From assembly GCA_016748015.1 (NCBI GenBank), contig JAAOMT010000512.1, forward strand, positions 1,037,757-1,101,756: 64,000 nucleotides of DNA, given 5' to 3'. A program made the translations under genes and the position numbers. Numbering within the stretch: the stretch's first letter is position 1; every line of letters begins with the position of its first letter. Shown one piece after another: positions 1 to 64,000 of this stretch. Origin of the DNA: Geosiphon pyriformis (Eukaryota; Glomeromycota; Glomeromycetes; Archaeosporales; Geosiphonaceae). The notes under the pieces are model-generated. The model was not told where the DNA came from and searched no databases. It worked only from the letters and a program-made list of their open reading frames with translations.

Positions 1-345
1 AAGAAGGATGTCGGTGGAATTATTATATTGAAAACGATCATGAATTTGGGAGAATAGATCTTTCGACTTGGCAGTGACAAAGAAAGTTTCCCACAGGTTA
101 TACTAATCTTAAAGTAATTCTGCAAGAATAATCATTGGCGTTGTGTTGGAGCATAGAATCGGTTTAAGTAGTTGAAAAAAAAGCTCCCTTTTCAACTTTC
201 CTTTATTGTTTGCTGGAGCCTGACGACAAGAGAGTAAATAGGGAATAAGGTCAAGGAACTCGCCTATAGAGCAGTCATGGTGGTGAAGTTCTTTCTCCAG
301 TCGACTCAAAACGATCTTTAACACCAAGGTAGAAGCAACTTCTCT
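1..345 (-). CDS. possible 5' portion of an unidentified minus-strand gene (partial)
   Basis: I do not recognise this gene. On the minus strand, one open frame (about 345 to 109) reads EVASTLVLKIVLSRLEKEL and goes on with helix-like, Leu-rich sequence. A second open stretch (about 102 to 1) reads YNLWETFFVTAKSKDLFSQ and runs off the window. The second stretch starts directly after a good acceptor (TTTAAGATTAG), so an intron between the two is plausible, but I could not fix the donor. No initiator ATG was found in frame; the first exon could lie between 345 and the histone deacetylase start, which would make the 5' regions of the two genes divergent. Coding status is inferred only from frame openness and composition. 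Confidence 0.3.
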
Positions 346-651
346 TTATTTCTGGTATTTTTATTGGTTTAGTTTTTGATGGTATTAAAGGCTATCTGAT
401 TGGTTGGATGATTGATTTAAGACTATTTGCGATCTACATCAACAACACAAGAGCTCAAACTCTCACTCTTTCACACTGGAGGACATTATCGGGTAAAGGA
501 TAAAACGAAAAAAAGATATATTAAATCAATATCTGACTCGACGGATATCAGTTCTTTCCACATATCATCAATATCAAATATATATTACTGGTGACGGGTA
601 AATCTTCAAAAGTGGAAAAATATTTGTACAGGTCTTTCTTTCTTCCAAAAT

Positions 652-3570
652 ATGTCAACTTCTGACTCGAAGAAACGGATAAATTATTTCTATGATGGTG
701 TGTATTTTTTGGGCGCATTTTAGGCCAAAAGAATTTGATTCTTGATTTTTATGATGGATATTGATAAATTGAATATTGCTTCCGCTATATAGACAAAATT
801 GGGGATTATTCTCATGGTCCTGGTCATCCAATGAAGCCAATGCGAGTTAAAATGACCCATTCTTTGGTAATGAGCTATGGCTTATACAAAAAGATGGAAA
901 TTTACGTATCCTTTCACTATAATATTACCTTGAGAAACATATTTTGTTTTGATGCTCAAATTTGCTCCATATTCATCTTGGCAGCCTTAACTCATTATAC
1001 TATACCTTGTCTCCAGAGACCTCGACCAGGAACAATTGAAGAATTAACCCAGTTTCACACAGACGAGTATATTAAATTTCTGGGGAAGGTGACACCCGCG
1101 AATTTCGATGACTATTATCAAGACCAGGTCAAATGTGTGTATACACTCTTAAATTTTTTTATTTCATAAGGAGTTACTGATTTTGCCTTTTTATACATGA
1201 TTCTCGTATGACACTTAACAGTCAGTGTTGGTGATGATTGTCCCGTATTTGACGGTTTATTAGAGTATTGCCAAATCACTGCTGGTGGATCACTTGGTAA
1301 GTGATTAAAAAAATATCGTAAAGGTCACCTCTTTTGGTATTCAAATCGAAAAATTATATAATTTTATCCAGAGGGCGCGGCACGACTCAATCACAACCTT
1401 TGTGACATAGCAGTGAATTGGGCAGGTGGCTTGCATCACGCTAAAATGCAAGAGGCTAGTGGATTTTGTTATGTTAACGATATCGTGATAGCTATAATTG
1501 AATTATTAAGGTAGTCCTAATACTCGGTAACTTAATATTACTTCTTTTGAGAATACAATTTTACTTTAATTTTTGATTTACTACAGATATCATCCTCGTG
1601 TGTTATACATTGATATTGATGTTCATCATGGTGATGGCGTCGAGGAAGCATTTTATACTACTGATCGGGTCATGACTTTGAGCTTTCACAATTATGGTGA
1701 TTTTTTCCCTGGCACTGGGGATATCAATGTAATCTTTTATTCAAATGGACTTTTTCTAAATTTTGACTACATTCCTGTTATTAATGGAATATGACTTTGG
1801 TTCTGGTGATGAAAGGATATTGGCTATGGTAAAGGGAAATACTATGCAGTAAATGTCCCTCTGAGGGATGGCATCGATGATACAACTTATAAGACGATTT
1901 TTGAACCGGTTAGTAAGATATTACCCAATAATTAATTAATGAACCTCATAGAATTCCCATTTTGATAAAATTGGAAATTTATAATCCTGTCCTTTTAGGT
2001 AGTGACACATGTCATTGAATGGTATCAGCCGTCGGTAATTGTGCTTCAATGCGGAGCTGATTCACTTTCTGGTGATCGACTAGGAACTTTTAATTTATCA
2101 ACGATAGGTTATATTTTCGTCTTAATTTTGGTATCTATGCATATTTCAAACATCAATAATGAATAAATGAATTTGCATAAAACAGGGCACGGTGAATGTG
2201 TTCGGTTTGTTAAGAAGTTCAATATTCCAATGCTGGTATTAGGTGGTGGTGGATACACTATACGTAATGTTCCTCGATGTTGGGCATACGAGACTGCTAT
2301 AATAGTTGACAAGGATGTTCCAATGGGTAGTACGAATTTTTTGTTTTTTTACATTGCCTATTTTTATTTTTTCTCACCAATCATCTTAATAGAGCTACCG
2401 CATAACGAATTTTACGAATATTTCGGACCAGAATATACATTGCACACGACACCGAGTAATATGGAAAACATGAATTCTCCAGATTATCTCGAGGCAGCAA
2501 AGTAGCCTATGAGACTATTTTTATTGCTTTTATTGGATGCAGATTTTTGACTGATATATTCTCATTGGAATCGATCTTATATAGACTCAAGATTTTTGAG
2601 AACCTCGACAGATCGCGACATACACCTAGTGTTCAAATGCAAGGTTTTATCAGATTTCTTATAAAATGACATTCAATTATCTTTCATAAAAATATTCTAA
2701 CGAACTTTTTTAATGATGATAATATTTATTCACAGATGTGCCTCGGGATAGATATATGCTAGAAGATTATGATGAAGATCTGGAAGATCCAGATAATCGA
2801 AGAACACGTAATATAACCTTAAATCTGAATTCAATTTTTATTTAATTCTTTACATTATTGATAGCCTTAATCTTTTGATAGAACGATCATGGGATAAGCG
2901 TATTGTACCAGATAATGAATATGAAGATTCTGATGATGAAGAGCAAGAAAGTAATTCTCGAAGAGGACGAGTACCTTATATTCGTACATACCGATACAAA
3001 TTTTTAAGTGGTCAAGCAAAACTACAAGCCGCTAATACATCGGCATCCGCGGTAGCCGCAGACACTATAATGGGTGATGCAGAAAGATCAAGCTCGGCTG
3101 ATGCTGTAGTTCCACCAATACCACCATCTCCTCAAACCATGGCCCCGGGAATACAAGCCGAAGAAGAAAAAGAGGATGATAATGATATGGATGATGTGAT
3201 AGAAGAGGTCTTAGAGGCTACTGATATGCAAGTCGATAGTTCTTTTAATCCTCACTCAGTAGCCTTATACCCTATTGAAGAGACCAATGGGGTCCCAACA
3301 TCCTTTTCTTCTTCCTCTTCATCATCATTATCATCATCACCTTCACTTCTATCACCAATACCCACTGCTGAATCCGATTTGGTAGCGGTAAATACAGAAA
3401 ACACTACATCAACTTCCACAACTCCACCACCACAGTCCCTATCAACATCGCCTCCCCCAACACCCGTAGTGTCTGCTACAACCACCTCTTCCACTACTGT
3501 TCTTACTACAGATATTGTTACTACCACTGTTACTACAACAACTACTTCTCCTAGTAACATAATTCCTTGA
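652..3570 (+). CDS. class I histone deacetylase (Rpd3/HDAC1 type)
   Basis: Zn-dependent nuclear enzyme that removes acetyl groups from histone lysines, normally as part of Sin3-type corepressor complexes. Thirteen exons: 652-697, 793-905, 1017-1134, 1222-1296, 1372-1510, 1587-1728, 1816-1908, 1999-2107, 2186-2326, 2393-2501, 2585-2643, 2736-2807, 2882-3570; together 634 aa in frame. Visible family signatures are the start [19 protein letters not shown], the catalytic pair in [20 protein letters not shown] (His139-His140), the metal site [34 protein letters not shown], and the Gly-rich loop [16 protein letters not shown]. The conserved part ends with the acidic stretch [17 protein letters not shown]. 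After that come about 200 residues rich in Ser, Thr and Pro, so the protein is longer than typical Rpd3 (about 430-480 aa). The first ATG in frame with the family N-terminus was taken as start. AATAAA overlaps the stop codon (3570-3575) and may be the poly(A) signal. Confidence 0.95.
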
Positions 3571-4950
3571 ATAAAATACAAAATTTTGGATATATATTAG
3601 GCTTAAATATTATTAAATTACATAAAATGATGTGATTTGTCAAAATAGTGGATCTTTATTATTTGTAACAACTTGAATAAAGCGAACCATATTTCACGAA
3701 ATTAATTGGCATATAAACTAATTAAAAGTTTTTGAAACTGAATTTAATTCTGGCAAGATTATTAAATTATTTTATTTTTTACCAATTTGTATTTGTTTTT
3801 TATAAAAATATTTTGAACATAAACAAAATATGTATATATTATGAGCTTAAAATTAACATTTTATTCATTCTTAACAAACCTATGTTCGATTTTTGATAAA
3901 AACATAGATAAATAATTTTGTGTTTTGACATTTTAGGTAATATTCAATGTTAAAATAAATTGAGGGAGAATTATATCAATTTAATTTGCATAAAAGTATA
4001 AAATCAAAAAAAGCTACAAAATAAGAATTTTTATAAAAATTTTGCCAAATTGTAAAACTTCGTAAAAAACGAATTAATATTGAATTCGGTTTGGATTGTG
4101 CTATGAGTTTTAATTTTTTTATTTTAAAAAAATATGCGATAAGATTTTTAAAAAATGAATTTTTATTATTTCAATCAAATAAATTTTTTAGGTAGAATTT
4201 CGAAAAAATAAATTTCCACTTTAAAATTTTAATTTTAAATTGGAAAATTAGTTATAAAGATCTTTAAAATCAAAAATAAGAGCTAAAAGTTTATATTATT
4301 ATAATTCGATATATTTTGCTTTGCCAAAATTTTAAAAACCTGAAAAAAACAAAACCATTGAAATCTCTTGGCTCGATTTGTATATATTAACTTTCAATTC
4401 AACAAAGTTTTCCCAATAAAAGAATTTTTGAATTTCCTCATTTTTAAATTTTTGGTAATAATCATCTTTTGTATTCAATTTCTCTTTTTGCTTTTGAAGA
4501 TAAAAGTCTTTTATTACCATTCAGGCTTTCTTTTAGGTTTGTATATAATTAAAAATTAAATTTTTAATAAGAATCTTTTTATCATTACGTACTAAACAAG
4601 TATTTGGTATTATCATGATGCAATCTTTAAAAAATATTCTCGGAAAATTTTACATAAAAGTCTTTGAAAATATTCTCTCCAATCAGAGTTAGATTCCAAT
4701 GTTTCATATCCTTATAGACATCACAATACCCCCATCTTACGTCATTATTAAGCTTGATAGCCTTCGAATATATTGTAAGCGATATCATTACTAATTGTTT
4801 CAAAGCATATAAAATGAGTAAAAAACAATAATAAAAAAGCAAGACTCAAATTTTTTTTATTCAATCTTGTTCTTGGTTCTCAATTCTCCTGGTTAAAAAT
4901 CCATAATTGCCCTGAAAAAACTATTTATTTCGATTCTATAAAACGACGAA
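3571..4950. other. AT-rich intergenic region
   Basis: Holds the 3' flank of the histone deacetylase and the 5' flank of the PMP3-type gene. Short open frames on both strands (for example 4332-4520 and 4627-4842) are Lys/Phe/Ile-rich, as expected from AT-rich noncoding DNA. I see no recognisable gene or repeat. Confidence 0.6.
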
Positions 4951-5237
4951 ATGGCTTTGACCTTCTCGGATATCTTCAAATTCATCTTTGCCGTCATATT
5001 ACCACCCCTTGGTGTATTACTTGAAGTCGGCTGCACAGTTGATCTGTTGATTAATATTTTGTTGACAATCCTTGGCTATATTCCAGGTAAGAACAATTCG
5101 TAGTTTAAAGGCTGATTTTTGAAATTTTTCTTTTCAACTTTGATGTACTCTTGAAATACCTCTTGCTAAGATCCCCACAATTTTATTTATTACATAAAGG
5201 AATCATTCATGCACTTTACATCATCCTGAAATATTAA
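4951..5237 (+). CDS. PMP3/UPF0057-family plasma membrane proteolipid
   Basis: Very small hydrophobic membrane protein of the Pmp3 (stress-induced hydrophobic peptide) family, whose yeast member affects plasma-membrane potential and cation tolerance. Two exons, 4951-5086 and 5200-5237, joined by a GTAAGA...AAAG intron, give 57 aa. The family pattern is complete: an N-terminal helix with LPPLGVLLEVGC, then DLLINILLTILGYIPG, then the C-terminal GIIHALYIILKY. The second helix is split from its tail by the intron exactly at the conserved Pro-Gly. Two transmembrane helices are predicted by eye (about residues 8-25 and 31-53). The gene is easily missed because neither exon is long. Confidence 0.93.
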
Positions 5238-6301
5238 AGGCCGAACTCCAGAAGTCAATCAAGGATAGAGTGCCGAATAGCCTCACCAAAAATGAAAAGA
5301 TTAGGCAACGGGAAATGATTTATTGTGAGAAGAGATGAAAAAATAACTTTAATTTTAGTATTAAATATACTATATATAAATATTGACCTTTGAACTATCC
5401 ATTCTGTATTGGCAAGATGTAAGACAATAGTCTTTTTTCAATATAAATTTATTAATTACCGTTTGCTAATTAAATTAGCATCATGATTTTTGAATTTCGT
5501 GCATAAGCTCAACTTCTACCTTTAGTAAAAAAAAAGTCAAAAGTGAATATTTGTTGTCAACTAAATATTGCTTTTCCAAATTCGTGCCCCGCAGCTACTC
5601 GGCTATGAGGCATATAATCTGCATGCTTTCGATATGATCCTCTTTTCATGATTCAGGAAGGGGTCATTCGCTGAAATTATCTTTGCCACTTGGGTTTATA
5701 TTATTAAACGTACATTATAATTTCCTTCTGTAACGGACCCACTTTAATATCCATTTTAACCTTTTGGGTCTCGCTGTCGTCAATTTTGTGAGTCAAGGGG
5801 TAACTGTAACACATCAATAGTTAAGGCGATTCTTTCCTGCGTGCAAGCCCGCAATTCTGGTAGTTGTAATAGTGTGATGTAATGACTTACATAAATGGAA
5901 AGGAAGATGATGTGTTGGTGCCTGTATATTACGTCTAATAATCAAAGAAGCTTTCATCGGATACCTTTTACGTCGTTAGCTTAAGACATTTCACATCTTG
6001 TACTTATCTATGATATCTCTTGCCTTTTCCGCAACCAACTTCCCACGATGCAGCCATAACCATCACTATCCCACTACCAAGAAAGGTTACCTTTACGCCT
6101 GTGTCTCTAGCACCGAGATAATCTTAAGCAACTGACGAAGCCATTGATAGGAAGAGATAGCGAAAAAGGAGGGGGATATTTATTATCACAAGTTTGAACC
6201 TGATATTCATTATTTAAGCAAATGGTATTTATATGGGGCGTGCTGCAACAAAACCAGACAAAGTGAACATTTGACGTCACTTGGCATCTTTAATTTTTTA
6301 A
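5238..6301. other. intergenic region between PMP3 and the Mollicutes-like insert
   Basis: About 1 kb without a long open frame. From about 5580 to 6240 it is visibly richer in G+C than the flanks and contains CpGs, so it could hold an untranslated or short-exon gene, but I cannot assign one. The right boundary is the stop codon of the insert's downstream gene. Confidence 0.5.
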
Positions 6302-6915
6302 TTACTTTCCTTTAACCTCAATTTGAGCACTCTGCTGAGAATTCAATTTTTCCAATTGAGATTTTAATCGAGCCACTTCTTCCTTATAAGATTCTATTTC
6401 ATTAATCAGTTTTTGAGGAGTTAGCTTTTTTAAACGTTCAATCTCTGCTTCTTGTTGCTTAATTTTGTCTAATACCTCTTGCTTTTGTCTTTCATAAAAT
6501 CCTCATGAGCCTCTCGTTCTTCGTGAATAGTTCATTCAGCATTATTCAGTTGCTCTTGGAGAGAGTTTATTTGTCTTTCATAAAAAACAGGCATACTCTC
6601 CCTTTGATGAGGTAAACGAGGAAGTTGTTTTTCTTCTAGATTTTCCTTACGCCTAATGCAACGACAAAAAAGGTCAACATCTAATTTAGTTTGAAGTCTT
6701 CCACACCTTTCACATTTTGGTATTTGGTCATTCCAATACTTTGCCTCACACTCCTCGCAAACCACATCATCCGAAACATATTCACCACTATCCTTAACAC
6801 GACTTATTATTTGGCGAACAGATTTGTTATCCTCACCATAAAATTTAGAACAAAAATCACAAGTTTCTTTACTTTCGCTATCTAAATCTAAAACCACAAA
6901 ATCTAATTCTCTCAT
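6302..6915 (-). pseudogene. Mollicutes-like zinc-ribbon/coiled-coil protein (TGA = Trp), frameshifted
   Basis: Unknown function. ATG at 6915-6913; the upstream partner's stop (6917-6919) ends one base before it, a bacterial operon arrangement. The N-terminus has a run of CxxC pairs (CDFC, CEEC, CERC, then CRC), suggesting one or two zinc ribbons within about the first 85 residues, followed by a Glu/Gln/Lys-rich coiled coil. With the standard code it stops after NNAE, at 6532-6534. Reading that TGA as Trp continues into EWTIHEEREAHE. Near 6490-6505 the frame must shift by one for the coiled coil FYERQKQEVLDKIKQQEAEI to continue to a TAA at 6302-6304. Trp-for-TGA is the Mollicutes code. The frameshift may be real decay or a sequencing error. 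No eukaryotic intron is needed. Confidence 0.7.
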
Positions 6916-6916
6916 G

Positions 6917-7866
6917 CTAATTGGTTTTGATTTCTATTCTAGCAATTAGCTCTTGCTCTTGATTTTTGGCTTTCTCTACTAATTTTTGGAAACCAGTTTT
7001 TATCTCGGTTCCTAATTGGCGAAATTTATTCTGTTTGGTTTTTCTAGGTAGAGGAGGTAAAGGCTTGTCAACCGCATAGTGTAGTGACCTTTTTAATTCG
7101 CCAATTTGTGCCTCTTGTTCTTTGTTTTTCTTGCGAGATTCCTCCAACTTTTTTGAATTGTCTTCTAGTTCTTGTTGAAGTTTTTTAACCAACAATTCTT
7201 GCTCATGAGCTCTATCCCTTGCTTCCCGCAATCTCTTGGATTTTTCTTCGATTTCTCTTGCCTTGTTTTCCAAGTCTTCTCTTAACTTTGCTTTTTGAGG
7301 ATCATTTCATTCTTTACTAATTTCAAGAGCCTCTAAGTGGGCTTCAGATCTTAATCAACTTTCAATAATTTCAGCAATAAGACCTTCGTGCTCTTTGTTG
7401 CTAATTTTGTCTATTAATTCTTGAACTCAATTTTCATTTTTTTTCGTGTCTACGGCAGGAAAAAGTTTATCGTTTTCATCTGTTGAGATGAAATATTCAT
7501 AATATTCTTGTAAGATATCTGTGATGATTTTTTTAAAGTGTTCAGCTTGTTCTTTAAAAAGAGTTAGCCCTTCACTCTTTCAAGTCAATTGCTGCTTTTC
7601 ATGCTTTAACACATCAATTTCTCTGGAGTTTAAAGGCATTCTTTCAATACATAGTGAATTTATAAAGGGACTTGTCGACCTAACTTAACTGGGAAATTTT
7701 CACAAAATTTTGGTCAATTTTGCCCAGGATAATAAGTTAGTTGTTGTCTAATTTCTGCTGCAGTTAGATTGTTGTTTTTGTTAATCCCAAATTTTTCTTT
7801 TAATTGATTATTTTCTTCTACTAGATTTTTGTTTCTCTCTTCGAGTTCATTGATTATGTTTGTCAT
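6917..7866 (-). pseudogene. Mollicutes-like coiled-coil protein (five in-frame TGA read as Trp), frameshifted
   Basis: Unknown function. ATG at 7866-7864 follows an AT-rich leader and starts MTNIINELEERNKNLVEENN, a coiled coil. In frame, TGA occurs at + positions 7714-7716, 7580-7582, 7427-7429, 7355-7357 and 7307-7309. Each sits inside otherwise sensible protein (for example PGQNxPKF, NENxVQEL, IESxLRSE, SKExNDPQ, with x the TGA), as expected where UGA encodes Trp. A one-base frameshift lies near 7650-7680. The C-terminal half (7273 to 6917) is open in any code and is a long heptad-like Glu/Lys/Arg coiled coil ending in IARIEIKTN. Together with the zinc-ribbon gene after it, this looks like a two-gene bacterial unit lodged in fungal DNA. 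Confidence 0.72.
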
Positions 7867-7995
7867 AAAATTTTATTTATATTAAGTATATAAATTATTT
7901 TAGTATTTTTTTTTTTTTTGCTTTAAAAAGTTGAAAGATTAAACTTAACTTAATGACAGTAAGGATAAGATTAACAAGTGACGATTGATTGTTTT

Positions 7996-9365
7996 CTATT
8001 TATTAATAGTGTCGATTGGTCTTGGACAGGTAAGATCTTTGAATTCATCTTGGACAAAGAGACAAATATAATTGTAAAGATATTTTTGCTGCTCATGTTT
8101 CATTAAAGGAGGGGACTGGAAATGATAAGGTCTTGGTTTTTTGTATGATTTTTAAAGCTTCGAGTTTACAGAATTTTAGTAGCTTGAATTCCTGGAAAGG
8201 GCCATTAGCCACTTCTTGAGCTTGAACCACATCTGGATTATCACTGGTGAAAAGGAAATGATGAAACCTTTGCAGACCAGGAAGCCTTTTAAAGTAAGTT
8301 TCCAAACCAATTATGATGTCAAGATATTAAGAACCTTCTTTACCATTGTAATGCCACGTTTTATTTAGTTTGGTGATATTAGACTTTTTAACTATGTCTA
8401 TTATATGATCTATACAATCTACTATGGTATTATAATAAAGTCTTTTAATCAGAACAAAGCTACTATTGCATTTGAATTTGGTATGACCTGGAACCATAAA
8501 ATTTAATTCAATACTTTCATAATAGTCAGCAATTACCAAATACAAGTAAAACCAGATAGTGGCATTGTTTTTGTCCTCCTGCATTGTCACAAGTAATCTT
8601 CAAGTGCTTCTCACCTTTATTCAATTGCTTAATTCCGTTAAAAACTAGGCTAAAGGTACCATTTGAATCTTTTCCAAAAAGTTCATTTTTATCCAGCATG
8701 TAATTGATTTGCTCACAGACTGCTTCATCTTGGATACCAAACAAGTGCACCTTGCAAGCACTAAAGTAATAGACTTTGCCAATCTGTTGATCTGAATGAG
8801 GTACATAAACATTCTGGGCTCAGTTATAACTGTAATGAGCAACTGTGTCAATGCTGCAATAGGATACCTTGTCTTTGGCCAGTGAAAAATTTTGTTCGAC
8901 GAGCTTTTTATGTTCTTCGGCTAATTTAGTATTTTTGTTATAATAGTTTCGCTCTAACTTGGCTTTAGATAAAAGCTTTTTATATTTCTTTAATAGGTCT
9001 TGGGCCTCTTCTTTTTTATGGGCATTAAATTGCAAGTTATTCCACAATTGTTGACAGATATCACACAAGTCAGTTTGAGAACTCATGATTTGAATATATG
9101 GAGTAAGCTGATACCATAATTTGCAAAATGCATCATACTTGAGGACACGTAATTTACTATCTTATTTTAGACCAGCCAAAAAGTAGACGTTGGCTAGTAC
9201 TGATCGCTCCTTTATCTATAGATCTGAGTTGAGTCATTAAGAAAATATCTTGTTCAGATTTTGCAATTCAGCAAATTCTGTTTTGAGCAGCTTGATTGAG
9301 CAACCACAGCTACAGCCTAGTTTTAAAAAACAGATAGCTTTCTTATATTTGTTCATAATTGTGTC
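7996..9365 (-). pseudogene. degenerate copy of a dispersed transposon-like gene family
   Basis: I recognise the pattern, not a named family: a cysteine-rich start (CFLKLGCSCGCS, about 9323-9288), then LKYDAFCKLWYQLTPYIQ, DLCDICQQLW, a Lys-rich helix, VHLFG, CDNAGGQ, and NFMVPGHTKFKCNSSFVLIK with a tail EFKDLTCPRPIDTINK. Proteins of this shape occur in many copies in arbuscular mycorrhizal fungi, and I infer a mobile-element origin. This copy is broken. The stretch between the Cys-rich start and LKYDAF is much shorter than expected, with two stops. A stop interrupts the frame after HYSYN (about 8820), and frameshifts occur near 8590, 8330 and 8100. The element may extend upstream to about 9720, where coding-like sequence persists. 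A short (AT)n tract lies at about 9373-9393. Confidence 0.6.
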
Positions 9366-9485
9366 ATCTACCATATATATATATATATATATTATGTACA
9401 GTTTGTCTGGTTTTGTTAAATTTTTTTTAACAGCACACATTAAAATACCCCTGTATATATGCCCATTTAAAAATGTAAGGAGCAA

Positions 9486-10380
9486 TTTTCTCGTCTTGTT
9501 CTTGTTTCAAAATGTTTCTGATGGTGCTGTAATTTTTTGGTTCCATAGTGGACTTGATGTAAATTAGTTTCATATTCTTATTTTTTATACAGAGATAGTC
9601 TTATATATTTGACCAGTTTGTTGTTGGTTCGTGCTCAGATAATTACTAATCTTTTGTGACATTGTAATGAATTGGTAAGAGGTCAAAGACTCTTCATTTG
9701 TAGACTTCTCTTTACTATTGTCCAATTGAATCTTTGTCCAAAATTGTCACATTACCACCAGAAAAATTTTTTTTGTTATGCACAGGCTTAAAAATTTTCA
9801 TTTGTTGGCTGTCTTTTAGATATACACCTATATCTCTTTTCTAATATGTGTTCTATTGGCACTTTAAAATTGGTTTTTTAAAACATTGACTGTCTTCTAT
9901 AGAACCTCAGCAACAGTTAACCACCTTTGCCATCATACTTAAGGCTTTTTTTAGTTTTAGTACAGCCTATTACTGTATTGAACAAGAAAGAACAAAAAAG
10001 GATACCAGATAATAAAAAGCTTCTGTTTATGGCCATACAGATATACTATCGTGTTAATGATCTTGAATATAAGTTTTTGTCATGTTATCAAACAATTAAC
10101 TTTTGCTTTGTACTTTTGATAGCATATAAAACATCTGAAAATGCTTTACTCTGAAGATAGATCAAGTTTAAGCTCACTAATTTTATTGTTTTAGACATAG
10201 AAAGGTTTAGATTTTCATGAAAAGAGTGGGCCAAGCCTTATCTTTTCACAAATTTCCAATAATAAATTTGTGTTAAGAATTAACCAAATATTTAATTCGG
10301 CCTTTAGTGAATCTTTTGTCAAGAAAAATATTTAATGAACAACAAAGTAACTGTATTTCTAAAGATTAGTTATATCCGAA
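9486..10380. other. AT-rich region upstream of the degenerate element
   Basis: Coding-like minus-strand fragments up to about 9720 (for example around 9500-9560, STMEPKNYSTIRNILKQEQ) may be the original N-terminus of the neighbouring broken element. From there to 10380 I see only short Lys/Phe-rich frames. A few CpGs remain (about 10050, 10298, 10377), after which they vanish. Confidence 0.4.
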
Positions 10381-13300
10381 TTTATTGTAAAAAGCAAGTT
10401 TATCTTAGTACAACAAATTCTGTAATATTTCAGAAATAAAGCCCTTTATAAATTTTGTCTTTGTTTGTTTAATAAAAACACTGTTGTCTTAAAGAAGTTA
10501 CTTCTGCTTATTGCTATTGCTTATCTTTATGTGATCAGAATTATGGTTTTTTCTACATGCAGAAAACCAATTAAAATTGTATTACTTACAAATAAAAGAT
10601 ACTATACAGTCACATTCTTGAAACATCAAGATTCAATTCTGTTAATAGAAGGATAATATTTACTTAAATTGGCCAAAAATTGGATCAAATAAACACTTTT
10701 AGTATATATAATTCTTATTTTATTAATAGTCTCTCCAGCTATAGTTAAAAGACTCTAAAGAGCAATTTTTAAACAGAAGGCAGTTGTAAATTACATATTA
10801 ATTAGTAATAATCTACTAAAAAATCTGTTGTATATAGTAATATAAATGTAAATTATTTTTTATTTTGATTTTTGAATGTTTTATTTACTGTTTATGTTTT
10901 TTATTTTATACAGAAAATAGCATCTCAAAAATAACTATAAAAAGGCAGTAAAACAGAATCTCATACTAGAAAAACTGAACAATTTCAAAAAAAATATTAA
11001 TCAGATTTTGCTATCTAAAGATTATATTAAAAACTTATTCAAGAGATTCAGCAAAACAATAGATATAAGCAACATAACTGAACTGAATTTGTCTATTTAT
11101 CTTAAGAAAATCAAAAACTTTAACATAGTACAAATATATAATGGCTATTTTAAATAATATCTCTACTTTTAATACTTTAGTTACTATCTCTTTGCAGAAT
11201 TCTGGTTTTAAAATAGGTTTGATTAAACAAAATAAAAAAAATGTAAATAATAATAACTACTGTATTATTATAACTATTTTATAGCAGATTGTTTAAAATA
11301 AACATAGTTTTTTCAATATAAAATAGCAATTAGTTTTTAAATAAAAGTCAATTATTAAACATTTAAAATTTTCTGTAATGTTATTTTAAAATATTTAAGT
11401 GATTTATTATTATAATTTCAGAAAAAATATACTTTTTTATGAGTAATTTAAATACTAAATATTTCAATCTGATAAAAATTTTCTCTTAAAACTATGATTT
11501 TAGAGAGCACAGTTTCTTAATTAATATAGTTTTAATTTCGAAAAATATGTTATTTTTAATTAAAATCAGATTTTTTTTTGGTTATTTTAAAAATTTATTC
11601 TATGGTTATATTAGTGGCACAGTATAGAAAGAGTTTAAATAAGTAAAAATAGTTACAATAAATTTATGATTTTTTGTAATATATAAATACTATTATTATT
11701 ACAAGTTTATAATACTAATTTTATTCTTATTTTTTTAGGTTTTTTTCACAAATATAAAAAAAGATTAATTCAAAAAAATAAAGTCTTTAACAATTATCAA
11801 TGCAATGAATAATCATATAATTTACTTAGTATTATTGAAAAATATATATATATTTATGATAAATATATAAAAAAATAAGATTTATAATAAAAGTTTGTAT
11901 AATATTATTCAGATTTTTTTTTGAATACATTTTATTTTGGCCAAAATAGTACAGCACTAAAACATTTAACAGTAAAAAGCCATGAAAAAGCAGACAAAAA
12001 AAGAACAATACAGTCTAAATTAATAGTTTTAAAATTTAAAATACCAAATATCTTGTCTTATAAATAAATTAGTAATAATTATTATTAATAAACAGTCTAT
12101 ATATGTAATACAAAAAATTAAAAAAAAGCTACAATAATCTTTACAGTCATTTACCAGAAATATATAGTACAAAAATAAGTAGTATAAACAAAATATAAAT
12201 GCTAATACAGTATTTTCAGATGTCAAAAATATAAAAAAAAAAAATTAAAACCAGAAGTTATTAATAAAAACTATTTAAGCTTTTATGTTTATTATAAAAA
12301 TGCTTATTGAATCAAAAAAAGTTCTGTAAATTATTATATATAATTATAATAAATATATTGTATTTAAAAAAATAATATTTATGAAAAAAAAGATAGTAAC
12401 AACAAAAATTACTAATTTTTTCTGGCTCTTTGTTTAACAAAATACAAATGACAATTAGTTTTAAAACTTTATATTCTAATATATATACTATTAATTGTAC
12501 TATCAAATATTATTTTAATTATTACTAATTTTTTATCTTTTGTTTAAAATTTATTTATTATCTTATAATAAAATCTTTGTTTACTACAGCTGATTATTAT
12601 TAACATATATAACATATATTATAAACAGTAAAATATTTTAACAGACAATGTAAATTGAATTACTAATTTTTATAAAACAAGAAAAAATAAACCAATCATC
12701 TTTAAAGCATTTTTTAATATAAATTATGTAAAATTTTTAATGAATTCTTATAAATTTTAGTTTGTGTAAAAGCTAATTTTGTTAATAAATAGACTATATA
12801 TTTATTAAAAAGAGTTAAGTATAAAAAAACTTTTATTAAGTTGAATTATGAAATAACAAAAAAAAAATATTATTATTATTAGAACTATACTAACTATGAA
12901 GATACCAATATTAAATTATTTGAAAATAAAGACACTAATTGTAAATTATATATTACAGATTAAAAATCTGATTAATATACTAAAACTTATATGAAAAAAA
13001 TTTTACAGTTAGAAATATAATAAATAAATCTTGACTATAAAATCAAAAAATTGTTGTAAAATCTGGATTCTAAGAACTATTATAAGTTAAAAAAGATTAA
13101 ATAAGAGATATTAGTCAAATAGCTTGAAGCTTTTGAGTTAAAAAAAGTGGTTACAAAAGTTAAAAGCTTATTGTATTCTTTAAATAAGGCTTTATTAACA
13201 ATAAATTTTATAAGCACTATTACAATTTTTCTAAATACAAATCTATTAAATAAAGCTATAAAAAAAAATTACATAAAAAAAATAAGACTTGAACAGTTCT

Positions 13301-13397
13301 GTTGTTTTTTCAATTACATTGCTCAACTGTTTAATTTTTTGTCTGTTTTCAAAATAAATAAATCTATTTTTAACAATTACTAAGTATTTTTTACATA

Positions 13398-13625
13398 AGA
13401 AAAGAGATATCAAATTTTTTACATTCTTTCTTTAAAGCAATTTTAAGTTCAATTATAGATTTTGGAAAGTCTTTATGTTTTTCTATATTGTCTTTTAATA
13501 GCTTTTAAATATTCTTAATTAGATTCAGATTTGACCAGTTAATAGTCATAATTTTATTTTCTGTTAATTATTTTTTGATATTTTTTATAATATATATTAG
13601 TGTATAGATTCTAGTTAACAACTTA
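13398..13625 (-). pseudogene. heavily decayed Tc1/mariner transposase fragment
   Basis: Minus-strand reading gives the C-terminal part of a Tc1 transposase with many transitions. The segment ENKIMTINWSNLNLIKNI then stop then KLLKDNIEKHKDFPKSIIEL matches the usual layout, in which a Trp-Pro-x-x-Ser-Pro-Asp-Leu-Asn-Pro-Ile-Glu-Asn block is followed by a Trp-Lys and a basic helix. Conserved Pro codons read as Ser or Leu, Glu as Lys and Trp as a stop: all are C-to-T or G-to-A changes. Upstream (about 13600) an in-frame stop replaces the second catalytic Asp, before NLYTNIYYKKY. No protein could be made. Confidence 0.5.
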
Positions 13626-14906
13626 ATTGCTTTCTAAAATGAAAGTATTTGCATAGTTATATCACAATTGAGAGTTTTATTTTCAAATAATTATTTCTTT
13701 TGATGTACAAATCAACTTTAAAATTTGTTAAAAGGTTAAATTTCTGTTGACTTATTTTATTCATTAGAATTTAACTTAAGGAACATTATTTTAAAGTAAT
13801 TATTTTCTTTGAACAAAAAAAATGGTTAAGCATATTATTTAAAATATATTAGTTTTTAATATTTTCACATTTTTGTAAATTTGGTTTTTAATATTGTTAA
13901 AATATAATTTTTAATTAATAATTATAAAATATAACTTTGTTGAAATTTTCTTTTGTTCTTGTAAAATAAGTTACTAATTTTTTAAATAATTTTTGTCTGC
14001 TTATTAAAGTACTAGATTTCCATAAAAATGGTTATTAATTTTATATTTGCCAAGTATAATTCTTTAAATTTTTTAAAATTCCAAATTGTTGTTTACAATT
14101 TATTAATAACATTTTAAACTTGTTATTTCAGTAATTGTTACTTTATATAAATTTCAGCTGATATGTTAATTTTATTTTGATAAATCTTATAAATTATTTT
14201 TATTTTATTTTAATAACTTTGGTGCCAAATATTTTAACATATAAAACAAATCTTTTATTTTGTTATCTTTTTAAATTAAATTAATATAGTAATTTTATAT
14301 AAAAAAACCAAATATTCTGATTTATGTATTTTTTTGTGCTTACAATATTGGCTCTTTTTTTTTATTATTTTTAAATATTTTCAGTTAAAAAATCATCAAA
14401 AATATGCAAAAAATAATATATTTTAAAAATATTAATTAATAAATTTAACAATGTTTCTTATTTGTAATATATTGAAAAATAATTTAAATATATGCTATTT
14501 ATTGTTTAATTCTTTATATTAATGTAATAAATGTTAAACTTTAAATACTTAATAAAACAATGACATAAAATTACTATCTTGATATTAATATATAAACACA
14601 AAAAACAAATTCAAAAATTTTTTATGTCAAACAAGCTCTTGCATTTTTTTAATATAGATAAAGAAATTTAAGTTTTTAAATCTTAATTTTTATATTTTTA
14701 TCTTTTAGCATTTTTTATAACTTATTTAATTTATTTGAATTGCTCTTACAAATTCTAAATTAAAAACAGATTTTAAAATATTTTAAAGATTTTAACAACT
14801 AAAATTGTTAAAATTAAATCAATATTTAACTAAAAACTATTTTTTATAATAAAATAAAATTTGATTAATTTTTGTTATTAAAAAGCTGTTAAGATTTCAA
14901 ATATAT

Positions 14907-15568
14907 TGTTATGGGTTGGAGTAACAAACTAATAGATAGCAAGAGAAAACAAGATTGTAGGATGATGAAAGGAATCAAAAGGAATTCAACTTTAAAGAGC
15001 AAATTAAATGAGCATGAATTCAATGTGCAAAATCAGTTTTATAAATTATCTCAGTTGTTATATTTTTAAAAAAATAACCAGGGAATTTAAAAGTAGAAAA
15101 ATAGTCTGTACTATTAACAAATAATCACACACTGGTATAATTCTATGCTTCATGTTGGCACTCTTAGAATTCAATATTAGGTATTAGATATACTCTTCAG
15201 TTACATTTTATTCAATAATTTTCAAATGCTACAATTATATATTTCAAGAAAAAGATAGAAAATAATCAACAAGTAATCTTTTATCTCAAGATGTTCAAAT
15301 ACTTGAAGGTAGAAAAAGAGAAATTAAAGATAAGAGAAGAATTGAAATGAAAGTTGTTATTTTATTTATTTTATTTTCTTGATTTCTGATATGCATTTTT
15401 ACAGCTAAGAGATTCATTGCTTATATAGCTATTAAAAATGGTCAATGATCAGGTCCATAACTAAGTCAATGATCAAGTCAATGATCAGATTAATGATCAG
15501 ATCAACAGTCAGATCATTAATCAGATCAATAATTACTATTTAAGAATAGAGTGACTAATTATATAACA
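14907..15568 (-). mobile_element. possible solo LTR (LTR-retrotransposon remnant)
   Basis: A 662-bp segment bounded by TGTTAT and ATAACA, the short inverted ends typical of LTRs. On the minus strand a TATATAAG box (about 15430) is followed by an AATAAAATG poly(A)-like signal (about 15210), in the order U3-R-U5. I see no target-site duplication next to it, no primer-binding site and no polypurine tract. It may therefore be a degenerate solo LTR, or the ends may be coincidental in AT-rich DNA. Confidence 0.35.
15440..15531. repeat. short degenerate tandem repeat of a TCAATGATCA-like unit
   Basis: About seven imperfect copies of a 10-15 bp unit containing ATGATCA or the variants AGATCA and AGTCA, lying in the upstream (U3-like) part of the possible LTR. 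Such units can be enhancer-like repeats of a retrotransposon promoter; that role is inference. Confidence 0.5.
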
Positions 15569-17725
15569 TCAGTGACTAATACATATGATAATTAATAAAA
15601 AGTATGAGTTTCAACCATAATAATATACTTGAATTATATTTAACACCATATATATTTCTCATAATTTATCATAATATAAAATTAGAAAAATATTTTATCA
15701 ACAAAAAATTAAATAATTTAATTATCTTTGATATCTTTTTTTTATTTTCTATATTTTCTTATGACTTAACATGTATTAATCATTCAAGTTGAAACAGATT
15801 ATTAAGAAATGAGTGAAATATTTACTTCTATAGTTTGTTTATCAAATAAATCAATATAATAATTAATAAAATTGTTTTGTCTTAACAAAAAATAGATAAA
15901 TACATATTAAATTGCTTTAAGATCAGAAAATTTAAGATAAAAATATAGTCTTATTTTTTTTGTTTTGAGAAAATTTCAAGACCTTTTTTCTTAACTAGTG
16001 TTTTTGCTAATATTTTTTTAATTGTCAATCTTTTTTTTTCTATTATTTATAGTTTTGAAAAAGTTACTAATTGTTAATTTTACTCTCATAACTACTTTAA
16101 TCAAATTAGTAAATTATGGATATAACTTTGCTTTTAGTTGGTTTGAATATCACAGCTCAGTAATCAATAGTATTATTGTATAATAAGGCTTTGACTTGTA
16201 GATTGCAATAGTAATATAGCAAACAATTTGTTTTTTTTGAATATATTAACAAATTTTTAAAAATACTTGCTTATATTTTGTTTCAGATATCTTTTTTGTA
16301 GTTTGGCTTTAATGTGTCACTTTCTAATATTTTAATAAAAATTGTAGAAAAAAGTCATTATTTTTTTGATTTTACATAAAAAAAGCATATAATAATTATA
16401 AACAGTCTTTTTTTTGTGAGCTAGCAACTCATAAAATAGCTTGTTGAGACTCTATAATGCACACTGACATGCTATTAATAGTGTGCTCACCAATAAGCAG
16501 TGGTATTTTTTACTGCCAGTGATTAATAGGGTAGTTAGTAACAAAAAAGCATATACAATATTGCTAAATCAATCAAATAGAATAAGTAAACTTATTTTAA
16601 AATCTTGTTTCTCTTTTAATACTTTCTGTTAAACTTTAAACACTTTAGAGTAGTGCTTATTAATAGTGTACAGTTTATTTTTATAATACTTATTTCTTTA
16701 TTTTCCAAATTTTTATAAAAAGAATCAAAAATTTAAGAACTTTTAAGTAAAGATATGTCTATGTTCTTCCAAAAAGCTCTGAATAATCAAGGCTAAATTA
16801 AAGTAAATACTTTGTAAGGCATGGTTTTAAGAACTACAGAACACTGTTTCTTGTTAAGATATTTTAGAGAATCAAGATAGTGACCTGCATAATGACAATA
16901 GGTTTAAGAAGTTGAGTACAATGAATGTTGTTAAAAAAGTAAATGTGTCAATTGTGCATTAGGATTTTTCAATTGGTTTTATCAATTGCTGAGTCCAAAT
17001 TAAGTTGCAATGTATTTAGATTGTTAGGTGAAAAAATCTTAAAACCTGAATTTTTTATGAATAAGCTTTTTGTTTATTATTATTTATTTTAAAATCTAGA
17101 TTGTATTATTAGTTATTCAAATTAACCAAATCAATAAGCATTTTAAATTTATTTTAGTAATAATATTGATTATTTGTATCAATATTAACTATAAAATGGT
17201 TTAAAACAGATAAATAATTTGAATAAACATAAGTCATATAAAAAAAAATTTTAATCTTTTATTTTACAAAGGTGAAAAATTTTAATTCTCAAGTTATTTT
17301 TAAATTATTGTGCTTTATCACATGCATTAAAATATATAATAAAGAATTTAATTTCTTGAATTTTTCAAAAATTATTAATATATTAATAATATATTAATAA
17401 ATAAAAATTTTTAATATATTTATTTAAATAATAATAAAATATAATTATAAACAATTGAAATATTTTTTTAGTTTTTAATATCTGTTTTGTATACAATTAT
17501 AATTTTTTTTTGGTTATTAATACACATAATATAATTATTTTTAAAATTATTGTTATTTTAATTAATTAATTGAAATAAAAGAAAAATCAAATCAATATAA
17601 ATCAATAAATTATAAAAAAACAAATTAAGCTAAAGAAAAAAGGTAGATTTTATTCATATTAAACAGTTAAATATGACATTATAGTAAAAATGTATTTTGA
17701 AAATTATAAAAATGAGAAAAGAACT

Positions 17726-20700
17726 CGTTTTTTGTACATTATTACAAATTTTAAATTTTGTTTTTAGCAATAACAATAGTAATTTTTTTTTCATTTAAAA
17801 ACTAAGATTACTAAAAAAATTGATAAAAAATAAAATTTATTAAAAGTAATTATTTTGAGTAATGAAAATGATACAGCTTTTTTCTTCAATTAAGATATTG
17901 GTAAGACTTTAAAAAAGTAATTAGTATTATATTTTTAAAATTCTAATTAATAAAGTAACAATAGTAAAAAATAATTGTATATTAGCATGGGCAATATGAT
18001 TAAAAAGTAGATATAATGAAAGTATTGGCATTAAATTAGGTAAAGCAAATAACAGATTAAATAAATAAATTACTGAATACACAAATTCCAACAAAAAGAA
18101 AAATAATCAGTGATAAAGCAAAGGGAGATTGAATTTGGAAAATGTGATTTGAAGTAAGTAATTTAAGATAAAATGAGAATTAATTCAATTGATTAATGCA
18201 ATTGTAAAATTTTAAAGCAAAAATAACAATCAACGTTGTATTCTCTATTCCTAGCTTGCTATTTGTTATTATATTTGGTGAACAATAACAAAGCAATAAA
18301 TCGTTACAATAAAAATTCCAAACTACCTTATTACTTTTCTCAGAACTAGCATATTTCAAATTGAAGAGACTTTGTTTTAGTTTTTTTGGTTTTTTATTCC
18401 GTTATGTTATCTTGAGTAAAATCCTCTTTTCTCTGTTTTTTTACAGGCCTGTGAAATGTTATCTGGCTTCAGAGTTAAGAGTTGTACTATAAGTGCACAT
18501 GACCAGTTATTCTCGCAGCAATCCTATTGGATATTTTTATAAGTATTTGGATAGTGGAAAACAACATAAATTACAAAAATTCATTGATTAACGACATCTA
18601 CTTTCTTTATTTTATTAAAAGTCTGTCAAAAGATTGCTAATCTTATGTTTTAGTCTGTAGAAGTGCTAGGACAAAAACAAAATGTTATTAGTCTTGTTAC
18701 ATAAAAAACTGTATGCTAATTGGTAATTCAGAAGAATGCATGATTAAAAACTGTTAATTATCCTATGGCTTTGACCATCATAGTTCATGATTAATTGCCT
18801 AGAGTACATATTATGTGTGCACAGTCACTTGTCAATGCCATTTTTGTCATAAATTGGATATTAAATGCAGAAGTCTCGATATCTAGAAGGCAACATGCAT
18901 CAAATACAATGCAGATGGCGTTGTGATAACCTCTACCCAAACTTGCCGTTAAAATCAAACGTCACGAAGCACATTTTCAACTCTTCATACCAGATATGAT
19001 GTCTTGATTAATATTTCGTAATCTATCATGAATCAAGGCATAGAAAATAGTTTCCCCCTTGAGAAGACCCATGAAAAATGACAAGTTAAAAGCTAGGTCA
19101 ACAATGACCTTTTAGATAATTCAAACAATGACTTTAATTCTCAATAAGATATTTTCAATTATTTCCAAGAAAAGAAAGAAAGCTTTGGCAATACAATCAA
19201 AAACGTCATATGATCTTTAGGGTGTGAAGTATTTAGGGATTTATTCATTTTCAATGGTTTTGAAATTTATCCGTTATTTATGCATTTCTAGTAACTTTGG
19301 CAAATGCAAATTAAGCATAAACCCGTTACATCTAATTGTTCGCCGCGCAATGGTGTTTCCAATAAAGTTTGCATGCAGTTATATGCTTGTTTATATGCAT
19401 ATACGGTATCTAAAAATCCACTTCTCCTTGTAGATCAAGAGTAGTTAGAGGAAGAAATATCAGCAAAACAAATAATCAACAAGCTCTACTCTATTTGAAT
19501 ACTCATTTAGTTGCAATGTTAAATTTTGAAACAATTGTTTAAAAATATTGGAATCGATAAAATAATTTTAAAATCTAGTTCTTTTCACATGGGTCAAATC
19601 GGGAATTAGGTTTTCCTGTTTGGATAATACAGAAGAATTTCCCACAATTGATACATATTAGGGAAGAAATAAAATTCTCATTATGACAGAATTTTCTCAA
19701 GCCCATGAACCATTATTTAAATTTTTGGTTTCTAACCCTGGTTCACCCAAATCGGAATTATTTTATTTTAGGCTTAATGTGATTAGCTTTTTAAAGAAAT
19801 TTCCAAACCAAAAATCTTTTTCTCAAAGAACGTGCTAGAAATCATTGATTTTAAATCTAACACTAATATTAACATGAATATCTCCAAAAATAAAGTATAT
19901 TTTTTTATTTGGAACCGGAATAACATATACACTCTTATTCGGAATCTCCAATCATTTTTAAATACAGAAAGTTGTCCAACAACTAAATTGCTAATAAGAT
20001 TTTATTTGCAATTGGTAAAACTTTAAATTTTGTATTAAACAATTAAATACTTTGTTGGATCTCTTTGAGCTGCTATTACTGCTTAAATTTAACATGATAT
20101 AATATCTTTGTTATTCTTTCTTAATATAATATTCAAGTTAATGGCTTAACTTTAGCTTATAGGTTTTGATTGAACTAAAAATCTGGATTTGAGCAAGCCA
20201 AACAAAAATATGTAATTCAAATTTTGCGTAAAATATGTTTGCAACCTTTAATTTGTGAAATTAAACATTTTTTACTTGGAACTAACCATTGTTTTTTAAT
20301 AACACATATTGCAAGATAAATATAGTATATTTTTCAAGTGTTTTAACATATTTATTTTCAGTTAAAACTATGTTTCACAGTTGTCAAAATACGTAGAAAT
20401 AACTATTTATCAATAGTTTTTTACTATATATTAATATTTATAATCTTTCTAAAACTGGAAACAGGTTGACTGCTGCAATAGAGGTAGTTGATGATATAAT
20501 CAGGTTTGCACGTTTTTCAATGCTCAGAAATTTGATTTCTTACCTTTTTGGGCAAATGAACACTTCAATAATATCTTTAAATAATACCTTTAAATTTTAA
20601 AAAGGGGAAAAATAAATTTAATTAAATATTTGAAAAGCGTTTTAATAAAATGATCCGAAAGTTAAGAATCCTTCCATTTTCGAAAAATACCCCTCATACT

Positions 20701-22527
20701 TCTTAATACCGAATTTAGAGATTGTAGCAAACAGCTAGTCAATGTCGAAGAATTTTTCTTTTAAACTAAACCTAGCAATGAGTACCATGGACCTTTTCAC
20801 GACACATAAGCTTCCTGCTAATCAACATAAGGACAATAGTTCACGCTGTATATTCCACTGTGAGAATTTTAGGGCGTATGTGATAGCCTCCGTAACCAGA
20901 CCCTTCTTTTCAAGAAATTTGTCGAAAAATAGCAACAAAGTTATTAGGTCCACCATAAAATATTCCTAAAGGGGGATCTACATGGTTTGGCCTCAGCAAA
21001 TAACAATTATCATGTGATTAACAAAAAACTATTTTTGCTAAAACTTAATGATTATTAAGCCTTAATAAAAATAGGTTATAAATCATAAAAAATGAAATAT
21101 CTTGATGTCATAAAAATTTATTTCATCTGGTTTTGTTGTGATAATATAATCAAGGAACAATATTAAAGTTCATTCTAATGAAATTAATGTGTATTTTGAT
21201 TAATCATCTTGGAAACTCAAGTGAGCAAGAATTCTCACGTTTATCAGATTCACCTGCTCTTTCTAAAATTTTATAAGAATTAATCAAAATAATTTAAATA
21301 ACACATTAAAAGTTCTCTATCCTTAAACTAGCGCTCGATTTTTTGTATAAATCAATCATGTGATCCAATAAAGGGATCATTTAACTCTTCGACAATCATT
21401 TTTTACGTGAGAAATTTATTCCCAATTTGTCAGCGCAAACTGATTCTTAAAATACATTTCACCTGGTATGATATACTCTTCACTGTCAAATTCACCCTAA
21501 TCAACACTCAATCTTCCATCCATCCAATGGCGATTCTTTCGCATATGTCGCATCTCGCTGTTCTGATAAATGGGTGAAATTGAATTATCGCAGAAATGCC
21601 TCATCGTCTCCAAATTTAGTGTTGATGATCAGCAGAAAATGCTCAATAAACGAGCTCCCAAGGCAGGAATTGAAAATATTAAATATATTTTAACTAAAAA
21701 TTGCTTTTTTCTCAAAAAGCTTTTATAATCTTTGGTATGTTAAACATGGTGTGAAGCTTTCAGATATAAAACCTTCACAAAAAAAAAGTTTTCTCCGTAG
21801 ATTTTATCATTTCAAAATCTCCGTAAACAAAAAGAATCTTAAATGTGCTTTTATATATTATAAGAACTTCCTTTGTTATCATATTCACACATTTAATACG
21901 ATTAAAAAACTGATATTCAGAAAAGTCCGGAACTAGGCTTAATTAAAGGAAAATATCAAACGCATAAAGCATCACCAAATTAGAAGGAAAAACATATACA
22001 AGCACACATATAGGTATCTGGGAATTCTAGAGTCACTATTTTCAAGGATATCTGTTTCGAAGGAGTGTTAGGATATTTACGTGAGGGAAAAGTGCTAGTT
22101 ACCTTTGGTAGTGATTTTCCGATCGGTGTCATTTTGATATTGTCAATCCACATGGTTTGATAAATTGTGTTACTGTCCTCTATTAAAGTTTTTACTAATT
22201 TTTATAAATACCAAGAGATTCAAACAGAATCTTCATTATAAAAGCGTATTACTTTAGGAGATTCAAAATTTTGGGTATTTTTTTTATTGTTTTAATATAA
22301 TTAATAATTGATATGACCCGGCTATTTTCTAGATAGTAAAACTCTTCACATTCCCATAAAAGCAACTAAAACAACAAATATTTCCATACACAAACCCTCT
22401 CGTCCAAAATCTGATATCAAACAAGTTTACTAAAATATATATTAAAACTTCTTTTCAATCGTATAATTCTCCCATCGCAGAGCGAAAAAATTTTGTTGTT
22501 CTTCTCCCCTCACAAACTTCCTCCTTG
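17726..22527. other. AT-rich intergenic region
   Basis: CpGs reappear from 17726 on. Open frames up to about 75 codons (for example 20742-20969, 19224-19433, 21751-21936) have no recognisable family features or splice partners. The last few hundred bases form the promoter region of the copper ATPase. I see no RNA gene or clear repeat. Confidence 0.5.
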
Positions 22528-25500
22528 ATGGACTTCTTTCGTAAGAGCACAAATATCTCTTCCACCACATACTCACCAACCACACTCCTGAATGTGGTCA
22601 AAGCAAGGATTCAATTATCGGGATTAACATGTGCAAGTTGTGTCAAGTCTATCGAACAGACTCTGGCAAGTTTGCCAGGCGTAGTAGTCTCTTCAATAAC
22701 AGTCAATCTCTTATTAAGTAATGCGACTCTGCAATTTGATACCACCCGAATAACTCTATCACATATCACAAGAGCAATTTCAGAAACTGGATATGACGTG
22801 ATCGAAGCTAATTTATTAAAAACTCAATCTTTATACATACCACCAAAAAAGAGATTCTCTGATCTTTCGAATCTTACTAAAAAAGCTTCGGATGATACAA
22901 TAGTTGTGCTTGAAGAATCAAGAAAAACCGCTATTGAGACTGCGGTTAATGGAATTGATTTTAAACGTAATATTAATGCCACCACCATGAAAAAAGAATT
23001 TCAAGAAATATCTCAATCATCGACCATAAGACTAACCATTTCTGGAATGGTATGTGGCTCTTGTGTGAGTATTATTCAACGTACATTAGAAGGATTGAAC
23101 TCGGTGGAATACGCAAACGTTAATTTGCTCACCAGCGAAGCCAGTGTCAAATATAATCCTTATGAAATTGGACCACGTGATATGATTCAAAAAATTACGG
23201 AACTCGGATTTAATGCTCACGTGACAAAAACCGCAACAAATCAACAAGGAAACGCGATACGTCAGCTTGCTGAGAAGGAACAACAACGATTTAAAAATCA
23301 TTTTGTTTTATCATTGTGGTTCGCTGTACCCACTTTTATTATTGCCATGATATTCATGAATGCACTTCCACATGATAATAGAATCAGACAGATATTCATG
23401 ACTCAAATGGTTCCTGGACTCGAAATTGGTACCTTTCTCTTATTCCTGCTTGCAACACCAGTTCAATTTTATCTTGGATATCCATTTTACGTCAGAGCAT
23501 GTAAATCATTATATTATGCAAGAGCTGCAAATATGGACACATTAGTTTCAATTGGTATAACTGTCGCGTATGCTGGCTCAATAGTAAACGTGTGTTTGCC
23601 AGTCGCTCACGGTAGCGATCAACCTGGCCAGCAATTCTTTGAAACTAGTGTATTCTTGGTTACTTTTATATGGTTGGGGAGATGGATGGAAGCCAAGGCT
23701 AAAGGAAAAACTTATGAAGCAATCACGAAGCTAATGGAATTACAGCCTGAAGCTGCGACTTTGATCGAATTAGTTCCACATCAGAAATCCGGTGACAATA
23801 TTATCGAAACTGAAATTGATCTATCCCTAGTTCAAGGTAAGAAAATTATCTCCGAATCAAAAAAATATGAAGATTTAAAGTTGTTATAATATATTTTCTT
23901 ATTAATAATAATTAATTGAAAAATAGTGGGGGATATTCTAAAGGTCAACCCTGGGGCAAGAATCCCTTGTGATGGTTAGTAATTATTGTTTGCTTTGTTT
24001 CTACGAATAAAGGATTGTCCTATTGGTTCTCTATCATTTTTCAAACATTAATTTATCTTTCTCTTTTGATTAATTTAGGTAAAATTTATCGTGGCTCAAC
24101 CAATATTGATGAGTCAACATTAACGGGAGAATCAATGCCAGTCGTGAAAGGTATTGGGGATGATGTTTTCACCACAACATTTAATACCACATCTTCAATT
24201 TGGATAAAAGCAACGCGTGTCGGAGCTGATACCACCTTATCGCGTATTATTAAACTTGTTCAAGAGGCACAGTCTAGTAAAAAAGCTCCAATCGAAGCTT
24301 TAGCCGATAAAATTGCACAAATTTTCGTTCCTCTGGTAATTTCAATAGCAGTTTTGGCTTTTGTAACTTGGTTCGGATTAGGTGTCACTGGTCACATTCC
24401 GGAAGATTGGCTGCCAGATGGTCAAAACTTTGCCGTATTTTCGTTGTTCTTTTCTATCTCTGTGTTGGTCATCGCATGTCCATGTGCAATGGGTCTTGCT
24501 TCGCCGACAGCAGTCATGGTTGGTACTGGAGTGGTTGCCCAATTCGGAATTTTGATTAAAGGTGGTGGTGAGGCGATTGAAATGGCCCATCGAGTCGATG
24601 TGATAGCTTTTGACAAGACTGGAACATTGACTTACGGAAAACCAAAAGTGGTTGAAACAAAATTTTTGCACAGACCTGAAACATTGGAAAAAGATAATAA
24701 ACAGAGGGAGCAATTGTTAATGAGAATTATTGGCATGATTGAATCGTCGAGTGACCATCCTTTGGCAAAAGCTGTTTCTCAGTATATCACCGAACAAGCA
24801 ATCATTCAAAGAAACATAAATGCATTATCTTTTGCCTCTTTTGCTTCTAATCCAACAATTATTGTCCCTAAAGTCGAATTGGAACTACCATCTAGCCATG
24901 TTTCGTTAAAAGAAGTTACCGAAATACCGGGGAAAGGATTACGCGCCAGAATCAAAGTTTCTTTTGTCCCGAAAAATTTCTTTCCGGACAATATTAATAC
25001 GGAAATCTCGGATTCTGACTCTGACGCGACTTCCACATATTATAACGTGTATATTGGTAATGAGAGTTGGATGCGTGACAATGGTTGCGTTTATCCATGG
25101 CATATTACAACCCAAGAAGGTGATTCGGTTCTTCATAAATGGAAATCATCAGGTTTTTCAATTGTACTCGTAGGTCTTTCACTAGCTAAAGCAAAACCTC
25201 AAAAGAGAGGGGGTATAATTCTTGCCCAATTCGCCATCGCAGATACTCCAAGGCCAGATGCCAAAAAAACAATAGCCGCGTTAAAGGAAAAGGGAATTGA
25301 AATTTGGATGATTACAGGTGATAATCCATTAACTGCCGCAGCAATCGCTCTTCAAGTTGGCATTGAAAATGTCTTGGCCGAAGTTTCACCAGAAATGAAA
25401 GCCGAAAAAGTGAAATGGTTGCAACGCCGTGGTGCCGAGCCAAAAGAAAAAAAGAAAAAGAATAAGAAACAAGGACCCACAACATTCAGAATTATAAACG

Positions 25501-25985
25501 ATACCAAAAGCATTGATATCATTCAACCCGAACCTACAATCTCTCGTCTCCGATTTTGGCGAAGATTTAGTGGCAATGTTGGACCACCTCCACACCAACG
25601 TGCGACAGTTGCAATGGTTGGAGACGGTATCAATGACTCACCAGCTTTAGCACAATCTGACTTGCCCATATCAATTGCAAGTGCCACTGATGTTGCTATT
25701 GAATCAGCTTCAATTGTTCTCACAAGGTCAACGCTAACTTCACTCGTCACACTGATCACTCTGTCTGACGCGGTAATTCACCGTATACGAATGAATTTCC
25801 TATGGGCATACGTGTACAACATGCTAGCTATACCTATAGCAGCCGGTATTTTTTTTCCAGCGTTCAAATTCGCTTTACGACCCGAAATTGCTGGATTGGC
25901 TATGGCAGCTAGCTCTATTAGTGTCGTTTTGAATAGCTTATTGTTGAGGCGATTCAAGGAGCCCAAGGTTTCTGATGTTGAATAG
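22528..25985 (+). CDS. Cu(+)-exporting P1B-type ATPase (CCC2/ATP7-like)
   Basis: Pumps Cu(I) from the cytosol into the trans-Golgi lumen using ATP, which in fungi loads secreted copper enzymes. Three exons, 22528-23836, 23927-23974 and 24079-25985, give 1087 aa in frame. Two N-terminal metal-binding domains carry GLTCASC (Cys35/Cys38) and GMVCGSC (Cys176/Cys179). Then come transmembrane helices, the actuator motif STLTGES, the transport-site helix with CPC (about 586-588) in ACPCAMGLASPTA, the phosphorylation site DKTGTLT (Asp631), the SDHPLAKAV His-Pro motif, TGDNPLTA, and the hinge GDGINDSPAL (about 967). The last two membrane helices carry Tyr-Asn (YVYNMLA) and Met-x2-Ser-Ser (MAASSIS), as in copper pumps. 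A Lys-rich loop (KEKKKKNKK) sits in the ATP-binding domain. Start: a TTG codon precedes the ATG at 22528; the ATG was chosen. The protein could support copper supply to secreted enzymes such as the LPMO at 51.8 kb (inference). Confidence 0.95.
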
Positions 25986-28900
25986 AAAGAACGTGAGTTG
26001 ATTGCTAAAAATCATCTGCCTCAATATTTAGTAGTTTCATTTTTTTTTTAGCAGAATACAAATGCAGAGACACATTCTTGTATATATAATTATAAAATAA
26101 ATTATCAAAAAGTAGCTTTAGGATAGTCTGTATACTAGTCAATATAATCCCCTTTTTTATTGTAATAATAATAACATATCGTTTTAGAAGAACGTGATGA
26201 GAAAGGAGTTTTTCTAATATCTTCCCATTTTCCCTTATTGTATTCTAGGCCAACTTGGGAGGAATAATTTATTAGGTTGCGTTAAAATTCTTGGACAAAT
26301 CCATTCTCTTTGAATTAAATCAGATTTTATGCCTATAATCTCATTAAAAACTTTGTTTTACTTTAAATATTTCCTATTTAGTCTCTAACTATTACTTTAG
26401 CACAACTTTTTACTATGGTTTATTTGCAAAAACTTGACATTTAACGATTTAACCACAAAAATACAGGTTATTTTTTGGGATACTATTTTAATCGCTTTAT
26501 TGAATTTAGTGAACAAGCCCCCTGGTATCTCTAGTTGATCGATATTTGCTGCTTCTTTTAATGATCAAGTTGAGCAAAACTCTGCTTATGCAAGTAAAAA
26601 AAGTTATCGCTCCCTCTTTATCATTAAATATTAGGTGCTTTGTCTCTTATTGAGTTTTGAAATGAGTTTAGAATTCAATTTTTAATGTAAATTTGGAACT
26701 TTTTTACAATCTGACATGTTCCAAAGCCAAGATCAAGAAATTTCAATTCATTTTTATAATCGCGGGGACTCAAAATTTGAGAAAAATGAAATTTTGAGTT
26801 TAGGAACCACTAGGGATTTATCAAAGCCATAAGTTTCCAGAACCTAGATTGATAGTTTCAAATATAGAATTTACTGGTTATCATCAATATTTGTGCGATG
26901 AACTTTGGGCGTTCAAGTTTTTTAGAAAAAACTCAATCTTGGATGCAAACCTACACCTAAATCGGAATTCTAACCTTGACAAAAATGGCTTATAAAAACA
27001 TTTTCATATTCGGTAGTGTGAAATTAATAACTTGCCGAAATGCCACTACAATCTCGTCGCTATCAGACGTTTTCTTATAGCAAACAGAAGTTATAGGTGT
27101 AATTTGAATATCTTCTTCTGCAACAGAGTATTAGTTTTTAGACTTTTTCGAAATTATTAGGAATCATATATTATTAAGGCTTGACCCAAAAGTTCTTGAA
27201 GCTTTTCACCAGTTTTCACATTATATTTGCATGTTATGATGATATTAAGAGACAAAATTATATTCCGTTAACAAGCATCAGATTCTGTTATGTTTTGTAC
27301 CGATTAATAAAAAGTCCCAAATTAAGAATACTTTAACCTTTAACCTAAATCTTGAAAAAAACTTAATTTCACGGGTAATAGTAAAGGTTTATTACAATTT
27401 CAAAGGGACAGAATAATTTTTTAGTTCTATTTTTGTAAAGGCGACGTATTAGATTCAAGTTTATATGAATTGCCGAGCAAAGATAAAAGCATGGGTACAG
27501 GAATCGCAATGGCTCCTTTCTTGTGATTAAGTTCTTGCTGATTTCTATGCCATAATTAAAAAACAGATGCTTAAAGACAAGGAATATAATTTCACAGAGT
27601 AATACAAAAAATTGGTTTCATGTTTTATTTGAATATCTGCTTGAAAATTTGAATTTTAATCAATACGATATAAAATATTCAAACGTTTATAATAGAGTCG
27701 GTGAATTTAGATTAAACGTTGGATTCAAGTTATCAAAATATAGACGATTTATATGATATAAAAATATAAAAATTTGTACTCAAAGTATAAAGGTCATGAT
27801 AAAAAATAATTTCAAGATAAAATTTCTTTGAAAAGTTGGTAAGATTCTATTCAAATATTCGCAAAAATTTTAATTTTTAAAATTAAAAATAGAATATAGG
27901 TTAAAATCTTAATTTTGATTAATCAATAACAGTTTTATTTTTATCAAAAAATGACTTTAGTTTATTTTTTTTTATAAAGAGCCTAATTTTAAGGTATAAT
28001 ATTTAAATTAACTAATCTTGAAAAAGAAATAAATTATTATATTTTTTCTATATCATCTTAAAGTTTCGTTTGGCTTTTAATTTTCGTTATTAGCCTTAAA
28101 ATAAAAGTTAGAAATTTTTTTTCCTTGAAAATCAATATCAGAGAAATAAAGTAGCTTAGTAATTGAAAAAAAATTTAAAAATTTAAAAATAAAATCTATA
28201 CAATGTTAGAGAAAACCAATTTTTTTTTAAAAAAAACGATGTTAGCTTGATTATGAAAAAATTGTGTTTTTTTATTTAGTAACTAAAAATGGATAGTTTT
28301 TAATTTTTATATCAAAATATTTGAATATAAATATTATGCCTACTATATAACACTTTTTATAAACAAAATAAAAGAGAATTCCATTAAAGAAGATAAACAA
28401 ATTTGTTAAAATTCAAATCGTCAGATTTTTATACATGAAAAAAGTTTCATGAATTAGAAATTTTTTTGTTTCCCTTTTTGAGGTTCTTATTTATTTATTT
28501 TTGACATACTTCATTTTGAAAACTAATTTATCGTACAAGAAATTTGTGACTTTTACTGGTTTTCAATTTCATTTAACGAATTTTTTTTGATTCTTGAATG
28601 AACTTCTAAATATTTACTAATCATTTCCATCGTCTTTTCTTGGCTTTATAAAAAAAATATATACTTGTCTTTGGGGAAGAAACTCCGCCTAGTTTGAAAA
28701 TCAAAAAAATTATTTACAAGACTCTTGGATGTTTTGTGGTACCATCTCAGGTCTCAAGGATTAGAACAATACTCTCTAAACAGATTTCATTTAATATTAT
28801 TGTCTTAGATTAATCTTTTACAACGTTTTATTAAAAAAGATAAAACATTACTGCTGGTCTATTGTTTATATTCCCAAATTTATCTATACAACTTTAATTT

Positions 28901-30126
28901 CTTTAAAAAATTTTATATAAAATAGTCATTCTGTTTAAGATTCTAAACTCGATGAGAAACAAATGACATCACTTTAAGATATGCCACGCGATTCTTTTAA
29001 ATTTCTTTCTGGCGACTAATTTTAGAATATTACTTCAAGTTTAAATGAGTTTTTTTGCAAAATATTACAAGATCAAAAATCAACAATTATGCTACCAGTT
29101 TGTTGCATATTCCAAAATAAACTAATGATTAATTAAAAATTTCCATTTATGGGCAAGATAATTTTATGCATGCAACAATTGTCATTAAAAGTTTACCCAC
29201 TATTTATGGCTGTTTTTTTGTTAGCTTACTTTGGTATCCAAACTATTATTAGCTATTAATACCACAAATTTCAAAGCCGATGAACCTAGCTTTTTTATTC
29301 ACTTTATCGCTTAAAGTCATTTTTTAGCTCATTCTAATACCCTGTAAGACTGAGGGTACAACACCAAGAATTTACTCTGGTCTTTAAAAATTCCCATAAA
29401 GGTCCACCGATAATTTGTCTTTTATAATATGAAAAGAGAAAATGGACAATGAATATTTATTTTTAATCACTATCATAGTATCTCGGATTTTTTTTCGTCT
29501 GAATGGTAAATGAAAAGGTGATGGAATAATTCAATCGCTGCAAACCTGAAACACACCAGGAATTCAGTACATATCATTCTATTTTTATAAGATCTGTGTG
29601 ACAAAGGAGTGACATTACAGGATTATTGCATTTGCAGTTGTTAACTGGATTCGGCTCGCAACATATACACAAGAAAAAAAAGTTGCACGAGAACAGTGGA
29701 ATTAAGTTGATTTCCCTATTTGTTTGAAACATTACATCGTTTTGGACCAATGGAAAATACGACGCGAACACAAAAGTCAACCTGAAAATGCATAATGAAT
29801 ACTTTCAAACAGTGCACTCTCGAGCTGATTCCTTTTACTTTTCCTTCGTCACGACGTTTCTATTCATATTTAATTTTGGAATTGCCCCTTTTCCCTGCTG
29901 GCCCAGGGCATTACTTTTTATTTCTAAACGTCCATATTCAACTTGGCTTGACAGGGAATAGTTCAAACAAATACGTCACCTTTTTAATAAAAATAATTGA
30001 ACCTTCGAAAAAAAATACACTCAAAAAGACAGTTCACGAAGGAAATACCAATATAATATAATATATATCTTATATAAAGATAGAAACTCACAAAATACAA
30101 CTACTGTTTTCGAAATCAATATAATA
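25986..30126. other. AT-rich intergenic region
   Basis: Begins with the 3' untranslated region of the copper ATPase, with an AATAAA near 26097. The rest shows only short chance frames. TATA-like sequence (about 30052-30076) precedes the next gene's ATG by about 50 bases. No recognisable gene or mobile element. Confidence 0.5.
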
Positions 30127-33100
30127 ATGATAAGAGGAGCTACAGGTTCCTTGTTGAGATCGTTCAGCAGTGCAGGAGGAGCCATGAAAAGAACCGAGAG
30201 CAGTTCCTCACGGAAAACAAATAAATCAGCCCCAGTAAAACTATCTATAGAAATGACACATTTAATCGTTAAAAGATGTGCCAACGAAATAGAGCAAAGA
30301 GGTAATTAACTGGTTTTTTTCTTTGAAACCGTATAAACTCTCTCCCTCTCATAATATATGAATTGTCTGTTTGAAAGAGAACCTGAACTTTTGCTGATAT
30401 CTTAATTTGAAAAATTAGGACTGCATGAAAAAGATATTTTCAAACCTGTACGCATTGGAGAAAATGCGGATGAAATTCGTGAATTAATAAACTGTATGCT
30501 GCAAGATAATCGAATGAAGTTTGAAGAGGAAATCATTCATCAAAATATTCATAATGTGGTTGCAGCTATGAAATGGGCATTAAGACATTGTGAAGTAACG
30601 TTGGTTCCTTATCAATTCTATGAGGAATTCGTGCGATTTGAGCAAGGTAAATTTTGAAAATCCTGCATAGATGAATAAGGTTACCTGACTTTAAAAAATT
30701 TAATAATTTCTCCTTCAATAATCACAAATAGAATGGGATTTTGATCCGGAGAAAGGTTCTTTCAACCAATTTTTACAATACCTTCCCAAACAAAATCAAG
30801 ATATTCTTCTTTGCCTATTTAATATTTCTTCCAAAGTTACCGAGGAATCACAACTTAACCAAATGACCGCAGAGAAGATTGTAAAATCATTAGCACTTTG
30901 TGTCTTGGGCGACCATGAGAAAAAATTCGACACTTTTGATGATGCATATTCAGAATATTCAAAATGCTCAAATGCTTGTCTTCATCTATTTCTCGCTTAC
31001 CTACGAGAACAAGCACTTGGAACTCAGCTCCCACCAAGATTAACCATCTTATTGGATAATTATCATGACGTACGAGCAAAATCAGTGGCTTCAATGTACA
31101 TGTTAGGACCTCCACAATCAATGGCCCTAAGGCCAAATTATATATCTTCACAAACTAATTCACAATATTACGCTTCTACCACCTCTTCAGTATATGAACA
31201 ATCAGAATATCAAAATTCAGAATATGAAGAATCAATCAATTATTTATCTTTAAATCAGAATTCAAATGATCAATTATCGAACAATCAACTTTATCAAAAG
31301 CCTACCAATCAATATTTATCCATGGAGCAATCGTCATATAATTATGATCGCCCAATCAGTATTTTGCGAGTAACGCGAAAAATTCCTGGTCAAGTTGAAA
31401 ATCCAAATGGTGATCCAAGAAAAAACAAAGGTGTTAGTATAATTTTACCTGAGTTAGTCGGCAATATTAAAAGACAGACTGCCGTTCGTGCGAGCGCATT
31501 AATGACTGTAGAAGAACAAAGGACAGCAGAAAAATTATGGCTTGATTTTCAAACCGAAGGGATTGGTGGTTTCTCGGATCAATTTCTCAAATTATTTTTT
31601 TCACTGGATGATCGAGATGATTTACAACTTAATTCATCTGTATTTCCAACTGTGGATAAGCGAAAGAAGAGTCGACGATGGTCAACGGATTCCAAAACTC
31701 CAAACTTTTTTAGTAGCATGAGAAATTTTCATAAATACACCATCCAGGAAAATATTCAGGAGGAAAAGAAGAACAAAGATGTTAACGAATCAGAGAATTC
31801 TAAACAAAAGCGATCACCACGACCTATTACTCTAGCGTGGAATAATTTCAAAGAATTTGGATTTGATGGATTCTTAGGAAATAATCATTCAGACTCATCT
31901 AATCCCAACAAAAAGACATCAAGTGATGATAAAAGTAATTTTGATGTCGTTAGCATCGAGAGGATTGAAGAAATAAATGATACCTCAACGGAAAGACAAC
32001 CACGTCCTTTGACCATTGCTTGGAACAATTTCAAAAGTAATGGATTCGGAGATTTGGCGGCAGAAAACATTTCAGATTCCCTTTCACTCAATAGCTCATA
32101 TTTAGATTCTCCTGCTCACTCTATTTTCAGTAATGATGCATCTGTAAATGCGCTGGATGAATCAATGATGTCAGTCAGATCAGGCAAATCTCGTAAAAGT
32201 TCAAGTAAAAGATCTTTTATTCTTCGTCGGAATATGCCGAGACGGTCACGTTCTGTTGATGATAGGCAATCTAGGAGTATTGTTGGTCGAAATATTAATG
32301 AGGATCTTGAAGAGTGGCACATGATTGACAAAAATCAAGATTTGCCAACAACACATTTAGCCATTGAAGCGATTGATGAGATATTTCCTTATGTTTGGAT
32401 GGAGAGGACTACTGCTGAAGATAAGGACGGCTATTGGGGTGATTGGGTATTTATCGAGCCAAGGAAAGGGTTGATTAACGAATGCGAATGGATAATGATT
32501 GAAGAACAACAGCAAGTTTTTGGAAATGATTGGGGTAACCCTAATAATTACACACAATTCTCGAGGACTCGTAGTATACTTCGGCTTTCATGGTTCCGAA
32601 AGAGTTTTGCTAGTAAAAGAAATAGCCAATCAAATAATTCTCAAGGAGGTAACAAAAGAATTAAAAATCTTCCAAGTCTTCGATCTTCCTTGCATAAACA
32701 GGACAGCAATCCATCGGGCTCAAGGGTATCGAAGAAGAAAGGAAAAAAATTAGAGCAAGGTTTGGGTGATGAAAACTATGGTCGAGATGAATGGTCACAA
32801 AGAAATAATATTGATACCTCTTCAAGAGAATATATGTCTGATGCAGGAGTTGGAAGTCTTGCATCTGACAAATATCTGCAAGAAAACTCATTTGAAAATA
32901 ATCAGATACAGAATGCAAAAACATTAAATACAAATCAACAACTGAGATTTAATTCAATCGATTCCAGAGAGCCATCCAAACCGAATTCGTTGAGGTCGCT
33001 TGAAACACCAAAACTATATTCAACGAACTCAATTGAGTCACGAAGGGTGAATCCAATAAAATTATTTGAACAACCGAAACTTAATTCTTTTAAATCCCTT

Positions 33101-34297
33101 GAACCACCAAAATTGAATTCGATGAGATCCCTTGAACATCCGAGACTCAATTCGCTGAGATCACTTGAGCCACCAAGAATGAAATCATACGAGTCACCCA
33201 AACTAAGTCCAATACAATCAAGTGAATCATTAAAAATTGATTCTGCGATACCAAATGACCCCACAAAACTGCAGGTCAAGAGATCCAACGAGCAACCCAA
33301 GCCTCAGCTAATAAAATCAAGTGAATCACCCAAATTTGAATCAATAAGAGGGAATGAACAATTGAAACCTCATCCGATGCAGTCAAGTGAACAGTTAAGA
33401 CAATATCCAATCCAACAACCAGGACTTGAAATGATGAGATCAAACACCCCACCGATGAGATCAGTCGAACCTCCAAAAGTTCCAACGAGATCAAATGAGT
33501 TCCCAAAACCTCAGATGCAATCAATTCAGACTTCCAAACTTGAATCGATGAGATTTAAAGAACTACCAAAGCCTCAGCCTATGCAATCTTATGAGGCATC
33601 AAACTCTCAATTAACTAACGTCGCAATGCTTCAACATTATACCCCAGATGTTGAACCACATCAAATATACGTTACTAAAGAGACCCTCGAAACCTCTCCC
33701 TCCAGTGGGGAACATCGACCACCAAATCGTAAAAATTTTCCATTATACACAAGTGAAGAAAAATTGCTTCCATATAAAAATGACGAAAAATTGGAGCCAC
33801 GCTCAAATAATACTACAATGCTGCGATCAGTATCTAATGATTCAGCTACATATTCCACTGAAGAAATCCTGGACTCTTATACAGCGGGGACACCTCGAAC
33901 TTTTGTCGCCCCCAAAGTAACTCCTGTTGCAAATAAGGTCCGTGAGACATCAAAAAACATCGCTTCTAATGAAATAATTCGTCCAGCTAGATCTGAAGCG
34001 CGTATGGTGCATTTAAATGAACGTCATGCTGGAATTGCTTCACCGAACAAACCAAGTAAAAAGTATCCAACTCATCAAACATACCAAACCACCTCACAAA
34101 GGCTTGCCTCATCACAGGTTTCACCAAGTGAACAAGTTATCCAGGCCACTAAAGCTGCTGCGACTTTAAAAGCCGCCAAAGACGCTGAGGCTGCCGAGAT
34201 TGCTCAAAAACATCAATCAACGGTGTCTAGTACTAGCTCGATAAAACCCACAAAACCTCCGCGCAGTGATCGAAGAGTAAAAGTGGTTTCTTCTTAA
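30127..34297 (+). CDS. Msb1/Mug8-like (RhoGAP-fold) cell-polarity protein with long disordered tail
   Basis: Probable fungal Msb1-type protein; in yeasts this family acts near Cdc42/Rho1 in polarised growth and wall synthesis. Exons 30127-30301, 30419-30646 and 30732-34297 give 1322 aa in frame. The first 300 or so residues form the family domain: LSIEMTHLIVKRCANEIEQRG, HEKDIFKPVRIGENADEIRE, NIHNVVAAMKWALRHCE, LVPYQFYEEFVRFE, and LPPRLTILLDNYHDVRAKSV. It resembles a RhoGAP fold, but I do not see the catalytic Arg-finger motif of true GAPs. The other roughly 1000 residues are Ser/Asn/Gln/Lys-rich. They include a twofold motif PRP(I/L)T(L/I)AWNNFK (about 31830 and 32010), a conserved-looking Trp-rich segment (about 32380-32550), and a Leu/Ser/Pro repeat block. 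The first ATG of the open first exon was taken as start. Confidence 0.72.
32962..33600 (+). repeat. imperfect protein-coding repeat in the Msb1-like tail
   Basis: Repeating unit of about 10-15 residues with the core (P)(P)KLNS(M/L)RSLE, seen as EPPKLNSMRSLEHPRLNSLR and diverging downstream into variants such as ESPKFESIR and EQPKPQLIKSSE. At DNA level the copies are diverged, so the array is old. It is probably an intrinsically disordered scaffold segment. Confidence 0.65.
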
Positions 34298-36244
34298 GAC
34301 AAATCTCGTAACATCTCTAATCTTTGTAATAAATTTTTAGACCTTCATAAATATCAAGCAGTCGTGAAACTGAGTTTTATTACCATTCAATTTCGGGAAA
34401 TGAAACCTTTTGCAATTTAGAAAAAGAAATTAGTTTTTTTCATTCATTTTTTTCACAACTGCTATTTATTGTCGTTTAAATTATTTTTAGCTATTCTTGT
34501 ATATTAGAATCCATATAAATGTTAAGAGGGGTTAAACTTAATGGATTTCAATCAATATAAATGTAATGCACGTGTTATTCTGGTCCAAGATTGGTATCAG
34601 CTCAGTAGACTTAATTAGCATTATATAAAAACGCCATATTTATTAACCTCTTCGAAAAGTCAAAGATATTTTTCGTGATTATACGCTTTGTTCTTTAATA
34701 TTCCATGAATGGCTAGAAGATTAATGGGTTAATTTAAATAAATAGGTTTCTATTTATTTTTGATAATTAAAACCTCAGCCATTATAAGATTAAGTTGAAA
34801 TGTTAGTTTGAAATCGTACTTTACTCACAGGGATCAAATATTTTTGTTAATGAGACCAAATGATTCGATGAGTTTACCGATTTCCGCAATGCTTAATTAT
34901 TGGGCGTGAGCTGATGCGATAAAATAATTGAAGCGTTTCCAAATCAATCAAATATGAAGGGGTTTATAATAAAATCTGCTTGCAATACAAATTAACAAAT
35001 GTGGAAATAGGGGAATTTGATGAAAATGAGTCATTATAAATACGAAAGATCAATGTTCGCGATAAAAGCTCTGGGATTTTTGAGAACAAATATCAGTCGT
35101 TTGAAGACAATAAAAAAGGAAACAAATAATTTTTGTAAAAGTTAAAAAAATTTTTCCATTAAAACTCTGTTAATAAAAAGAATTTTTTTTACAATTCTCA
35201 AAAATACGATTTTTCATTCATCTAAAATTTGAAAATTCTTTGATTTTTTTGTAAAATTCAACATTTTAACCCAATTATATATCTGTTAACAGGTTAAATT
35301 TTTTATACCAAAAAACATAACTGTTTCACATTATTTATACATCACTTTATAATTTACTAATTTTGGTTTTAAGTTCCCTCTTGCAAATGCTAAAGTGTAA
35401 AAGTTAAAATTTGTATTGTGAAACTAAAAGGTCATCAGACTCATACCAAATAGTAGTTCATTGAAACCGAAATATACATCATTCTCCATTTTTAATTCTT
35501 CAAATCAGCCGAATTGTATTTTATCCAAAAAAATATTTATTCAAAAACGCCCGATATACGCCAAACATAGGCTGATAATGAGCGGGCTGATCTGTAACTT
35601 TTGAATGTAATCAACTATAATTATAAACTCATTAATTCTTCCGCAATATTGAACCCGTCACACAAAGCCAAAAACCACAGAAGTTATTCAAAATTATTTT
35701 GTTTCCTTGAATTTTCAATTTGATTAATTGAGAGGCTAGAATATTATTAATATAACAACTCTTAGTATCAAAGAGATTCCAGTTGCTAGTTTGTGAATAA
35801 AATATGGATTGTAGAAAAAAGAAAAATTATACAAAGAAGAGGTATGATATGATAATAGCTGTCATTATTGGATACGATAAATAATGTGATTTATAATTGT
35901 CATGAAATTACGAAATACATGCGATGTTGGTAAGAATAATGAAAGCAGCAAGCTCAACAAAAGTATGATGCTCTAGACTACCATTTTTATCCCGGAATGC
36001 CAAATTCAAAAATTCTAACATTCTTATAAGTTCAACTAAGGGTTTTTGACCAAAGTGTTTAAAAGCAGAAAGGTACAAAAAAACCGATCGAGCAAAATGT
36101 TCAATAAATAAATATATCATGAGAGACAAGAGAAATCAAAGTGTTTTGTTTTGTTTTGTGTTTGGAATTTAGTCTTTGACAATTTGTTTGTGATCTCGGT
36201 AATGCCAACCGATCCAATTTGACGATCTCATGCTCATGTAATAA
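34298..36244. other. AT-rich intergenic region
   Basis: Lies between the 3' ends of two convergent genes. A 73-codon minus-strand frame (36129-35908) with a hydrophobic end has no recognisable family match and no clear splice partner, so I do not call it. Nothing else is visible. Confidence 0.5.
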
Positions 36245-37461
36245 TTATTTTGTAAGAGTTCTGAACAAAGAGATCGGGGCCTGGAGACTTTTTCGTGCAC
36301 CGGCTGAAAACATGCTACTAGTAGGAGAAGTTGGTCGACTGTTACCAGTTATTGACTTGCTCGCCTTTTCCTTCACTACGAATACTGGACACTCGGCGTG
36401 GCGCACCACATATTCTGAGACACTACCGATCAGGTTGCTACAAGGTTTTCATATAAAGAATTTAATTAATTAAAAGCTCAAATATAAAGCAAGAAATCTA
36501 GGAATGTGACTTTATGAAATTCTTGGTCAAAGGAATAAAAGTTTACCGTTTCAACAACCCTAAGCCACGTGTACCCACAACGAATAAATCAGCATGTGAA
36601 TGTTCAGCAAGCTTCACCAGTTGTATTTTGGGATCGCCTTTCAGGATGTAGAAGTTCGAAGTGATCTAATTGGTTAAATTAGATAATGAATCAAATTAGA
36701 AAACATACCCAAATACGGATAAAAATCAATAATAAACTTAAATCAGAGATACTCACCCCCTTACTTGCCAATTCCTCTGACAATGGTTTCAAAATCTCAG
36801 CAGCTTCTTGGTGTTCAGTGAAGGATAGACGCCGATTTCTTTTTCTATTTTCTGTGTGTATGAGTATTGTTGATTATTAGACCTGGGAAGGTTAGATCAT
36901 CAACTAGTTATGATCCAATCACGTGCCCATTAAAAGATCGTAAACTATTGATTGGGACGCAGGGTACACGATGATGCCATTATCACATGAAGCAAATAAT
37001 TATCTCCTTGCATTTTGAAATGTTATTCCGTAGTATAATAGGCCGCCAATTTGCTCACCACCGTTTTTTTCTTTAGGGAGCGAACGAAAAAAAATAAATA
37101 ACTTAAGAATTTTGTACAAATGAAAATTACCAGCATTTTGAGCCCGGGAAGTGTGTGTCATCAAAAAAGCCGATTGTTCTTCGTCAACCACAGTAGCCAA
37201 AGATACGTGATCATGATTAGGAATCAAAATATTATCAAGAGCGTATTTAAAGACAAACTAGAGAAACAAGTCAAGAGAATTTAAAGACCAATAGAGTGAA
37301 AACTCGGTAAATCATTTCTCAAGAGCAAAAAATTCTCCTTGTTCAAAATTTTCACTTTTAGAAACACAACAAACCTTGCTATATTCAGAGTTATCATAGG
37401 CCATAAGAATCTTACGCCTGTGGTGAAGTTCAAGTGGTCTCTCTGGAATAGTGACAACCAT
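36245..37461 (-). CDS. universal stress protein (UspA-domain), ATP-binding type
   Basis: Small cytoplasmic Usp-fold protein; fungal members are linked to stress responses. Five exons on the minus strand: 37461-37375, 37257-37131, 36851-36757, 36665-36547 and 36437-36245, giving 206 aa with all junctions in frame. The fold is recognisable: the first strand KILMAYDNSEYSK, then VFKYALDNIL, VSLATVVDEEQ, the helix EAAEILKPLSEELASKG, YILKGDPKIQLVKLAE, and HADLFVVGTRGLG. The ATP motif G-x2-G-x9-G-S is complete, crosses the last intron (GTRG, nine residues, GS), and is followed by SVSEYVVRHAECPVFVVK. A Ser/Thr-rich tail of about 40 residues follows the domain. It is convergent with the Msb1-like gene. 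Confidence 0.92.
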
Positions 37462-39854
37462 TTTTTTGTTGAAACTTTCTCGCTTACTTTGTTCTGTATT
37501 AATTTATTTCGGTGATATATCACAATCAACCAATAAAGCGTCAGTCAAATCAATATATGTATTTTTAAGAGAAAAAAATAGAGCTGCTGTTAGGGCGATA
37601 TTCACTTCTTTTATAGCTGAGGCTTTCATAAAATATATATATTTGTAATCTAATAATTTCTAAAGGTGGCGTGGAATATGTTGTTAGGCCCAATAAACAC
37701 CACTGCATTAAACAATACCACAAACGACTTGTTTAACGATAACCAAACGTCACACACGCAAAATTTAGTGAAAAATCTTGGGAGATTGTAAATTTGTGGG
37801 AATACAAATAATTTAACCACATATATTATAGCGGGAAGTCAAAGTTTTAGTTCATCGACTCTTGGTCTCGATAAAGGAATTTGGGATTGATTTCTAATTT
37901 AAACGGTTCTTTGATTTCGTCCTAATAATCTACAATTTAATTGCTTGGAATTGGAGATTTAGAAGGAAGTTTTTCAATTTTTATTTCAAATTAATCAACT
38001 AATCCGGAGAAAACCAAAAGATATTTTTTTTTACCAATTTCATGCGGGAAACAGCGGGCTCAAAATCACACAATCTTATGACTTTCCTAAGATCACATTG
38101 TAAATGAGGAGATTTTTACTTATAGCGTACCTACTTGCATATCAATTAAAAATAACTTTTAACTCTTGCTGGTCATCATGCGCCTAAAAACACCGAGACC
38201 ACCTCGGTCCCAGGTTTTAATTTTTTAAACCCGAACTTATGATACGATGCCATCGTCGTGCGAATTCGTCAAACATTCAGGGAATGATGTGCAGCAGCCC
38301 AACATAAATTGTGAATAATTATCAGTTCTTTCGGAGGATGTTTTCAAGTTTAATTTTGAGTGATTAGAGAAAAAAAATACTACCCGAAAAGATTGATGAT
38401 CATCTTTATAACACATAAAATTAAAAGCAAATGTATTAGCTACATTTACCCGGATTTCAAAGTGAAACAGACAAGCAAAAAAAGCGCAATTTATGTTTCT
38501 ATATTAGAAAATTCGATTTTTGACTTAATTTTCTAGAAATTCAGTTTTCGGGAAACAACTTATAATGCTCACGCGACTTCCTTTATTGGAAATTTGTTTT
38601 CGAGTTTCTTGTTCAATAAGAGGGCAACGTACATCACATAGTTTTTGAAAAAGATTTAATTTTTATTTAGCAATTTCACTGTGTTTTCTATGACGATAGG
38701 TAATATATTATGGTAAGTTTCAGCAATTAAGGTTCAATGATGTCAAGTATTAGCGTCATGATATTTAGCATCACAGGGCTTCAAGTGTAATTGATTTACT
38801 AACTTTTTTTTGAAATTTATATTTTAATTTAACTATTTAATGTTAGTGATTGGAAACATTAACCATGAGAAAATCATCAGCAAACTTGAAAAGCCTCGTT
38901 CACCATAAAAAGCATTTACGTTCATAAGCTAGCTCTCAAAGTGATAATTTAGAATTTTTAATAAGAATATGTCGCACGTATTGCAGATGAAAATGAAATT
39001 TTATGCTCAAAACTTTGACTGTCCAAATATATAAATATCTGAATATTGAAGAATATTTTTCATTTATTTGAACAAAATTTTTACTAATTTAAATGGAATC
39101 TCAGTAGTCATAAGAGCATTTAAACCAATGGAATCTTTTTCCTTTTTGTAATTACGAGATATTCTCTTCTTTTACCTCCATTTTCAGTAATTAAATTCAA
39201 TTAACTCGAAAAACTTGGATTACAAGTATAAAACACAAAACTTTTTAAAAATCTTTTATTAAATTTGTAAATAATATTCCGATACGTCCCCTTTACCTCA
39301 TAAATTGTGGTTCAACTTTCGAGAAAATATTAAAATTCACCTTTTATTATCAAATTTCATAATTTATCGTGTGGCAAGACATGCGTACACATTAAAGGAG
39401 TCAGTAAAGAGTAACATTGAAATTTAGAAATGGTAATTTTCGATTATAATTTTCTGCCAATAAAAAGAATGAACATAGATCATATTTTCATGGATATTCA
39501 ACCACAACATTTAAGGTTTAATTTGCTTTGACAAATATTGGGGTTTCCCACGCGAAAATCACGTCTAAATAAACTTTCAAAATGGGACTTATGGAATAAG
39601 TAGCTAGATTCATGGTTTTACTTAATGAAAAGCTAGGGTAAGATGGTAATTCTGTTAAGATGGTCATATGGTAGAAGATATTAAGTCGTAAAACTTTTTA
39701 CATTCAAACTTTATTATTTGAATAAACAGAGCTTGGCTAATTGAAGTTAGAAATAATAATCTTTGGCTTTTTATGGATTAATAAATAAATTTAAACTATT
39801 TATAATTTGAGCTTGGTTTTGATAATACTATTACATTATTTTACTAATTTTGTT

Positions 39855-39943
<89 letters not shown>

Positions 39944-42081
39944 GGGATTTCCGTTTCCGCCCAGCTCCAAAGATTCACGCCTGCATGTGCGAGATCTTGA
40001 AAGTCATTCGCTCGAAGTTATTAGTACTGTACTGTATCGAGATTGTCCCATAAGAGTGCTTAAATCAACACAAATGCCAATCCTCACGGATAAACAAAGA
40101 TATTCTTCATTGCATTTGAAATGAGCGTCACTTTAATATTCCTAGAAATTAGTAGGATATATTGATTTCTGGGGAGTCAATGATATAAAATATATAATCT
40201 CGGAATTACAATAGGCCGGACACCTTGTAACCCAGCTGCTTAAAATATGTGGCTTCATCTTGAGCGCCAGCATAAAACATTACAGAACACAATGCCAGGA
40301 TTTTGTCGAGCAGGAAATGGTTCCTGTTGATGGTTAATCAAATAAGGCTATGATATTAAGCTAATTTTTTCTTGGCAAAGCCACTAATTAGCCCATAAGA
40401 CTATAAGATTCAAAAGAGTCCAATCCCACTGTGATTCGTTGAGGAAAATAATTTTTGGAGGCTTAATAAGTTGTGTAGCAATTGACACTAGGCGTTTTTG
40501 ACCATGGAAACACCGTGTAAAAATTGGTTTCAATCTTGGAAGCCCCAATACTTTGCAAGCCGAGTTGTGAATGAAAAAACTTATCTGTTCTCCACAATAT
40601 TGTAGTTTATGTCTCTTGAAACCCAGAATTTCCCAAAAAATTTCTTAAAAGGCCTTGAATTCCCTAAAAAAACAAAAAAAAAGAGTTGAAAATTTTATTG
40701 TCTTCTATCTGCGGCGAATTTTAAAAAAACTTAAAAGGAACTACATACTTTGCCTGGTTTTACAATGCTGCTTAATTATCAATGATAAATTTCTTTTGTT
40801 CCTATCCGCTAATTATCGAGAATCCTTTTCATCTATTTACAGTTTTCACAAGAAAAAATCTTCGAGTTTTATATTATTGATGAATATTATAACCTTTTAA
40901 ATCATCACAAAGTAAGAAAGAGTTTTTCTATAGTCATCGTTATGTACACGCACCCCAGCTCTAGAATAAATTAAAGAACCCCTATCATATTACTATATTC
41001 AGGGTTCAATTTTGAAACTGTCTTTAAGATGCTGCAACCGTAGTTATACATATGTCTCCTGAAATCCCCAACAATAATGTGCGCTACATTAAAATTAATT
41101 TTTAAGATTTAAACCTCTCATGTGACACTTTTGGCAACGAAGGAGAGACTACAAGAAAATTCTGTATTGAAGATTGGGAACTTGTATAACTAAAAGAAAA
41201 ATGAATCCAGATACTTAACTTTCATTTACTTTGGATTGTTCGGACGACTTAAACAACTCGTGTATGATGTCTTTTTACTCAGTCAAAAAATTGACAAACT
41301 GTAATAAGGGATACTTTGTTGAAATTGGCAATTACCCTGACTTTAGATTTTTCACAATTCTTAAAAGTTTTCCTTTTTCAGGGTCAGGAGAGATCCAATG
41401 TATAAAAGAACTGTTTATTTAATCACAAGACCAATTGCCCTCCTCGATTGCAATGACTGTTTAAAAAAAGCATCAATTGCTGGTAACGTATTACTATACT
41501 AGATACAATATAAAATAATAAAATAATAAAATTAATAAAGGATTTAATAACCAAAACGGGATATTCCTCAATAGCTCTATAATCTAAAAAAAACATTTCG
41601 TCTTCAAAAGCTTAATATTTTCACTTCTCTTGATTTTTTCTTTCAAGACAATTTTATGCTTTATTTTTAAAATTCCTCGACATGATAAAAGGAAGGCTAA
41701 AAATTCTGCATTTGAACTTAGTAAGCATTTGGCTAAAACCAAATTTGTACTTATTCATTTGACAATAGATTCGATAAGTTGGGAAACGATACAAACGAGA
41801 CCTCTCGTGTTTCACCATTAAAGAGAGCGAAATCTTTTATGTCCTAGTATACCAGAATTAGGAAGTTGAAGCTCATAATTTCTAGGGTTGAATAAAAGCC
41901 TTTGCAAAAGCTTTTTATTTTAAATAAAAACCAAAAAGACAAAATTTTTGCTTCATATAAATTCCGGTCAAAAATTCAAGTTTTTTTAATTATGAACTTT
42001 AAATTGGTACAAAATAATAGATAAAAATTCGACTGATCCAAAATTCATTCACCAAAAATTTGAAAACTACAATATTTTGTC
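37462..42081. other. AT-rich intergenic region
   Basis: Long region with no supported gene. Frames such as 40655-40900, 41231-41422 and 41630-41821 are short and unassigned. It contains a long ATT microsatellite (annotated separately) and, just after it (39950-40130), a short CpG-containing stretch richer in G+C than its surroundings, possibly a fragment of a repeated sequence. Confidence 0.45.
39857..39943. repeat. (ATT)29 microsatellite
   Basis: Perfect, uninterrupted run of about 29 ATT units. The poly-Leu and poly-Tyr frames across it are artefacts of the repeat. Its purity suggests recent expansion and likely length variation between nuclei or isolates. Confidence 0.97.
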
Positions 42082-44580
42082 TTACGAATAACCTAGTTCT
42101 TTCAATTCATTCAATTTATCCCAAGCTCTAGGATGCCCTTGAGCGTGGGCTCTTCGAAAGTGGTCCACCGCCTTTACGTAATCTTTATCTTTTGAATAGC
42201 GCGAACCATAGTTATATAGCAAGGCTGGATGGTCTTGATGGTATGCCATTTTTATATATTTTCTAGAAATTTCTTTATCAATACCTGCTAAACCACCCTT
42301 GTCAAATGCAAAACCATATTTATACTGCGCATCTCGATCCCCCCTATCAGCAGCATTTTTCCATAAGTATAAGCCTTGTTGGATATCCATTGCCACGGGC
42401 TCCAACCCGTTAACATAATACAGACCAGCATAATATTGCGCTTTTAGAACCCCGGTGTTAGAAAGTATTTCAAAAATTGACCAAGCTTCGGGATATTTTT
42501 TATTATTGTACAAAGAAATTGCATCATCAAGATTTGGTGGTGTAAAATCGCTCATAGCATTCTCATCATCCTCATTTTCACTGGAGTAATGTTCAAAATC
42601 ATCGTCCCTTGGATAAATGTAGGGATTCATCCATTGGACAGCAGGCACTTGAAGTAAAGGAGTAGTAGGGCGCGAATATTGATTGTAGCTAAAGCTGATA
42701 TCACCTCCTTCACAGCTATTGTTCATATCAGACAGTTTTAAACAGAAATCCGACATTTTAGGCCGGTTTCTTGGTTCTGCATCCCAACCTTCCACCATTA
42801 TCATCCTATACTCTTCTGGGATACCTGAAATGTCAATAATTGGACGTTCCCCATTTATTACCTTTTTTGACACGTCAAGATTTTCGACATTACCGTAGGG
42901 CAACTGTTGTGTGGCTATTTCCCAGAGAACAATTGCAAAACTAAATTCGAAAAATTTTAATTTAAGATTTTCGAAATAATGTGCGAAAATTTTAAACTTG
43001 TGCTGCTAAAGCGGGAAACATAGATACCTATAAACATCGCATTCTTTTGTAAACCTCTGATCAGGATTCATTTTTTCAGGTGCGGTCCATCTAATAAAAT
43101 TATCGGATTAAAAGGTATTCAAACCCAATTTAATAAATATATTTGAACAGCAAAGAAAATTTTATTGATTCTAAAATCAAGTTCTAAAACTCAAGAATCT
43201 TTTAAATGGGAAGAAGTAAATGTACCTCATTACAGAAAGGATATCTGATATAGGTTTCATTATGGAGTTAGGATCATCTTCTTTGCGAGACCAGTCAAAA
43301 TTAGTGAGTTTGGCATTCCGATCACCATCTAAGAATATATTGTGACTTAAAATCGAAAGCCACGGATATATTAGTACCTTGTGCTAAATTCATGAAATGC
43401 GTAGATAGACTTTCGAATACCTTCTCACGTCATGATGAAGGACATCAGCTTGATGACAAAAGGCTAATCCTTGGGCAATTTGTAAAGCAATTTTCAGCTT
43501 ATCTGTCCAGTTTAATGTATGAGTTTCGAAGTAAGTTTTCATATCGCCATTTTTCGCCCAGTCAGTGATAGAAAATCTTTCACCATTTCGTTCCACAATA
43601 CCATAACTGCAAAGTGTATCAAAACATTTAAAAAATCTTTAAATCTTTAAAATTGAAAAAAAAACTAACTTACAATTTCAATATTGATGAACATTTTTCC
43701 AACAACCGCAAAATTGCAACTTCTTTCCAAAAATTTTTATCCTTCACTCCGCCATAATCTACCTTCCCAATTGATTTTTCCGCAACTGGATAACGTTGAA
43801 CTGAATAAATTCTTTTCAAGACATGAGCTTTTGTACCACGTCTAACAGCTAGCTTGGACCTATCATCATAGATATCTTCACTTGAGATCCTTATTTGCTT
43901 GAGCAACTCTTTGCCGATAGGAGCATTATCCTTAATGGCTATCACCTCAGCTTCAACCTGACTATCATGTGGAATGCTCTTTTGTTCACGTATAATTTGT
44001 ACATGATGCAGAGTTAGTTGGCCTACGGCAAATTGTAAGTTTCCTGACAATTCGACTACTTGGTTTGCCACCTAAGTAAATGAAGGATTAAAACTAATCA
44101 AAAAATATGAACAGTTGAATAATATCTCACTGAAAGAGAAGAGTTATACTCACTTCATCAGCATAAAGGATTCTGGTAATTACACCTGCTCGGTGTGGTT
44201 TTTGTTGTTTTAAAAGAAACTTTTTGATATTTTCCAAACATTCTATATAATATTTCAAAGTTTGAGACATCTCATTCTCTGATTCCGGAATTTGATCATT
44301 GAGTTGTTCATTCGCGCATTCAACCATGTTCGCCAAATTTCTACATGTTGCTTTATTACGTTCAGCTGTTCCCGCAGCGTCCACGATGCTTCGTACAATT
44401 TCTACAATTTGTTCAGCACCTAAGGTATTTTTCAATTTGGTGAAACGATATTCTAAGTGGTAAAAATGAATTATTTTTTGTTGGGAATTTCTTTGAATCA
44501 CCTGGAATATTTGAAAATCTGGCCACTTTAGAAGCAATACTGAGGCCGCCAGAAGCATAACCTAGCCAATCTTGACTCAT
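42082..44580 (-). CDS. MLKL-like N-terminal domain / (pseudo)kinase / Sel1-repeat protein
   Basis: Signalling protein of a type expanded in mycorrhizal fungi. Seven exons on the minus strand (44580-44502, 44419-44154, 44071-43674, 43606-43421, 43345-43226, 43090-43028, 42940-42082) give 656 aa in frame. Residues 1 to about 140 are helical and Cys/Leu-rich (CRNLANMVECANEQL...), like the four-helix MLKL/HeLo-like bundle. About 190-470 is a kinase-like domain: VAEK (Lys214), helix-C Glu232, ILKFYGIV, ALQIAQGLAFCHQ, catalytic loop HHDVRSHN (Asp307), WTAPEKMNP, CDVYSFAIVLWEIATQQLPY, and GWDAEPRNRP. The DFG site reads NFD (325-327), so Mg2+ binding is doubtful and it may be a pseudokinase, as MLKL is. 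An acidic linker follows. The C-terminal 130 residues hold Sel1-like repeats (AQYYAGLYYVNG, AQYKYGFAFDKGG, ALLYNYGSRY). Role in regulated cell death or self-recognition is inference. Confidence 0.85.
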
Positions 44581-45191
44581 CTTTAGAAGTGGAGTAAATT
44601 TAACAAGAGCAATTTGGAAGATATAAAAGATTAGAAAAGGTGGTCCTCTGACGAACTCTTTTTATATTAAAATGGCTTGAACCTGTAGACTTAAAAAAAA
44701 GCGGAAATATAGATATCTTGAATTTAATAGAAGGAACTAAAAAATAGGACCAATAGTAGTTGAAGTAAACTGAAGAAAACAGGATATTTAAACAATGAAA
44801 ATTGGCTACTGATTTTCAATATCACAAATACTGACACCAAGTTCGTTCACTGTAGCATTCATTGTCGTATTTCCTAAAGAAACCTTATATTCTAATGCAA
44901 ACAGTGTTACATGCATTTCAACGCAGGTCGCTTACCACAAACAGCGATACAAATGAAAAAAAAATTTCAATTGATTGTGCCACAAATATTTATTTAAAGA
45001 AATTTAAATGTAATGCATTTTTATAAAAATTCAAAGTCAAAATCAAAATCATAGATTGGGCATAAAGAATAAAAAAACAAATCAATTCTATATACATTAT
45101 ATATACATCTATTAACATTTTAATTCAATATTTTAATGTTTTTCAATATGTTTAAGTTTAATATTAATTATTTAACTATTTTTTGTATATA
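44581..45191. other. intergenic region upstream of the kinase-like gene
   Basis: 5' flank of the minus-strand kinase-like gene, ending at the left end of the Tc1 element. No other feature is visible. Confidence 0.5.
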
Positions 45192-45289
45192 CAGGGGGGT
45201 ATAAAAAGTATTGGACACTTTTATAATATGTTATATAAAAGAACTAACTTATGAATCGTTAATTTTTTATTATTATATTAAAATACATG

Positions 45290-46151
45290 TTAGTATTTTG
45301 TTTGACCCCCATTTGCTTCAAGAATAGCTTGAACTCGACGTGGAATAGACTTGATCAAATTACGATAGTAATTTACAGGTATCGCATCCCATTCTTCCTT
45401 AACCCACTGTTCCAATTGTACAATATTTGAGGGTTGTGAATTACGTTGACAAATTTTAACTTCAATATATGACCAAAGATTTTCTATTGGAGTAATATTA
45501 GGACTTTGTGCTGGCCAAGGAAGTAATTCAACATTTGAAGAGGTAAGAAAAGAACGCGCGACTTTTAATGTGTGGATTGGTGCATTGTCTTCCTGAAAAA
45601 AAAACTTTTTTTTAGTTTTTTTTGCATGAAGTTTTACCGTAGGAATTGCATAATTAGCCAAGGTTTCGCGGTGTATAACTCCAGTAATATGACCAACCAA
45701 AGGAACTAAAGGACCCAAACCAACCCATGAAAAACATCCCCAAAACATGCGACCAAAGCTTTTTCTAACTGTGGCCGCAATACAATCCTTATGAAAGTCT
45801 TCGGAAGGTTTACGCCATACACGTCCAAATCCTGTAGTCCTAAATTGTGTATATGTAGATTCATCTGACCAAACAACTCGTTTAAAATCTTTTACTGTCC
45901 AATTTTCATAAGTACGAGCCCATTGTAAACGTTTTTCTTTATTTGATTTGAAAATTAATGGCTNNNNNNNNNNNNNNNNNNNNNNNNNNNNNNNNNNNNN
46001 NNNNNNNNNNNNNNNNNNNNNNNNNNNNNNNNNNNNNNNNNNNNNNNNNNNNNNNNNNNNNNNNNNNNNTCTCACTGTTTGTATGTCCTAACTTTATTGC
46101 TGAAATAATCCCTCCTTTTTGGTATTCAGAAAGTTCTTTTCCAAGACACAT
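45290..46151 (-). CDS. Tc1-family transposase (DD34E), interrupted by an assembly gap
   Basis: Cut-and-paste transposase. ATG at 46151 starts MCLGKELSEYQKGGIISAIK, the first helix of the N-terminal DNA-binding domain. The sequence is lost in the N run and resumes with the catalytic domain. The triad is visible: Asp in VVWSDESTYTQF, Asp in FFQEDNAPIHT, and Glu in SPNITPIENLWSYIE, with 34 residues between the last two. The C-terminus is ILEANGGQTKY then TAA. The frame before the gap does not match the frame after it at the given N count, so the gap length is arbitrary. Outside the gap I see no stop or frameshift, so the gene may be intact. Confidence 0.9.
45964..46069. other. assembly gap (N run)
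   Basis: About 106 undetermined bases inside the transposase gene. Frames spanning it with long X runs are artefacts. Confidence 0.99.
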
Positions 46152-46370
46152 TTGATGCGGTAAATTTTTTCACGACAAGAATGTTTGATATTTTATATAT
46201 ACGCGTATGATCCACTGTTGTGTTTTACAAGGACGCGATTTATGTTGATTTGTAGATTATAACTATAAGTAATTATAAAAAAAATTATGGCTTAAATTGG
46301 TAATGGTATTACTATATATAGCCTTTTTTATATATTATATTAAGTGTCCAATACTTTTTATACCCCCCTG

Positions 46371-46955
46371 TAGCTTAAAAAATAAATAAAAATAATATCG
46401 TTTTATTTTATAACTGGTTTCAAAAATTAAATGAGTTGAAAAATAATTACACTAAAATTCAATGTTAAAATATAAAATATAAAATTAATAATAAACATAA
46501 ACATAAAAAACTAGTTTCAAAAATTGGATTTAAAAAATATAAAATAATCAATGATTTATACTTTAAAGATAATAAATTTTAAATTAATTAAATAAACAAC
46601 TTTTTTATTTATTAAAAATATAAAAATTCAATTCAAATGCAAAAAAAACTATTGTTTATTTTATTATGTTTTTTATATATATATTTGCGAAGTTAAATTA
46701 TTACTTTGGTTTAATGTTTTAATAATTAAAAAAATTTTTTTTTTTGTATATAAAGCAAAATTCGTTGCTGTATTTTAACATTAAGCAATAAAAATAATTG
46801 TATTTCATTAAATATTTATTGTTTTTATTTAAATAAATTTTTCTATAAATTTCGATTATAACAATGATTGTTTTATATAATAAAAATTTTAATATTTTAT
46901 TTAATTCAAGAAATCTAACTTATTAAGAAGAATATTACAAATTTTATAACTAATA
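46371..46955. other. AT-rich spacer between two DNA transposons
   Basis: Poly-A/T-rich sequence with scattered CpGs. No feature is recognised. Confidence 0.5.
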
Positions 46956-47297
46956 CAGTAGTATCTCTATAAGTGCACACCCTTGGGACCAAATATATTC
47001 ATGTCACTTAAAGAATATTGTTTCAATGCGGAATGCAAACTGTGCACTTTTACACGTGACTAACCACCAAGCCAATCTAACGCTATATTATCATTACCTA
47101 ACAATATCTGATTGTTCATTATTATACAATCGTCATGTGCATGCATTTATAGAGATTATCCTAATACACTTGCAACTCAGAATCATTTCGCACCGCAGAA
47201 TATAGAGGGTATGCACTTAGCTCTAAATCCCGAACTTGGGACCAGACTATAAAGAAAGTATGCACTTATAGAAAGTGCCCTTATGAAGATATCATTG
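46956..47297. mobile_element. pogo/Tigger-like MITE (non-autonomous)
   Basis: A 342-bp unit without coding capacity, flanked by TA dinucleotides (46954-46955 and 47298-47299). The left end CAGTAGTATCTCTATAAGTG pairs with the right end, whose complement begins CAATGATATCTTCATAAGGG; I count about 17 matches in the first 23 bases. Subterminal TTGGGACC motifs recur near both ends (about 46982 and 47238), and the TGCACTTATAG type of motif is also repeated. The CAGT start with a CTCTATAAGTGCA-like core is typical of pogo/Tigger terminal repeats. The mismatches suggest an older insertion than the Tc1 element next to it. Confidence 0.6.
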
Positions 47298-50200
47298 TAT
47301 TTAAAATAATTTCAAAATGAATGATTATATTTTTATAATTAATTAAAATTATCAACTTTAAATCTTGAATGTTAAAAAAAATTTAATTTTAGTTCTAAAT
47401 TTTTATTGAGCAAAATTTATACTACAATTTAAATAATTAAATCACAATAATTTCATAATTAGAATAATATCTATTATTAAGATGAAATATAATTTTTATT
47501 ATCATAATTACAATGAAAAAATTACGCAAATAATTTTTTTTTAGTAATTTCTAATACAAATTTATATTTATTTAAATAAAAATTTTTTATGATTTTTTGT
47601 CATTAATATGTTTGGTAACAAAAAATTAACAGTTAAAGATGATTTGCAAAATTTCGATTAATTTAAAATTTTAAACAATAGAGATAATAAAATATTTTAA
47701 TGTATCTATGTTAAAATAATAATTTTATTGTAAATAAAAATGAACAAGTCATTATTTTAAAAAAAATCATATTTTAATGTTTCAAATAACTTTAATAAAA
47801 ATACAAACAAATTTTTATATATTAGAAATTAGTTAACAACTAAATTAATAAAGGATAAATAGATAAATTATTCTTTGGTCGTTATTTAACCTATGTTAAA
47901 TCTCTTCAAATATTGAAACCAATTTCAGAAAATACCTAAATATAAATGATGAATTTTTTTTTTCAACCATTTTCATTGTGATTAAAAGAGCAAGGTCAAT
48001 AATTATATCTTATGTCTGGATTCTTTTTTCAGGAATAGGAACTTATTTTTATTTTTCTTAATTGGAGTTTTATGATTTCAAAAGTTTCATGTATTTTCCA
48101 AGTAGCTATAATTTTTACTAGAATGGATAATCATTTCAGCTTTAATACAATATCTATTTTTTTTATTTGTTAAATTTAAAACAGCATTAAAATTTTTTTT
48201 TTAGGTTTTTTAATATTATATGTTAAAGAAATCCTAAAATTTCATTTTATATATGGAAAATAAAATAATTTAAAATTGTTATTGTTAATGACCAAAAAAA
48301 TTAAATTTGGGCTTGAATTTATTATTCATTTAATTTGAGATTTTTATTAACACATTTAATTCTAAATCGAATTGACAGGCTAATTTATGAATAAAATACT
48401 GGACAATTTAGAAAGGATAAACTTAAGAAAAAAAGGAATTTATGTTAAGACCCTCTCGGCTTAATCGCCAAGAAACGAGTGCAAGAAAAAGCAGAAACTC
48501 TACAATTGCACCAAATCCAATTTTTGCATACAGTACGGCAAGATGTCAACGAATTTTTGAAAAAAAAAAGCGAAAACTCAATTAGAAAAATCTTAAATAG
48601 CCAAATAACTATGAAACAAAGCTATAAAAAATTTACTTCGAGTTCCTCAAATATCTTCTAATTACAAAAAGCCTTCGTTTTATTCGAAATTCTATGCAAA
48701 ATTTAATTCATCCTAAAATCGACATGATTCAAAAATGAAACATTCAAAAAGAGGGAGGTTATTTAAATGAAAAGAAGTTCTATGCAAAGTTGAAATCGTA
48801 AATAATTTCATCGCAATTGTCTCAAATTAGATATGAGGTTATTCAATGTGACCAATTCAGTTATCCTTCCTGGCTTCTGATGACTATGAGTTTTTGAGAA
48901 GGCATAGAATAACCCTTTACCTAATTCATTTAATAACTTGGGTTTTTCAAGAAGCTTCATTTAAAAAACGTCCCACAAAATCCAGAGTTCTCTCTAAAAT
49001 TACATGAGGATAAAATTAGTAGCTTTTTATAATGTAAGTAATAATCTGAAAATTCTATTAATGCTAAAAACTCTTATCAATTAGAAACTAACTTATTAAG
49101 GGGGTTACGCTATAGAAATAGAGAATTTCTTGGATGAAAATGATTTATTTTGGTAGAAGTAGGGAGGAACAGTTGTGAATGTTTCATTGCAATAAATTCA
49201 CCTATGGGACCGTTAAAGATGTTATTAGTCTTTGAGTTAGGATTATGAATAATTGTGGAACGATGTCGGTGGAATGCATACTCTTTTCTATTCCAAGACT
49301 TTGGCGAGCGTTTTTGAAGGTTTTTTAACAAAGGATATCTTTCCTCAGTCAAGAACCTTCAGAGCAGGTTATTTCAATACTTTCATATCTCCCCTTGGTA
49401 GGCGAGAAGAAACTTTCATTGTTTTGGCTAGCCTGGATTTAATTTAAATCGAAATGCAAAATTGGATAGATTTTCATTAAACTCAATTTTAGCTTTCTCA
49501 ATATGCAAAAAAGAATTCAAATTCGAGTGAGAATTGTGCCAATTTTTCATAAAACTTAATAATAGGTAACATCTTTCACCAAATACTCGAAAATTATTAT
49601 CATTCATATTTTCTCGCAGCGAAAATTTCCCATTTATTCTCTGATAATATTCAAGAAATCGAAAAATAAAACCATTTTTTAAGGTATGTATTAACTACTC
49701 AAATATATTAAAATCTTAAAATTTTTTTAAAAGTCCAATAGCCAATTAAAGAAAGGTTTTTCACAGCTGACTTGTTTACAGGTTTCATACCATTCAACTT
49801 TATTGATAACTAATTAAATCTGCTACAAAGAAATGTAACCTTTGTTTTATATTAACTTCAGAAAATATCAAGAATTAGTTTGACTGTTCACATTGTTATA
49901 ACGAACCAAAACCAAAGTCATAAAGTTGTGGATGCATAGATTCTTGGCGAAACAAAAAAAAAATGTTGTATTTTCTTTGTCTTCTCATTTCATGAACAGT
50001 GAAATAAAAAAAATTTATAGTCGTTTGTGCAACATCCTTTAGAATATCTTTTAGACCATATTTAGTTATCTTGATTTTCATGCACGATTCCAAAACTTAT
50101 ACGACTTTCCTAAAAATATTAGCTCATAAATGAAATGCAACGTGTTTTACAGAACTCAGTATCATTTACTCATTTGATTCGAGTATTAAAACGCATAATA

Positions 50201-51807
50201 TGGCGTTTATATATTTTTGCAGCAACACAATCATACATGAGATAATTCAATGTTTCAAATGATCATTGAATAAAAAATTTTAAATATTGTACAAAATATA
50301 TTATCTCAAACTAATCATGTTTAATTTCACACCATATATATATATATATATGATAAATTATTACTAAATTGATATCATTAAAAGAATAATTTTTGAAATA
50401 TGACTTGAAACTTGAATTCAAGATTTTGATAGCATTAAATTGGTGCTGCATTGCATACAAAATTCTTTTGGCGACAATGATCAATGTTACTAAGTAGAAA
50501 TTATTTAGAACCAATCAAAAACTAAGAAATTGATATCAATGCAATCAGGGGGCAATTTAAAAAAAAAATTTCCAAAAAATAATAATTATTTCAATAGTTG
50601 GAAAAACTGAAACTGAAACATTAAACTCACAAATTTATTATCCTTAAAAATTAAAATTGAACCAATCAACTCTAAAATTCTCCCTATGTCTCAAGGAATC
50701 TTTGTTCTTTTTTGAAATTATTTTTCATCGAGGCCAATTCCATCTTAAAGAATAGTAGCTACGCTTGAAATCGATAAAACTTTTGATTAGGTTGACCATT
50801 TTTACTGGTTGCTTTATATATTTTATTGATTGGTTCCCGAGTAAATGATAATTTACGCAAGCAGGTATTCATTTCCTAACAATTTAGGCTTTGTTCACCG
50901 AAATTGGATAGTAAAAAAATCAGGTATTGGCTATCAACTTCCTTTTTATGGACATAATATCAGCAATTCATAATTTGAAATTTCTCGATTACCCTTTTTC
51001 ATTGTGTTTAACAACATATTCCCTTTTTCCAGTTTCTTATTAAAAAAATTAATCTTCAAAATAAAAAAATTAACTCGAAATCTGAATCTAATCAATCAAT
51101 GATTAAGATAAAACTATATGTTCTATTCATTTAACATTATACTTCTGCATCATAAAAATTTATGGAGCACTGGTATTTATTTTCAGTAAATAACTACCCA
51201 ATTTTAGTTTTAGTCACGCAAACACAAAAGCAAGTCAAAGATTAAAGTATACATGATAACTTTTTATCGAACTATAATACTTTATATTTTAAATATCAAA
51301 ATGTATGATGCGGGTGATTTGATTCATCATTTTCAAATTCAGTCTTATCAATTATACCAGGTTTTTACTATTGTGCTATCAATTATAATAAACGCAATTG
51401 AAACAAGAAGCAAAATTCCATTAAACATGTCAATTTATCTCCTGCTGCTAAACTTTATTTTGTTTCTCACACCAGCTGTAAATGATGATTATGAGTACCA
51501 CTTTGAATCTTTTTCAAAGAAAAAAAAAAGATCTATAAAATGAGGCGATTTCGCTCTCTTGCAAAAAAAAAAAAATTCATCATCAATTAGGTCAGGTACC
51601 TATTCCACCACTACTTTCCAGTCCCCGCGGTTCTATTTTTCACTACTGTTTCTTTGAATATTTTTAATTCCAACTCAATTTACATTCTTTTATTAAATTA
51701 CTCCCCTGGTTGGGCTATTTGTGAAAAGTTATTTCAATACCATTCCACTCTTCAAAATTATAATTTTCAAATAAACAAAATTTTTCTACTTAACATTATT
51801 CCTCATC
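47298..51807. other. AT-rich intergenic region
   Basis: No gene is supported with confidence. A 60-codon plus-strand frame (48479-48661) is Lys/Gln-rich and coiled-coil-like but isolated. Two opposed frames near 49110-49447 are unassigned. A short hydrophobic-leader frame lies at 51427-51543 (listed separately). The final few hundred bases are the LPMO promoter region. Confidence 0.4.
51427..51543 (+). CDS. possible tiny secreted peptide (speculative)
   Basis: A 38-codon frame starting MSIYLLLLNFILFLTPA, which resembles a signal peptide, followed by a short charged tail (VNDDYEYHFESFSKKKKRSI) with a run of basic residues. It is in frame with a longer open frame starting at 51253, so the start is uncertain. 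Nothing but the leader-like composition supports it; AT-rich DNA easily makes hydrophobic frames. Confidence 0.15.
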   Translation: MSIYLLLLNFILFLTPAVNDDYEYHFESFSKKKKRSIK

Positions 51808-53185
51808 ATGAAATTCTTTACATCTTCGTTGATCCTTCTTGCTACCACTTTGGCATCTATCTCTGCACATACGACAATGAAAAACCCTCTTCCTAGGTAT
51901 TATTAAACTCAACCTTGTTGTTGAAGGATATAAAAACATGGTCTCAATATAAAGTGATCTAACCAATTTTTTGCTTTTACAATGTAGGGGACATCCACTA
52001 AATCCGAATGCCGCAGTGAAAGATTATAATTGCCTCACAACGCCTCTGAACGGTGGTCCAGGTTGTGCACCAAAACCATTCCCATGTGGTGGTTATCCCG
52101 TCGACAAAACGATTACTCAAGTTTTCAAAGCTGGTGATGTAATAAATGTTGAATTCTGGAATCCAAACTTCCCAAATGGTCCAACTGACGCTGATGCTAC
52201 AGCTAATCAAGCAAGACATAATGGTGGTTTATGCGAATTTGCTCTCAGTTACGATGGTGGGAACTCTTATACCAAAATTGCTACGTATCACGAGTCTTGT
52301 CCTGATATCTTTTTCGATTGGAAAGTCAAGATCCCAGAAAATGCACCTTCATGTGATGACCCTGGTAAATGTATCTTCTCATGGTCCTGGCTTAATGCCT
52401 TGGGTAATCGTGAATTTTATCAAAATTGTGCTGATATTAAGATTGATGGTACCGCCACGGAACCACTACCAATCATTGATATCACTCGCGCAAATGTTTC
52501 TCCATTCGCGAATAACATGGTTCCACCAGGTGATAATCCCAATAATGGTAACGCCAAAGGTTCTGGTCCTCGATCCTCCGATACCGAAGCCAACATGCAC
52601 AACAAAATTGGCAGCGGCAGCAGTAAAGCTCCATCAAAATCCACTTCAATTGATGGCAAAGGAAAATCTGGATCTGGTAATCCAATTACTGGAGACAGTT
52701 CATCCTCTAACCCAGTTACAGGGGACAGTTCATCCTCTAACCCAGTTACAGGGGACAGTTCATCCTCTAACCCAGTTACAGGGGACAGTTCATCCTCTAA
52801 ACCAGTTATTGGGGACAGTTCACCATTTAAAATTGGAAATGGAACTGATCAAACGCCATTGAGCAGCGGTGATCAGAAACCTGCTAAAGGACATATAAAA
52901 CATGGAAGAAAATCTGGAAAAAAGGGAACTGTTAGAAAATCGACTATTCCAACTTCCCCATTAGCTGGTGCTGCTGTATCAGGTACCATAAACAATAGTG
53001 ATGCTAGTCAAGCAAAAAGCGGAGCATGTTCCAATGGGGCAATGTCTTGTGAGGAAGAAGATAAAAGTCCAGCATTTAACATATGTGAAAATGGTAAATT
53101 TGTTCTCGCGCAATGTCCCGGCGGTACTGTATGCAAAGTTAAAAGAGACTCCATCCAATGTGGTCATTCTGTGAGGAAATTTTAG
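51808..53185 (+). CDS. secreted copper lytic polysaccharide monooxygenase (AA11-like) with CBM19-like tail
   Basis: Extracellular Cu enzyme that oxidatively cleaves polysaccharide, most likely chitin. Exons 51808-51896 and 51988-53185 give 428 aa. Signal peptide MKFFTSSLILLATTLASISA is followed directly by His21, so the mature N-terminal His can form the copper histidine brace. The second ligand is His107 in NQARHNGGLCEFALSYDGG and the axial Tyr is Tyr174 in NREFYQNCA, as in AA11 enzymes. Other supports are FSWSWLNALGNREFY and many paired Cys. Then comes a Ser/Gly/Asn-rich linker with five 10-residue repeats, a basic patch (HGRKSGKKGT), and a C-terminal six-Cys module (CSNGAMSC ... ICENGKFVLAQCPGGTVC ... 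IQCGH) of CBM19 type, which binds chitin. AA11 fits best; another AA family is possible. Confidence 0.82.
52681..52830 (+). repeat. 30-bp coding minisatellite, five units, in the LPMO linker
   Basis: Five head-to-tail 30-base units, each encoding a decapeptide close to NPVTGDSSSS. Units two to four (52711-52800) are identical at DNA level; the first and last differ at several positions. Identity of the inner units shows recent expansion and predicts length variation of the linker. Confidence 0.97.
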
Positions 53186-53932
53186 CGAATTTAAAATCCT
53201 TTGTAACAAATTCAACCCTCCCTTGTAAATTCTCTCTAAAAAATTATCACGCTCTTTACTAAATATTTAAAGCATAAAGCTCGGAAAATCATTATAAATT
53301 TAACTTCACTTTCTCGATCCCTTTTCATTTTGCCCCTACAATTTTGATATCGAGGTCTTGAATGTTCTGGTAACTAATCAAGGCTAACACTTATCGAAAA
53401 TGTTAATACGAGTTACGGTAGTGAAAAATTAGACTCATACTTGTAATATATATATAAAATATTTAGTTAAAATTTCTAAACAATTAATGATAGGTTCGTC
53501 ATAAAAAATCTTCAATTGCATGTAAAATCTAAAATAAAAAAATCTTGGTATGATTCCTGAAATCTTTGGCGTTATAAATTTCGACTGATGAGAGGTGGGA
53601 GGCCTTCCCAAAAATTATAGAACGATGCGGTCATAAAGCTTCTAACATCAAGCGTCTTAACTTTGATTGGCATTTTTGAGCGAATTAATAATTGAAATAT
53701 TTATGGGTAATTATTTACGCAGATAATTTTTCTGAATAGAAGTTGATCACTAAGTTTGAAACGTTTAATAGAGCCATTGACATGCCTAAATTGAAAGCAA
53801 AAAGCCGATTACAGACTAAATCCATATGCAATATTTTTAATTAAAAGCTTGTATGCATTTTTCTTCACTGCTTTTAAAAGATAGAAAGAATAAATTTCGC
53901 TCTAACTTTTCAAACTTCTCCGGCTTTTACGA
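53186..53932. other. intergenic region between LPMO and first ABCG gene
   Basis: 3' flank of the LPMO and 5' flank of the transporter. No additional feature is visible. Confidence 0.5.
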
Positions 53933-56364
53933 ATGGAGCAAATCGTATCAGAAAAAGATGAGTATCAAAAAGAACGAAACACTACTGAGGAGAGTGTACG
54001 TAATAGCACTGGTGCATCTAGTGAATCTACAATAATTGAAGTAGGAGGAAAAGAGAAAGATGCTTTCTTAATTAAAGTAGAGAATGGTATGACTACGACT
54101 CTTTTATTGTATTGGGATAATGGGAGATGGCGAAATAACTTATGCAAATTTGAATGACATAAAAGTTGGCCAACCGATTGGCTCATCTACTAACGTTCAA
54201 GGCGTGAGCCTGGCATGGCGAGATTTATCATACACAATCACAAAACCTAACAAGGAAAAGCAAAAAATCGTCGATAATGTCAGCGGTCTAGTGAGACCTG
54301 GTGAAGTAATGGCAAGTCAGTATAAAATGCCCAGTTTTTTCAACGCTCTTTTATTATCTAATTTTTCCTTTTTTTACTTCAAATCGGATATAGTAATGGG
54401 ACCATCGGGAGCCGGAAAATCCACATTACTCGACTTATTGGCTGGTCGAAAAGATCCCAAGTTAGTATCAGGCCAAATATTGTTGAATGGCCGGCCTGGT
54501 TATGTGAAATACGTTTCTACTTATGTTATGCAAGACGACGCTTTGATGGGTACGTTGTTCAAATCTGTAAAGTTGCAATATGAACTTTGCCTAACAATTT
54601 TATCTTAAATTCCAGGAATATTAACTGTGCGCGAAAATATACAGTTTGCTGCGGATCTATGGTATCCATTAAAAGACCTCTTTTTTCGCTCAATTTTTAT
54701 TTCGACGTGAAGAATCTTTTAAATATAATAATTTCACCTGACTGTGTCATCAATAGTTTTCCCGCCTTTTACACAGCTCAAGAGCGACGAAATCGTGTTG
54801 AAACAATCATTCAAGAGTTTGGACTAAGTCGAGTTGCTGACTCTAGAATCGGAACAATTTTTTTGAGGGGTGTCTCTGGGGGTGAGAAACGTCGTGCTTC
54901 GATTGCATCGCAAGTAATTACAGTACCAAAAATTATTTTCCTTGATGAACCAACAACTGGTCTTGATTCGGCTGCATCATATAATGTCATGAGCGCAATA
55001 ATCAGCATGGCGAGAAAACATAAACTAACGGTTATCGCCAGTATTCATCAACCTTCGACTGAAACTTATTCGCTTTTCGACAAACTTTTTCTGATTGGCC
55101 GTGGTCGTACACTTTACACGGGCTCTAGAGAAGGAGCAATTCCCTACTTTGAAAGTTTAGGTCATGTCTGCCCACCATACTCAAATCCAGCTGACCATTT
55201 TCTTTATCTTATCAATTCTGATTTCATGGTTGATAAAATGGAAGCTAATACGCATATGACCAAATTTATTGAGGGATTTGAAACCTCACAAGTGAATGCT
55301 CAATTGCAACAAGAGATTAATGATTTGGTTCAAACACACAAATTAGATGATGATACTCGAGAAATCTCTGGGGACACAACGCAAAGATATGCACGTAATT
55401 TCTTGGCTCAGACTTGGATTATTTCAGTTCGTTGTTTTAAGAATTCGACGCGAAATGTTTTAGTGTTTTGGGTCAGGGTAGCCATGTATGTCGCTTTAGC
55501 ATTACTAATGGGTTCAACATTTTGGAAAGTCGGTTTTGGACAAGACCAAATTCAAGAGCGCTTCTCCTCGCAATATTTCGGTGTGGCTTTCTTATCGTTT
55601 ATGAGTGTTGCTGGAATACCAGCATTCCTAGAGGAACGAAATGTTTTCCAAAGAGAAAGAGCAAACGGGTTTTACTCTGTTGCACCCTACGTCCTGGCCA
55701 ACACAATTATATCATTCCCTTTTATTTTTATAATTGCTCTATCATTCACCCTCGTTGCCTATCCGACCATTGGCTACAATAGCGGTTTTAGTCACGCTGT
55801 CATATTTGTTCTTTTCCTTTTCCTCGTATTATCAGTTGCTGAATCCCTTGCAGTCTGTATCTCAGCCCTGATTCCCATTTTCGTGGCAGCTCTTGCAATT
55901 ACCGCCTTCGCAAATGGGTTTTTTATGATATTTGCGGGTTACTTGGCACGGCCAGATGAGATCCCAAATGGTTGGATATGGGCTCACTATATCTGTTATC
56001 AAAAATATGCATTCGAAGCAATTATACTAAATGATTTTAGGGATTTGAAGTTTGATTGTGAAAAATTATCAAAAAACAATGGAACCAAACTGTATAATTG
56101 TGTTTTTGGAGATAAATCAGGAAATTCGGCTCAATTCAGCGGTCGTGATGTGCTAGAAGAACTAGGCTACCCCAATGCTCATCTTTGGCTTTGGGCGGTA
56201 AAAAATAATTATTTTCTCAATCTTGATTTCTCGCCTGAAATATAGAAATAATTCTGATTTTTAATTTTTAACCTTTCCCATTTCAGCTTATCCTTATTGG
56301 GATGATGGTGGTTTATCGCATGATTTTCTATTTTATACTTCGCATACGACGAGGTCGGCAATAA
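53933..56364 (+). CDS. ABCG (WHITE-type) half-transporter, copy 1
   Basis: ATP-driven membrane transporter that works as a dimer; substrates in this subfamily are often lipids, sterols or xenobiotics, and the one here is unknown. Six exons: 53933-54086, 54127-54315, 54394-54549, 54616-54661, 54757-56197, 56287-56364, giving 687 aa in frame. Nucleotide-binding domain first: Walker A MGPSGAGKST (116-125), Q-loop MQDDALMG, signature VSGGEKRR (221-228), Walker B IIFLDEPTTGLDSAA, and H-loop SIHQPSTE. A six-helix membrane domain follows with FQRERANGFYSVAPY and the C-terminal RMIFYFILRIRRGRQ. Intron 1 is only 40 bases, but its join is supported by alignment with copy 2. The alternative ATG at 54120 would drop the variable N-terminus. 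It heads a tandem pair with the gene at 59352. Confidence 0.92.
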
Positions 56365-59351
56365 ATTAACTTGGGTTTTTAGTATAATATTGTATATCAC
56401 AGAAACACTGTTTTTGCTAGTGTACAAAATTTATGTAATTAACACCAATTTAGCACGGATAGAAGTTTAACTTTATGTAAAAACTTATTAAATTTAATAC
56501 ATCGTATTTAATCATTTCAAGGTTTTTCCAATAAAATTGCACATTGAAAAGAATGGGGATCCAATTCACGCTTCTTTGATTCAGATTTTAGTATCAATAA
56601 TAAAATCAGAAGATTTACCTTTTATTATTATTTTTTAAAATCTAAAATATTAAAAAAAAGTCAACATAGCAAAAAAGGAGTTTTCACATTGTCAAAATTT
56701 GCTTTAAATATTTGATTGTGGTAATATTTGTAGAAAACATTCATAAAAAGGTACAAATATTTATTTTTATTTAACATTACAAAGAATGATAAAAATATAA
56801 TTAATGTTCTAATATAATCAAAAATAAAAGCATTTGGTGAAACCAAACAAAAATTACACTTTTATCCGTTAGTATATAAAATTATGTAATTTAATTAGGA
56901 TATATTTAATTTAAACTTTATGGGTGATTGAATTACTCTTAGGAGTCCAAAAATAAACTTTAAAAAGACATTATTATTTGTTAAAAGTTCAAAAAGATTA
57001 TTGTGAACTTCCAAAAACTATGTTAAATCGTTTTAATTTTACCCGATCTATGTAAAATCTCCATACTATGAAAGATTTACGTCCACTTTTAACGGTTGCT
57101 CTTGTATGACATCATACACGAAATTTTCTATAAGAATCGATGCTTATGGAGATTCATCTGTCCAAAGTACACGTCGCCAATCCTTTGAATCCAATGCTTG
57201 TAGACTTTAGCTCAATTTAGCTGTTTGATTCAGTTTATTTCATTAATGATTGGTTTCTTACGCATTATATAGGATTTAAAGAAAGTTCTAATAGATATAG
57301 GATTTTGGATTATAGATGAGATTTCCGCAGTGAATAGGTTTTTTTGCATATTTCTTATGGCTGGTTTTTTGAGAATTTGACGTTCAGAACTTTTATCAAT
57401 AGTAGAATTTTGATCACTATTATTTCTTTTTAAATGATCAGTATTTTTTATTAATTCTAATATTTTAAGACAATTCTTAACGCAAGTAGTGGACCGTCCA
57501 ATAATACGGCCAATTTTTTGCGATAGATATCTCTTTTTTGAGCATTTTATCGAATAACATTCGTTTTCATAAGATATTTTGGCTACTCATTTGTTTATAC
57601 ATTTCGAATTTTCAAGTCCATTAACTAAATAAAAAATGAAACAAAAATGAATCTCTTTTATTATTATAAGTGCAATTTTAAGGTTTTTAGTATTACGGCA
57701 ATCTTTTAAAATTCTTTACGGTCATGAGAAAATCCTCCTAATCTGCATATTTGTCTATTCACAGTTAGCTCCCCTCCCAAAAGTCATTGATCTAATAATA
57801 GTAAATAATCTTTAAATATCTAATTTTAGTTTTTTTGATCCAGTTCAAATTGTTTTCTTTTCCATATGGGGATAAATTGTCCCTTCTAAATAAAGGAAAA
57901 ACATGATTTCAATAGAAATGTTTATTCATTTCTCGTTTTGGAGCTTTTTTAGTTTGAATGGCAATTGAATATTTCCCAAATTGTATTAATTGAATAAAAT
58001 TTTTGTTCACATCAGCCTGAATTTAGTTTATAATTAAGACGTCCAGTACATTCTTTATTTTTTGATATTCATAGGACCGAAGATATGTTTAAATTTTCTT
58101 AGGCAGCAACTTCTCAGGTCGAATATCCTATAATGATATTTTTTTCAAGTGAAAATCAATAAAGTTGGGATTTAAGAATAACTAATTAAAAAAAGTCTTT
58201 GAAAAAAAATTAAAATTCCAATTATTTTTTTATTTGTGAGAAATTGGTCATAGTAATTAGATTGAAAAAATTTGATTTATTTTAAAGCTTCTAATCATTC
58301 ATGAAAATTTTAATTGTCCTAAACACTATACAATAATCCAATTGGTAATTATCAATCACTTTTGTTAGGTTTATTTCCAACGATGAGATTGCGAATTTTT
58401 TTTTTAGACTGTAAACTTTTCCCTATAAAAATTTACTGTTTAACACAAGTTAAATTATGTATATCTAAAAAATCATCGCCAAAAGGTTTAAGCATTAACA
58501 TTAATTAAATATAATTCTTCAACTATATCAAATCCGAAAACTTTATAGTTTTAAAATCTTTGGTACGATAAATATTTGCCATTTTCAAATGAGTTTCAAC
58601 CATTCCATAACTTGTTCTTAATAGCGATAGGGACAGCTTAAGTTAATATATTTTGTAAAAATAATTAAAGTGTCATAGTATAATAAAATGTTCTTAATTT
58701 GTACAAGGGATTGTTTACTGAAAGGAATTCATGAGCCTGATTTTTTTTTCTCCCAGGAATGTGATGAAGAGTTCTATAGACAAAATATATATGTGCACCC
58801 ACACTGCATCTGCCAACTGCAATGTTATGAACTCTATTTTTGCGAGAATTCACGGTAAAAATTCAATACGGTATTTCATTGAACAGCACACTTTTTGACT
58901 TTTTCGTAAAAGATTTGCATCTGTAATGTATAGATACTAACCCACCCCCTACAATACCATAATCAATAAATGTGGCTAGGCTAGATTTGAAATTTGAATT
59001 CGTTTATTATTATTAACCAATTTACATATCTTTAAATGAAAAAAATTTATAGCACGCCCTAAGCTAAGTAAAGACTGACATAAAATTATAAAGGATAAAG
59101 GTCGAGCGAAGTGAATATTAGCGGGAATGTTGTGTTCTGTAAAAGTTTTTTTGTGGTTCGGCGTGAATTTAGAGATTATTTAATTGTGGGACGAAAATCT
59201 TACCCTTACATTAAATAAAGATGTCCAAAGATTTCTTATAAAAACAGCAACTCAAGTTTACCTTCCTTTCTCTGCCATTTCTGGTCCATGCCAACGTCTT
59301 CTTAATCTGAAAAGATTTTTCTTCAAAAGACAAAATAAATAGATAATAATT
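56365..59351. other. intergenic region between the tandem ABCG genes
   Basis: About 3 kb, AT-rich, holding a dead Tc1 transposase (annotated separately) and the promoter of ABCG copy 2. No other gene is recognised. Confidence 0.5.
57000..57592 (-). pseudogene. degenerate Tc1/mariner transposase fragment
   Basis: Minus-strand reading with several frame breaks shows the family order: start MSSQNIL (ATG at 57592), a helix-turn-helix KIGRIIGRSTTCVKNCLKIL (about 57460-57530), ILKKPAIRNMQKN, then the first catalytic site DWRRVLWTDES (57151-57183), and remains of the region following it (TVKSGRKSFIVW, about 57070). The second Asp and the Glu are absent, so the fragment is truncated. No terminal repeats were found. 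Confidence 0.65.
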
Positions 59352-61838
59352 ATGGAAAAAACCTTTGTTTTGTCAAATGATTCTCAGGAGGATACGAGTG
59401 ACCTTAATGTTGAAGGCATAACGAGCCATTCGAGACTTAGTTCAGAAAAGACTTCCATTACATGTACAGATCTCGAGAAACAATGCACAAAAGAAAAATT
59501 GATTTCAGTAGCAATTGATGACGGTAAAAATCCGTTTTATAATGAGCTAGAATTTATTTCGAGCATGAAAGATTGGATATACGTACTAAATAAGAGATTT
59601 TTCAACAAATAAAAGATGACGATTTTTATTTCACATCCCGCAAAAGTGTCAGTCTTGCTTGGAAGAATCTTTCATACACAATTACTAACTCAAGAAATAA
59701 AAAAGAAGATAAAATTATTCAATGCATGAGCGGTATAGTCAACCCAGGAGAATTCTTGGCAAGTCAGTAGATATAACAAATTTTCCCATACTGAACCTTG
59801 AGTCCTTAACCCTACATTACTCAATTTTTTATTCCTATTTTTAGTTTTGGGTCCTTCTGGTTCTGGTAAAACAACATTATTGGATTTATTATCAGGTCGC
59901 AAAGATCCAAAGCTAGTTTCAGGGGAAGTACTTTTGAATGGGAGACATGGTAATATCAAATATGTATCAAAATATGTGATGCAAGACGACCAAATGATAG
60001 GTATACAATAACTTTTTGAATTTGAATTGAAATATTTTTTTGCTCAAGCTATTTTTATATCTTTTAAGGAGTTTTGACCGTTCGTGAAAATATTGAGTAT
60101 GCTGCAGAGTTCTGGTATGCATTATTTGGCTTTTTAATTTTCTGCAACTCGCAATATTTTACTGTAACTCATTTTCACAATCAAATTTTTCATCGAAACA
60201 GTCTTCCCACTTCATATAGCGCTGCGCAAAAAATGAAACGTGTTAATGACATTATTCAAGAATTTGGATTGGAACGTGTCGCAAATTCTAAAATTGGAAA
60301 TGTCTTTGTACGTGGAGTATCCGGCGGTGAAAAACGGCGAGCTTCAATAGCCTCACAAGTGATTACATTACCAAGTATGATATTTCTCGACGAACCAACT
60401 ACTGGTCTTGATTCAGCAGCTTCATATAATGTCATGAAGGCGATCGTTGGAATGGCACGAAAGTACAAACTTACAATTATCGCAAGCATTCATCAGCCAT
60501 CTACCGAAACGTACTCACTTTTTGATAAAGTTGCTTTCATTGTTCGTGGTCGTACAGCATACATTGGCAGTCGGGAAGGGGCTATACCTCATTTCAATGA
60601 ATTAGGCTATAAGTGTCCACCTTACTCCAATCCAGCTGATTATATCCTTTCTCTCATTAATTCGGATTTCATTACGGATAAATCGCAGGCCCAAACATAT
60701 CTTACCAAATTTATAGATGGTTTCGAAATATCATCGACCAACCTTGAATTAGGAGAAAAGATTAGCCAATTAATTGAATTTCATCAGAGTGATCACGACA
60801 CTAGAGAGATTTCTTCAGAGACCAATAAACGATATGCTCGTTCTTTCTTCGCACAAACACATATAATAATGAGGCGGGCATTTATAAATGCACTGCGAAA
60901 CGTGTTGATGTTTTGGACGCGGGTTATATTGTATTCTACCCTTGGATTAATGATGGGGTCACTTTGGTGGAATATTGGATATGAACAGGAGCAAGTACTT
61001 GAGCGATTGGCTTCTCTATATTTTACTATTGCATTCTTGACTTTCATGAGTATTGCTGCTATCCCTGGCTTTTTGGAGGAGAGAGCTGTGTTTGAGAGAG
61101 AACGCTTCAATGGTTTTTATTCTGTCGGTCCTTACGTCTTATCCACAAGTCTTGTTTGCATTCCTTTTCTGTCCCTCATCACAATTTGTTTCACATTCAC
61201 CGTTTATCCCACAATATCTTATAATCATGATTTTTACCGTGCTCTTGATTATGTTATCATAATATTTCTCGTTCTGATGATCTCGGAAGCTCTGGTTGTA
61301 TTTATCGCTGCGATTATTCCAGAGTTCGTAGCTGCTCTCGGTATCACCTCATTTGTGAATGGGTTCTTCATGATATTCGCCGGTTTTCTTAAACTTTACA
61401 AAAACCTTCCAACCGCCTGGAAATGGGCCAATTATATCAATTATCAAAAATATGCTTTCGAGGCAATTATCAGCAATGACCTCAACGGTTTGACCTTCAA
61501 ATGTGAAACACTGGATCTAGCAGTAATTGATCCAAGCGGTTCCCTCAGTTTGCTAGTTGGGAACAACAATTATTACCACTGCAACTTTGGTGACAAATCT
61601 GGCCGATCAGAGTCATTTAGTGGATCAGATATTTTGAAGGATCTCAAGTGGGATGACATCATATATTGGCGATGGGTGGTAAGTGATTATTCTACTTTTT
61701 TTTTAAAATGGATTAGAACTTCTATTTGGTTGTGGTTATTTACATACGTTATATTCGCAGCTTATTTTGGTTGGATACGTTATTGCTTACCGTCTGGCTT
61801 TTTATGTATTACTCCGAATAAGAAGACTGCACATCTAA
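59352..61838 (+). CDS. ABCG (WHITE-type) half-transporter, copy 2
   Basis: Paralogue of the preceding transporter, 698 aa from six exons: 59352-59523, 59595-59762, 59845-60000, 60069-60114, 60202-61678, 61761-61838. Exons 3, 4 and 6 have exactly the same lengths as in copy 1 (156, 46 and 78 bases), and every intron has the same phase, so the genes arose by tandem duplication. Walker A LGPSGSGKTT (115-124), signature VSGGEKRR (220-227), Walker B MIFLDEPTTGLDSAA, H-loop SIHQPSTE. The membrane domain ends with YVIAYRLAFYVLLRIRRLHI after the last intron; reading through that intron instead gives a false longer C-terminus. The N-terminal roughly 75 residues differ strongly from copy 1, and an insertion near the C-terminus (DLAVIDPSGSLSLLVGNNN) is unique to this copy. 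Confidence 0.92.
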
Positions 61839-62985
61839 ACAGATAGGTTAATTAAAAGTCTTTTTATGGCATTGAGTTGGGACGTCTTGTCTTTGGCCGT
61901 GTGCATTTCTGCAACTAACTTCTGCCAAATAAAAAAAATCCATGATCTGTAATTTTAATATAGAAAAGCAATTAATCGTATTTAGATAATAAATTTAGTT
62001 TCCATAGATTCCCCTAAACTTTCAATCTACTGTTGCTTTTCCCAATATCTAAAATTGTTTTAGGAAGCTCTTAGGCTTGAAATCGCATACCTATCAATTT
62101 TAATAAAAATAACAAAAAATTGAGACGACGTGTATGTGAACTTTTCAAAATTCAAAGCTAAAAACTATATAACTTTGGAGAAGTATCTTTTCTTTCTTTA
62201 TAAAATGGGAAGATTTCTCGGCGCCAATAGCTCGATCTATCGACTGAATTTATCAGTATTTAAGAAAAACCACAAATGAAACTACTTATTGTAGCAGTTT
62301 GAATCTAAGATAAGAATCCCGGCATGAAATTTTGAGACTAGCCAAAAAAAATAGGAACAAAAAAACCTCAATATTTTGAAAAAATTGAAGTCACTTATTT
62401 CCTTGGCAAAATATTATAAAGGACGTTAAAATCATTCCACCTTGTTTATTAAAAGTGAAGTTTATAGAAATAAAAATCATCAAAGAATGTCTTACTTGTA
62501 GAGTGTGAAAAATTTCACAAGTTGTTCAGCAACTGAAATTCTGCTTGTTCATAGATACTTCGAAAACGCTTTTGAAGATGTTATAAGCTTGTTAATTTGA
62601 TTAATCTAGGTGGCCATTATATGAATAAGAACCATCCGATTTTCTAGAATACGATGAACATTGATCTTTTTAAGGGGATATTTTGGAACTTCAATGTGAC
62701 TGAATGAACTTAGAGAATTTATGGTAAAAATCAGAATTTTACTTTCATATTAAATAATTATTTTAAAATTTTTAATCTTAAACCTTACTACAATGTGGGA
62801 ATTAAAGTGGCAGACTTTAGAAGATGATTCTGCTTCGCCACACGAGTATCATGTGATAGGAATCATGAGATAAATACATTTAAACCGTGCCGTTACATCA
62901 TTATTATGTCTTTTTCTTGAAGATTTTCCTAAATTTTATGGGTCTCGTTATTTAAATAGAGTGATTAATTGCTCGATTTTTAAAA
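61839..62985. other. AT-rich intergenic region
   Basis: 3' flank of ABCG copy 2 and 5' flank of the zinc-finger gene. No other feature is recognised. Confidence 0.5.
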
Positions 62986-64000
62986 ATGGATGTAAGCCTT
63001 TCCATACAGATTCCACTCAAACGAAAGACAGAAACCGATAAGGCATTCTTCGAACGTGAAAACATCGAGCTCGAAGCTTCATGGATGAGAAAGCAAGAAG
63101 CACTGAATGAGAATCATCCGGGAAATATTTCAGTATCAGAGGTCAAAAAAAACCCAAAAGGGGCAAGTGACATTAGTTTAATTGGATTTGATGATAGAGA
63201 GGAACTGCCAGATGAGCATTTTGAAAATTTCCTTAACAATGAGCCAAAAATGGGACCAAAAAAGTATTTTTTTAAATAAAAATTTCCTCAAGAATAGTAA
63301 ATCAAAAAACTTGATTTACGGTATCTTTACCTGTTCTTTTTTACCATTGTTTGCAAAATGAAATATCTTTCATTTTTTTATTTAAATTTATCCAAGGATT
63401 ATCGTTTGCCATCTTCCCCCATGGTGCCAACGGCACCCTGTAGAATTTCCATCTATTGATGCTTATGAGATTCACTATAACAATTGTCACCGGTACATTT
63501 GTGATGAATGCGATGCTGTATTTCCCACTAAACGTTGGCTGGACATGCATTTGACAGAATTTCACGATGTGCTGGCACAGATTCGAAAGGAGAGAGGCGA
63601 GAAAATTGTAAGAAAGCCAGCCGTTTTGAGAAATTCTCCAAATCAGACACTAGATACTGATTTTCTCGTGTCAAATTCGATAGTTCGCTTGCTTTGTCCA
63701 AGGATGTGATCGCAATTTTGGAGAGTACGCCAAAAGAAATCGTCATTTGATCGATAAACATGACTATGCGACAAATTATAACTTTGCCATTGTGAAGTTT
63801 GGGGTGGTACCTGTAAGCGTGCGTAAAGTAAATGATGTCATTAAGAAAAAGAAAATGTGAGTTTTCTATTATGATATCTCACTTCTTTTAGGTCATATCG
63901 ATTTACCATTTCATTGATGTTTAAATCACATAATAGGGAAAAGAAAAAACGAAATAAACAGGAAAAGAACCAGTCATCTTTTGCTGAAACTTTAGATGGC
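62986..64000 (+). CDS. ZNF511-like C2H2 zinc-finger protein (partial, runs off window)
   Basis: Probable nuclear C2H2 protein related to ZNF511; cellular role poorly known. Exons 62986-63263, 63397-63607, 63684-63856 and 63937 onward, all in frame, with the gene continuing past the window end. The N-terminal 90 residues are charged and variable (start MDVSLSIQIPLKRKTETDK). Then CHLPPWCQRHPVEFPSIDAY begins a degenerate finger. Next is a finger of form C-x2-C-x11-H-x4-H (ICDECDAVFP...) and one of form C-x4-C-x12-H-x4-H (CFVQGCDRNFGEYAKRNRH). These are followed by HDYATNYNFAIVKFG and a Lys-rich tail with KKKKMEKKKRNKQEK. The YEIHYNNCH spacing and the following HDVLAQIRKERGE are characteristic of this family. 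Confidence 0.82.

Follow-up and report, generated by a model that had tools for sequence, protein, structure and literature searches.

The window analysed here, a stretch of 64,000 nucleotides from Geosiphon pyriformis (C366:1037757-1101756 of a 124.7 Mb assembly in 406 contigs), carries a PMP3-like exon at 4951-5103 and, beyond it, a block of minus-strand reading frames in which TGA recurs in-frame. The sequence-only reading of this DNA had counted six such codons, and we were able to confirm that number: the frames 7866-7660, 7639-6917 and 6915-6469 hold one, four and one, respectively, and a seventh lies in a frame-shifted tail at 6535-6302. That reading had also described two adjacent frames set one base apart. 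The spacing stands, with TAG-C-ATG joining the frame at 7639-6917 to that at 6915-6469, but the frames are not intact; alignment with relatives on contigs C220 and C294 resolved them as two cargo genes in four pieces, following deletions of 10, 2 and 11 bp that are private to the window copy. Cargo gene B', which encodes a coiled-coil protein, comprises a main part (6917-7639, minus strand; 4 TGA, 0 TGG) and an N-terminal piece (7660-7866, minus strand; 1 TGA) that is separated from it by the 10-bp deletion. Cargo gene C comprises a 5' part (6469-6915, minus strand; 1 TGA, 1 TGG), whose product has a CxxC zinc-ribbon-like N-terminus and a coiled coil, and a coiled-coil 3' part (6302-6535, minus strand; 1 TGA), whose frame was moved by the 11-bp deletion. 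Intact relatives were identified for both genes: a 312-codon frame with five TGA and no TGG for B' on C355, and frames of 223 codons (three TGA, C355) and 214 codons (six TGA, C406) for C. The two genes are spaced 1-14 nt apart (TAGCATG in the window, TAGCGATG on C294, 9 nt on C355 and about a dozen nt on C406), which is operon-like and suits bacterial translation. Pfam and NCBIfam profiles returned only coiled-coil noise for the cargo proteins, and a search of phages, plasmids and IMG/VR for relatives of the element found nothing related. A scan of genome contigs gave only a Desulforudis "relative", a short and weak coiled-coil match (45% over 40 residues) that was set aside.

Using the block as a genome query, we found relatives on other large contigs, and alignment of their flanks revealed a sharp edge of homology near 6229-6234, with similarity continuing through the block, an adjoining transposon relic and beyond. 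At this edge, on the plus strand, lies a terminal inverted repeat (TIR; 6234-6270, TGGGGCGTGCTGCAACAAAACCAGACAAAGTGAACAT) that forms one tip of the window element, abuts flanking sequence ending in ...TATTTATA, and has 0 mismatches to the 37-bp family repeat TGGGGCRTGCTGCAACAAAACCAGACAAAGTGAACAT, which is found inverted at the opposite end of complete copies. The block and the relic thus belong to one DNA transposon, extending from 6234 to about 13400, which comprises the conserved 37-bp TIR, a DUF7869 transposase, cargo genes and a small gene B whose product has an NLS-like tail. The relic, previously described as separate and eukaryotic transposon-like, turned out to be this element's own transposase, with TGA at a conserved Trp position.

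The window copy of the transposase gene is decayed. Its main part (8111-9191, minus strand; C366:1045867-1046947) was identified by a protein match to an intact copy on C355 and has TGA at the conserved SYN-W-AQN site, while its 5' end (9185-9424, minus strand), recognised by BLAST to the C294 and C355 copies, contains an internal TIR-like segment, an inverted repeat, at 9394-9417. The DUF7869 profile (PF25273) scores 31.1 bits against the window copy and 59.4 bits against the C355 copy, both above the Pfam cut-off of 26, and the motifs CDNAGGQNKNN and GHTKF are invariant. With regard to an RNase H-like (DDE) fold with catalytic acidic residues, an AlphaFold2 model of the protein had a pLDDT of 34, and a sequence search of the PDB with the transposase found no relative. 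We read DUF7869 as a putative transposase domain on the basis of its association with TIRs and the dispersal of these copies. Long DUF7869 frames apparently without stops (C258:351142, C346:1351592 and on C370) resembled standard-code relatives, but at least two of them, those on C258 and C370, adjoin cargo written in code 4 (TGA = Trp), and the great length of the frames may derive from masked runs of N.

Adjacent to the transposase is a remnant of gene B (9466-9606, minus strand; MKLIYIKSTMEPKNYS...), whose intact copies encode a protein of about 100 aa that ends in a basic, NLS-like stretch (PRKKRK, PRKRRK or RKKRK). The orientation and place of gene B vary among the copies L013, L040 (on C370) and L051: in some it is inverted with respect to the transposase, while in others it occupies the opposite end, a pattern resembling the flipping of a terminal segment. 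One subfamily has other cargo, absent from the window, with HAD-like motifs (IIADWDECL, FDIFIDD) and a best fold match to the 3' phosphatase of T4 Pnkp (prob 0.54, E 0.12); several copies of this subfamily have TGA as their sole stops, up to six of them. In L040, at oriented positions 1-700, a masked run of N separates the element copy from a protein-kinase-like ORF directly beside it. The remainder of the window element, its second half (9720-13404, unstranded), is AT-rich (GC 0.196), degenerate and 75% identical to the C220 element, whose second half is likewise AT-rich and degenerate. A long AT-rich stretch occupies about 10000-18500 of the window (GC 0.14-0.24); the portion up to about 13404 is element sequence and recurs at C220, C283, C331 and C401. 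A search for the far TIR of the window copy did not find it, and it was probably lost in AT-rich decay.

Elsewhere in the genome the family is well defined. A 26-base core of the TIR has 57+52 = 109 genomic matches with up to 3 mismatches, versus 0 for a reversed control, and the tip is identical in about ten copies. Three complete elements of 7.2-8.6 kb have the TIR at both ends (C355:46144-53995, C294:293663-302256 and C309:282801-289996), and the dispersed copies have common termini and unlike flanks. A 2-bp duplication fits the flanks of all three complete elements (TA, TA and TT) and is not significant; a 4-bp duplication fits C355 alone (TATA). Facing pairs of TIRs 0.4-0.55 kb apart (C81:37691-38113, C174:78342-78893 and C370:2169519-2170059) resemble MITE-sized derivatives, which suggests a degree of movement within the nucleus or of internal deletion. 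On C220 (L010), the transposase gene is split by a 2.27-kb insertion at oriented positions 1208-3475, where the flanking homology overlaps by about 10 bp, which points to a second element nested there and flanked by duplicated target sequence.

Within these fungi, the code-4 genomes known are those of Mollicutes-related endobacteria (MRE). MRE contigs are known contaminants of assemblies from arbuscular mycorrhizal fungi (AMF), and MRE sequence in fungal assemblies has been treated as contaminating contigs (PMC11423566); a chimeric contig was also one of the two explanations first offered for the block. However, relatives of the transposase are found at about 50 places, spread over about 40 contigs of up to 2.1 Mb, many copies stop at the identical TIR, and a search of the assembly for bacterial rpoB returned nothing above cut-off. 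Among SSU rRNA candidates in the assembly (5 of 277 scored), the sole scored match was fungal 18S and no MRE 16S was seen. Given these two results, MRE contigs do not account for the copies. A chimera at the window is effectively excluded, and we regard bacterial contamination as highly improbable.

The codon usage of the family establishes the code in which it is written. TGA is read as Trp in every Trp-containing transposase and cargo gene of the element. At five conserved Trp sites in 32 transposase copies, a set in which the locus C309 is present twice, we counted 78 TGA, 51 TGG, 0 TAG and 7 TAA, and each of the sites is TGG in at least one copy; the 16,557 other transposase codons include 23 TGA, 22 TAG and 65 TAA. 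Since TGG mutates to TGA and to TAG equally easily, the absence of TAG against 78 TGA excludes chance and bears out the earlier assignment of TGA to Trp. Many transposase copies have no other stop across about 480-600 codons. On C355, a 602-codon transposase frame with three TGA and the 312- and 223-codon cargo frames are open under code 4 only, and the first in-frame TGA of this intact transposase falls at codon 85 of 584. These data bear on whether the family could be an ordinary standard-code transposon in which TGG became TGA by decay, through C-to-T or RIP-like mutation. Copies such as those on C220, C355b and C295 are heavily decayed and have many stops, yet decay should have produced TAG from TGG as often as TGA. 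Together with the long frames free of further stops and an omega of 0.11 (see below), this leaves the decay explanation with practically no credence, and a standard-code element with random stops is ruled out by the codon counts.

Next, we asked under which genome's translation the copies had evolved. A codon model under code 4, fitted to 12 well-preserved transposase copies, gave an omega of 0.112, and fixing omega at 1 cost 828 units of log-likelihood (lnL -10208.9 vs -9380.8). Differences by codon position among the transposase copies were 0.155, 0.099 and 0.413. Terminal branches make up much of the transposase tree, with omega near 0.08, and the two copies nearest in protein differ by a dN of 0.021 and a dS of 0.278, which indicates that the terminal branches themselves evolved under selection. 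Gene B gave omega values of 0.07-0.23, and pairwise values for gene C under code 4 were 0.18-0.30 in most pairs and 0.60 in one. Purifying selection has acted strongly on the element in a genome where TGA encodes Trp, and its copies are dead under the nuclear code. The low dN/dS, on a tree of mostly terminal branches, implies that TGA was being translated as Trp while the copies diverged, and that little of their history was passed as dead DNA in the nucleus; the straightforward reading is that the nucleus repeatedly sampled a diverse, living pool of code-4 elements. Decay following insertion can be seen in the window and C220 copies, whose cargo is about 94% identical and whose frameshifts are private to each, indicating that each decayed after it had inserted.

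It could be argued instead that the family is an autonomous transposon resident in the nucleus, where UGA would be read as Trp by a suppressor tRNA or through partial recoding. Consistent with this, copies that are intact and under purifying selection lie in nuclear DNA, at about 50 places, the DUF7869 transposase is of eukaryote type with a GC content closer to that of the host than to that of MRE, and introns are present in the second half of some elements. Set against these points, in the host genes of the window Trp is TGG (59 codons) and in-frame TGA is absent, and a mariner-like element there likewise uses TGG only; a tRNA scan of 12 element-bearing loci and the window found no tRNA in any of them; the tandem ORFs, with 1-14 nt between them, are suited to translation in bacteria; and nuclear copies of DNA transposons are not normally found with terminal-branch omega near 0.08. 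We therefore consider nuclear recoding unlikely, while giving it some weight. The mariner-like element, a Tc1/mariner-like transposase ORF at 45290-46087 (minus strand; 10 TGG, 0 TGA), serves as a standard-code control within the same window.

Our favoured reading, which we hold to be probable, is that the family is a code-4 bacterial transposon, likely of MRE (Ca. Moeniiplasma type), that has entered fungal nuclear DNA in many independent insertions. The proposal of bacterial DNA transferred to the nucleus thus holds in that code-4 DNA is present in the nuclear genome, but what is found is a TIR-bounded family at about 50 places and not a single transfer. MRE are most plausibly the donor. The GC content of MRE is 29-33% (PMC11423566), a range with which the cargo (GC 0.29-0.35) is compatible, whereas the transposase (0.41-0.42) lies outside it. 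The GC4 of intact transposases (0.32-0.46) exceeds both that of host genes (0.27-0.32) and that of the element's own cargo (0.16-0.31). The elevation of transposase GC and GC4 above host genes and cargo argues against a simple, long-term home in MRE, and neither a eukaryote-type transposase nor an intron-bearing second half is what one would expect of a bacterial element; if the bacterium acquired the transposase recently from a eukaryote, that could account for the high GC of this gene.

Code 4 is not unique to Mollicutes, and the donor might instead have been another code-4 genome, whether from mitochondria or one of their plasmids, or from a protist that reads TGA as Trp. We judge this quite improbable. 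The intronless, almost contiguous ORFs fit a bacterium, and a protist donor would have had to pass the element dozens of times to an obligate root symbiont. Mitoviruses of AMF use UGG only, and UGA(Trp) in the host mitochondria is said to be rare (PMC6316171); a mitochondrial or mitovirus origin is disfavoured.

In complete elements, the interval from gene B to the far TIR spans 3.3-4.9 kb (C355, C309 and C294). The second halves of the C355 and C309 elements (GC about 0.41) encode a related protein in a standard-code gene, with GT-AG introns at identical positions and Trp as TGG, and the half on C294 (GC 0.38) weakly resembles the C355 version at the protein level (26% over 68 residues, E 5e-4). 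Relatives of this gene are found near element parts at C346, C132 and C257, and others are located elsewhere. At least some elements therefore hold genes for two expression systems between one pair of TIRs. We put forward only tentatively, and with more doubt than belief, the idea that the transposon is "bilingual" and moves back and forth between the two genomes of one symbiosis, with one half an intronless operon in the bacterial code and the other a standard-code, intron-bearing fungal half; if this were true, each half could be expressed in one compartment only. A plainer alternative is that nuclear copies captured a host gene.

Under the favoured reading of a bacterial transposon entering the nucleus, the transposase, gene B and cargo proteins would be made in the bacterium from operon-like, intronless ORFs. 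Element DNA, perhaps together with the transposase and the gene B protein, would then reach the nucleus, and the basic NLS-like tail of gene B could help to bring transposase-bound DNA into it. Integration would occur at AT-rich, TATA-like targets. The nuclear code-4 copies, being untranslatable, would be dead on arrival for self-mobilisation and would subsequently decay.

Transfer of genes from endosymbiont to nucleus is usually seen long afterwards, when the gene has already been recoded. The data presented here suggest that an endosymbiont has passed DNA to the nucleus of its host on many occasions, and here the deviant code acts as a built-in tag for donor and direction. As many copies look recent, the rate, route and fate of such transfer may be measurable in the oldest mycorrhizal symbiosis, and a transposon, not passive leakage of DNA, would be what carries the traffic. 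Annotation pipelines that assume the standard code fragment or miss such genes, which may consequently have been overlooked in other arbuscular mycorrhizal genomes. Our search of open-access journal papers found no report of a code-4 transposon in an AMF nucleus.

Several known systems resemble parts of this picture. Naito 2015 and Torres-Cortes 2015 reportedly describe gene exchange from fungus to MRE, and the partners here, as inferred, would be the same. The transfers described between them involve single genes moving from fungus to MRE (PMC10507103), and a survey of R. irregularis found MRE-derived genes absent among its bacterial acquisitions (PMC5982333); in the present case, movement would be from MRE to nucleus, repeated, and by transposon. 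Other DUF7869 (PF25273) proteins compare with the one described here through a profile match above cut-off, and the copies here are TIR-bounded and dispersed, but this element differs in being TGA = Trp-coded, cargo-bearing and intact in a genome unable to translate it. Bacterial transposable elements in eukaryotes, exemplified by IS607 and TnpB-Fanzor (PMC3627910, PMC10711439), are likewise mobile elements that crossed between bacterium and nucleus; those transfers are ancient and nucleus-adapted, whereas here there are dozens of recent, diverse copies in the donor code that cannot be expressed. Finally, NUMTs and Wolbachia-type nuclear insertions similarly bring DNA in a foreign code into the nucleus, where it is dead and decays. 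Passive insertion with arbitrary, non-recurring boundaries was rejected for the present family, as many copies end at the same TIR: unlike those insertions, the boundaries of this element are set by its terminal repeats, and the same TIR-bounded element recurs.
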